Source: Chitinophaga pinensis (GTDB lineage: Bacteria; Bacteroidota; Bacteroidia; SXHM01). From it: a stretch of DNA of 41,289 nucleotides. The DNA is taken from NCBI GenBank assembly GCA_945861685.1, contig CAMAVO010000006.1:1-41289 (forward strand). Reading direction: 5' to 3'. Positions 1 to 41,289 of the stretch are shown piece by piece. Both the position numbers and the translations under genes were made by a program. Under the pieces are notes generated by a model. The model was not told where the DNA came from. It saw nothing but the letters and a program-made list of their open reading frames with translations, and searched no databases. Numbering within the stretch: the first letter of the stretch is position 1; the number at the start of each line of letters is the position of its first letter.

Positions 1-686
1 CGTACTACGGCTGTTGCACGTTTTACGCTTAAATCCCAGTTGTCGGAAATGCAGCTGTTGCTGATAGGTTTATTATCAGTATAACCTTCCACCATTACTT
101 CCATCTCTCGTCTTGAATCCAGAATAGCAGCAATTTTACCTAATACTTCTTTTGCACGTGAAGTAAGATTTGCGCTTCCGCTTTCGTAAAGCACTTTATC
201 AGAAAGGTTGATGAACACTACTGTTTTGTCCACTTTAATTTCCACATCGTTGTCGTCCAAACCTTCTTTTAAAACGCCTTTCAGGTTAACAGCTAAAGCA
301 AGGTTAATTGAATCGGCTTTTGTTTTTGCAGCCTGCAAGAGTTGAATGTATTTATCTTTTTTCTCCAGCTGTTCCAGCGTTTTATTAATGTTCTGATTTG
401 CTGCCTGTGAGAGAACAGTTAAATCACCAACCTGTGTAACTTGTTTGTCTCGTTGTTGTTTACAATCTGTAAGTTGTTCAGTCAAATATTTAAGCGAAGT
501 GCGAGCTTCAATAAGGTCAGTTGAATAACGGTTGCGTTCATCTTCGCACTTCATTAATAATTCGTTGGCGTTTTTAAGTTCACTTTCTTTTTTAGATTGT
601 AATTCAAGGAATTTCTTTTTGCTTACGCAGGAAGTTACGCTTGAAGTAAGAATCAGAATGGTTAGGATTCGAAGAGTCTGTTTCAT
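1..686 (-). CDS. OmpA/MotB-like envelope lipoprotein (3' part cut by window edge)
   Basis: This reading frame is open from the ATG at 686 down to base 1, so about 228 N-terminal residues are visible and the C-terminus lies outside the window. It begins with a lipoprotein signal (MKQTLRIL..TSSVTSC, Cys at residue 20). A long charged, Gln/Glu/Lys-rich segment (about 25-120) that looks coiled-coil follows. The start of an OmpA/Pal-type peptidoglycan-binding domain comes next (FINLSDKVLYESGSANL, then VEGYTDNKP and the beginning of the WDLSVKRA helix). In this family the domain binds diaminopimelate in peptidoglycan and ties the outer membrane to the wall. The gene reads in the same direction as the next OmpA gene, 50 bp upstream. 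A precise cellular role cannot be assigned. Confidence 0.88.
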   Translation of the reverse strand, partial: MKQTLRILTILILTSSVTSCVSKKKFLELQSKKESELKNANELLMKCEDERNRYSTDLIEARTSLKYLTEQLTDCKQQRDKQVTQVGDLTVLSQAANQNINKTLEQLEKKDKYIQLLQAAKTKADSINLALAVNLKGVLKEGLDDNDVEIKVDKTVVFINLSDKVLYESGSANLTSRAKEVLGKIAAILDSRREMEVMVEGYTDNKPISNSCISDNWDLSVKRATAVV

Positions 687-702
687 GTGTTTATATTTTG
701 CG

Positions 703-710
703 CGAAATTA
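703..710 (-). promoter_or_regulatory. Possible -7 element for the OmpA-like lipoprotein gene
   Basis: On the minus strand the bases read TAATTTCG, one base from the Bacteroidota -7 consensus TAnnTTTG, 16 bp before the ATG at 686. No clear TTG was found at the expected -33 distance, so the call is weak. Confidence 0.3.
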
Positions 711-736
711 GAAATTAAATGAATAGCAGGACTAAC

Positions 737-1843
737 TTATTGAAACACTACTTCAACCCTTCTGTTAATTTGTCTGCCTTCTTCAGTCTCGTTTTTAGAA
801 ATTGGCTCCATGTCACCCTTCCCGTCAAAAGAAAGCCTTGATGCGCTGATGTTTTTTTCTTTAAGAAAATTTATAACTGTTTGGGCCCGGTTTTTTGAAA
901 GCGCAAGGTTATCTTCTTTCTTCCCAATATTATCGGTATGTCCAATAATATTTGCTCTCACAGCTGGATTGTTAATTAGATAATCTGCAAGTTCGTTTAA
1001 CTCATTAAACGATGAAGGCAGCAAATCTGCTTTCCCCGATTCAAAAACAATATTTTTAAAAATGTGGGCTTTGCCTGTTTCATACATTTTCTGTGCTTCA
1101 ATTTCAGAAGGTTTTTGTTCAACAACTTCAACCGGAATTATTTTTTCATCCAAAGGAATTAAAGTAAAATCATCAATAAAATAGTGGGCGTAATTTCTTT
1201 TTCCGGGAATTTCAACATTGTAATTCATAATTGCGAATTCTGTTTTTTCGCGATAAACAAAGCAACCGAATGTAAGATACCTTTCTGTACCATCTGCCTC
1301 ATAAATCTGACTTAACTGCACCCATTCTTCTGAGTTATTGTATCCGGCTTCATTTCTGAAAACCATAGACGGTTTTGAGATTAGAGGTCCGTATTTCTCA
1401 AGTCTGAAAGTATCAGAAGAAAAAATGATACAGAAACCTTTCATTGAACCCAACCACTTTGCATCACCACGACTGATGTACAATTCCACTTTATATTTTT
1501 TCCCTTTCTCGAGCGGTTTTCTTAATTGAGTTTGAAGGTATTCGCGGTAATTTCTGGTGATACAAATACCTGCATAAGCTTTGCCCGAATGAGGTTCTTG
1601 TTTGCCAAAAAAATTCCTATTTGTATTAGATTTTGTACCCTTTGAATCGGCATGATAATAATCACCACCACCCTCCAATACCGGGTTTATCCAATCTGAC
1701 AGACAATTTTTTCCTTGCCCTATATCAGTAGGCAAAGCTTTGTGTTTTTCAAAATCTGAGTTAGAAAGATAATTTTCCTGCGCACACAATTTATTCCCAA
1801 AAAAGAAAAACAGTAATAAATAAAAAAACTGTTCAGACTTCAT
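737..1843 (-). CDS. Secreted OmpA-family outer-membrane protein
   Basis: The 368-residue protein has an N-terminal type I signal peptide (hydrophobic FYLLLFFFF, likely cleaved after CAQ near residue 22). An uncharacterised, probably beta-rich region with a carbohydrate-binding-like look (NLSDFE..SGKAYAGI style) covers about 25-230. A C-terminal OmpA domain at about 258-368 carries the characteristic FESGKADL, IGHTDNIG and LSKNRAQTV..FL segments and ends in NRRVEVVF. The family anchors outer-membrane proteins to peptidoglycan. It lies 20 bp after cysN on the same strand, so it may be read through from the cys operon, but no functional link is evident. The two consecutive OmpA-domain genes differ in their N-terminal regions and are not simple duplicates. 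Confidence 0.87.
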   Translation of the reverse strand: MKSEQFFYLLLFFFFGNKLCAQENYLSNSDFEKHKALPTDIGQGKNCLSDWINPVLEGGGDYYHADSKGTKSNTNRNFFGKQEPHSGKAYAGICITRNYREYLQTQLRKPLEKGKKYKVELYISRGDAKWLGSMKGFCIIFSSDTFRLEKYGPLISKPSMVFRNEAGYNNSEEWVQLSQIYEADGTERYLTFGCFVYREKTEFAIMNYNVEIPGKRNYAHYFIDDFTLIPLDEKIIPVEVVEQKPSEIEAQKMYETGKAHIFKNIVFESGKADLLPSSFNELNELADYLINNPAVRANIIGHTDNIGKKEDNLALSKNRAQTVINFLKEKNISASRLSFDGKGDMEPISKNETEEGRQINRRVEVVFQ

Positions 1844-1863
1844 TTCTGAATTATCACCTTTTA

Positions 1864-3129
1864 TTACTGAATCATTCCCGCGGCTACTGTTTCGTTAGTG
1901 CCTTCGTCAATAAGAATAAGGCTTCCGGTAATTCGGTTGTGTTTATAACTGTCTTTGAATAGGGCCTTGGTGGTGCGTAAACGCGCATGGAAAATATCAT
2001 TCATTTTCACACTCTTGTCTTCTTCCAGTTTATTGAGCGTGTTGATGTCAACCTTGTAATTTATTTCTTTGATAACAGCACGAGCATCATTACTGGTGTG
2101 TTTCAAAAAATATTTTGCTCCGGGTTGTGGCGACTTATTATTAAGCCAGCATAACATTGCATCCACGTCTTGTGTACTTTCCGGTGGATTTTCTTTTTTC
2201 ACAATCATGTCACCACGACTGATGTCAATTTCGTCTTCCAGTGTAATGGAGACAGACATGGGCGCGAACGCCTCTTCCAAAGCACCATCCAGCGTTGCAA
2301 TGGATTTTATTTTTGAAGTAAGTCCCGAAGGCAATGCAACTATTTCATCACCCGGCTTAAAAATTCCTCCGGCAATTCTTCCGGCATAACCTCGGTAATC
2401 ATGGTATTCATCTGTATGCGGACGAATAACATATTGTACCGGAAAACGCGCATCTTCATGATTCCAGTCGCTGCCGATGTGTACATTTTCCAACGTGTTT
2501 AAAAGCGGAGAACCTTTGAACCAATCCATATTGGTAGAACGGTCAACCACATTATCGCCATGCAAGGCAGAGATTGGAACAAACTCAATATCCTTAACAT
2601 CTAATGTTGCTGCAAATTTTTTGTATTCAGCAACTATACGGTTGTAAACTTCTTCGCTGTAATCAACCAAGTCCATTTTGTTAACGCACACAATCAAGTG
2701 TGGAATTCTCAAAAGCGATGCAATAAAAGAATGGCGACAAGTTTGCTCAATCACACCTTTGCGCGCATCAATTAAAATCAGTGCAAGGTTGGCCGTTGAT
2801 GCCCCCGTAATCATGTTGCGTGTGTATTGAATATGTCCGGGCGTATCAGCAATAATGAATTTGCGTTTTGGAGTTGCGAAGTAGCGATACGCCACATCAA
2901 TGGTAATTCCCTGTTCACGCTCAGCACGCAAGCCATCTGTCAATAAGGAAAGGTCAACATGCTGCAGTCCCTTTTTTTCGCTGCTTGCTTTTACTGCATC
3001 TAACTGGTCTTCAAAAATTGATTTGCTGTCGTATAATAATCTTCCAATAAGTGTACTCTTTCCATCATCAACACTACCTGCTGTTGTAAACCTCAGAAGT
3101 TCCATATCTAAATATCCTTGTGTGTCCAT
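1864..3129 (-). CDS. cysN: Sulfate adenylyltransferase subunit 1 (GTPase)
   Basis: CysN is the GTPase subunit of ATP sulfurylase: with CysD it makes APS from ATP and sulfate, driven by GTP hydrolysis. With the start at 3129 (422 aa) the G motifs are all present: P-loop GSVDDGKST at about 18-26, the G2 segment GITIDVAYR at 74-82, DTPGH at 95-99 and NKMD at 150-153. EF-Tu-like beta-barrel domains follow. The frame could extend to a GTG at 3153, but that codon lies inside an inverted repeat, so the ATG is preferred. It ends a cysC-cysD-cysN run. The length is normal for CysN that is not fused to CysC. Confidence 0.95.
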   Translation of the reverse strand: MDTQGYLDMELLRFTTAGSVDDGKSTLIGRLLYDSKSIFEDQLDAVKASSEKKGLQHVDLSLLTDGLRAEREQGITIDVAYRYFATPKRKFIIADTPGHIQYTRNMITGASTANLALILIDARKGVIEQTCRHSFIASLLRIPHLIVCVNKMDLVDYSEEVYNRIVAEYKKFAATLDVKDIEFVPISALHGDNVVDRSTNMDWFKGSPLLNTLENVHIGSDWNHEDARFPVQYVIRPHTDEYHDYRGYAGRIAGGIFKPGDEIVALPSGLTSKIKSIATLDGALEEAFAPMSVSITLEDEIDISRGDMIVKKENPPESTQDVDAMLCWLNNKSPQPGAKYFLKHTSNDARAVIKEINYKVDINTLNKLEEDKSVKMNDIFHARLRTTKALFKDSYKHNRITGSLILIDEGTNETVAAGMIQ

Positions 3130-3139
3130 TTCTTTTTTT

Positions 3140-3186
3140 ACCACTAAGAGCACAAGTTCACTTAGTGTTCTTGTGAACTTAGTGGT
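3140..3186. repeat. CACTAAG-type palindromic repeat between cysD and cysN
   Basis: The arms ACCACTAAG (3140-3148) and CTTAGTGGT (3178-3186) are perfect reverse complements. The interior holds further CACTAAG/CTTAGTG and CACAAG/CTTGTG echoes. It fills most of the 66-bp gap between two co-transcribed genes. It would fold as a long hairpin in the cysDN mRNA and could affect stability or the balance of CysD to CysN (inference). Confidence 0.8.
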
Positions 3187-3195
3187 GAATTATTT

Positions 3196-4101
3196 TTAAA
3201 AATATCCCGATTTTTTTCTGTCCTCCATTGCTGCTTCACTGCGTCTGTCATCAATTCTGCTTCCTCTTTCTGTCACTCTTGTTGCAGCCACTTCTTCCAC
3301 AATTTCTTCTACTGAGTTTGCAGTGGATAATATCGCACCCGTGCAACTGATATCACCGATTGTGCGAAAGCGTACCTGCATTTTCTCAACCTTTTCAGTT
3401 GGTTTAAGAGGAATAACATTTGCATGCGCATAGATTACTCCGTCTCTAACAAAGCACTCACGTTCATGCGTAAAATACAACGAAGGCATTTCAATTTTTT
3501 CATGCAAAATATATTGCCACACATCCATCTCGGTCCAGTTGCTGATAGGAAAAACACGAAAGTGTTCGCCAATATGTTTTTTCCCATTGAAAATATTCCA
3601 GAGTTCCGGTCTTTGATTTTTAGGATCCCACTGACCAAACTCATCGCGGTGCGAAAAGAAACGTTCTTTGGCTCTTGCTTTTTCTTCGTCTCTGCGTGCT
3701 CCGCCTATGCAGGCATCAAATTTGTATTTCTCAATTGTGTCAAGCAGCGTTACTGTTTGTAATACATTGCGGCTGGCGTTATAGCCTTTTTCTTCTGTTA
3801 CTCTTCCACTGTCAATGCTTTCCTGAACAGAACCAATAATTAATTGTGCTCCGTATTTTTTTGCAAGGTTGTCTCGGTAAACAAGGGTTTCTTCAAAGTT
3901 GTGGCCTGTATCAACATGTACTAACGGAAACGGAATGTTGGCAGGAAAAAATGCTTTGCGTGCCAGGTGAAAACACACAATGCTGTCTTTGCCTCCCGAA
4001 AAAAGCAGCGCAGGCTTTTCAAACTGTGCAGCTACTTCGCGAATAACAAAAATGGATTCAGCTTCTAATTCTTTTAAATGTGAGAGTTGATACGACTTCA
4101 T
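3196..4101 (-). CDS. cysD: Sulfate adenylyltransferase subunit 2
   Basis: CysD is the catalytic subunit of ATP sulfurylase and belongs to the PP-loop (PAPS reductase-like) superfamily. The 301-residue protein has the PP-loop SGGKDS at residues 35-40, the HVDTGHNF segment at about 62-69, the family-typical GGARRDEEKARAKER stretch and a C-terminal DRRSEAAMEDRKKSGYF end that is highly typical of CysD. Its start codon overlaps the stop of cysC by 4 bp (ATGA), which implies translational coupling. The CACTAAG hairpin separates it from cysN. Confidence 0.96.
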   Translation of the reverse strand: MKSYQLSHLKELEAESIFVIREVAAQFEKPALLFSGGKDSIVCFHLARKAFFPANIPFPLVHVDTGHNFEETLVYRDNLAKKYGAQLIIGSVQESIDSGRVTEEKGYNASRNVLQTVTLLDTIEKYKFDACIGGARRDEEKARAKERFFSHRDEFGQWDPKNQRPELWNIFNGKKHIGEHFRVFPISNWTEMDVWQYILHEKIEMPSLYFTHERECFVRDGVIYAHANVIPLKPTEKVEKMQVRFRTIGDISCTGAILSTANSVEEIVEEVAATRVTERGSRIDDRRSEAAMEDRKKSGYF

Positions 4102-4667
4102 TTCAATTCAATTTTAGGCAAAACATGTTCAAGAATTTCTTTTACACATATTTCTAAATTCTGTAAATGTGTATTCAATGTTAATTCTGGATTGACAGGT
4201 GATTCGTAAGGCGAGTCAATTCCCGTGAAATTTTTCAGTTCACCTTTGCGTGCTTTTTTATACAAGCCTTTTACATCACGTTCTTCGCAAACTTCTAAAG
4301 GACAATTTACAAATACCTCCACAAATTCTTCACCCAGCAATTCGCGCACAATTTTTCTATCGTTGGCGAAAGGTGAAATAAATGCAGCGATAACAACTGT
4401 TCCCGAATCAACAAACAGTTTGGCAACCTCTCCTGTTCTGCGGATATTTTCTTTGCGCGCTTCTTCAGTAAATGATAAATCTTTGTTTAAACCAGTTCTT
4501 AAAATATCTCCGTCTAATGTATAGGTGTGAATATTTTTTGCGAAAAGCTGTTGCTCCAGCTCAACCGCAATGGTAGATTTTCCGGCACCCGAAAGGCCGG
4601 TAAGCCACACAGCAAGGCCTTTGTGTCCTTTTAATTTGTTGCGTTCGCTTTTACTTATGTTTTTCAT
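4098..4667 (-). CDS. cysC: Adenylylsulfate (APS) kinase
   Basis: CysC phosphorylates APS to PAPS. The 189-residue protein has the P-loop GLSGAGKST at about 24-32, the family motif TLDGDILRTGLNKDLSF at about 54-70, the FISPFANDR segment, VFVNCPLEVCEERDVKGLYKKAR and the substrate-binding FTGIDSPYE. It is the first gene of the cysCDN run and overlaps cysD by 4 bp. No PAPS reductase (cysH) or sulfite reductase lies in the window, so PAPS could serve either assimilation or sulfotransferases. The window does not decide between these. Confidence 0.95.
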   Translation of the reverse strand: MKNISKSERNKLKGHKGLAVWLTGLSGAGKSTIAVELEQQLFAKNIHTYTLDGDILRTGLNKDLSFTEEARKENIRRTGEVAKLFVDSGTVVIAAFISPFANDRKIVRELLGEEFVEVFVNCPLEVCEERDVKGLYKKARKGELKNFTGIDSPYESPVNPELTLNTHLQNLEICVKEILEHVLPKIELK

Positions 4668-4676
4668 CGGGGAAGC

Positions 4677-4684
4677 AAAAGTAT
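4677..4684 (-). promoter_or_regulatory. cysC: Candidate -7 element for the cysCDN operon
   Basis: The minus strand reads TACTTTTG, an exact match to TAnnTTTG, ending 9 bp before the cysC ATG. This would give a very short leader. There is no convincing TTG at -33. Confidence 0.35.
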
Positions 4685-4711
4685 TGATTTATAAGTTTTA
4701 ATTTCTTTTAT

Positions 4712-4719
4712 ACATTTAC
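4712..4719 (+). promoter_or_regulatory. Candidate -7 element for the M28 peptidase gene
   Basis: TACATTTA matches TAnnTTTG except at the last base and lies 18 bp before the ATG at 4738. A TTTA sits 19 bp upstream. The 70-bp gap to cysC therefore appears to hold divergent promoters. Confidence 0.35.
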
Positions 4720-4737
4720 CTTATTAATTTTAAAAAC

Positions 4738-6300
4738 ATGAAACTAAAATCTACTCTATTTATTCTGGGTTTTTCAGTTGCTGCAATGGCACAAAATCAG
4801 GTTCCTGTTATTTCAAATGTTTCGGTAGTTGCACCCTGGAACACAGGACAAGTGATGATTGATTACGATGTTGCCGATAACGAAAATGATAATGTTGACA
4901 TCAAGATTACATTTTCTGCCGATGGTGAAAACTATGTTGTTTCAACCGGAACAGTGACGGGTGATGTAGGTTTCCCGACAGTACCCGGAACAGGAAAACA
5001 CATTATCTGGAACTATGATACCATCAGTAATGTGACTGCTTATTCCATCCGCCTGATTGCAGATGACCGACAAGTTCCAAACATTCAGGACATTGTTGAC
5101 CAAGTAGACAGCTTAGTCCTGCGCAGTGACCTGGAAATGGTTGCTTCGGGCATACGCCACTATTCTGCCAACCCAACACATCTGGAGGCAGTGAAAGACA
5201 CCATTGAACAGCGTTTTACAGATGCAGGACTTAGTGTTTACCGTCAGGATTTTCCGCGTGCCGGATATACCGGACAAAACATTATCGGAAAAAAAGCAGG
5301 ACTGGGAAGCGAGGCGCACACCTTTATTGTGGATGCGCATTTTGATACGGTAAGCGATGCGCCCGGAGCAGATGACAATGGCTCAGGCGTTGTCGGATTC
5401 TTAGAGGCACTGCGTGTTTTAGCTCCTTATAATTTTGAGAAAACTATAAAATTCATCGGTTTTGATTTTGAGGAAAGTGTTGGTGTAGCAGGAACTTATG
5501 GCAGTCTGATGTACACCCAAAGTCAAATTCCAAGTTGGGAAATTATTGAGGGTGTAGCTAATTACGAGATGATTGGTTACTACACCAACGAAGTAAATTC
5601 ACAACAAATTCCGTTTGGATTTGCTTTCTTGTTTCCCGACCAATATGCTGAAGTAATTGCCGACAGCTCAAGAGGAAATTTTCTGATTAATGCAGGCGAT
5701 ACCGAATCTTCTGCGTTCACGGCTGCTTTTGATTCGTTGTCTGAAATGTATGTTCCCTCACTGAAAGTAACGTCAATAGTATTACCTAACAATGGCTTAA
5801 TCTCTGCAGATTTCCGCAGAAGCGATCATGCCAATTTCTGGGATCTTGATGCTCCTGCTTTATTACTTACCGATGGCGCAAACTTCCGCAACCTTGATTA
5901 TCACACACCTAACGATACGGCAGGAAAGCTGAATTTCACTTTTATGAGTAACATTGTTAAAGGCACCGTTGCAACCATTGTAACACTGGCAGGCATACAA
6001 CACAGCTCCTACTTTGATGCCGGAAATATTATTGCTTCTGTTCCTGAATCAAACTTTATATGCGATGTTCAGGTGTTTCCAAACCCGGTGAAAAATAAAC
6101 TGACGGTAAAAACAGGCGATTGTTTTCAGCACGGCTTTAACCTTACTATAGTTGATGTGAACGGCAAATTAGTGAAAAGCGAAAAAGTTGCGGCTAACTC
6201 ACAAACCGAAATTTCATTTTCAACTATTCCGTCCGGAAATTATTTTGTGGTGATGGAAGATGGCGGGAAAAGAAGTGTGAAGAAGGTGGTGGTAGAGTAA
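4738..6300 (+). CDS. Secreted M28 family zinc metallopeptidase with T9SS C-terminal sorting domain
   Basis: The 520-residue protein starts with a signal peptide (MKLKSTLFILGFSVAAMAQ). An Ig/fibronectin-like region follows at about 22-108. The M28 (aminopeptidase Y/PSMA-like) catalytic domain spans about 115-420. Zinc and catalytic residues can be seen: DAHFDTV (His201, Asp203), GADDNGSG (bridging Asp near 212) and FEES (Glu near 245-246), with a later RRSDHANFW contributing a His. The last roughly 80 residues have the form of a type A T9SS sorting domain (VFPNPVKNKL..VDVNGKLV..IPSGNYFVV..KKVVVE). Export to the cell surface or medium is expected. Substrate specificity cannot be read from the sequence. 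The gene ends one base before the lgt stop codon. Confidence 0.92.
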   Translation: MKLKSTLFILGFSVAAMAQNQVPVISNVSVVAPWNTGQVMIDYDVADNENDNVDIKITFSADGENYVVSTGTVTGDVGFPTVPGTGKHIIWNYDTISNVTAYSIRLIADDRQVPNIQDIVDQVDSLVLRSDLEMVASGIRHYSANPTHLEAVKDTIEQRFTDAGLSVYRQDFPRAGYTGQNIIGKKAGLGSEAHTFIVDAHFDTVSDAPGADDNGSGVVGFLEALRVLAPYNFEKTIKFIGFDFEESVGVAGTYGSLMYTQSQIPSWEIIEGVANYEMIGYYTNEVNSQQIPFGFAFLFPDQYAEVIADSSRGNFLINAGDTESSAFTAAFDSLSEMYVPSLKVTSIVLPNNGLISADFRRSDHANFWDLDAPALLLTDGANFRNLDYHTPNDTAGKLNFTFMSNIVKGTVATIVTLAGIQHSSYFDAGNIIASVPESNFICDVQVFPNPVKNKLTVKTGDCFQHGFNLTIVDVNGKLVKSEKVAANSQTEISFSTIPSGNYFVVMEDGGKRSVKKVVVE

Positions 6301-7113
6301 TTATTTCTTCCCCTTAACCAATATCCAAATCCCCAGCACTACAAACGGAATACTGAGAATCTGCCCCATATCAATGGGCAGGTTTTCTTCAAAGCCAACC
6401 TGACGCTCTTTTATAAATTCAACAAAAAAGCGGAAGGTGAAGAGGGCGATGATGCACCATGCAAAATAGAATCCGGCAGGCTTTAGAGATAGTCCGTTTC
6501 GTTTGTAAAGCAAAAACATAACAACGAACAAACTAAAATAGAAAATAGCCTCATACAGTTGTGCCGGGTGGCGGGGCTTCATATCTACCTGCTCAAAAAC
6601 AATTGCCCAGGGTACATCGGTGGGGTAGCCTATAATTTCTGAATTAAAAAAATTGGCCATACGAATAAAACCACAGGCAAGTGGTGTGGCAATGAGTATG
6701 CGGTCGAGCAAGGGAAGTAGGTCTTCTTTGGTTCTCCATTTATAAACCAGCAGCGCCAATAAAATACCGAATGCACCGCCATGACTTGCCAGGCCGGTGT
6801 AGGCCTGAAAAATCATTTTACCGTTCTCATCATAGCCAATGGGTAAAATCATTTCCAGAGGGTGATAGAGAAAATAATCAGGCTCATAAAACAAACAATG
6901 CCCCAGCCGCGCACCGGCAAAAGAGCCTATGATAGCATAAGTTGCCAGCTTACTTAATTTCTCATACGGAATTTTTTCGCGCTTATACAGCCACTCCAGA
7001 AATTGAAATGCTGCAATAAAACCTCCTACAAACAGCAACCCGTAGTAGCGCACAGGTATCCCGAAAACGGTAAAAGCTTCGGGGGCAATGTTCCAGTGGA
7101 TGTAGGCGAGCAT
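6301..7113 (-). CDS. lgt: Prolipoprotein diacylglyceryl transferase
   Basis: Lgt transfers diacylglycerol from phosphatidylglycerol to the lipobox cysteine of prolipoproteins in the inner membrane, the first step of lipoprotein maturation. The protein is strongly hydrophobic with about seven transmembrane segments. It carries the Lgt signature region GARLGHCLFYEP and the conserved RMANFFNSEIIGYPTD and RHPAQLYEA segments. The frame extends to a TTG at 7125, but the ATG at 7113 (270 aa) gives the normal N-terminus MLAYIHWNIAPE and is preferred. The gene is convergent with the M28 peptidase with zero spacing. Many lipoproteins in this window would be its substrates. Confidence 0.95.
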   Translation of the reverse strand: MLAYIHWNIAPEAFTVFGIPVRYYGLLFVGGFIAAFQFLEWLYKREKIPYEKLSKLATYAIIGSFAGARLGHCLFYEPDYFLYHPLEMILPIGYDENGKMIFQAYTGLASHGGAFGILLALLVYKWRTKEDLLPLLDRILIATPLACGFIRMANFFNSEIIGYPTDVPWAIVFEQVDMKPRHPAQLYEAIFYFSLFVVMFLLYKRNGLSLKPAGFYFAWCIIALFTFRFFVEFIKERQVGFEENLPIDMGQILSIPFVVLGIWILVKGKK

Positions 7114-7194
7114 AGTGGGGGGCAAAGTAACGAGAAAAAATTGCAGAAGTCAGATTAGATAATATCCACCCGAAAAATAATTTCCCCCCAATGT

Positions 7195-7223
7195 TTTGCA
7201 TTTAATTAAAACATTTACCTTTC
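7195..7223 (+). promoter_or_regulatory. Bacteroidota-type promoter of the RRM protein gene
   Basis: TTTG (7195-7198) is followed after 17 bp by TACCTTTC (7216-7223). This fits the TTG-N17..23-TAnnTTTG pattern described for Flavobacterium, with one mismatch at the last base. The start codon is 24 bp downstream. Confidence 0.55.
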
Positions 7224-7247
7224 GGCCGTTAAATTAAATACAATTAT

Positions 7248-7508
7248 ATGACCATCTACGTAGGTAACCTTTCTTTCCAAATGAAAGATGACGACCTGAA
7301 AAATGCATTCGCAGAATTCGGCAATGTAACATCTGCCAAAGTAATCAGCGACAAGTATTCAGGCCGCTCAAAAGGCTTCGGTTTTGTTGAAATGGACAAC
7401 GATGCAGCAGGTAAAACTGCCATTGAAGCCCTCAACGGAAAAGAAGTTCAGGGTCGTCCACTTCGTGTAAACGAAGCACGCCCGAAAGAAGACAACAGAG
7501 AGAGATAG
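7248..7508 (+). CDS. Small RRM-domain RNA-binding protein
   Basis: The 86-residue protein is a single RNA recognition motif with almost nothing else. RNP2 is IYVGNL (residues 3-8) and RNP1 is KGFGFVEM (about 42-49), with their aromatic RNA-stacking residues in place. A short charged tail (ARPKEDNRER) follows. Bacterial proteins of this type are cold-inducible or post-transcriptional regulators in cyanobacteria and Bacteroidota. The gene stands alone between its own promoter and a strong terminator, so it is likely abundant and monocistronic. Confidence 0.95.
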   Translation: MTIYVGNLSFQMKDDDLKNAFAEFGNVTSAKVISDKYSGRSKGFGFVEMDNDAAGKTAIEALNGKEVQGRPLRVNEARPKEDNRER

Positions 7509-7548
7509 TTCTCCCTTCCCTTTTCTAAAACGGCTTTATTGCTATGCA

Positions 7549-7577
7549 CCTTCTCTGGAAACGGAGAGGGTTTTTTT
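7549..7577 (+). terminator. Intrinsic terminator after the RRM gene
   Basis: A 9-bp stem (7549-7557 with 7562-7570, including G-T pairs) closes a GAAA loop and is followed by seven Ts. It lies 41 bp after the RRM stop codon. Confidence 0.85.
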
Positions 7578-7582
7578 GTTTG

Positions 7583-7619
7583 TTCCCTCTCCTTTGGAGA
7601 GGGTTAGGGTGAGGCTTTT
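7583..7619. repeat. CCCTCTCC..GTGAGGCTT intergenic repeat, copy 1
   Basis: CCCTCTCC and GGAGAGGG form a hairpin, followed by TTAGGGTGAGGCTT. The element runs right up to the stop codon of the MltD-like gene at 7620. A second copy sits at 25698-25736 in the same position relative to another minus-strand gene. Confidence 0.85.
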
Positions 7620-9119
7620 CTACCCCACCTTAATCTTCGCCCCTATCTTTAGCGGGTGATTATCGTTAGAGATATTGTTAAGGCGCTTCAACTCCGTAAT
7701 GGTAATGCCGTTTTCATTGGCGATTTTCCAAAGTGTATCACCTTTCTGAATGGTGTGAAATTTGTTTTCGCCTGATGTTATTTTCTCCGGTTGTGTAGTT
7801 GCAACTTTTGGTTTTTCTTCAGCAACAACCGCTGTTTTTGTTTTTACCGGAGCTGCAGTAAACACTATTAATTTATCACCCGGGTGAATGGTGTTACCCT
7901 TCAGTTTGTTCCAGTCTTTCAAATCACTTACCGAGCAGCGGTATTTAGAAGCAATGCTGCTCAGCGTTTCGCCACTGCGTATGGTGTGTTTTTTTTGTTC
8001 ACCGGGTGCCGAAATTTTTTCAACTGCAGCAACAGCCGGTGGCGACACTTCCTGATTCATATTATACAGGTCGGTTTCATTAGCCATAAACAATCCTACT
8101 TTTTGTTTCGGCAACACCAACGTATTAAACTCTTCCGTTGCAGGAATAAACTGCTTGCGGTAGCATGGATTCAGGTATTCCAGATCTTCAACCGAGATAT
8201 CCAACACCTTTGAAAGGCTTGCAAACGTAAGTTTGTTTTTAACGTGAAGCGTATCAACCTGGTAATGAAAAATGCGGGGTGAAAGCGGATAAATATTGTG
8301 TTCCGATGCATAATTCATCACATACGTAGCAGCTATAAATGCAGGAACATAGCCCTGTGTTTCAACAGGCAGATAAGGGCGCAATTCCCAATACGTTTTT
8401 TTGCCCGAACGCCTCATGGCTTTGTTCAGTGTTCCCGGTCCGCCATTATAAGCTGCAAGCACCAACTGCCAGTCGCCAAACATTCCGTAAAGATATTTCA
8501 GGTATTCGCAGGCAGCAACAGTTGACAGATAAGGATCACAGCGCTCATCCACATACGAATTGATTTTCAGGTTATACATTTTGCCTGTTCCATAAACAAA
8601 CTGCCAAAGCCCCATAGCACCTGACTTTGATTTAGCCACCGGGTTAAGAGCTGATTCTATAATAGCAAGGTGTTTCAGTTCCAGCGGCAAATCATATTTA
8701 TCCAGTGTTTCTTCAAACAGCGGAAAATAGTGTTGCGCCAGCCCAAGCAACTGACCTACTTTCTTGCGCTTTTGAACCGTATAGGCATTGATATAACTTT
8801 TAACCGAGGCATTGTAGTCAAGATCAAAAGGTGACAGCGCATCTAATTTACCCAAACGGTACTCGTAAATAAAGTCGTCATAAACAGGAACCGAATCAGA
8901 AGAGAAATTGTAAACATTTAGCAAACCGGTATCGGTAGTAAACGATGAACTTTTAAAAAATTCAAGCGTGCAAAGGCTGTCCAGCATGGCTAAGATGGGG
9001 TCATCGGAACACACATCTGCATTATCTTCTACGCTTACTATTGTATTCTTTATTTGTGCCCCAACCGAACCCGCCAGCATAATGCTGCTGAACAGAAGTA
9101 GTATAAATTTATTTTTCAC
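7620..9119 (-). CDS. MltD-like membrane-bound/secreted lytic murein transglycosylase with LysM domains
   Basis: The enzyme cleaves the MurNAc-GlcNAc bond of peptidoglycan to give 1,6-anhydro-MurNAc. The 499-residue protein has a signal peptide (cleavage likely after GSVGA, about 21). An SLT (family 1) catalytic domain spans about 135-270, with the catalytic Glu155 in IIESALNP, SGAMGLWQF and AYNGGPG (223-229). LysM peptidoglycan-binding modules lie at about 377-420 and 454-498, with a possible degenerate module around 285-337. A Pro/Thr/Lys linker separates the last two. The domain order is that of Bacteroidota MltD proteins. Confidence 0.93.
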   Translation of the reverse strand: MKNKFILLLFSSIMLAGSVGAQIKNTIVSVEDNADVCSDDPILAMLDSLCTLEFFKSSSFTTDTGLLNVYNFSSDSVPVYDDFIYEYRLGKLDALSPFDLDYNASVKSYINAYTVQKRKKVGQLLGLAQHYFPLFEETLDKYDLPLELKHLAIIESALNPVAKSKSGAMGLWQFVYGTGKMYNLKINSYVDERCDPYLSTVAACEYLKYLYGMFGDWQLVLAAYNGGPGTLNKAMRRSGKKTYWELRPYLPVETQGYVPAFIAATYVMNYASEHNIYPLSPRIFHYQVDTLHVKNKLTFASLSKVLDISVEDLEYLNPCYRKQFIPATEEFNTLVLPKQKVGLFMANETDLYNMNQEVSPPAVAAVEKISAPGEQKKHTIRSGETLSSIASKYRCSVSDLKDWNKLKGNTIHPGDKLIVFTAAPVKTKTAVVAEEKPKVATTQPEKITSGENKFHTIQKGDTLWKIANENGITITELKRLNNISNDNHPLKIGAKIKVG

Positions 9120-9329
9120 TTTAGTGTCTTGTTTGCAATGATTTCTCTAGCCCTATTAACGCAAATCCTTGCAGTTTATTTTACTTGCCTCAGGGCATTT
9201 AATTTTTTCAAAGTTCCGAAAATATCTTAAAAACCTGAATTTAAATAACTCCAAACTTTTTAAATCAGCAACGAAGTTAGGGTTAATGCCGCATCATTAG
9301 TGGAGAATAACATATCGTTAACAGTTTTT

Positions 9330-9362
9330 TTGATTTAGCGGCAGCAAGAGTTTGTACATTCG
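9330..9362 (+). promoter_or_regulatory. Candidate promoter of the RND efflux locus
   Basis: TTG (9330-9332) is followed after 22 bp by TACATTCG (9355-9362), one base from TAnnTTTG. It lies 30 bp before the ATG of the small secreted protein at 9393. Confidence 0.4.
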
Positions 9363-9392
9363 CCCCGCTTTTCTAAATCATCACCCCTTCTG

Positions 9393-9749
9393 ATGAAACT
9401 GTTTTCGAGATTTATTTTTTTACTGCTTGCCATCTTTTTTGCTTCGCCATTGGCGGGCAAAAGCGCACAGCGTTATCTCAAACATCAATTAATAAAAAAG
9501 GAAGCAACAGCATCACGCGAAAACGACAAATCTTCTGAAAAAATATTTTTCTGCGAACAGGAAGAAACCCCTGAAAATAATTTAGAAGAACTGGAAGAAG
9601 ACGAAACAATCACCAAATTTATTCTTTCATCTCAAAGCAGTTTATCGCTTCACCTCTCCAAAAAAATAGCTGCCGATTCGCATTCCTTTGGGTTTGCTAA
9701 TTCAGGAAAGCTTTTCCTTTTATTTCACTCGCTGAAATTATACTGCTGA
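9393..9749 (+). CDS. Small exported protein of unknown function ahead of the RND operon
   Basis: This 118-residue product is not a family I can name. It has a clear signal peptide or N-terminal anchor (KLFSRFIFLLLAIFFASPLAGKSA). A Lys/Glu/Asp-rich middle follows, with an acidic run near 58-71 (EETPENNLEELEEDE), and it ends FHSLKLYC with a terminal cysteine. It reads in the same direction as the efflux genes, 138 bp upstream. Small secreted proteins at the head of Bacteroidota efflux operons are common, so it could be a periplasmic accessory or a translated leader (inference). The ORF has a normal start and an independent upstream promoter candidate. Confidence 0.65.
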   Translation: MKLFSRFIFLLLAIFFASPLAGKSAQRYLKHQLIKKEATASRENDKSSEKIFFCEQEETPENNLEELEEDETITKFILSSQSSLSLHLSKKIAADSHSFGFANSGKLFLLFHSLKLYC

Positions 9750-9754
9750 TTCTT

Positions 9755-9780
9755 TAGGGCTTTTTATTAGCCCTGCCTTT
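9755..9780 (+). terminator. Weak hairpin after the small secreted protein
   Basis: AGGGCT (9756-9761) and AGCCCT (9769-9774) form a 6-bp stem with a 7-base loop, then GCC and a short T run. It may terminate weakly or attenuate transcription into the efflux genes. Confidence 0.3.
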
Positions 9781-9887
9781 TCTATTCGCTGCTTTCTGCG
9801 GCACACCTTGCTTTTTTCTAATCGCTTATTATCGTTGAAAAACAAAACATTTCCCATCAATCAATTTAATTTAAATCCAAAATTATT

Positions 9888-10973
9888 ATGAAGAGAATCT
9901 TATTTCTCGTTAGCGTAGCAACTGTGTTATTTTTCACAAGCTGTAACCATGAAAAACATGAAAAGGAAGCCGAAACTAAATTTTTGGTTACCAGTCCTAT
10001 GCAAATGGATACGTTATTCTTCCATGAGTACGCGTCTCAGATTCACTCCATAAGTCACATTGAATTACGGTCACAGGAAAGGGGTTATTTGCAAAACATT
10101 TATGTAGATGAAGGGCAGTCTATAAAAAAAGGTCAGCTCATGTTTCAGATTATGCCTTTAATATACCAGGCCGAAATGCATAAATCAGAAGCCGAAGCAC
10201 ATTTTGCTGAAATTGAATATCAAAATACAAAAACTCTTGCCGACAGTAATATCGTATCTCAGAATGAACTTGCGCTGGCTAAAGCTAAGTTAGATAAAGC
10301 AAAAGCTGAACTGGAATTATCTCAGGCACATTTAGGATTTACAGATATCAGGGCACCATTCGATGGTATGATGGGGCGATTTAATGATGTTCGGTTAGGC
10401 AGTCTTATAGATGAAGGAGAATTACTGACAACACTTTCTGACAACAGCAAGATGTGGGTTTATTTTAATGTTCCCGAATCTGAATATTTAGATTACGCTA
10501 CTAAGGCAAAAGACAACAAGCAGCATGTAAAATTACAAATGGCAAACAACCAGATTTTTGATCAGGAAGGAATAGTAGAAACCATTGAAGCAGACTTTAA
10601 TAATGAAACAGGAAACATTGCATTCAGGGCAACATTTCTAAATCCAAAAGGAATATTAAGACATGGCGAAACCGGAAATATTCTGATGCCGGTTTCTATA
10701 AAAAATGCACTCATTATTCCTCAAAAATCAACATTTGATATTCTGGATAAAAAATTTGTTTTTGTAATAGATGAAAATAATGTAGTTAATACAAGACAAA
10801 TTACTGTTGGCGAGGAGCTGCCACATTTGTACATAGTTACGGAAGGCGTAACTGTAAAGGATAAAATCCTGCTGGAAGGATTACGTAAAGTAAAAAATAA
10901 TGAGAAAATACACTATGATTTTGTTAATCCTCAAGTTGTATTAAGTGAACTGGATAATTTACACGCTGAATAG
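9888..10973 (+). CDS. RND efflux periplasmic adaptor (membrane fusion protein), lipoprotein
   Basis: The 361-residue protein bridges the RND pump and the outer-membrane channel. It has a lipoprotein signal (LFFTSC, Cys19). The biotinyl-lipoyl-like half motifs flank a helical hairpin at about 90-150: IELRSQERGYLQNIYVDEGQSIKKGQLMF on one side and HLGFTDIRAPFDGMMG on the other. Beta-barrel and membrane-proximal domains follow. Spacing of 16 bp to the pump gene indicates an operon. The substrate is not predictable from this subunit. Confidence 0.93.
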   Translation: MKRILFLVSVATVLFFTSCNHEKHEKEAETKFLVTSPMQMDTLFFHEYASQIHSISHIELRSQERGYLQNIYVDEGQSIKKGQLMFQIMPLIYQAEMHKSEAEAHFAEIEYQNTKTLADSNIVSQNELALAKAKLDKAKAELELSQAHLGFTDIRAPFDGMMGRFNDVRLGSLIDEGELLTTLSDNSKMWVYFNVPESEYLDYATKAKDNKQHVKLQMANNQIFDQEGIVETIEADFNNETGNIAFRATFLNPKGILRHGETGNILMPVSIKNALIIPQKSTFDILDKKFVFVIDENNVVNTRQITVGEELPHLYIVTEGVTVKDKILLEGLRKVKNNEKIHYDFVNPQVVLSELDNLHAE

Positions 10974-10989
10974 ATAAAAAAATAAAAAA

Positions 10990-13900
10990 ATGTTTCAAAA
11001 ATTCATTCAACGACCTGTATTATCAATTGTTATTTCCATCGGAATAATTTTCCTTGGATTAATCTCAATGAGTACAAGTCCGGTAGCACAATTCCCCGAC
11101 ATTGCTCCGCCAAGGGTTAGTATTTTTATTGAATTTCCGGGGTCAAATGCTGAGGTTTTAGTTAAATCAACCTTAACTATTTTAGAAAAAGCAATCAACG
11201 GTGTGCAAGGCATGCAATATATGCTGTCAACCGCAAGTAGCGCAAGTGAAGCTGGTATTGACATTATTTTCGAGCCGGGAACCGATCCCACAATTGCGGC
11301 AATACGAGTTAAAACTAGGATTGACCAGGTAATGGCAAACCTGCCTCCCTTAGTACAAAGAGAAGGGGTTATCATCACTCCAATACAGCCTAGCATGTTG
11401 ATGTATGTAAATCTTTTCAGTACCGACAAAAGTACCGATGAGAAATTTTTATTCAATTATGCCAATACATACATTTTACCTGAAGTAAAAAGGGTGCCGG
11501 GTATGGGCAGAGCTGAAGCGGTAGGTAGCCGTTCATTTGCTATGCGCATTTGGTTAAAACCCGATAGAATGAGGGCATATAATATCTCTACCGAAGAAGT
11601 CCTGAAAGCTATTGATGAACAAAGTGTTCTTGGAAGGCCGGGGAGAGTGGGGCTGAGTTCCGGAATTAAAGCGCAAGCGCAGGAATATGTTCTTTCCTAT
11701 AAAGGTTGGTATAATAAACCTGAAGAATATGAAGACATAATTATCCGGGCAAATTCAGAAGGAGAAATATTAAAATTAAAGGATATTGCTTCAGTGGAAG
11801 CAGGTAGTGAATTCGTAGATATTTACTCCAACAAAGATGGTCAACCTTCTGCCTCAATCGTATTAAAACAAAATTCCGGCTCTAATGCCAATAAGGTTAT
11901 TGAGGATGTAAAAGTCAAACTGGAAGAATTGAGAAAAGATTTTCCTCCCGGTATGGATTATGAAATCAATTATGATGTTTCAAAATTTGTGAATGCCTCC
12001 ATCGAAAAAGTGCTTCATACATTAATAGAAGCCTTTATCCTGGTTGCATTAGTGGTATTCATTTTTCTGGGAGACTGGCGCTCAACACTGATTCCGATTC
12101 TTGCTGTGCCCGTTTCATTAATAGGTGCTTTTTTGTTTATGCAAATGTTTGGCTTAAGCATTAACCTGATAACCTTATTTGCTCTTGTTCTGGCTATTGG
12201 TATTGTAGTAGATAATGCCATAGTAGTTGTGGAAGCTGTGCATGTTAAAATGGAAGAAGAAAATTTACAGCCATTTCCGGCAGTAGAAAAAGTGCTTGGA
12301 GAAATAAGTGGTGCCATTATAGCAATCACCTTAGTTATGACAGCTGTATTTGTTCCTGTTGCGTTTATGACAGGACCGGTAGGCGTTCTTTACCGCCAGT
12401 TTTCAATTACCATGGCCAGCGCCATTGTAATTTCAGGTTTAGTCGCTCTTACACTCACTCCTGTGCTTTGTGCCATGTTATTGAAGAATACACATGGTCA
12501 GCCCAAAAGAAAAACACCCATCAATATCTTTATTGACTGGTTTAACAGTGTCTTTGAAAAAATTACCGGAAAATATACCGGACTGCTTCGGTTAATAGTT
12601 GACCGAAGAGTAGTTACCTATGGTATACTGCTTGCATTTGCTTTTGGGGTTATTGGGGTAAACAAAATTCTACCTTCCGGATTCATTCCGAATGAAGATC
12701 AGGGGCAGATTTATGCTATCATTCAAACACCTCCGGGAACCACTCTTGAGAGAACCAATGAAATATCAAGAAAGCTGCAAAAAATAGCAAAGGAAGTAGA
12801 TGGCGTTCTCTCGGTTACTTCACTTGCAGGATATGAAATTCTTTCTGAGGGAAGAGGCTCCAATGCAGGAACTTGTTTAATTAACTTAAAAGATTGGTCA
12901 GACCGAAAACACTCATCAAAGCAAATAATTGAAGAACTCGAAGAAAAATCAAAAGACCTTCCGGCAATTGTTGAATACTTTGAACCCCCTGCTGTTCCCG
13001 GCTATGGTTCTTCTGATGGTTTTGCACTTCGTTTATTAGACAAAAGTAGCGATGTAGATTATCAGGAATTTGATAAAGTGAATAGCGATTTTTTAGCAGC
13101 TTTAGCAAAAAGAAAAGAACTGTCAGGATTATTTGCATCCTACTCAGCTAAATACCCGCAATACGAATTAATCATAGATAATTCCCTTGCAATGCAAAAA
13201 GGAGTTTCCATAGGAAATGCTATGGAAAATTTAAATGTGTTAATTGGAAGTACATACGAACAGGGCTTTATACGGTTCAACAGTTATTACAAGGTATATA
13301 CACAGGCAGGACCAGAATACAGAAAACAACCATCCGACCTTTTGAATTATTTTGTAAAAAACGAAGAAGGGGAAATGGTACCCTATTCAGCATTTATGAA
13401 ATTAAAAAAGACTCAGGGACCTAATGAGATTAGTCGATACAATTTATATAATTCCTCTTTAATTAATGGCGTTCCTGCTCCTGGTTATTCATCCGGAGAT
13501 GCGCTGAAGGCTATACAAGAGGTTGCAAAGCAAAGTTTACCGAAAGGGTACGATATTGCCTGGCAGGGTCTTTCATATGACGAGGCGAAAAGAGGAAATG
13601 AAGCACTTTATATATTTCTTGTAGTATTTCTATTTGTTTATTTAATTCTGGCTGCACAGTACGAAAGTTTTTTATTGCCATTTGCAGTACTACTGTCTAT
13701 TATTCCCGGAATATTTGGATCATTCATGCTTTTAAAAATGATGGGTCTGAGCAATGACGTTTATGCTCAGGTAGGACTAATCATGCTCACCGGATTGCTC
13801 GGTAAAAATGCAGTTCTTATTGTAGAATTTGCGGTTCAGAAACACAGGAAGGGAGCAACAGTTTTTGAAGCAGCTATTGAGGGGGCGCGAGCGCGTTTCC

Positions 13901-14220
13901 GCCCTATTCTAATGACATCGTTTGCGTTTATTGCCGGCTTAATTCCTTTGGTGGTTGCCACAGGGCCGGGCGCTGTTGGTAACCACACCATAGGTGCATC
14001 AGCACTTGGCGGTATGCTGTTTGGAACCATTTTCGGAGTCATCATTGTGCCGGGGCTGTATTATATATTTGGAAAACTGGCTGAAGGCAAAAAGCTCATT
14101 AAAGGCGAAGATGAAAACCCTCTAACTGAAGACTTTATAGAAAGCGAATCGGAATCTGCTTTACTTAAAAAATTGAAAAAGGCTTTAATAAAACTTCGAA
14201 AAAAACAGAATGAAGATTAG
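10990..14220 (+). CDS. RND efflux pump inner-membrane transporter (HAE1/AcrB type)
   Basis: This proton-driven exporter has 1076 residues, normal for AcrB-like pumps, with twelve transmembrane segments and two large periplasmic loops. Visible features are the N-terminal FIQRPVLSIVISIGIIFLG, the TM4 motif VLAIGIVVDNAIVVVEAV (Asp408, Asn409) and the TM10 lysine in LLGKNAVLIVEF (Lys939). The later periplasmic segments match the family. At the AcrB Asp407/Asp408 position this pump has Asp-Asn. The gene lies between adaptor and channel and overlaps the channel gene by 11 bp if the first ATG of that gene is used. Drugs or other amphipathic compounds are the likely substrates. The absence of metal-pump motifs argues against CusA/CzcA. 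Confidence 0.95.
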   Translation: MFQKFIQRPVLSIVISIGIIFLGLISMSTSPVAQFPDIAPPRVSIFIEFPGSNAEVLVKSTLTILEKAINGVQGMQYMLSTASSASEAGIDIIFEPGTDPTIAAIRVKTRIDQVMANLPPLVQREGVIITPIQPSMLMYVNLFSTDKSTDEKFLFNYANTYILPEVKRVPGMGRAEAVGSRSFAMRIWLKPDRMRAYNISTEEVLKAIDEQSVLGRPGRVGLSSGIKAQAQEYVLSYKGWYNKPEEYEDIIIRANSEGEILKLKDIASVEAGSEFVDIYSNKDGQPSASIVLKQNSGSNANKVIEDVKVKLEELRKDFPPGMDYEINYDVSKFVNASIEKVLHTLIEAFILVALVVFIFLGDWRSTLIPILAVPVSLIGAFLFMQMFGLSINLITLFALVLAIGIVVDNAIVVVEAVHVKMEEENLQPFPAVEKVLGEISGAIIAITLVMTAVFVPVAFMTGPVGVLYRQFSITMASAIVISGLVALTLTPVLCAMLLKNTHGQPKRKTPINIFIDWFNSVFEKITGKYTGLLRLIVDRRVVTYGILLAFAFGVIGVNKILPSGFIPNEDQGQIYAIIQTPPGTTLERTNEISRKLQKIAKEVDGVLSVTSLAGYEILSEGRGSNAGTCLINLKDWSDRKHSSKQIIEELEEKSKDLPAIVEYFEPPAVPGYGSSDGFALRLLDKSSDVDYQEFDKVNSDFLAALAKRKELSGLFASYSAKYPQYELIIDNSLAMQKGVSIGNAMENLNVLIGSTYEQGFIRFNSYYKVYTQAGPEYRKQPSDLLNYFVKNEEGEMVPYSAFMKLKKTQGPNEISRYNLYNSSLINGVPAPGYSSGDALKAIQEVAKQSLPKGYDIAWQGLSYDEAKRGNEALYIFLVVFLFVYLILAAQYESFLLPFAVLLSIIPGIFGSFMLLKMMGLSNDVYAQVGLIMLTGLLGKNAVLIVEFAVQKHRKGATVFEAAIEGARARFRPILMTSFAFIAGLIPLVVATGPGAVGNHTIGASALGGMLFGTIFGVIIVPGLYYIFGKLAEGKKLIKGEDENPLTEDFIESESESALLKKLKKALIKLRKKQNED

Positions 14221-15640
14221 AATAATGAATAAATTAGTTGTAGCAGTTATTGCAATCTCAGTGTTGGGAGCATGCGCTCCTGCGCTCAAGACCACACGAA
14301 CAGAAAACAAATCAGTTCCCGCGAGCTACTCTCAATCGCAAGATACTACCAATACGGCAAAAATAAAATGGAAGGACTATTTTAATGATGCCAATCTGGC
14401 TGCATTGATTGATACTGCTCTGAAAAACAATCAGGAGTTAAATATCACACTTCAGGAAATTGACATTAATAAAAATGAAATACGGGCAAGAAAAGGAGAA
14501 TATTTACCTTTTGTAGGTTTAAATGCAGGAGCCGGGTATGAAAAGGTGGGAAGATATACTGCTCGCGGAACGATGGAAGAAAACCTTGTGGTTAATGATG
14601 GGCCTAATGCATTAAAGTCACAAACCGATTTTATAATTGGTCCATACGCATCATGGGAAATTGACATCTGGAAAAAATTGCGCAATGCCAAAAAAGCAGC
14701 AACAACCCGATACCTCGCAAGCATTGAAGGCAGAAATTTTATGGTCACTAATCTGGTAGCGGAGATTGCAGGTTCATATTATGAACTGCTAACGCTTGAT
14801 AACCAGTTGGACATTGTTCAGAAAAACAGAGAAATTCAAACCAAATCATTGCAAATAGTAAAGCAGGAAAAAGACGCTGCCAAGGTTACTCAGTTAGCGG
14901 TAAACAGGTTTGAAGCCCAGCTTCTCAACACGCAAAATCTGCAATACGACCTCCTGCAAAAAATAACCGAAACCGAAAACAGAATTAATTTCTTAACCGG
15001 CAGATTCCCGCAGCCCATACCAAGAAATTTTTTGTCCTTTACTGATATTGTACTTGACACTATTTATTCCGGTGTTCCTTCTCAACTTCTGCAAATGCGC
15101 ACCGATATAAGGCAGGCAGAACTTCAGCTGACAGCTGCAAAACTGGATATAAAAGTTGCTAAAGCTAATTTTTATCCTTCCTTTAAAATCACAGCAGGAG
15201 TGGGTTTGCAGGCTTTCAATCCTGCTCATTTGATTAATCCGCAATCGCTCATCTATACATTAGCCGGAGAATTAATCACTCCGTTAGTAAACAGAAATGC
15301 GATTAAGGCAACTTATTATAACGCTAATGCGAAGCAAATACAAGCAGTTTACAATTATGAGCGCACTATTTTAAATGCCCACCTTGAAGTTGTAAACCAG
15401 CTTTCAGGGATTAATAATTTCGCGAAAAGCTTTGATACAAAATCAAAGGAAGTAGATATACTCGCACAATCTGTCACCATTTCAAATCAGCTTTTCAGAT
15501 CAGCGCGCGCAGATTATATGGAAGTATTGCTAACCCAGCGCGAAGCACTCGAATCTAAAATAGACCTGATTGAAATAAAAATGAAGCAACTGAATGCTAA
15601 AGTCAATATTTATAAAGCGTTGGGAGGAGGTTGGAATTAA
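14210..15640 (+). CDS. RND efflux outer-membrane channel (TolC/OprM, NodT family)
   Basis: The 476-residue lipoprotein (lipobox SVLGAC) has two outer-membrane efflux protein repeats. These have long alpha-helical segments (LTLDNQLDIVQKNREIQTKSL and the later VNQLSGINNFAKSFDTKSKE). It also has the conserved region DLLQMRTDIRQAELQLTAAK, where OprM-type proteins usually read RPDIRxAE. The ATG at 14210 overlaps the pump gene; the in-frame ATG at 14225 gives a more compact signal peptide and is an equally good start. It completes the tripartite efflux operon. Confidence 0.93.
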   Translation: MKIRIMNKLVVAVIAISVLGACAPALKTTRTENKSVPASYSQSQDTTNTAKIKWKDYFNDANLAALIDTALKNNQELNITLQEIDINKNEIRARKGEYLPFVGLNAGAGYEKVGRYTARGTMEENLVVNDGPNALKSQTDFIIGPYASWEIDIWKKLRNAKKAATTRYLASIEGRNFMVTNLVAEIAGSYYELLTLDNQLDIVQKNREIQTKSLQIVKQEKDAAKVTQLAVNRFEAQLLNTQNLQYDLLQKITETENRINFLTGRFPQPIPRNFLSFTDIVLDTIYSGVPSQLLQMRTDIRQAELQLTAAKLDIKVAKANFYPSFKITAGVGLQAFNPAHLINPQSLIYTLAGELITPLVNRNAIKATYYNANAKQIQAVYNYERTILNAHLEVVNQLSGINNFAKSFDTKSKEVDILAQSVTISNQLFRSARADYMEVLLTQREALESKIDLIEIKMKQLNAKVNIYKALGGGWN

Positions 15641-15649
15641 TTTCAAACT

Positions 15650-15745
15650 CGTCATTGCGAGGAAAGAAGCAATCTCATAAATGAGCTACTGCATTGAAAT
15701 ATGAGATTGTTTCATTCCGCTGAAAAGGCGGAATTCGCAATGACG
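15650..15745. repeat. CGTCATTGCGAG palindromic element, copy 1 (96 bp)
   Basis: The ends CGTCATTGCGA and TCGCAATGACG are inverted repeats. Inside, GAAGCAATCTCATA and TATGAGATTGTTTC pair with one mismatch. It sits in the convergent gap between the efflux channel and the J-domain gene and ends exactly at the stop codon of the latter, so it may act as a bidirectional 3'-end structure. Confidence 0.9.
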
Positions 15746-16192
15746 TTATTCCTTCTCCGAAGCCTTGGTCGTTTTCCTGTACGGATAACTTTCAAAAATA
15801 TGCCTTCTTGCAAAACGAATACGATTGTCTGAATTGATCAGTTTGTTGTACGTGTTTTTTTGCACACCAAAATATTCATACGCACTGCCATCAGTAAAAA
15901 TAACGTTCAGTGTTACTCCTTTGTAGCGGAAATCATCAATACCCGAAGTAGTGATGGTGGCAGTATATTCCTCTTTATATTGCAGGTGTGTTTCAGGCGA
16001 AAGACTTACCAGAAAATGATACGCCTCAATAATCTCTTTGCTCTTTAATTCCGCTTCGGCATGCGCAGCAGGATCCTGAAATTTATCAGGATGCCACTCT
16101 TTCATTAAGTTGCGGTAAATAGTTTTTAACTCAGCAAGGGTGCCTTCCTTTGTTATGCCAAATAGTTTGCGGTAATCGGTAATGCGTTTCAT
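15746..16192 (-). CDS. J-domain protein with C-terminal KTSC-type domain
   Basis: The 148-residue protein begins with a DnaJ-type J domain (about 4-65) with an intact HPD tripeptide at residues 34-36, which in the family stimulates Hsp70 ATPase. The C-terminal part, about 77-140 (GIDDFRYKGVTLNVIFTDGSAYEYFGV..FARRHIFESYPYRK), matches the KTSC domain named after the C-terminus of some lysyl-tRNA synthetases. No Gly/Phe-rich or zinc region is present, so it is a minimal J-protein. Cytosolic location is expected. The client is unknown. Confidence 0.85.
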   Translation of the reverse strand: MKRITDYRKLFGITKEGTLAELKTIYRNLMKEWHPDKFQDPAAHAEAELKSKEIIEAYHFLVSLSPETHLQYKEEYTATITTSGIDDFRYKGVTLNVIFTDGSAYEYFGVQKNTYNKLINSDNRIRFARRHIFESYPYRKTTKASEKE

Positions 16193-16264
16193 AGTTTATT
16201 CTTCAAAAAGGGCGCAAACATACGCATCGTTTTGATTAAACCGGATTAAATAATCTGGTCTTTC

Positions 16265-17446
16265 CTACTCAAACGCATTAAACCCCGTAACATCCATTCC
16301 TGTTATCAGCAAATGAATGTCGTGCGTGCCTTCATACGTTACCACCGATTCCAAGTTCATCATGTGGCGCATGATAGGATACTCGCCCGTGATACCCATA
16401 CCGCCTAACATCTGGCGGGCATTGCGTGTAATCTCTAAAGCCATGTTTACGTTGTTACGTTTTGCCATGGATATCTGTTGAGGCGTAGCGCGGTGTTCAT
16501 TTTTCAAAACTCCCAGCCTCCAACTCAGTAATTGTGCTTTGGTAATTTCGGTAATCATCTCCGCTAATTTTTTTTGCTGCAACTGAAAAGCGCCTATCGG
16601 TTTCCCGAATTGAATACGCTGTTTGGAATAACGCAATGCTGCATCATAGCAATCCATTGCTGCACCAATTACTCCCCATGATATGCCGAAGCGGGCAGAA
16701 TTCAAACAACCCAATGGACCTTTCAATCCCTTTACATTCGGGAAAATATTTTCTTTCGGAACTTTAACGTTATCAAAAACCAATTCACCCGTTGCCGATG
16801 CACGCAGCGACCATTTACCATGTGTTTCGGGAGTAGTAAAACCTTCCATTCCGCGTTCTACTACCAAGCCATGAATAACACCGTGTTCGTTTTTTGCCCA
16901 CACCACAGCTATATCCGCAAAAGGCGCATTCGAAATCCACATTTTTGCTCCGTTCAAAATCACATGGTCGCCTGCATCTTTAAAGTTGGTAATCATTCCG
17001 TTTGGGTTCGAACCGTGGTCGGGTTCAGTTAAACCAAAGCAACCCATCATCTCTCCTGCTGCAAGTTTGGGAAGGTATTTTCTCTTTTGTTCTTCAGAGC
17101 CATACGTAAAAATAGGATACATCACCAACGAACTTTGCACTGATGCTGTAGAACGGATACCTGAATCTCCGCGTTCTAATTCCTGCATAATCAATCCGTA
17201 AGAAATCTGGTCTAATCCTGCACCGCCATATTCAGTTGGAATGTAAGGACCAAAAGCACCAATACTTGCTAAACCTTTAATCAAATGTTTCGGAAACGTT
17301 GCAGTCTGGCAAGCCTCTTCAATAATAGGCGAAACTTCTTTTTTCACCCATGCGCGAACCGAGTCGCGTATCAGTTTTTGTTCGTCAGTAAGCAGGTCAT
17401 CAACAAGATAATAATCGGGAGCCTGGAAAAGATCGGTGCGTGCCAT
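16265..17446 (-). CDS. Acyl-CoA dehydrogenase, glutaryl-CoA dehydrogenase type
   Basis: The FAD enzyme is 393 residues long, the usual length. It shows the acyl-CoA dehydrogenase order: N-terminal helical domain, middle beta domain (GCFGLTEPDHGSNP at about 137-150, then KMWISNAPFADIAVVWAK) and C-terminal helical domain ending TYEGTHDIHLLITG. The Glu of TYEGTHDIH (Glu372) is at the position of the glutaryl-CoA dehydrogenase catalytic base. IPTEYGGAGLDQISYGLIMQELERGDSGIRS is also typical of that subgroup. It probably oxidises and decarboxylates glutaryl-CoA from lysine or tryptophan breakdown, but an ordinary short-chain substrate cannot be excluded. Confidence 0.9.
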   Translation of the reverse strand: MARTDLFQAPDYYLVDDLLTDEQKLIRDSVRAWVKKEVSPIIEEACQTATFPKHLIKGLASIGAFGPYIPTEYGGAGLDQISYGLIMQELERGDSGIRSTASVQSSLVMYPIFTYGSEEQKRKYLPKLAAGEMMGCFGLTEPDHGSNPNGMITNFKDAGDHVILNGAKMWISNAPFADIAVVWAKNEHGVIHGLVVERGMEGFTTPETHGKWSLRASATGELVFDNVKVPKENIFPNVKGLKGPLGCLNSARFGISWGVIGAAMDCYDAALRYSKQRIQFGKPIGAFQLQQKKLAEMITEITKAQLLSWRLGVLKNEHRATPQQISMAKRNNVNMALEITRNARQMLGGMGITGEYPIMRHMMNLESVVTYEGTHDIHLLITGMDVTGFNAFE

Positions 17447-17462
17447 AAGTTTAAATTTTTGG

Positions 17463-17480
17463 CGAAATTACTTAATTTTG
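17463..17480. promoter_or_regulatory. Divergent -7 elements between the acyl-CoA dehydrogenase and lipoprotein genes
   Basis: On the plus strand TAATTTTG (17473-17480) is an exact TAnnTTTG, 24 bp before the ATG at 17505. On the minus strand TAATTTCG (17470 to 17463) is a one-mismatch version, 16 bp before the ATG at 17446. No good TTG at -33 was found for either. Confidence 0.4.
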
Positions 17481-17504
17481 TTCCTAACCTTAAAATATAC
17501 TCCA

Positions 17505-18215
17505 ATGAAAAATCTTTTCGGATTATCAATAATGATTGCGGTGATTTTCACCGCCTGCCAAAGCAACGAAACAGGAAATGCAAAAGATGTGGCGCAAGAT
17601 CAGATTTACCGCCACTACGAAATACGATTTGAAGAGGCTGATTATTCTGCTTCTGTAGATGCTGGTTTTCGTTTTGCAGGTGACAAAGGGACAACTCTGG
17701 TTTTAAGTGCACCTTCAAAAATTACTGCCAACAATGTGGAACTTACGCAAACCGAAATGCTGCTGGGTGGGGCCTATTACAGTGAACCGTATCCTATAAA
17801 ATGTCCCGACAAAAGAGTAGTTATTGCCTATACAGACCATAAAGAAAATGTGCTCACCGAAACCTATGAAGCAGGAAGCGTAAAGTTTACAGAAAAGTCA
17901 GATACTTTTTATCTGGGTAAAAGTTTAACCATTCCTTTTTCTGTTTCGGGAGGTGACAGAGCTGATAATTATGAAGTTATGCTGAGTGATTCTAAACTGC
18001 AAAACATCAGTTTTTATTCTAAATCTGCAACGGAAAACGTGTTTGAAATTCCGGGCAGTGCAACTGATACATTGGCCACAGGCGAAATGTTGTTACAGAT
18101 AATTTCGCACAAACGGAAAGATCTTGACAACCATTCAACCCTTGGAGGAACAGCAGATTTCTCTTGTCTTTATACACCGGTGAGGGTGGTGGCGGTGAAG
18201 GAAGAAGTGAATTAG
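17505..18215 (+). CDS. Lipoprotein of unknown function
   Basis: The product is 236 residues long with the start at 17505. The reading frame is open back to 17436, but the upstream part overlaps the divergent gene and lacks a signal, while the chosen start gives MKNLFGLSIMIAVIFTAC with a lipobox Cys at 18. The mature part is beta-rich with no motif I recognise. There may be two Ig-like halves, the first around IRFEEADYSASVDAGFRFAG and the second around LGKSLTIPFSVSGG. The gene overlaps the convergent PLP-enzyme gene by 4 bp at the stop codons. Function unknown. Confidence 0.72.
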   Translation: MKNLFGLSIMIAVIFTACQSNETGNAKDVAQDQIYRHYEIRFEEADYSASVDAGFRFAGDKGTTLVLSAPSKITANNVELTQTEMLLGGAYYSEPYPIKCPDKRVVIAYTDHKENVLTETYEAGSVKFTEKSDTFYLGKSLTIPFSVSGGDRADNYEVMLSDSKLQNISFYSKSATENVFEIPGSATDTLATGEMLLQIISHKRKDLDNHSTLGGTADFSCLYTPVRVVAVKEEVN

Positions 18216-19375
18216 ATTTTCTCTAATGCCTGTCTTAAATCCTCAATTATTTCTTCGGGCTCTTCCAATCCTACATAAAAGCGGATGTGATTCCAGGGAA
18301 GCTCAGTAGTTCCGTAATTCTGCGAATCATATAATGTACACGTTGGAAAAATTAATGACTCATGTCCGCCCCAGGAACACGCAAGCAGAAAGCGTTTCAA
18401 TGAATTACAGAATGACTCGACCGAAGCAATGTCTTTTGCTTTCAGTTGAGCAGAAAACATTCCGCCTGTTCCGCTCATCTGTGATTTAGCCAACTCATAT
18501 TGCGGATTGCTTTTCGAAAAAGGAAAAAACACTTTATTCACTTTCGGATGATTCTCCATAAACTCAACAACCTTTGCTGCTGTTGCATTGGTTCGTTCCA
18601 CACGAATTTTTAAAGTCCGTAAACCAAGCAGCATCAGCCATGCATCGTTGGGAGAAATAATACCACCCAAAGTCATAAATTCATCCTGAAAGATTTCAGA
18701 GATTTTCTTTTTGCTACCTGTTAAAACTCCTGCAACAATATCGCTGTGTCCGCCAAAATATTTGCTGGCACTATGCACCGTCATGTCAATTCCCATTTCA
18801 ATCGGTCGCTGAAAAATTGGGGTGGAATAACTGTTATCAATCAACGTGGTAATGTTGTGTTGTTTTGCCAATGCAGCTACCGAACGGATATCCTGCATTT
18901 CAAAAGTCACAGAATTCGGACTTTCAAGAATAATAAGTTTGGTGTTGGGTTTTATTGCCGTTCGAAAATTCTCAATGTCTGTTCCGTCAACCATAGTGCT
19001 TTCAACACCATAATTAATTAACATTTTGTTCAGCAGCTTATAAGTCCAGCTGTACGGTTTTTTAACACAGATAACATGTTCGCCACCTTTAACCGAACTC
19101 ATGACACCGGCAGCCATAGCAGCACTTCCGCTTCCAAATATCAAAGCATCTTCTGCGCTTTCCAACGCAGCAACTTTTTCGCGTAGAATACTAACGGTGG
19201 GATTAACACCCCGTGTGTAAAAAGGAACGCTGTCTTCATTTTTTAGTGCATCGCGCATTTCGGCAACAGTGCCAAAGCAGAAATTACTACTCTGAAAAAT
19301 AGGAGGTGAAACCGAGCCGAAATACTTTTCGCGCTCTTCGCCAAGGTGATTTAGGATGTGGGAAATGTCAGACAT
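18212..19375 (-). CDS. PLP-dependent transsulfuration-family enzyme (cystathionine gamma-synthase/lyase type)
   Basis: The 387-residue protein (start at 19375, MSDISHILNHLG) belongs to the Cys/Met-metabolism PLP family (fold type I). Visible elements are YTRGVNPTV, the GSGSAAMAAG cofactor-phosphate region, LESPNS, IDNSYSTP with the PLP-binding Asp, and HSASKYFGGHSD with the Schiff-base lysine (Lys205). Members include cystathionine gamma-synthase, cystathionine lyases, O-acetylhomoserine sulfhydrylase and methionine gamma-lyase; the sequence alone does not pick one. An upstream ATG at 19393 lies inside a palindromic repeat and is rejected as the start. Confidence 0.88.
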   Translation of the reverse strand: MSDISHILNHLGEEREKYFGSVSPPIFQSSNFCFGTVAEMRDALKNEDSVPFYTRGVNPTVSILREKVAALESAEDALIFGSGSAAMAAGVMSSVKGGEHVICVKKPYSWTYKLLNKMLINYGVESTMVDGTDIENFRTAIKPNTKLIILESPNSVTFEMQDIRSVAALAKQHNITTLIDNSYSTPIFQRPIEMGIDMTVHSASKYFGGHSDIVAGVLTGSKKKISEIFQDEFMTLGGIISPNDAWLMLLGLRTLKIRVERTNATAAKVVEFMENHPKVNKVFFPFSKSNPQYELAKSQMSGTGGMFSAQLKAKDIASVESFCNSLKRFLLACSWGGHESLIFPTCTLYDSQNYGTTELPWNHIRFYVGLEEPEEIIEDLRQALEKI

Positions 19376-19388
19376 CGATTTGGTATAC

Positions 19389-19463
19389 GTCATTGCGAGG
19401 GTTTTTCACCCGAAGCAATCTTTTTCATAATGTAAGATTACTTCGCTATCGCTCGTAATGACG
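19389..19463. repeat. CGTCATTGCGAG palindromic element, copy 2 (75 bp)
   Basis: CGTCATTGCGAG at the left pairs with CTCGTAATGACG at the right with one change. Inner GAAGCAATCTT and AAGATTACTTC arms also pair with one change. It lies between two minus-strand genes, 9 bp after the stop of the coiled-coil lipoprotein and 14 bp before the PLP-enzyme start. Confidence 0.9.
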
Positions 19464-19471
19464 ATTAATAA

Positions 19472-20338
19472 TTACTCAGCTACAATAACCAGATATTTAG
19501 ACGAGCGCCAGAAAGCCTTGTAATCATTAATGCTCAGACTATCCACATGCTTTTTATCTCCATGTATGGTATAAGAAGTTGAAGGATGGTCAGTAACAAA
19601 TTTTGCTTTTTTATTATTAATAACAATGGCTGGCGTTTTAGTAATGTCAATTTTATTAAACGCATTCTGGTCAAAATCTTTATTGAAGTTGGCCGTTTTT
19701 CCCATACCGATAAAACCACCTTCTTTAGTAATGATTTTTGCCTCTTTCAGGTTTTTTTCAGTGCCGATGATATAATAAGCTGTGTTGAGTTCGCTTACTT
19801 TTTCTTCAATCACTTTTGATTTGCCTTCACTCTCCGATGCCAACATATCAACCTGTGCAGTCAGGTTTTCAACAACGATATCCAGTTTTGCAAGTTCATC
19901 TTTCAAAACATTAATCTGTGCATCACGCTCAGCTAATTGTTTCTCCAGATTTTCTATCATCTTTTTCAGATTGCCGGTGTAGCCTTTTTCATCTTTCAGT
20001 TTTTTGTTTAGCTCATCAATCTTCTTTCTGTTTTTCAGCGACAACTCATAAATCAACTGAATATCTTGAGTGATTTGCTCTTTGCGGTCTGCTCCCATTT
20101 CAACACCGTTTGCAGTGTTAGCGGTAATAATTCCTTCTTTGGTTTTTATGCTGTCGAGGTTATACTGTATCTCGTTATAGGCATTCACAAAATCATTGAT
20201 GGTGTTGGCATCACCGCCAATCTGTTCCTGCAGTTTCAGGTTATCTAATTCTAATTGTTTTAGTTTTTCTTCCTGTTCTTTGTTGGTGCAGCTTGCAAAA
20301 ATTGCGGCTGCCATGAAGAAGGTAAATAGTTTTTTCAT
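19472..20338 (-). CDS. Coiled-coil lipoprotein of unknown function
   Basis: The 288-residue protein has a lipoprotein signal (MKKLFTFFMAAAIFASC, Cys17). A long region at about 20-185 is dense in Lys/Glu/Leu/Asn heptads, predicting an extended coiled coil (KIDELNKKLKDEKG..NLKKMIENLEKQLAE). A globular C-terminal domain at about 190-288 (AYYIIGTEKNLKEAKII, SYTIHGDKK, LVIVAE) follows. Similar coiled-coil lipoproteins with this AYYIIGTEKEL-like end are widespread in Bacteroidota without an assigned role. It is probably periplasmic and anchored to a membrane. Confidence 0.85.
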   Translation of the reverse strand: MKKLFTFFMAAAIFASCTNKEQEEKLKQLELDNLKLQEQIGGDANTINDFVNAYNEIQYNLDSIKTKEGIITANTANGVEMGADRKEQITQDIQLIYELSLKNRKKIDELNKKLKDEKGYTGNLKKMIENLEKQLAERDAQINVLKDELAKLDIVVENLTAQVDMLASESEGKSKVIEEKVSELNTAYYIIGTEKNLKEAKIITKEGGFIGMGKTANFNKDFDQNAFNKIDITKTPAIVINNKKAKFVTDHPSTSYTIHGDKKHVDSLSINDYKAFWRSSKYLVIVAE

Positions 20339-20351
20339 TGAGTTTGGTTGT

Positions 20352-20399
20352 TGGTTTAAGCGTCCAAAAGTAAGGGAAATCTTTTGAACGCTTAAACCA
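20352..20399. repeat. Long hairpin with 19-bp arms upstream of the coiled-coil lipoprotein
   Basis: The arms 20352-20370 and 20381-20399 are complementary with a single mismatch around a 10-base loop. There is no T run on either side, so it is not a typical intrinsic terminator. It falls in the 5' region of the lipoprotein transcript and 3' of the preceding minus-strand gene, so it may block exonucleases, bind a protein or be a remnant of an inserted palindrome. Confidence 0.85.
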
Positions 20400-20431
20400 T
20401 CACCGAAACAGTAAACAATAAAATACAGAGA

Positions 20432-20959
20432 CTACTTGCTGTAAACCGCAGTAACATTATCCGTTCCGCCTGCCGAAACAGTGTAACTAAGGTTTATTTG
20501 TGTACCGCTAAGGGTGCCGCTACCGGCAACATTCAGGTTGTCTACTAATTGAGGATTTATAACAAATGTGTTTCCATTTACAATAGCAGTGGCTTTGTTG
20601 GACGAACCAAGATTATAAAAATTAGCAATCAGAATTGCAGTGCTGTCGCTTGCTGATTTTGAAATGGTCACGCTATAAGAAGATGTTCCCAGTTGAGAAC
20701 TGTTTTCTTCGCATGTCCAACTTCCGGTAAAATCATTCCGGTCATCTATAATACAAGAACCATCATCAATATTTGCATAGGGATTATAGTTTGAAGATGC
20801 GGGATCAATGCACCCTAATATTTGACAAGAACCATCATCTTCCTTTGCTTCTGTGTCATAATTAATTGCGGAAGAATTTGTACACCCTTTCTTCTTGCAA
20901 GATTGTATACTAAAGATGATTACAACTAAACTGAGCAATAACAAAAATTTTGTTTTCAT
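20432..20959 (-). CDS. Small lipoprotein with two DDGSC-type repeats and a beta-rich C-terminal domain
   Basis: The 175-residue protein has a lipobox Cys (IFSIQSC, 21). Two Cys-rich motifs of the type GCxxxxxxNYxxxAxxDDGSC follow (about 25-45 and 49-69). A roughly 100-residue beta-rich domain begins DFTGSWTCEE. The Cys-rich motif recurs in secreted proteins of marine Bacteroidota, has no assigned function that I know of, and probably forms a disulfide-closed metal- or ligand-binding loop (inference). The C-terminal domain is closely related to the neighbouring gene product at 21035-21421, from which the gene differs mainly by carrying the two motifs. Confidence 0.8.
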   Translation of the reverse strand: MKTKFLLLLSLVVIIFSIQSCKKKGCTNSSAINYDTEAKEDDGSCQILGCIDPASSNYNPYANIDDGSCIIDDRNDFTGSWTCEENSSQLGTSSYSVTISKSASDSTAILIANFYNLGSSNKATAIVNGNTFVINPQLVDNLNVAGSGTLSGTQINLSYTVSAGGTDNVTAVYSK

Positions 20960-21034
20960 CTTATTTCTACTTTTTAGTAAGCAGAGTAATTCCTTATGAG
21001 AGGCTAAGATAACTGTTATTTATAGAACCAGTAA

Positions 21035-21421
21035 TTACTTTGTGTAAATCGCAGTAACAGCTTGAACGCCTCCTGCCGAAACGGAATAATTCATGTTAAT
21101 AGTAGAACCACTTAATGTCCCTGATCCAGTAATATTTAAATTATCAACTAATTGCGGAGCAAGTGTGAGGGTATTTCCGTTTATACTACCAACAGCGCTT
21201 ATAGAATTGCCTAGATTATTAAAGTTATAAATAAACACAGAATCGATATTCGTTGGTGATTCCGAAATAGTTACAGTATACTGAGACTGTCCTAAAACGG
21301 AATTATCCTCTTCGCAAAACCAGGTGCCTGTAAAATCATAAGATTCCTCTGTGGTACAAGAAGAAAGTGCAACAGCAATAGTGAATGCAACAACAGCTAT
21401 TTTATTTTTGAAAGTTTTCAT
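21035..21421 (-). CDS. Small lipoprotein paralogous to the downstream neighbour
   Basis: The 128-residue protein has a lipoprotein signal (TIAVALSSC, Cys22). It consists almost entirely of one domain of about 100 residues beginning DFTGTWFCEE and ending VSAGGVQAVTAIYTK. Aligned by eye with the C-terminal domain of the 20432-20959 product, roughly half the residues are identical, including PQLVDNLN and GSGTLSG, with almost no gaps. This is a tandem duplication in which the partner has gained, or this copy has lost, the two DDGSC motifs. Function unknown; a small beta-barrel or sandwich is likely. Confidence 0.8.
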   Translation of the reverse strand: MKTFKNKIAVVAFTIAVALSSCTTEESYDFTGTWFCEEDNSVLGQSQYTVTISESPTNIDSVFIYNFNNLGNSISAVGSINGNTLTLAPQLVDNLNITGSGTLSGSTINMNYSVSAGGVQAVTAIYTK

Positions 21422-21460
21422 AGTAGAAAGTTTTTGGTTTTGGCTTAGGGAAAAACAATT

Positions 21461-21491
21461 TTGATGCCATAAAAATAATAAACCATTTTTG
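21461..21491 (+). promoter_or_regulatory. Candidate promoter of the saccharopine-dehydrogenase-like gene
   Basis: TTG (21461-21463) is followed after 20 bp by CATTTTTG (21484-21491), one base from TAnnTTTG. The ATG at 21510 is 18 bp downstream. Confidence 0.45.
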
Positions 21492-21509
21492 TATCCAAAT
21501 TAAAAACAC

Positions 21510-22565
21510 ATGGAACAAACCCCTTTAATGATTTACGGAGCCTATGGCTACACTGGTGAACTGATAACCCAAAATGCAGTAAAGAAAGGCTGGAAGCCTT
21601 TGCTGGCAGGCAGAAACGAGGAAAAACTAAAAGCACTTGCTCATCGTTTTGGATTAGAATATGCAGTGTTTGATGTAAACGAAAAAGAAAAACTACTTGC
21701 TGCTTTGCAAGGCAAAAAAGTGCTGTTGCACTGTGCAGGACCGTTTGCGCATACATTTAAGCAGATGATAAGTGCTTGTCTTCAAACAGGCACACATTAT
21801 CTTGACATCACCGGTGAAATAGGTGTCTTTGAAGGCGCTGCCGCAAAAAGTGACGCAGCAAAGAAGGCCAGCATTATGCTGATGCCAGGAACAGGTTTTG
21901 ATGTGGTGCCGAGCGATTGTTTAGCTACTTACCTAAATCAACAATTGCCCGATGCAACAAGTCTGAAACTTGCGTTTACCAGTTTGGGAAGAATGTCAAG
22001 AGGTACTTCATTAACCATGGTTGAAAACCTTGGTGCAGGCGGTGCCGTGCGCAAAGACGGAAAAATTATAAACGTTAAAAACGCACACAACGTGCAGGAG
22101 TTTCCATTCGGTGAAAAGAAAATTCTGTGTGCCACTATTCCATGGGGCGATGTTTCAACGGCTTATTACAGTACAGGAATTCCAAATATTGAAACCTATA
22201 TGTCTGCCTCTCCTTCCATGGTAAAATCCATGAAAATGGGGAATTACATCGGGTGGTTGTTATCCACATCATTGGTGCAGAACTATCTGAAAGCACAGGT
22301 AAACAAACGCAAACCCGGACCTGATGAAACGGAACGGAAAAATGGTTACAGCATTTTTTATGGAGAAGTACAAAACGCAAAAGGCGAGAAAAAATCAGCG
22401 GGATTGAAAACACATGAAGGCTATACACTCACCGCGGCAACAGCTGTAAACATTGCAGAAAAAGTGCTGAACGGCAATTTCAAAAGAGGATACATGACAC
22501 CTTCAATGGCTTACGGTCCTGATTTAATTTTAGAAATTGAAGGAACGAAACGATATGACATTTAG
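21510..22565 (+). CDS. Saccharopine dehydrogenase-like NAD(P)-binding oxidoreductase
   Basis: The 351-residue protein begins with a Rossmann segment (MIYGAYGYTGELITQNAVKKG) and a typical AGRNEEKLKALA second strand-helix. These are followed by LLHCAGPFAHTFKQMISAC, GTHYLDITGEIGV and MPGTGFDVVPSDCLA. This is the saccharopine dehydrogenase NADP-binding family that also includes trans-acting enoyl reductases. The substrate is not predictable, and a lysine-pathway role should not be assumed. The protein looks soluble with no signal peptide. The following gene is co-directional but separated by a 76-bp palindromic element. Confidence 0.88.
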   Translation: MEQTPLMIYGAYGYTGELITQNAVKKGWKPLLAGRNEEKLKALAHRFGLEYAVFDVNEKEKLLAALQGKKVLLHCAGPFAHTFKQMISACLQTGTHYLDITGEIGVFEGAAAKSDAAKKASIMLMPGTGFDVVPSDCLATYLNQQLPDATSLKLAFTSLGRMSRGTSLTMVENLGAGGAVRKDGKIINVKNAHNVQEFPFGEKKILCATIPWGDVSTAYYSTGIPNIETYMSASPSMVKSMKMGNYIGWLLSTSLVQNYLKAQVNKRKPGPDETERKNGYSIFYGEVQNAKGEKKSAGLKTHEGYTLTAATAVNIAEKVLNGNFKRGYMTPSMAYGPDLILEIEGTKRYDI

Positions 22566-22568
22566 GTT

Positions 22569-22644
22569 CGTCATTGCGAGGGTTTTTCACCCGAAGCAAT
22601 CTTTCGCATTATCTGAGATTGCTTCGCTACCGCTCGCAATGACG
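22569..22644. repeat. CGTCATTGCGAG palindromic element, copy 3 (76 bp)
   Basis: Both ends, CGTCATTGCGAG and CTCGCAATGACG, pair perfectly. Inner GAAGCAATCT and AGATTGCTTC pair as well. It is the best preserved of the three copies and shares its left 34 bases with copy 2. It starts 3 bp after one stop codon and ends 24 bp before the next start. Confidence 0.92.
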
Positions 22645-22668
22645 GATTAGAAATTAAAACGATAATTA

Positions 22669-23667
22669 ATGAATACACCAGAAATTCCTGTAATAGACAT
22701 AAGTCCACTGCGTGAAAAAGAAACAGACAAAACTGCTAGTGATAAAATTGCGCAACAAATAAATACCGCCTGTCGCGAACATGGCTTCTTCTATATATCC
22801 GGGCACGGTGTTAATCAGGCGTTGCAGGAGAAAATAGAAAAGCTAAGTCATGAATTTTTCAAACTGGCTGAAGAAGAAAAATTAAAAATCTCCATGCAGT
22901 TGGGAGGAAAAGCATGGCGTGGTTTTTTCCCTGTTGGTGATGAATTAACTTCAGGAAAGCCCGACATAAAAGAAGGTGTTTATTTCGGAACTGAACTGGA
23001 TATAAACAATCCGCAAGTAATTGCAGGAACTCCCATGCACGGGCAAAATCTTTTTCCCGAAAAGCCTGAAGACCTGCGCGAAATTGTATTGCAATATATA
23101 GATGAGCTTACAAAAGTTGGGCATCTTGTAATGAAAGCGGTGGCATTGAGTTTAAACTTAGATGCTGATTATTTTTATTCGCGATATACTAAAGATCCGC
23201 TGATGCTTTTCCGCATTTTTCATTATCCGCATTATGCTGAAAACGAAGAACTGTGGGGCGTTGGCGAACACACTGATTACGGCTTGCTTACTATTTTAAA
23301 ACAAGATGCTATTGGTGGTTTACAGGTTAAATCGCGCGGACAATGGATAGAAGCACCACCGATTGAAAATACGTTTATCTGCAACATCGGTGATATGCTA
23401 GACCGCATGACAGGCGGCTTGTATCGTTCCACACCTCATCGTGTGCTGAATAAATCAGGTAAAAGCAGATTGTCGTTTCCCTTGTTTTTTGATCCCGGGT
23501 TTGATACTGTTCCAAAGAAAATTGAAAACATTTCACAACCGGCAGAAGATGACAGCGCAGAACGATGGGACAAAGCAAACGTTCATGCGTTTGAAGGAAC
23601 GTATGGAGATTATATTCTCAATAAAGTTTCAAAAGTTTTTCCGGAGTTGAAACGTGATGTTCTCTAA
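22669..23667 (+). CDS. 2-oxoglutarate/Fe(II)-dependent oxygenase (isopenicillin N synthase-like)
   Basis: The 332-residue protein has an N-terminal DIOX_N region (IPVIDISPL..HGFFYISGHGV). The C-terminal 2OG-Fe(II) domain has the metal ligands in GEHTDYGLLTIL (His and Asp) and the distal His in STPHRVLN. The 2-oxoglutarate-binding Arg-x-Ser is in KSRLSFPLFFDP. This family hydroxylates or oxidises small molecules; bacterial members include ethylene-forming and antibiotic-pathway enzymes as well as many uncharacterised ones. The substrate is unknown. It overlaps the convergent pyruvate kinase gene by 4 bp at the stop codons. Confidence 0.9.
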   Translation: MNTPEIPVIDISPLREKETDKTASDKIAQQINTACREHGFFYISGHGVNQALQEKIEKLSHEFFKLAEEEKLKISMQLGGKAWRGFFPVGDELTSGKPDIKEGVYFGTELDINNPQVIAGTPMHGQNLFPEKPEDLREIVLQYIDELTKVGHLVMKAVALSLNLDADYFYSRYTKDPLMLFRIFHYPHYAENEELWGVGEHTDYGLLTILKQDAIGGLQVKSRGQWIEAPPIENTFICNIGDMLDRMTGGLYRSTPHRVLNKSGKSRLSFPLFFDPGFDTVPKKIENISQPAEDDSAERWDKANVHAFEGTYGDYILNKVSKVFPELKRDVL

Positions 23668-25103
23668 TTCACGTAACTCACTTTAATCATATTCGATTGC
23701 CCGCGCTCACTGATAGGAATGCTGGCAATATTGATGATGATGTCTTTCTCTTTTACCAATCCCATTTTTTTCAACCGTAATTTTATGTCGGCAATAGTGT
23801 GGTCGGTGCTTACATATTTATCGTAATAAAAGCCGCGCACTCCCCAAACTAAATTCAGCATATTAAGAATGCTTTGGTTGTCAGTAAAAATTAAAATGTT
23901 GGTATCCGGTCTGTGGCTGGAAACACGGAAAGCCGTATAGCCACTGTGCGTCATGGTGATAATAGCAGCTGCATTTGTCTGTTTTGCAATCAAACTTGCA
24001 TTGTAGCAAATAGAGTCGGAAATAAATCTGTCTGTTCCGGGAACCGGCAAATGTTCCTTGTTATAAATGTCTTCAAAGCCTTCAATGTATTCAATGATGG
24101 TGCGCATGGCTTCCACCACTTTTGCAGGATGGTCACCAACAGAAGTTTCACCGCTCAGCATCAATGCATCTGCGCCATCCATCACTGAATTGGCAACATC
24201 ATTTACCTCCGCACGCGAAGGACTGATTCCTGTTATCATGCTTTCCATCATCTGTGTTGCAATGATTACAGGCTTTGCAGCTTCCAGGCATTTTTTTACA
24301 ATCAGTTTTTGTATCACCGGAACTTTTTGCATCGGCACCTCAACACCTAAATCACCGCGTGCTACCATAATAGCATCCGTTTCTTTTATGATGACATCAA
24401 TGTCTTGTATTGCTTCCGGTTTTTCAATCTTGGCAATTACTTTGGTGTTCTTGCCTTGATTGGCAATCAAGTGTTTCAATTCAATAATATCTTCACCCGA
24501 ACGCACAAACGAAAGTCCAATCCACTCCACATCCTGGCTTAATGCAAACTCTAAATCTTTTTTGTCTTTATCAGTAAGACAAGGCAATGAAATTTTTGTG
24601 TTCGGCAGATTTACTCCTTTTTTTGATGAAAGAATTCCACCATGTGTAACCAACGCTTTTACTTCGCTTACTTTATCCGTTTCAAGAACACGAAGCGCAA
24701 TTTTCCCATCGTTGATCAATATCTTATCATCCACTTTTACATCAGACGGAAATGACTGATACGTGATGTATAATTTCTCTTTTGTGCCTATACATTCCTT
24801 GGTTGTAAAAATAATTTCATCGCCCGTTACCAAAGTAATTTCATCTGCGCCTGCACTGTTTTTTTCCATCATTCCAATCCGGATTTTTGGTCCTTGTAAA
24901 TCGGCTATAATGCCAATGTTGTAAGGCTTTTCAGCATTCAGTTTGCGAATGTTGTCAACCACTGCTTTGTGCACCTCATGCGCTCCATGCGAAAAATTAA
25001 GACGACAGATATTCATCCCTGCTTCAGCCATTTCTTTCAACGCTTCATACGATGAAGAAGCAGGTCCGATGGTGGCGACAATTTTTGTTTTGTTGTAGTT
25101 CAT
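23664..25103 (-). CDS. pyk: Pyruvate kinase
   Basis: The enzyme converts phosphoenolpyruvate and ADP to pyruvate and ATP. The 479-residue protein has the full family order. The N-terminal TKIVATIGPASSS is followed by NICRLNFSHG, the beta-barrel B domain (about 70-170), the active-site lysine region TKVIAKIEKPEAI, IMVARGDLGVE, ATQMMESMI, PSRAEVNDVANSVMDGADALMLSGET, and a C-terminal allosteric domain ending ERGQSNMIKVSYV. It starts 1 bp after the stop of the IPExxxVDY-type gene, indicating coupled translation. Confidence 0.97.
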   Translation of the reverse strand: MNYNKTKIVATIGPASSSYEALKEMAEAGMNICRLNFSHGAHEVHKAVVDNIRKLNAEKPYNIGIIADLQGPKIRIGMMEKNSAGADEITLVTGDEIIFTTKECIGTKEKLYITYQSFPSDVKVDDKILINDGKIALRVLETDKVSEVKALVTHGGILSSKKGVNLPNTKISLPCLTDKDKKDLEFALSQDVEWIGLSFVRSGEDIIELKHLIANQGKNTKVIAKIEKPEAIQDIDVIIKETDAIMVARGDLGVEVPMQKVPVIQKLIVKKCLEAAKPVIIATQMMESMITGISPSRAEVNDVANSVMDGADALMLSGETSVGDHPAKVVEAMRTIIEYIEGFEDIYNKEHLPVPGTDRFISDSICYNASLIAKQTNAAAIITMTHSGYTAFRVSSHRPDTNILIFTDNQSILNMLNLVWGVRGFYYDKYVSTDHTIADIKLRLKKMGLVKEKDIIINIASIPISERGQSNMIKVSYVN

Positions 25104-25104
25104 T

Positions 25105-25584
25105 TTATTCTTTTATTCTGAAGGCTGCGAGTAAATCTTCGTGCTCTTCTTTTTTCTTTTTAGGTATAGCTGTGTAAAAAAGCGGATGTCCGTATTTCAG
25201 TTTTTCGGTGTCAAAAACAGAAGCTGTAAGCACGCTGTCAATACTTATTATTTTTTGCACCAGTTCATCAACTTCGTATTCGCTACGCAAACCGTAAATC
25301 TGCAAAATGTAATCAGCTTGTTTCAGTTCGGCTGCAAAAAATATTTTCCCGATTTTATTGGTGATCAAATAAAAATCCTGCAAAAAATCTTCGTTGTTGT
25401 AATAATAGCGGGAGAATGAAATTTCCTCATTCGGACCGGGAATATCTTCTTCTTTTTGAAGTTCGATCTCCAGTATTTTGTTCAATTCCCAGCAAAGGCG
25501 GTAATCTTTCTGATGACACGAAATGCCAATGAGCGCGAAGAAATCTTCCTGCTCATCTTTCCAGTCAAGAACTAATTTTGCCAT
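25105..25584 (-). CDS. IPExxxVDY-family protein, partner of pyk
   Basis: The 159-residue acidic, soluble protein begins LVLDWKDEQEDFFALIGISC and has the segments DYRLCWELNKILEIEL and FSRYYYNNEDFLQDFYLI. These resemble the IPExxxVDY-type family found immediately before pyruvate kinase in many Bacteroidota. The literal motif is not seen in this copy, so the family assignment rests on overall pattern and position. It has no signal peptide or membrane segment. The role is unknown; tight linkage (1 bp) to pyk suggests a function related to glycolysis or cell growth (inference). Confidence 0.75.
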   Translation of the reverse strand: MAKLVLDWKDEQEDFFALIGISCHQKDYRLCWELNKILEIELQKEEDIPGPNEEISFSRYYYNNEDFLQDFYLITNKIGKIFFAAELKQADYILQIYGLRSEYEVDELVQKIISIDSVLTASVFDTEKLKYGHPLFYTAIPKKKKEEHEDLLAAFRIKE

Positions 25585-25635
25585 TACACAATTTGAATTT
25601 GCACGGCTTAAAGTTATAGCTTAAAAATCAGGAAG

Positions 25636-25675
25636 CAAAAACCCCTGCCGAAGTTTTAGTCCAAACGGCAGGGGT
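25636..25675 (-). terminator. Intrinsic terminator of the sigma/PKD operon
   Basis: A perfect 10-bp GC-rich stem (25641-25650 with 25666-25675) and 15-base loop are followed, reading on the minus strand, by a run of Ts. It lies about 60 bp after the stop of the large PKD gene and marks the end of the four-gene minus-strand unit. Confidence 0.85.
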
Positions 25676-25697
25676 CACACAACAACAGGGAACTATG

Positions 25698-25736
25698 TTC
25701 CCCTCTCCTTTTGGAGAGGGGTTAGGGGTGAGGCTT
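25698..25736. repeat. CCCTCTCC..GTGAGGCTT intergenic repeat, copy 2
   Basis: CCCCTCTCC and GGAGAGGGG form a 9-bp hairpin with a TTTT loop, followed by TTAGGGGTGAGGCTT. Its last bases form part of the TAA stop codon of the large PKD gene. Same family, orientation and position relative to the gene as the copy at 7583-7619. Confidence 0.87.
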
Positions 25737-28437
25737 ATTCTGTTTTAACTAATTTGCGTGTTACTGCTGAATTTGTTTTCTCATCTGCAAGTATGAGGTT
25801 ATAAATTCCTGCACTTAATTCCGATACAGGCAAGTTAATTTGCTGAACACCTGAACCAAAGTTCATGATGGTGGCATACACTTGTCTTCCTGCAATATCA
25901 ACTATGCGAATGCTTAAACGTGCATCTTTCTGCAGGCTGATATTGATAGCCGCATCTCCTTTGAACGGGTTAGGGGATACATTACCAACCGAAGTTTCGT
26001 TAATTACCGCAACTTCATTTACACCGGTAGTTACTTCTCTTGAAGTGATGAGCAAACCAATATCAGTGATGTTCATGTTTGAACCGTCAATGGTTACGAT
26101 AGCAGGAACAGTAGTAAGGTTATACACTTCGCCATATACCTGATACGTCCCGTAAGCCACATTGCTGAATGAGAACTCACCGAAAGCATCGCTATAGGTA
26201 TATTGCAACGGCTCGTCATTCATGTTGAGTAACATAACCTGAACACCTTCAACAGCATCACCGGGGCCTTCGGTTTTATTAGCTCCTTCAGTAACCAGTC
26301 CACCAATAAAGCCGGGACCACCAGGGTTGTTACCCTCAATCATGTGGATGTTTCTGTTAAGATTTGAAGTAAGGCTGATTACGTCTGCATTGTACCAGAA
26401 CAGTTCGTGCTCAAAATATGTTGGCAGGAAGTTGGCATAAACAGATGAGCCTGGAGACAACGCTGCTTTCAGGAAGTAATTTCCTGCGGGAGCATGGAAT
26501 ACATAATGTCCGTTAGTTCCAATTCCTATTGTTTGAACATTGGTTAACACTCCGCTGCTTGCATCATACTGTATAAGCATTACATACCCTTCGTCTGCAT
26601 AATTTTGTCCGGTGTAAATGGTTCCCGACAACTCAAACAAATCAGGGCTGTTTCCATGTTCTACAAAAATAGTCTGACACGATTCTTCGCTGCAACCGTT
26701 AGCGGTGTTGGTAACAGTTAAGCACACTTCATAATGCTCAGGAAACAAGGTATAAGCATGGTTAGGGTTGTGCATATCGCTTGCATGCCCATCACCAAAG
26801 CTCCACGTGTAATGCGTTCCGTCTGCATTAGATGGTCCGGCAAAGTGAACCTCATTACCTGTAATAGTGTAAGTGAATTCTGAGTTACATGTACTTCCGC
26901 TTCCGTGTTGTACATATACTGTCTGACAAACGGTATCGCTGCAACCGTTAGAAGTGTTGTTGATAATCAGGCACACATTATAATGTTCCGGGAACAGCGT
27001 GTACGTATGCCAAGGATCTTGTCCTTGTCCGGTTGAGTTGTCGCCAAAAATCCAGCTGTAGCTTACACCATTTTGATTTGAATGGCCCATGAAGTGTATG
27101 GCATTGTCAACAACGGTATAGGTGAATGATGCTTCACACTCATCACCTCCGCCACTGCTGCTTTGTACATAAACGACCTGACATGAATGGCTTTCGCATC
27201 CATTGCTGTTGTGAATTGTTAAACAAACGGTATAATGTTCAGGGAACGATGTAAACGTATGTGTTACGTTTTCGCCTGTGCCTTCGGTGCCATCACCAAA
27301 GCTCCAGCTATAGGTAACACCCGGAACTGATGAACTTCCATGGAATACTGCAATATTTCCGTCCTGTACAAAGGTGAATGAAGCTTCGCAATCGCTGTTA
27401 TTTTCGTTGCCTTCAACAAATACAGTATGGCAATAGGTATTCTCACAGCCATCGTTGTTATAGATAGTCAGGCAAACATTGTAATGCTCGGGTGAAAGAG
27501 TGTAATTATGAACCGGATTTTCACCTCCACCTGTTGTTCCGTCACCAAAATGCCAGTAGTAATAAACACCGGGAACGTTAGATGCACCATCAAAATGCAC
27601 CTCGTTTCCACTGATGGTGTAAGTGAAAGATGCGTGACATTCTTCAGGTGTAGTGCTTTCAATAAAGATGGTTTCGCATACCTGATCTTCGCAACCGCTG
27701 CTGTTGTGAATGGTTAAGCACACTTCATAATGTTCGGGTGAAAGGTCATAGTTATGCACCACGTTCTCACCATTGGCATCGCTTTGGTCACCAAAGTTCC
27801 AGTGATAGGTTACACCGGGAACGGTTGATTCTCCATGAAAATGAACTTCGGTGCCGGTAATGGTATAGGTGAATGAAGCTTCGCAGGCAGGAGGACCTTC
27901 AACATAAATGGTTTGGCAAACGGTGTCCTGGCAACCAACGTTGCCGTTTACTACAATCATACACACTTCGTAATGTTCGGGATAAAGCTCATAGGTATGT
28001 GTTTGACCTTGTCCGGTTGCAGGGCTGGAACCATCACCAAAAAACCAGTAGTACGAAACTTCGGAATAGCTTGAGTGTCCTTCAAAAGCAACGGTAGCAC
28101 CTTCAACAACATAGGTAAATGAACCTTCGCAGTTCATGCCCGGTCCTGTTTGTACATAAACACTTGCACAATATTCATCGGTGCAGCCGAGTCCGTCTGA
28201 AATCGTAAGACATACATTGTAATGCTCCGGATAAACCGAATACGTATGCGTTACATTTTCGCCATTGGCATCGCTTTGGTCGCCAAAGTTCCAATGATAC
28301 GTTACGCCAGGGGTATCTGATATTCCATGAAAAACCACAACATTGTTTTCAACGGTGTAGGTAAATTCACCTACGCAGGCAAAGCTTGAAATTGCTGCTG
28401 CAAAGATAAGTGTGAGGGTAGAGATTAATTGTTTCAT
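25735..28437 (-). CDS. Large surface protein with seven PKD repeats and T9SS sorting domain
   Basis: The 900-residue protein has a signal peptide (MKQLISTLTLIFAAAISSFA). Seven consecutive PKD modules of about 81-83 residues follow at about 21-597. Each starts C(E/H/N)xSFTY and contains a (W/F)xFGD(G/Q/N) core, a PEHYxVCL strand and a terminal GCxxxxC pair, so each module has four regularly placed cysteines. Two carboxypeptidase-regulatory-like (Cna-B-like) segments cover about 600-800. The last roughly 80 residues form a type A T9SS sorting domain (VSPNPFKGDAAINI..DIAGRQVY..LSAGIYNLIL..RKLVKTE). It should be exported across the outer membrane and attached or released. PKD arrays usually serve adhesion or polysaccharide contact. 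It is the last gene of the sigma-factor unit. Confidence 0.92.
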   Translation of the reverse strand: MKQLISTLTLIFAAAISSFACVGEFTYTVENNVVVFHGISDTPGVTYHWNFGDQSDANGENVTHTYSVYPEHYNVCLTISDGLGCTDEYCASVYVQTGPGMNCEGSFTYVVEGATVAFEGHSSYSEVSYYWFFGDGSSPATGQGQTHTYELYPEHYEVCMIVVNGNVGCQDTVCQTIYVEGPPACEASFTYTITGTEVHFHGESTVPGVTYHWNFGDQSDANGENVVHNYDLSPEHYEVCLTIHNSSGCEDQVCETIFIESTTPEECHASFTYTISGNEVHFDGASNVPGVYYYWHFGDGTTGGGENPVHNYTLSPEHYNVCLTIYNNDGCENTYCHTVFVEGNENNSDCEASFTFVQDGNIAVFHGSSSVPGVTYSWSFGDGTEGTGENVTHTFTSFPEHYTVCLTIHNSNGCESHSCQVVYVQSSSGGGDECEASFTYTVVDNAIHFMGHSNQNGVSYSWIFGDNSTGQGQDPWHTYTLFPEHYNVCLIINNTSNGCSDTVCQTVYVQHGSGSTCNSEFTYTITGNEVHFAGPSNADGTHYTWSFGDGHASDMHNPNHAYTLFPEHYEVCLTVTNTANGCSEESCQTIFVEHGNSPDLFELSGTIYTGQNYADEGYVMLIQYDASSGVLTNVQTIGIGTNGHYVFHAPAGNYFLKAALSPGSSVYANFLPTYFEHELFWYNADVISLTSNLNRNIHMIEGNNPGGPGFIGGLVTEGANKTEGPGDAVEGVQVMLLNMNDEPLQYTYSDAFGEFSFSNVAYGTYQVYGEVYNLTTVPAIVTIDGSNMNITDIGLLITSREVTTGVNEVAVINETSVGNVSPNPFKGDAAINISLQKDARLSIRIVDIAGRQVYATIMNFGSGVQQINLPVSELSAGIYNLILADEKTNSAVTRKLVKTE

Positions 28438-28535
28438 TTTTATTTATGATTTGGTGAATTACGATTTAGTGATTTTGGGTTTCGGTGATATACACGCTGA
28501 TTGTTTGATAAAGGTTGGTAGGTTTGTTTTTTTAT

Positions 28536-29699
28536 TTATGGATGTGCCACCGCTATAGTAGCTGCCGCATTTTCAAGTTGTATGGAATTAGTTCCGTTAT
28601 ATAAAGTGCAGTTTAAACTGATGTTCAACTTTTTTGTTCTATCTCCGTTCTCATTTACTTCATATTCTTCCACATTGTTTATTTTAAAATAGCTGGCCAT
28701 GGGCTGTGCTGCATTGTTGGAGGTGTATTCCACACCTGCCGCATCGGTCCATTGCACCTCTACTGTTGAAAGGTTAAAAGGGTTTGAAATAGTGGTAGTG
28801 GTGGCTGAATAACGGATAGAACACTCGCCCGGATTTTCGGTGGCAACGTTGAGGCAGCGGGTATTTGTGCAACTATCGCTGCTTACAGTGGTAAGACAAA
28901 CTTGGTAAACTCCGGGGGTGGCAAAGGTGTGGGTTGGATTGGCGCTGTTGTCGTTGGCAGTTCCGTCACCAAAATCCCAATCATAAGTCCATGGTGCTGT
29001 GCCACCCGGGTTAGAAGTAAGCGCAACGGTGTTTACATCCACCGAAGAGAGAATAAACCCCGCATCGCACGAAAGTGCCGACACGCCTAGGTTAAGCGGA
29101 TTGCTGATATTGCTGCTGCAACCCGACTGGTAAGTTACGGTAAGTCCTACCTCATAAATGCCGGTATTGGCATAAATATGTGTGGGGCTTCCCTCGGTAG
29201 AAGTGGTGCCATCGCCAAAGTCCCATAAAAAGCTTTGCGGCTGACCACCCGTTGTAAGCGGAGTAAACTTTACGCTGTAGCTTGCAGGCGCCCCGCCCGG
29301 AACAGCAAACGGAAGATAGGTTAATGGAAAACTTCCTGCATCAATTGCCGAAGAGGGAACTGCATCGGCTTTGTAATTGCTGAATATAACCTTCAGAGTA
29401 TTGGCGCAACTAAAGCAATCGGTTGGCTTAAACTCTCCCATAAAGGTGAACACATCGTTAGCGTCTAACCAATAATCCGAATACATATAATAGCCGTTTT
29501 CACCGGCACTGATAGCAAGACCCGAATTGTCTAATTGTCCGTTGATGAAAAATACGGGGGTGGTATCGGTTGGCTCGGGGTCATCGGGTTTGTTGCAGGC
29601 AAACAGGCAAATAGCCAAGCAGGGAAGTAGCCAAGTAGCAAATCCTATTTGGCTATTTGGCTTAGTGGCTATGTGGCTTTTTGAGTAAAGTTTTATCAT
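28536..29699 (-). CDS. PKD-domain lipoprotein
   Basis: The 387-residue protein has a lipobox LFAC (Cys35) followed by NKPDDPEP. This acidic stretch is similar in spirit to Bacteroidota lipoprotein surface-export signals, but not an exact match. Two PKD domains are seen at about 139-203 (FLWDFGDGTT) and 211-286 (YDWDFGDGTA), flanked by uncharacterised beta-rich segments. The signal peptide is unusually long, and codons about 7-17 are built from an imperfect 8-bp tandem repeat. No later in-frame ATG could replace the start. The gene begins 4 bp after the beta-barrel gene and precedes the large PKD gene, so these three are probably one operon. Confidence 0.85.
   Translation of the reverse strand: MIKLYSKSHIATKPNSQIGFATWLLPCLAICLFACNKPDDPEPTDTTPVFFINGQLDNSGLAISAGENGYYMYSDYWLDANDVFTFMGEFKPTDCFSCANTLKVIFSNYKADAVPSSAIDAGSFPLTYLPFAVPGGAPASYSVKFTPLTTGGQPQSFLWDFGDGTTSTEGSPTHIYANTGIYEVGLTVTYQSGCSSNISNPLNLGVSALSCDAGFILSSVDVNTVALTSNPGGTAPWTYDWDFGDGTANDNSANPTHTFATPGVYQVCLTTVSSDSCTNTRCLNVATENPGECSIRYSATTTTISNPFNLSTVEVQWTDAAGVEYTSNNAAQPMASYFKINNVEEYEVNENGDRTKKLNISLNCTLYNGTNSIQLENAAATIAVAHP
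29608..29681. repeat. 8-bp tandem repeat and inverted repeat inside a signal-peptide coding region
   Basis: Positions 29650-29681 read as four tandem 8-bp units of the form TGGCTWNN. CAAATAGCCAAG (29608-29619) pairs with TTTGGCTATTTG (29648-29659) with one mismatch. All of it lies in the first 31 codons of the PKD lipoprotein gene. Confidence 0.75.
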
Positions 29700-29703
29700 A
29701 CAA

Positions 29704-30969
29704 TCAATGACGGATTAAATCGTATTTGAGTTGGAGTTGGAGGGAGATGTTGCGGTCAGTTCCTTTAATATTATTGTAACTGTTTTGGGTAATATCATAA
29801 AAACCATAACTGAACTGCAATCCTGTGTTCATTCTATCAAACAGAGTTAACTCATATCCTATAAAAGCTGCAATATCATTTTTGCGGAAGCCCGCATGTT
29901 CTCCTGTTTGTTTTTCTGTGCTGCTTTCAAGAACACCAAAGCTGTTTTCGGTTGTATGTGTTATTTTGGAAGTAGTGGTAAGCAACCGATAATAACAAGC
30001 TCCAACTAAAAGATGGCTTCTCTGTGTGATATTAAATCTCAGATACAGAGGAATAGTTAAATAATGAAGCGTTTGAGGCGAAATTGTCGTCTTGTCGTTT
30101 TCAACTCCAAAACCAAACTCAGAATTGGTAATAGTTTTATCATTATTAAGTGCTCCTCTGCTTGAATAAACTGCACTTACTCCAAGTTCAATATGTTTGC
30201 TGAATGCTCTTTGATAATATATACCGCCTGTAAAACCAATTATACCCTTATTATCATTTACTCCTATAGTTGAATAGTAAGGAAACCAATACCCCGTCCC
30301 TGCCATAACACCCCAGGCATTTTTGGTTTCTTTTCCTGGCGCGGTAAGCGTGTTTTTAGCGGTTTCTGCTAAAGAAGCAGAATCGGTTGAAAGCATTTTT
30401 TCGGCTGCTTGGGCAGAATCTTGTTCATTTTCAGTGGTTGCCATCTGGGTAGAAATGGTTGCCACCAAGGTTTCAGCCGTTGCCATCTGGGTAGGAATGT
30501 TTGCCAGCCGGGTTTCATCCGTTGCCATCTCGGTAGAAATGTTTGCCACCAAGGTTTCAGCCGTTGCCATCTGGGTAGGAATGGTTGCCATCTGGGTTTC
30601 AGCCGTTGCCATCTCGGTAGAAATGGTTGCCACCAAGGTTTCAGCCGTTGCCATCTGGGTAGGAATGGTTGCCATCTGGGTGTCAGCCGTTGCCGTTGAG
30701 TTGAGAACCGTTGCCGACTGGTTGGCAGCCGTTGCCAACTCTGTTTCTTTCCCCTTTTTATCAGTTGTCGGTATAAAAAACCAAGCCGCACCCGCCACCA
30801 AAACCACAAACATTGAAGCAGAGAAATACCAGAAAAACCCAACTCTGCGTTTCCTCTGCTGTGCATCAAGCAAGGTTTCCATACCCGCCCATGCTTTTTC
30901 ATCAAAGGCAAACTCACGGCTGTTGAGCTTTTCGTTGATGATGTTTTCGGTTTCTTTTTCTTTACTCAT
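29704..30969 (-). CDS. Putative trans-envelope protein: anti-sigma-like tail, TM helix, heptad linker, outer-membrane beta-barrel
   Basis: The 421-residue protein has four visible parts. Residues 1-43 are a charged cytosolic tail (FAFDEKAWAGMETLLDAQQ, then RKRR). Residues 44-66 are a transmembrane helix (GFFWYFSASMFVVLVAG..). Residues 67-217 are a low-complexity linker in which 77-181 form 15 seven-residue repeats of the kind xMATxxT. The last about 200 residues have the alternating pattern of a PorT-like outer-membrane beta-barrel (IGFTGGIYYQRAF, LHYLTIPLYLRF, LQLQLKYDLIRH). The tail resembles those of proteins encoded beside Bacteroidota ECF sigma genes. The gene follows the sigma gene by 35 bp. 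Anti-sigma activity is inferred from position, not shown by motifs. Confidence 0.82.
   Translation of the reverse strand: MSKEKETENIINEKLNSREFAFDEKAWAGMETLLDAQQRKRRVGFFWYFSASMFVVLVAGAAWFFIPTTDKKGKETELATAANQSATVLNSTATADTQMATIPTQMATAETLVATISTEMATAETQMATIPTQMATAETLVANISTEMATDETRLANIPTQMATAETLVATISTQMATTENEQDSAQAAEKMLSTDSASLAETAKNTLTAPGKETKNAWGVMAGTGYWFPYYSTIGVNDNKGIIGFTGGIYYQRAFSKHIELGVSAVYSSRGALNNDKTITNSEFGFGVENDKTTISPQTLHYLTIPLYLRFNITQRSHLLVGACYYRLLTTTSKITHTTENSFGVLESSTEKQTGEHAGFRKNDIAAFIGYELTLFDRMNTGLQFSYGFYDITQNSYNNIKGTDRNISLQLQLKYDLIRH
30427..30741. repeat. 21-bp minisatellite (15 units) with 84-bp higher-order period
   Basis: The region encodes 15 heptads. The 252 bp at 30427-30678 is three copies of an 84-bp unit made of four 21-bp subunits (QMATIPT, QMATAET, LVATIST, EMATAET and close variants). 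The subunits at 30679-30741 are more diverged. The 21-bp period keeps frame with any copy number and leaves long open frames on both strands. Confidence 0.93.
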
Positions 30970-30985
30970 GCTGTTTTCTTTTTTA

Positions 30986-31012
30986 CCGCTAAGGCGAAAA
31001 GGCGCTAAGCTG
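30986..31012. repeat. CGCTAAG-type intergenic repeat between sigma and barrel genes
   Basis: ACCGCTAAGGCG and GGCGCTAAG are near-direct copies in the short gap between the sigma-factor stop and the barrel start. They resemble the CACTAAG-type element at 3140-3186, which suggests the same loose repeat family. Confidence 0.45.
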
Positions 31013-31577
31013 TTTTGCTTTTAATTTCAACTACCTCTGTCCCTAATATTCTTACTTTCAGTTTTTCGCGGGCATTGTTCAAATGCCATTTGCTGGTTCC
31101 TTCGCTCATACCCAACATTTCGGCTATTTCTTTATGTCCGAAACCATCTACCACAAAAAGATTAAATACTTTTTTACTCACATTCGGCAACTTGTCAATA
31201 TGGCGTTGAATTTCCTGTGCATCCATGCGCTTTACCGCATCGTTTATTTCCACCAGTGTTTCATCTTCTCTGCGGTCGGTAAAATCGTGATATTCTAAAA
31301 GCTCTTTTTCTTTTTTGTTTTTGCGGTATTCATCAATAATGGTGTTGATCATCAGTCGTCTTGCCCACAAGCCAAACGGAATTTCCTGTCTGTATTTTTC
31401 AAGATTATTCAGCAATTTTAAATAGCCGAGATTTAAGAGGCTTTGGGCATCTTCTTTATTATTGCAATATCTAAAACAAATGCTCATTAAAAAACTATAC
31501 AACTGTTTATACAAAGCAAACTGCGCCTTGCGTTCCTTATTAATACACTGCCGTAAAAGTTCCTGTTCAATGTTCAT
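31005..31577 (-). CDS. ECF-type RNA polymerase sigma factor
   Basis: The 190-residue protein has region 2 at about 20-90 (LYSFLMSICFRYCNNKEDAQSLLNLGYLKLLNNLEKY..FGLWARRLMINTIIDEYRKNKK). Region 4 lies at about 128-178 with a helix-turn-helix (GHKEIAEMLGMSEGTSKWHLNNAREKLK). This layout, without regions 1 and 3, is that of ECF sigma factors. It is the first gene of the unit ending at 25735; the product likely directs transcription of its own operon and perhaps other surface genes. Controlled release by the neighbouring membrane protein is an inference. Confidence 0.93.
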   Translation of the reverse strand: MNIEQELLRQCINKERKAQFALYKQLYSFLMSICFRYCNNKEDAQSLLNLGYLKLLNNLEKYRQEIPFGLWARRLMINTIIDEYRKNKKEKELLEYHDFTDRREDETLVEINDAVKRMDAQEIQRHIDKLPNVSKKVFNLFVVDGFGHKEIAEMLGMSEGTSKWHLNNAREKLKVRILGTEVVEIKSKTA

Positions 31578-31585
31578 TTAACCAA

Positions 31586-31613
31586 TAAAGGTATAAAAAA
31601 CGGCAAAACACAA
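31586..31613 (-). promoter_or_regulatory. Candidate promoter of the sigma-factor unit
   Basis: On the minus strand TTG (31613-31611) is followed after 17 bp by TACCTTTA (31593-31586), which matches TAnnTTTG except at the last base. The leader would be under 10 bases. A second candidate, AACCTTTG at 31651-31644, lies further upstream. Confidence 0.35.
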
Positions 31614-31773
31614 TCTGCATTCAACTACACGTAAGATTTTGTGCAAAGGTTAGGCTGAAGAAAAAAATATTTTTCAATCGCGCTAAATCCCTTTACAGAA
31701 AAGAGTTTGCAAGTTTATTAATTTCTGGTTTTTGTTTTTAAAAACAGCTGAAAAAGCACCAAACAAACCGGTC

Positions 31774-31817
31774 CATTTTCATACGTTGAAAATGTCTTAT
31801 TTAGAACAGTTCTAAAT
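31774..31817. promoter_or_regulatory. Pair of palindromic operator candidates upstream of the act operon
   Basis: CATTTTCA and TGAAAATG (8-bp arms, 5-bp spacer) and ATTTAGAAC and GTTCTAAAT (9-bp arms, 1-bp spacer) are both perfect. The second has the size and symmetry of a dimeric repressor or redox-regulator site. The regulator is not identifiable from sequence. Confidence 0.6.
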
Positions 31818-31861
31818 TAACAATTTTTATGAACTTTTTTCACACACATTCATTCTTCTTC

Positions 31862-31869
31862 TATTTTTG
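31862..31869 (+). promoter_or_regulatory. actA: -7 element of the act operon promoter
   Basis: TATTTTTG is an exact match to TAnnTTTG, 56 bp before the ATG at 31926. The -33 side is T-rich without a clear TTG, consistent with a promoter that needs an activator (inference). Confidence 0.5.
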
Positions 31870-31925
31870 CACCGGCTAAAAAAGCCCTTCTTCTACATCG
31901 CTTATTCATCAGAAACCCCAGCAAT

Positions 31926-33188
31926 ATGAATGTTAAATGCCTGATGCACACTAAACTAACCAAGGTATTTTTTCCTCTCTTTTTCCTCTTTTTTCTAACA
32001 TTTTCTTTTACTGCAAAAGCCGTTGACGGAGAGAAGCTTTTTAAACAAAACTGCTCTGCCTGTCACAAGCTGGACGATAAAAAACTGACAGGCCCCGGTT
32101 TAAAAGGTGTTTTCGACCGTGTTCCGCAACCTGCTGAAGAGTGGCTTTACAAATGGATTAAGAACAACGAAGAGTTGCGTAAAAGCGGTGATGCTTATGC
32201 AAACAAAATTTTCAACGATTACGGAAAAGTAGCGATGTCATCGTTCACGCATCTTTCTGATGAGGAGCTGAAAGCAATTATTGCTACAATCAAAGCAGGG
32301 CCTCCGTCACCGCCTGCACCGGTAGCAACTGCACCAGGTGCTGAACCCGCAACTGCACCAAAAGGCAACACTATGTTATATGTGCTGCTTGGTCTTACCA
32401 TCCTGTTCCTAATCTTAATCAATGTTCTTTCAGGAGTAAAACGCTCACTGCAAACATTGGTAAATGAAAAAGATGGTTTGCCCGCACCTGTAGAATTGGG
32501 TACTTGGGGTGAAATAAAATACTGGCTGGGACACAATAAAGGCATAGTTGCCTTGGGGGTTATCATTGGTTTCTTATGGATTTCAAAAATCGGATGGGAT
32601 GCTTTAATGGGCATTGGCGTTTATCAAGGATATCAGCCTGAGCAACCAATTGCTTTCTCTCACCAGATACACGCGGGACAAAACGGAATCAACTGCGTTT
32701 ACTGTCACTCAGGCGCTGAAAAAGGTAAAGTTGCCGGCATCCCTTCAGCCAACGTTTGTATGAACTGCCACAAAGCAGTTCAGGAAGGTAGAATCACCGG
32801 GACAAAAGAAATTGCAAAAATCTACGCAGCCTTGGATTACGATCCGAACACCGGAAAATATGGCAGCAAACAGAAACCAATTCAATGGGTAAAAGTTCAC
32901 AACCTGCCTGATCACGTTTATTTCAACCACAGCCAACACACCATTGCCGGAAAGCAAGAATGTAAAACCTGCCACGGTGCAATCGACTCGATGACGGTTG
33001 TAAAACAACATTCACCATTAACAATGGTTTGGTGTATAGAATGTCACCGCACAACCGAAGTGCAAACCGCAGGAAACGGAAACGGCTATTACGACTATAT
33101 ACACGCTACTTACAAAGACAAGTTTAAAGGGCAAAAGATAACCGTTGAAAAAATGGGCGGACTTGAGTGCGCAAAATGTCATTACTAA
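31926..33188 (+). CDS. actA: Alternative complex III subunit A, six-heme c-type cytochrome
   Basis: The 420-residue protein contains six CxxCH motifs, at Cys43, 257, 278, 346, 370 and 415. The first belongs to an N-terminal mono-heme class I domain (CSACHKLDDKKLTGPGL, possible axial Met104) after a signal peptide. A Pro/Ala linker and two membrane helices (about 149-170 and 206-226) separate it from the pentaheme domain typical of ActA. ActA passes electrons from quinol oxidation toward the terminal oxidase in the periplasm. An in-frame ATG at 31944 is an alternative start. It heads an operon with intergenic gaps of 14-51 bp. Confidence 0.94.
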   Translation: MNVKCLMHTKLTKVFFPLFFLFFLTFSFTAKAVDGEKLFKQNCSACHKLDDKKLTGPGLKGVFDRVPQPAEEWLYKWIKNNEELRKSGDAYANKIFNDYGKVAMSSFTHLSDEELKAIIATIKAGPPSPPAPVATAPGAEPATAPKGNTMLYVLLGLTILFLILINVLSGVKRSLQTLVNEKDGLPAPVELGTWGEIKYWLGHNKGIVALGVIIGFLWISKIGWDALMGIGVYQGYQPEQPIAFSHQIHAGQNGINCVYCHSGAEKGKVAGIPSANVCMNCHKAVQEGRITGTKEIAKIYAALDYDPNTGKYGSKQKPIQWVKVHNLPDHVYFNHSQHTIAGKQECKTCHGAIDSMTVVKQHSPLTMVWCIECHRTTEVQTAGNGNGYYDYIHATYKDKFKGQKITVEKMGGLECAKCHY

Positions 33189-33212
33189 TTATAGAATAAG
33201 CTCCATATTAAT

Positions 33213-36200
33213 ATGACCAAAGTAAAAAAATACTGGAAAGGAATAGAGGAACTTGAAAACACTCCCGAGTTCAGAAAATCCGCTGAAAACGAATTTCCTG
33301 AGCAAACGAATGTAGAGTTTCTTGGCAATGATGCACTTGCCGATTCTTCAACCAACCGCAGGGATTTCCTGAAATTTCTTGGATTCGGTGTTACAGCCGC
33401 AACCATTGCAGCCTGTGAAACACCTGTAAACAAAGCTATCCCATACCTGAACAAACCTGAGGAAATTACTCCGGGTATTGCCAATTGGTATGCATCTACC
33501 TTTGCTGACGGAAATGATTACGCCAGCATTCTGGTAAAAACACGCGAAGGTCGTCCTATTAAAATTGAAGGAAACAAACTTTCGCCTGTTACTAAAGGAG
33601 CAGTTAATGCACGCATCAATTCATCGGTTCTTTCTTTATATGACTCAACAAGGCTGAAAAATCCGTTGGCTAAAAAAGCGGCTGCAACCTGGAGCGAAGT
33701 TGATAAAGACATAAAATCACAATTAGAAGCTATTGCTGCAAAGGGCGGGAAAATCAGAATTCTGAGCAATTCTATCATCAGTCCTACCACTAAAAAAGCA
33801 ATTGCTGACTTTACAGCAAAATATCCCGGCACCGAACAGGTTACTTACGATGCTGTTTCTTACTCAGGAATTCTGAAAGCGAACCAAGCAAATTTTGGTT
33901 CGGCAATTATTCCTGATTATCATTTTGAAAATGCTGAAGTAATTGTAAGCTTTGGTGCTGACTTCTTGGTTAACTGGCTTGCTTCTGTTGAATATGCAGG
34001 ACAATACGGACAAACAAGAAATCCGAAAAACGGAAAAATGTCACGCCACTTCCAGTTTGAAACCACCCTTTCGGTTACCGGTTCAAACGCAGATGTGCGT
34101 GTTGCAATAAAACCTTCTGAGCAGGGATTAGCTGTTTTAGCACTCTATAATATTATAGCAAAAGCAAAAGGCGCTGCTACTTATGATGCAGGTATTGCTG
34201 ATGAATACAAAGATAAATTACAGACAGCTGCTGCTGAATTGTTAGCTGCAAAAGGAAGTCTGGTTATTTGCGGAAGCAACGACACCAATGTTCAGGTGGT
34301 AGTAAATGCTATCAATGAATTATTAGGCAACTACGGAAACACGATTGATACTGCAACTCCGGTTTATCTGAAACAAGGTGACGATGCTAAAGTAGCTGCC
34401 CTGGTTGCTGAAATGGCAAGCGGTTCAGTTGATGCAGTTATATTATATGGTGTAAATCCGGCATATACTTACGGTTCAGCATTTGTTTCAGCGCTTGAAA
34501 AAGTAAAACTGAAAATCTCTTTTTCTGACCGCGAAGACGAAACAGCTTCATTGGTAAATTACGTTTGTCCTGATAACCATTATCTGGAATCATGGAACGA
34601 TGCAAATCCTAAAAAAGGACAATACAGCTTAGGTCAACCTACTATCTCTCCTTTATTCAGCACACGTCAGGCACAAGAGAGTTTATTGGTTTGGGCAGGA
34701 ATTGAAACTTCTTATCACGATTATTTAAAAGCTAACTGGCAAACTACAACAGGCGCTACATGGGAAGTAAGTCTGCACGATGGTTTTTATACTGTACCTG
34801 TTGGTTCGGTAGTTGAAAAACCGACATCACAACCTACTAAACAGGCAGAAACAGAAGTTGCTGCAACACCTGCAACTGATATTTCTTCAGCTGCTGCTGC
34901 AGTCAGAAAAGGTGTAACCGCAGGAGCTACTGAATTACAGGTCTATATTAAAACAGGTTTGGGAGATGGCTCTCAGGCAAACAATCCTTGGTTGCAAGAG
35001 TTACCGGATCCAATTTCAAAAGTAACTTGGGACAACTACGTTACCATGTCTCCAAAACAAATGGCAGAACTTAACCTGAGCCGTTTGGAAAGAGGTGATG
35101 ACAACGCTGATGTGGTTGAAGTAACGGTAAACGGAGTAACTATAAAAGCACCTGCATTCCCGCAACCCGGTCAGAAATACGGAACTGTTGGTTTGGCTTT
35201 AGGTTACGGAAGAACAGGGGCAGGGAAAACTGCTGACGGTATCGGAGCAAATGCATACCAATTTGTTTCTGTTGTTGATGGTAACGCAACTTATGCTGCA
35301 TACGATGTAACCGTAAAAGGTACAGGCGAAAAATATCAGATTGCTGCTACTCAAACTCACCACACCTTGATGGGCAGAGAGGCGATTGTAAAAGAAACAA
35401 CATTTTCTGAATACCTGCAAGATCCGAAATCAGGAAATGCTCCATTACTATTACAAACTACCAACCACGGCAAGCAACCTGTTAAAGATATTAACCTGTG
35501 GCGCGACCACGATCTTGAAACAGGGCATTTGTGGGGATTGAGTATTGACCTGAATTCGTGCATTGGTTGCGGAGCCTGTGTTACAAGCTGCACATCTGAA
35601 AATAACGTTGCCGTTGTAGGAAAAGACGAAGTTCGCAGAAGCCGTGAAATGCATTGGTTGCGTATTGACCGTTACTACAGCAGCGACATGAATCAGGAAG
35701 TTGCAGATGCAGAAGGATTAAACGCAATTGATAAATTCACGGAGATGGAATCGGCTTCCGAAAATCCTTCGGTACTATTCCAACCATTGATGTGTCAGCA
35801 TTGCAACCACGCACCTTGCGAAACAGTTTGCCCTGTTGCTGCTACAACACACAGTCTGGAAGGATTGAACATGATGGCTTACAACCGTTGCATCGGAACA
35901 CGTTATTGCGCAAACAACTGTCCTTATAAGGTAAGAAGATTTAACTGGTTTAAATATTCAGACAACGAGCAGTTTGATTTCAACATGAATGATGACCTGG
36001 GCAAAATGGTTCTGAACCCTGATGTAGTAGTACGTTCAAGAGGTGTGATGGAAAAATGCTCGCTCTGTGTTCAGCAAATTCAGGCAGGAAAACTGACTGC
36101 TAAAAAAGAAGGCAGAAAAATTAAAGACGGAGATATTCAAACCGCCTGCGCTACGGCTTGTCCAACACACGCAATTGTTTTTGGCGACCTGAGTGATGTA

Positions 36201-36320
36201 ACATCTGAGGTTCGCAAACTTTCTAAAGATGACAGAAGCTACAACCTTCTTGAGGAAGTAGGAACACAGCCGAATGTATATTACCAGACCAAAGTAAGAA
36301 ACGTTAAAGAATCAGCATAA
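33213..36320 (+). CDS. actB: Alternative complex III subunit B, molybdopterin-like plus ferredoxin-like fusion
   Basis: The 1035-residue protein joins a molybdopterin-oxidoreductase-like B1 domain to an iron-sulfur B2 domain. A twin-arginine motif NRRDFLK (Arg49-Arg50) and a hydrophobic stretch are followed by Cys68 in IAACETP, suggesting Tat export and possible lipidation. Four cysteine clusters are visible: C783/786/789/793, C861/864/869/873, C893/899/903 and C949/952 with a later ACATACP. The third cluster has only three clear cysteines, as expected for a 3Fe-4S site in ActB. The B1 domain of this family is known to lack the molybdenum cofactor, so no formate or nitrate activity is implied. 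Confidence 0.95.
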   Translation: MTKVKKYWKGIEELENTPEFRKSAENEFPEQTNVEFLGNDALADSSTNRRDFLKFLGFGVTAATIAACETPVNKAIPYLNKPEEITPGIANWYASTFADGNDYASILVKTREGRPIKIEGNKLSPVTKGAVNARINSSVLSLYDSTRLKNPLAKKAAATWSEVDKDIKSQLEAIAAKGGKIRILSNSIISPTTKKAIADFTAKYPGTEQVTYDAVSYSGILKANQANFGSAIIPDYHFENAEVIVSFGADFLVNWLASVEYAGQYGQTRNPKNGKMSRHFQFETTLSVTGSNADVRVAIKPSEQGLAVLALYNIIAKAKGAATYDAGIADEYKDKLQTAAAELLAAKGSLVICGSNDTNVQVVVNAINELLGNYGNTIDTATPVYLKQGDDAKVAALVAEMASGSVDAVILYGVNPAYTYGSAFVSALEKVKLKISFSDREDETASLVNYVCPDNHYLESWNDANPKKGQYSLGQPTISPLFSTRQAQESLLVWAGIETSYHDYLKANWQTTTGATWEVSLHDGFYTVPVGSVVEKPTSQPTKQAETEVAATPATDISSAAAAVRKGVTAGATELQVYIKTGLGDGSQANNPWLQELPDPISKVTWDNYVTMSPKQMAELNLSRLERGDDNADVVEVTVNGVTIKAPAFPQPGQKYGTVGLALGYGRTGAGKTADGIGANAYQFVSVVDGNATYAAYDVTVKGTGEKYQIAATQTHHTLMGREAIVKETTFSEYLQDPKSGNAPLLLQTTNHGKQPVKDINLWRDHDLETGHLWGLSIDLNSCIGCGACVTSCTSENNVAVVGKDEVRRSREMHWLRIDRYYSSDMNQEVADAEGLNAIDKFTEMESASENPSVLFQPLMCQHCNHAPCETVCPVAATTHSLEGLNMMAYNRCIGTRYCANNCPYKVRRFNWFKYSDNEQFDFNMNDDLGKMVLNPDVVVRSRGVMEKCSLCVQQIQAGKLTAKKEGRKIKDGDIQTACATACPTHAIVFGDLSDVTSEVRKLSKDDRSYNLLEEVGTQPNVYYQTKVRNVKESA

Positions 36321-36348
36321 CATAAACGAATAACGACTATAAAACAAT

Positions 36349-37725
36349 ATGGCAAGTCACGAAGCACACATCCGCGAGCCACTTATAATAGGGAAGAAGG
36401 ACTATCATCAGGTTACAGAAGATATTACCTACCCTATTGCAGGAAAAGCTAACAAATACTGGTGGATGGCATTTACTGTATCTTTCATCACTATGTGTTG
36501 GGGAGTTGGATGCCTTGCCTACACAGTAGGAACAGGTATCGGAGTATGGGGCTCTAATAAAACGGTAGGTTGGGCATGGGATATAACCAACTTCGTTTGG
36601 TGGATTGGTATCGGCCACGCAGGAACTCTTATCTCTGCCGTTCTTTTGCTGTTCCGTCAGAAGTGGAGAATGTCTATCAACCGTTCAGCTGAGGCGATGA
36701 CCATTTTTGCGGTAATCTGCGCAGCTCTTTTCCCGGTGTTTCACATGGGTCGTGTTTGGTTGGCTTACTGGGTACTTCCGCTTCCGAACCAATTCGGTTC
36801 ATTGTGGGTAAACTTTAACTCACCATTGCTTTGGGACGTATTTGCAATCTCAACTTACTTTACCGTATCATTGGTATTCTGGTATCTTGGATTGGTTCCT
36901 GACTTTGCAACAGTGCGTGACAAATTTGCGCGTATGGGCAAACCATTGCAACAAAAGATTTACAACATTCTTAGCTTTGGCTGGAGCGGAAATGCAAGAG
37001 CATGGCACCGTTTTGAAGAACTTTCATTGGTACTAGCAGGTCTTTCAACACCACTGGTACTTTCGGTTCACACCATTGTATCTATGGACTTTGCTACTTC
37101 GGTAATACCGGGTTGGCACACCACCATCTTCCCGCCTTACTTCGTTGCCGGAGCTATCTTCTCAGGCTTTGCGATGGTATTGACATTGATGCTGATTGCA
37201 CGTAAAACATTAAACCTTGAAGACTACATCACCGTGAACCACGTTGAGTCGATGAACAAAATCATCATCCTTACCGGTTCTATTGTGGGTGTGGCATACT
37301 TAACCGAGCTTTTCATTTCATGGTATTCAGGAGTTGAGTATGAGCAATATGCTTTCCTTAACCGTGCAAGCGGACCATACTGGTGGGCATACTGGAGCAT
37401 GATGACCTGCAACGTTATTACTCCACAACTTTTCTGGATTAAAAAAGTGCGCAGAAGTTTTGTTGCTACGTTCATCATTTCTATTTTCGTGAACATCGGT
37501 ATGTGGTTCGAGCGTTTTGTGATTATTGTAACATCACTGCACCGCGATTACCTGCCATCAAGTTGGGTAATGTTTCACCCTACATTTGTTGACATCGGTA
37601 TTTTTGTCGGAACTCTAGGAATTTTCTTTACCCTGTTCCTGTTGTTCTGCCGCACATTCCCTGTAATTGCAATGGCAGAATTGAAATCTATCTTGAAATC
37701 ATCAGGAGATAAATACAAAAAATAA
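36349..37725 (+). CDS. actC: Alternative complex III subunit C, NrfD/PsrC-type quinol-binding membrane protein
   Basis: The 458-residue integral membrane protein has a short soluble start ([22 protein letters not shown]) and then about ten transmembrane helices in the NrfD fold. These include [40 protein letters not shown] and [19 protein letters not shown]. ActC carries the menaquinol oxidation site in this complex. It lies 28 bp after actB and 14 bp before actD. Confidence 0.95.
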
Positions 37726-37739
37726 TAACCCGCAGAAGA

Positions 37740-38270
37740 ATGAGTAAAAAAGTAATTTACGGAATGTTTGATGACGAGGAAATCCTCCTGAAATCAGCCA
37801 AAGACATGGTGAGCAAGGGAGTACGGATTAAAGACGTTTTCTCACCTTTTCCTATTCACGGAATTGACCCAGTTATTGGTGTTCCGCGCACACGACTTGC
37901 GATGGGCGCATTCGTTTATGGCGCAACAGGTCTTTCACTGGCATGGCTGATGATGGGCTATATGCTTATCTTCGATTGGCCTATGGACATTGGAGGTAAA
38001 CCAAGTCAATTCTTTTACATGAACTTGCCGGCTTTTGTACCTGTAAGTTTTGAGATGACCGTATTTTTTGCTGCTCACGGAATGGCCCTCACCTACCTTA
38101 TTGTAAACAGACTTTATCCCGGTCAGCAACCTCATAATCCTGACAACAGAACAACGGATGATAAATTCATGGTTCAGATCAACACAGACGAAAACAAAAA
38201 AACTGCGGAAGAAATCAAATCCATGTTGAGTTCAACCGGAGCCATTGAAATTACAGAGAAAGAAGCGTAA
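37740..38270 (+). CDS. actD: Alternative complex III subunit D (DUF3341)
   Basis: The 176-residue protein begins with a soluble ferredoxin-fold-like segment (KVIYGMFDDEEILLKSAKDMVSKGVRIKDVFSPFPIHGID). Two transmembrane helices follow (about 56-80 and 98-122), with a hydrophilic C-terminus. This is the DUF3341 architecture of ActD, a structural subunit between ActC and ActE. Confidence 0.94.
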   Translation: MSKKVIYGMFDDEEILLKSAKDMVSKGVRIKDVFSPFPIHGIDPVIGVPRTRLAMGAFVYGATGLSLAWLMMGYMLIFDWPMDIGGKPSQFFYMNLPAFVPVSFEMTVFFAAHGMALTYLIVNRLYPGQQPHNPDNRTTDDKFMVQINTDENKKTAEEIKSMLSSTGAIEITEKEA

Positions 38271-38297
38271 CAGATTACTCAAATCTTTAAACAGGAA

Positions 38298-38918
38298 ATG
38301 AAAATAGGAAAATACAGCACAACCTCCATGACAGCCATAACTTTTGGTTTTATGGTTGCTCTTTCTTCGTGCATGAAAACAGACCCCAACAGCCCGGGTT
38401 ATGAGTACATGCCCGACATGTATCGCTCACCATCTTACGAAACCAATTCGGCAAACCCGAATTTTGCTGATGGTATGACCGCACAAAAACCGGTAGCAGG
38501 AACTATTACACGAGGAGAACATCCTTATGCAGTAAGCGCTATCAACAATATGCCTTTTGCTTATGCCGATACAAAAGAAGAGTACGATAGAGCGGGAGTT
38601 GAATTGACCAACCCCATTGAACTTACACCGGCTATACTTGCTGACGGAAAAGTGCTGTATGAAAAATACTGTACACACTGTCACGGTGCAACCGGACAGG
38701 CTGACGGTAAAACAGTTACTGCTGGTGGTTTTCCACCTCCTCCATCTTACTCTGCCGGGATGTCATCAAGGGGTGGTGCAATGAAAGATTTAACTCCCGG
38801 AAAAATATTCCACACCATTACGTATGGAGTGAATATGATGGGGCCACATGCTTCGCAACTGAACAAAGAAGAAAGATGGAAAATAACACACTACGTTCAG
38901 ACTTTGCAAAAACAGTAA
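38298..38918 (+). CDS. actE: Alternative complex III subunit E, mono-heme cytochrome c lipoprotein
   Basis: The 206-residue protein has a lipobox LSSC (Cys25) and one heme motif CTHCH (Cys125, Cys128, His129). A candidate axial Met lies in GVNMMGPHA near 176. ActE accepts electrons from the ActA/ActB chain and passes them to cytochrome c or directly to the oxidase. The YEYMPDMYRSPSYET start of the mature protein is typical of Bacteroidota ActE. Confidence 0.95.
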   Translation: MKIGKYSTTSMTAITFGFMVALSSCMKTDPNSPGYEYMPDMYRSPSYETNSANPNFADGMTAQKPVAGTITRGEHPYAVSAINNMPFAYADTKEEYDRAGVELTNPIELTPAILADGKVLYEKYCTHCHGATGQADGKTVTAGGFPPPPSYSAGMSSRGGAMKDLTPGKIFHTITYGVNMMGPHASQLNKEERWKITHYVQTLQKQ

Positions 38919-38953
38919 AATCTACTCTACAGTAAAAAAATAAATAGTTCACG

Positions 38954-40372
38954 ATGAATTACACGCTGACAAAAAATACCAGAAACATACTCTTCGGAAT
39001 GATGGGTTTAGGAGTTGTAGGTCTTATCTACGCTTTTGTTGCCGGAATTGAAGGACAAAGGATTTGGGCTAACCTGCTGGTAAACGGTTTATTCTTTACC
39101 TTTATTGCACTTGCGGGAACGTTATTTGTTGCCATCCAATATGCTTCAGAAGCAGGTTGGAGTGCCGGTGTTAAAAGAGTTCCTGAAGCAATGGGGCAAT
39201 ACCTGCCAATCGGTGGACTTGTAATTTTGATTGTTCTTGCAGGTTCAGCTTTTCACGTTAACCACATTTACCACTGGATGGATGATTATCTGGTAACAGA
39301 AAAAACTACCGTTCAGGATTTACGCACGTACGAAGAAGGATTACAACACCACGCAACTCATGCAGAACATCACGATGCTGCACCTGCTGCGGAAGGTCAT
39401 GGACATGATGCTCCTCATGCTGAAGCTACACCTGCTGCTGATCACTATGTTAGTGAGGCAAAATTCCCTGTTGGGCCTGAGCACGATTTGTATGCTGCAA
39501 ACTATGAAAAAGCTGCAGCAACAGATAGTATTGCAAACCCACACTTTGATAAAATAATTGCAGGTAAATCAGGCTACCTTAACAAACCTTTCTTTTTTGC
39601 CCGTTCTATTATTTACTTAGCAATCTGGATTTTCTTCACCTGGTTCTTCCGCAAACGTTCACTTGCTGAAGATTTGGCGGGTGATGAAGTGAAACACAGA
39701 AAGAATATGAACGCTGCAGGATGGTTTCTGGTTTTCTTTGCGGTAACTTCTTCTACAATGGCTTGGGATTGGGTAATGTCGGTTGACCCGCACTGGTTCA
39801 GCACCCTGTTTGGCTGGTACGTATTTGCAGGAATGTTTGTAACAGGATTAACCATGATTACTCTAATCAGTATTCACCTGAAACGCAACGGATATTTTCA
39901 ACACATCAACGAGAACCACTTTCATGACTTAGGTAAATTCATGTTTGGAGTAAGCGTATTCTGGACCTACCTGTGGACTTCACAGTTCTTACTAATCTGG
40001 TACGCTAACATTCCTGAGGAGGTAACTTACTTTCAGGACAGATGGGAGAATTACAAAGTGCTTTGGGTAGCTAATCTGGTTATCAATTTCATTTTCCCTT
40101 TCCTTGTGCTGATGTCCAGAGATGCAAAACGTAACATGAGTTTCCTGATGGTAGCAGGTGTTGCCATTATTTGCGGACACTGGTTAGATGTGTACCTGAT
40201 GATTATGCCGGGTACCGTAAAAGCTAACTACGGAATTGGTTTGCTGGAGATAGGAATGTTTGTTGGATTTGCAGGATTGTTTGGTTATGTAACACTGAAT
40301 GCGCTTACCAAAGCATCACTGGTTGCAAAGAACCATCCGTTTGTGGACGAATCAGCGCACCATCATATTTAG
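38954..40372 (+). CDS. actF: Alternative complex III subunit F, membrane protein with His-rich loop
   Basis: The 472-residue integral membrane protein has the ActF pattern: N-terminal helices (RNILFGMMGLGVVGLIYAF), a long hydrophilic loop, and then a C-terminal helical block (WFLVFFAVTSSTMAWDWVMSVDPHWFSTLFGWYVF, PFLVLMSRDAKRN). The loop at residues 132-164 holds nine histidines among Ala, Glu and Asp, with three more at 101-107. ActF is a structural homolog of ActC that lacks the quinol site. The gene lies 51 bp before coxB. Confidence 0.94.
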   Translation: MNYTLTKNTRNILFGMMGLGVVGLIYAFVAGIEGQRIWANLLVNGLFFTFIALAGTLFVAIQYASEAGWSAGVKRVPEAMGQYLPIGGLVILIVLAGSAFHVNHIYHWMDDYLVTEKTTVQDLRTYEEGLQHHATHAEHHDAAPAAEGHGHDAPHAEATPAADHYVSEAKFPVGPEHDLYAANYEKAAATDSIANPHFDKIIAGKSGYLNKPFFFARSIIYLAIWIFFTWFFRKRSLAEDLAGDEVKHRKNMNAAGWFLVFFAVTSSTMAWDWVMSVDPHWFSTLFGWYVFAGMFVTGLTMITLISIHLKRNGYFQHINENHFHDLGKFMFGVSVFWTYLWTSQFLLIWYANIPEEVTYFQDRWENYKVLWVANLVINFIFPFLVLMSRDAKRNMSFLMVAGVAIICGHWLDVYLMIMPGTVKANYGIGLLEIGMFVGFAGLFGYVTLNALTKASLVAKNHPFVDESAHHHI

Positions 40373-40423
40373 TAATCAGGCTTTTTTAAGAAAACATTAA
40401 ACTTTAGACTTTAAACATTCAAC

Positions 40424-41289
40424 ATGATTAGTTTTCTCACCTTTCTTGTAATCGTTCTCGGCTTAATAACGCTCGGACGTATCATCAGAATATTTGAATT
40501 GTCGTCAGAACTGCGCGGCACCGATGTTAACGCTGTTAGTACCAGCGATAACAAAACCCATTCACTGATATTACTCATTATGGGTTCAGCATTTATTTTC
40601 ATGGTGTTTTATATGTCCTATGCCATGAACGACAAAATGTTGCCTGCTGCTTCTTCAGAACATGGAGTTGCGATTGACACACTTTTTACTTTCAATTGGA
40701 TTATTCTTGGAGTTGCTTTTTTTATTACGCACGGTCTGCTTGTCTTTTTTGCAGCTAAATACTATTTTAAGAAAGAACACAAACCCGTGTTTTTTGTACA
40801 CAGCACCAAACTGGAGTTAGTCTGGACATTCATTCCTGCGGTAGTCCTTTCTACTATTATTGTTTACGGTATCAGCAAATGGAACCAGATTGTAGCACCG
40901 GTACAGGATGATGTTATGGTTATAGAATTGTATGCTAAGCAATTTGACTGGACAGCCCGTTATGCCGGTGATGACAACCAATTAGGAAAAGCTAGTTTCC
41001 GTGCAATTGATGGAAGCAATCCATTGGGTATTGATTTCACCGATCCTCAATCATTAGACGATATTTTAGTTCGTAATGAGTTTCACCTGCCTGTAGGTAA
41101 AGAAGTAATCTTCAAATTTCATTCGCGTGATGTAATTCACAGCGCTTACATGCCTCACTTCCGCGCGCAGATGAACTGTGTTCCGGGTATGACGACATCC
41201 TTTCACTTCAAGCCTATTAAAACAACGGAACAAATGAGAGTTGAAACCGCAAACGATAAGTTTGACTACATTCTATTGTGCAACAAAAT
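40424..41289 (+). CDS. coxB: Cytochrome c oxidase subunit II (5' part, cut by window edge)
   Basis: The frame runs from the ATG at 40424 off the window end, giving 288 codons. It has three hydrophobic segments near the N-terminus. The last two (about 80-105 and 128-150) form the subunit II hairpin ending in ISKWNQIV. The cupredoxin domain follows (IELYAKQFDWTARY, FHLPVGKEVIFKFHSRDVIHSAYMPHFRAQMNCVPGM). The first CuA histidine (VIHSAYMPHF) is present; the CuA cysteine loop begins at the final LLCNK and is cut. It continues the act operon, so alternative complex III and its oxidase are co-expressed. Confidence 0.93.
   Translation, partial: MISFLTFLVIVLGLITLGRIIRIFELSSELRGTDVNAVSTSDNKTHSLILLIMGSAFIFMVFYMSYAMNDKMLPAASSEHGVAIDTLFTFNWIILGVAFFITHGLLVFFAAKYYFKKEHKPVFFVHSTKLELVWTFIPAVVLSTIIVYGISKWNQIVAPVQDDVMVIELYAKQFDWTARYAGDDNQLGKASFRAIDGSNPLGIDFTDPQSLDDILVRNEFHLPVGKEVIFKFHSRDVIHSAYMPHFRAQMNCVPGMTTSFHFKPIKTTEQMRVETANDKFDYILLCNK

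Follow-up and report, generated by a model that had tools for sequence, protein, structure and literature searches.

A four-gene locus of Chitinophaga pinensis likely encodes a sigma/anti-sigma pair of the Dma type with an output of its own, in which a short cytosolic tail would hold an ECF sigma factor, an event at an outer-membrane barrel would free it, and two promoters would then be read. The window analyzed here is a stretch of 41,289 nucleotides (contig CAMAVO010000006.1), and the locus occupies its minus strand, as do all features described below. Four open reading frames lie at 31005-31577, 29704-30969, 28536-29699 and 25735-28437, separated by gaps of 35, 4 and 98 bp. As the original prediction had read from the sequence, and as Pfam and AlphaFold2 bear out, they encode an ECF sigma factor, a protein with a tail, a transmembrane helix, a linker and a barrel, a lipoprotein with PKD domains, and a type IX cargo protein with seven PKD domains. 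The order sigma, barrel, lipoprotein and PKD type IX gene is kept in all seven members of the genus; the flanking genes are the same as in the window in five of six genus relatives and different in one.

Conservation of the sigma/barrel pairing

The sigma factor (31005-31577; 190 amino acids) matches Sigma70_r2, Sigma70_r4_2 and TIGR02937, and orthologues were found. The genome carries eight sigma genes with a Sigma70_r4_2 domain; only this one has a spanning-type partner beside it and the seven others have none. The barrel protein was matched in 21 of 60 related genomes, and its gene also lies beside the sigma gene in other families. As a guard against bias, the pairing was counted at loci selected solely by the sigma profile in a search of 84,980 species genomes. 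Eighty loci were kept, three of which end too early to show a partner gene. In all 77 loci with sufficient DNA, the sigma gene is followed on its own strand by a gene whose start lies at -35 to +83 bp, and nearly all of these partner genes encode an N-terminal tail followed by a transmembrane helix. The pairing is thus conserved over Bacteroidota, both in the sigma-selected loci and in the related genomes. Pairing and barrel fold, two of the checks set by the original prediction, both turned out in its favor. A barrel profile matched 67 of 84 sigma-linked proteins, a count that is partly circular because the profile was built from 41 of those same proteins; some sigma-linked proteins with tail and transmembrane helix gave no barrel match. 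Linkers across the sigma-linked proteins have a median length of 181 residues and a minimum of 116.

A putative anti-sigma protein predicted to span both membranes

Judging from Pfam, alignments and AlphaFold2, the second gene (29704-30969) encodes a Dma-type anti-sigma protein of 421 amino acids with a predicted span of both membranes. Its cytosolic tail (residues 1-43; 30841-30969) presumably binds the sigma factor, and alignments show W27 of this tail to be nearly invariant. Hydropathy places a single transmembrane helix at approximately residues 47-66 (30772-30831), and the AlphaFold2 model has a helix at residues 24-65. In this model, computed from a 41-sequence alignment, residues 70-211 are unstructured (pLDDT < 50), and the strands of the C-terminal barrel (217-420) have block means mostly between 88 and 98. 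Foldseek searches of the PDB returned the OmpA barrel on top, with E-values down to 6.7e-8 (an OmpA model); the best small-barrel entries reached TM-scores, by target length, of 0.55-0.64. Pfam matched OMP_b-brl_2 to residues 244-394 (E = 8e-6, 0.6 bit below the cut-off), and among 41 relatives OMP_b-brl_2 was found in 24 and OMP_b-brl in 13. The outer-membrane barrel proposed originally (residues 217-421; 29707-30321) is therefore predicted at high confidence, as an OmpA-like one, and the modeled barrel, the OmpA match and the independent Pfam matches in relatives together support the order tail, transmembrane helix, linker, barrel. We infer that the polypeptide would reach from the cytoplasm to the outer membrane.

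The periplasmic linker between helix and barrel (approximately 150 residues; 30322-30771) is disordered, as indicated by its low pLDDT and by length comparison. Most of it is encoded by a 42-bp in-frame tandem repeat (14 amino acids; 30429-30737), with a higher-order unit of 84 bp at 93% matches and a protein autocorrelation at lag 14 of 0.43 against 0.12 expected. The heptad linker of the original prediction has the 7-residue periodicity attributed to it. A continuous coiled-coil rod finds no support, since AlphaFold2 shows no helix there and prolines occur in alternate repeat units. The repeats differ by species: MATIPTQ/MATAETL in the window, and GTQSEVS, NTTVLDQ and NTTVSEA in other genus members, with the weakest periodicity in G002. 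Self-identity of the genus linkers at lag 7 or a longer period is 0.17-0.43 against approximately 0.1, and most arrays are detectable in the DNA as 21-, 42- or 84-bp repeats. Linkers from other families, outside the genus, show little or no 7-residue period. Four divergent genus members share 63-86% identity with the window's protein in the tail and 69-82% in the barrel, compared with 17-30% in the linker, the length of which varies from 132 to 181 residues. The linkers of G000 and G006 have the same length and a different order of units. All this fits a spacer that may be under selection for length and solubility rather than sequence. Such genus-specific rebuilding of a linker from unrelated 7-residue repeats is new, being undescribed in the literature available to us.

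A lipoprotein family that accompanies the barrel gene

The third gene (28536-29699) encodes a lipoprotein (lipobox Cys35) in which conserved N and C domains flank two PKD domains, as assigned from Pfam, our profiles and AlphaFold2 (mean pLDDT 88.5). The family has an N domain at approximately residues 48-118, usually PKD-like domains, and a C domain at 294-387, in which an IAVA[HY]P ending is common; in loci L063 and L082 the N and C halves leave no space for a PKD domain. Profiles of the two domains located the lipoprotein in 38 of the 80 loci, each time directly after the barrel gene and nowhere else in the loci, and the gap between the two genes is -4 to +20 bp in most of the 38. A clear lipobox lies near the assigned start in 34 of the 38 proteins. 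Thirty of these 34 have Lys or Arg at +2 or +3 and 24 have acidic residues shortly after, an arrangement that we take to be compatible with a Bacteroidota surface-export signal. In Pfam the family matches essentially PKD alone, and searches of the PDB with the N and C domains gave no close relatives, only weak matches of Ig, FnIII or PKD type. No kinship with NigD emerged: none of 40 members matched the NigD family at E <= 0.01. The lipoprotein thus represents a separate family in which PKD is the sole named domain; the family is new and does not appear in the literature at hand.

The type IX cargo protein and the terminator

The fourth gene (25735-28437) encodes a secreted surface protein, identified by Pfam and TIGR models, that carries seven PKD domains and, at its C terminus, a type IX secretion domain. 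The sorting domain Por_Secre_tail (residues 821-895; 25753-25977) scores above the curated cut-offs of both PF18962 (38.2 bits; cut-off 27) and TIGR04183 (29.1 bits; cut-off 23). There are 147 type IX matches across the genome. A type IX cargo gene directly follows the lipoprotein gene in 11 of 37 loci with sufficient DNA, compared with 5.6% per gene elsewhere in those loci (p = 4e-6, the true significance being lower because related lineages among the 11 loci are not independent). At least two cargo types occupy the fourth place, one with PKD domains and one without, and in many loci no type IX gene stands there. We find no earlier description of this association of a barrel-bearing anti-sigma locus with type IX cargo in the literature available, and regard it as new.

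The intrinsic terminator anticipated after the fourth gene is real and lies at the second of two hairpins: CCCCTGCCG...CGGCAGGGG followed by T5 (25640-25676), with a folding z-score of -3.8 for 25625-25735. The first hairpin (25700-25721) is a palindrome with six genomic copies.

Predicted promoters and regulon

The DNA upstream of the sigma gene was aligned for six genus variants, one of which has unrelated upstream DNA. Two elements are conserved and the rest is not: a predicted sigma-dependent promoter of the form AACCT-N15-CGTGTA (31626-31651), invariant in 6/6 variants, and a block of 17 nt within the predicted 5' leader, TGTGTTTTGCCGTTTTT (31596-31612), identical in 6/6. Of the 80 loci, 45 have AAC-N17-CGT 5' of the sigma gene, where 4.3 would be expected and none of 100 shuffles gave more than 9; the two boxes are enriched at spacing 17 only. 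The two bases ahead of AAC, which lay outside the search pattern, are C in 42/46 and 38/46 sites. This predicted promoter of sigma/anti-sigma loci is likewise new relative to the literature available.

The exact form AACCT-N15-CGTGTA is found at two sites in the 3.04-Mb genome, one before the sigma gene and one before the PKD type IX gene (28491-28516). With 11 fixed bases, approximately 1.5 matches would be expected by chance, and since two matches are close to that number, it is position and conservation that argue for the second promoter. The site is kept in 6/6 genus variants with differing spacers and one substitution (in G003), and the distant locus L061 has a similar site ahead of its PKD type IX gene. 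Because the strict form stands only before these two genes and is conserved in the genus at both, the fourth gene is probably a transcription unit of its own and a direct target of the sigma factor. The original prediction of a single four-gene unit should accordingly be revised to what are probably two units, with a sigma-type promoter inside the 98-bp gap. The same conserved promoter makes it likely that the PKD type IX protein belongs to the output of the circuit. Since the window's draft assembly is 88% complete, this count may miss further sigma targets.

Several other candidates were set aside. A housekeeping promoter (TAnnTTTG) for the sigma gene is present in the window as TAACCTTTG, but the genus-conserved part is AACCT-N15-CGTGTA. 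A lectin-like gene shows a similar site in G004 and G006, but the site is missing from G001 and G005 and shares bases with a -7 box of housekeeping type; a BNR-type gene of G004 has no orthologue in the other genomes. The other promoter matches in the window's assembly are either within coding sequence or away from any gene start.

A proposed circuit and its alternatives

In the mechanism that we favor, the 43-residue tail would keep the ECF sigma factor at the inner membrane, tethered to the outer membrane through the single transmembrane helix, the disordered linker and the OmpA-like barrel. A ligand or disturbance at the barrel, perhaps acting with the co-encoded lipoprotein, would then free the sigma factor, whether by proteolysis or by pulling. 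The freed sigma factor would read the AACCT-N15-CGTGTA promoters, the first renewing the sigma/anti-sigma/lipoprotein operon and the second driving expression of the PKD type IX surface protein.

What the barrel might report allows several readings. It could be a general sensor of outer-membrane stress, reporting damage to barrel assembly or LPS, with the downstream genes as protective outputs only, as has been suggested for EcfO-Reo. We give this reading somewhat less than an even chance. The corresponding pair of P. vulgatus is induced by antibacterial toxins and has been proposed to react to envelope stress (PMC9308784, PMC13114119), but the regulon predicted here with the strict motif, its own operon and one surface protein, is narrower than a general stress response would suggest, although weaker sites would escape detection. 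In the homeostatic feedback of the original prediction, either the lipoprotein or the PKD type IX protein would itself be the sensed ligand, and the barrel would report that the surface PKD layer is being lost or is building up. The strict placement of the lipoprotein after the barrel gene, the excess of type IX cargo in fourth place and the cargo gene's own sigma-type promoter all agree with it, yet each is equally compatible with an output as with an input; moreover, many loci lack the fourth-place type IX gene and the 11 cases include related lineages. We consider this ligand role somewhat unlikely.

That the barrel serves solely as an anchor in the outer membrane, or is removed by cleavage, with sensing by the periplasmic linker or the tail, appears improbable. 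The linker's near freedom to vary beside a conserved barrel could be read in this way, as could the sigma-linked proteins without a barrel match; a freely varying linker, however, would make a poor sensor, and in most genus members the barrel is conserved at least as well as the tail, which points to more than an anchoring role. We can hardly credit that the four genes are unrelated neighbors and the barrel protein an ordinary OmpA-like protein. Type IX genes are indeed common in this genome, but the gene order is kept throughout the genus and partly in other families, the transmembrane helix and tail are retained throughout, and the sigma and PKD genes have a promoter motif in common. Beyond the favored circuit of tail, barrel and two promoters, a wider picture is conceivable, though we hold it doubtful: outside gut Bacteroidales there may be a distinct Dma branch of sigma factor, spanning anti-sigma protein and dedicated lipoprotein, in which the lipoprotein would be a working part of the sensor, the regulon in this genus would be essentially one type IX protein, the barrel would monitor or build a PKD coat, and linker length would be tunable by in-frame recombination.

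Relation to known systems

In the FecI-FecR-FecA system an ECF sigma factor is also controlled from the outer membrane, and distinct proteins in the inner and the outer membrane relay the signal. The contrast with that circuit drawn in the original prediction is valid, as one polypeptide appears to make the connection here. The further claim that such a bridge departs from known circuits was mistaken. Dma1 and Dma2 of B. thetaiotaomicron each bridge cytoplasm and outer membrane in one polypeptide (PMC13088901), and Reo of B. fragilis and P. vulgatus has the same span (Evans et al. 2022, PMC9308784; a 2026 P. vulgatus study, PMC13114119). Release of the sigma factor upon outer-membrane stress is likewise an already published proposal (PMC13088901, PMC9308784, PMC13114119), and genetics in Bacteroides and Phocaeicola show that the barrel-bearing anti-sigma protein restrains its sigma factor (PMC13088901, PMC9308784).

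Dma proteins are defined by an anti-sigma domain, a transmembrane helix, a disordered tether, a barrel and an adjacent ECF21 sigma gene (PMC13088901). The protein described here shares with Dma1 and Dma2 one transmembrane helix, a long disordered tether (70-211), a C-terminal barrel and an adjacent ECF sigma gene; its conserved tail with the near-invariant W27 would be the counterpart of the N-terminal anti-sigma domain. It is thus a member of the Dma/Reo class as placed by architecture, with no Bacteroides member among the 80 loci. Deletion of a Dma anti-sigma gene induces neighboring operon genes; Dma systems differ from the present one in having downstream DUF4943/DUF4858 proteins or NigD in the regulon and a vesiculation phenotype (PMC13088901), whereas here we find an unnamed PKD lipoprotein, a type IX cargo protein and a linker built from repeats. 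EcfO-Reo of B. fragilis and Phocaeicola vulgatus resembles it in an anti-sigma protein that runs from cytoplasm to surface and ends in a barrel, and has surface lipoproteins in its regulon, but that regulon comprises NigD proteins and LPS genes and its inducers are oxygen and antibacterial toxins (PMC9308784, PMC13114119). PorXY-SigP of Porphyromonas gingivalis and the SM6 ECF regulon of Flavobacterium psychrophilum also link an ECF sigma factor to type IX secretion, SM6 with a CGT box at -10 (PMC4800418, PMC9723704). Those systems act on the secretion machinery itself, by way of a two-component system or of an anti-sigma factor left unspecified (PMC4800418, PMC9723704), whereas control here would extend to one cargo, through a barrel-bearing anti-sigma protein.

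Barrel-bearing anti-sigma factors, so far studied in gut Bacteroides and Phocaeicola, thus occur widely among Bacteroidota, also in lineages where type IX cargo is abundant. They gain a predicted promoter, a predicted direct surface target and a conserved lipoprotein partner, and with these what the spanning proteins sense becomes testable with a single-target reporter.

Conserved and variable elements of the gene unit

In the upstream alignment of the sigma gene, a 17-nt block, TGTGTTTTGCCGTTTTT, showed no differences among all genus members. It lies on the minus strand (window 31596-31612), within what is predicted to be the leader of the operon that begins with the sigma gene; it was not found upstream of the PKD gene in the genus variants. 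The fourth gene itself varies: motif counts gave 6 to 11 PKDs per type IX protein in the loci L041-L045, with the number differing between species of the genus.

The perfect palindrome CCCCTCTCC-N4-GGAGAGGGG (window 25700-25721) has six sites in the genome when one mismatch is allowed. Similarity to dispersed palindromic elements was seen in two further stretches, one at the sigma-barrel junction (30970-31004) and the other in the part of the lipoprotein gene that codes for the signal peptide (29597-29699), and sequence resembling these stretches is also carried at the lipoprotein-cargo junction of two related loci, L042 and L044. The 233-residue open frame on the plus strand (30323-31024), antisense to the linker repeat, is probably an artefact of the stop-free repeat.

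One related locus, L058, lies on a metagenome-assembled contig (CAMBRL010000013.1) labelled Chitinophaga pinensis, and its protein is identical to that of genome G001. This label is probably wrong, since the sigma factors of the cultured Chitinophaga strains that were found, in L106, L120 and L121, are distant from the one in L058.

Diversity of the anti-sigma proteins

No barrel match was found in the tail-TM proteins encoded 3' of the sigma gene in seven loci (L109, L112, L118, L122, L130, L134 and L135), which may reflect loss of the barrel or its replacement; in four of these loci (L112, L118, L122 and L130) the protein apparently carries two tails. A further sigma gene (G000:C7, L038) precedes a gene for a TM protein, 490 residues or longer, that is possibly another unusual anti-sigma factor.

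Multiplied tails were observed in anti-sigma relatives from four loci (L066:2630-4000, L069:8558-10177, L091:4460-6139 and L094:8567-10279), which carry two to four tandem copies ahead of the TM helix. This arrangement suggests that a single protein may offer several sigma-binding sites.
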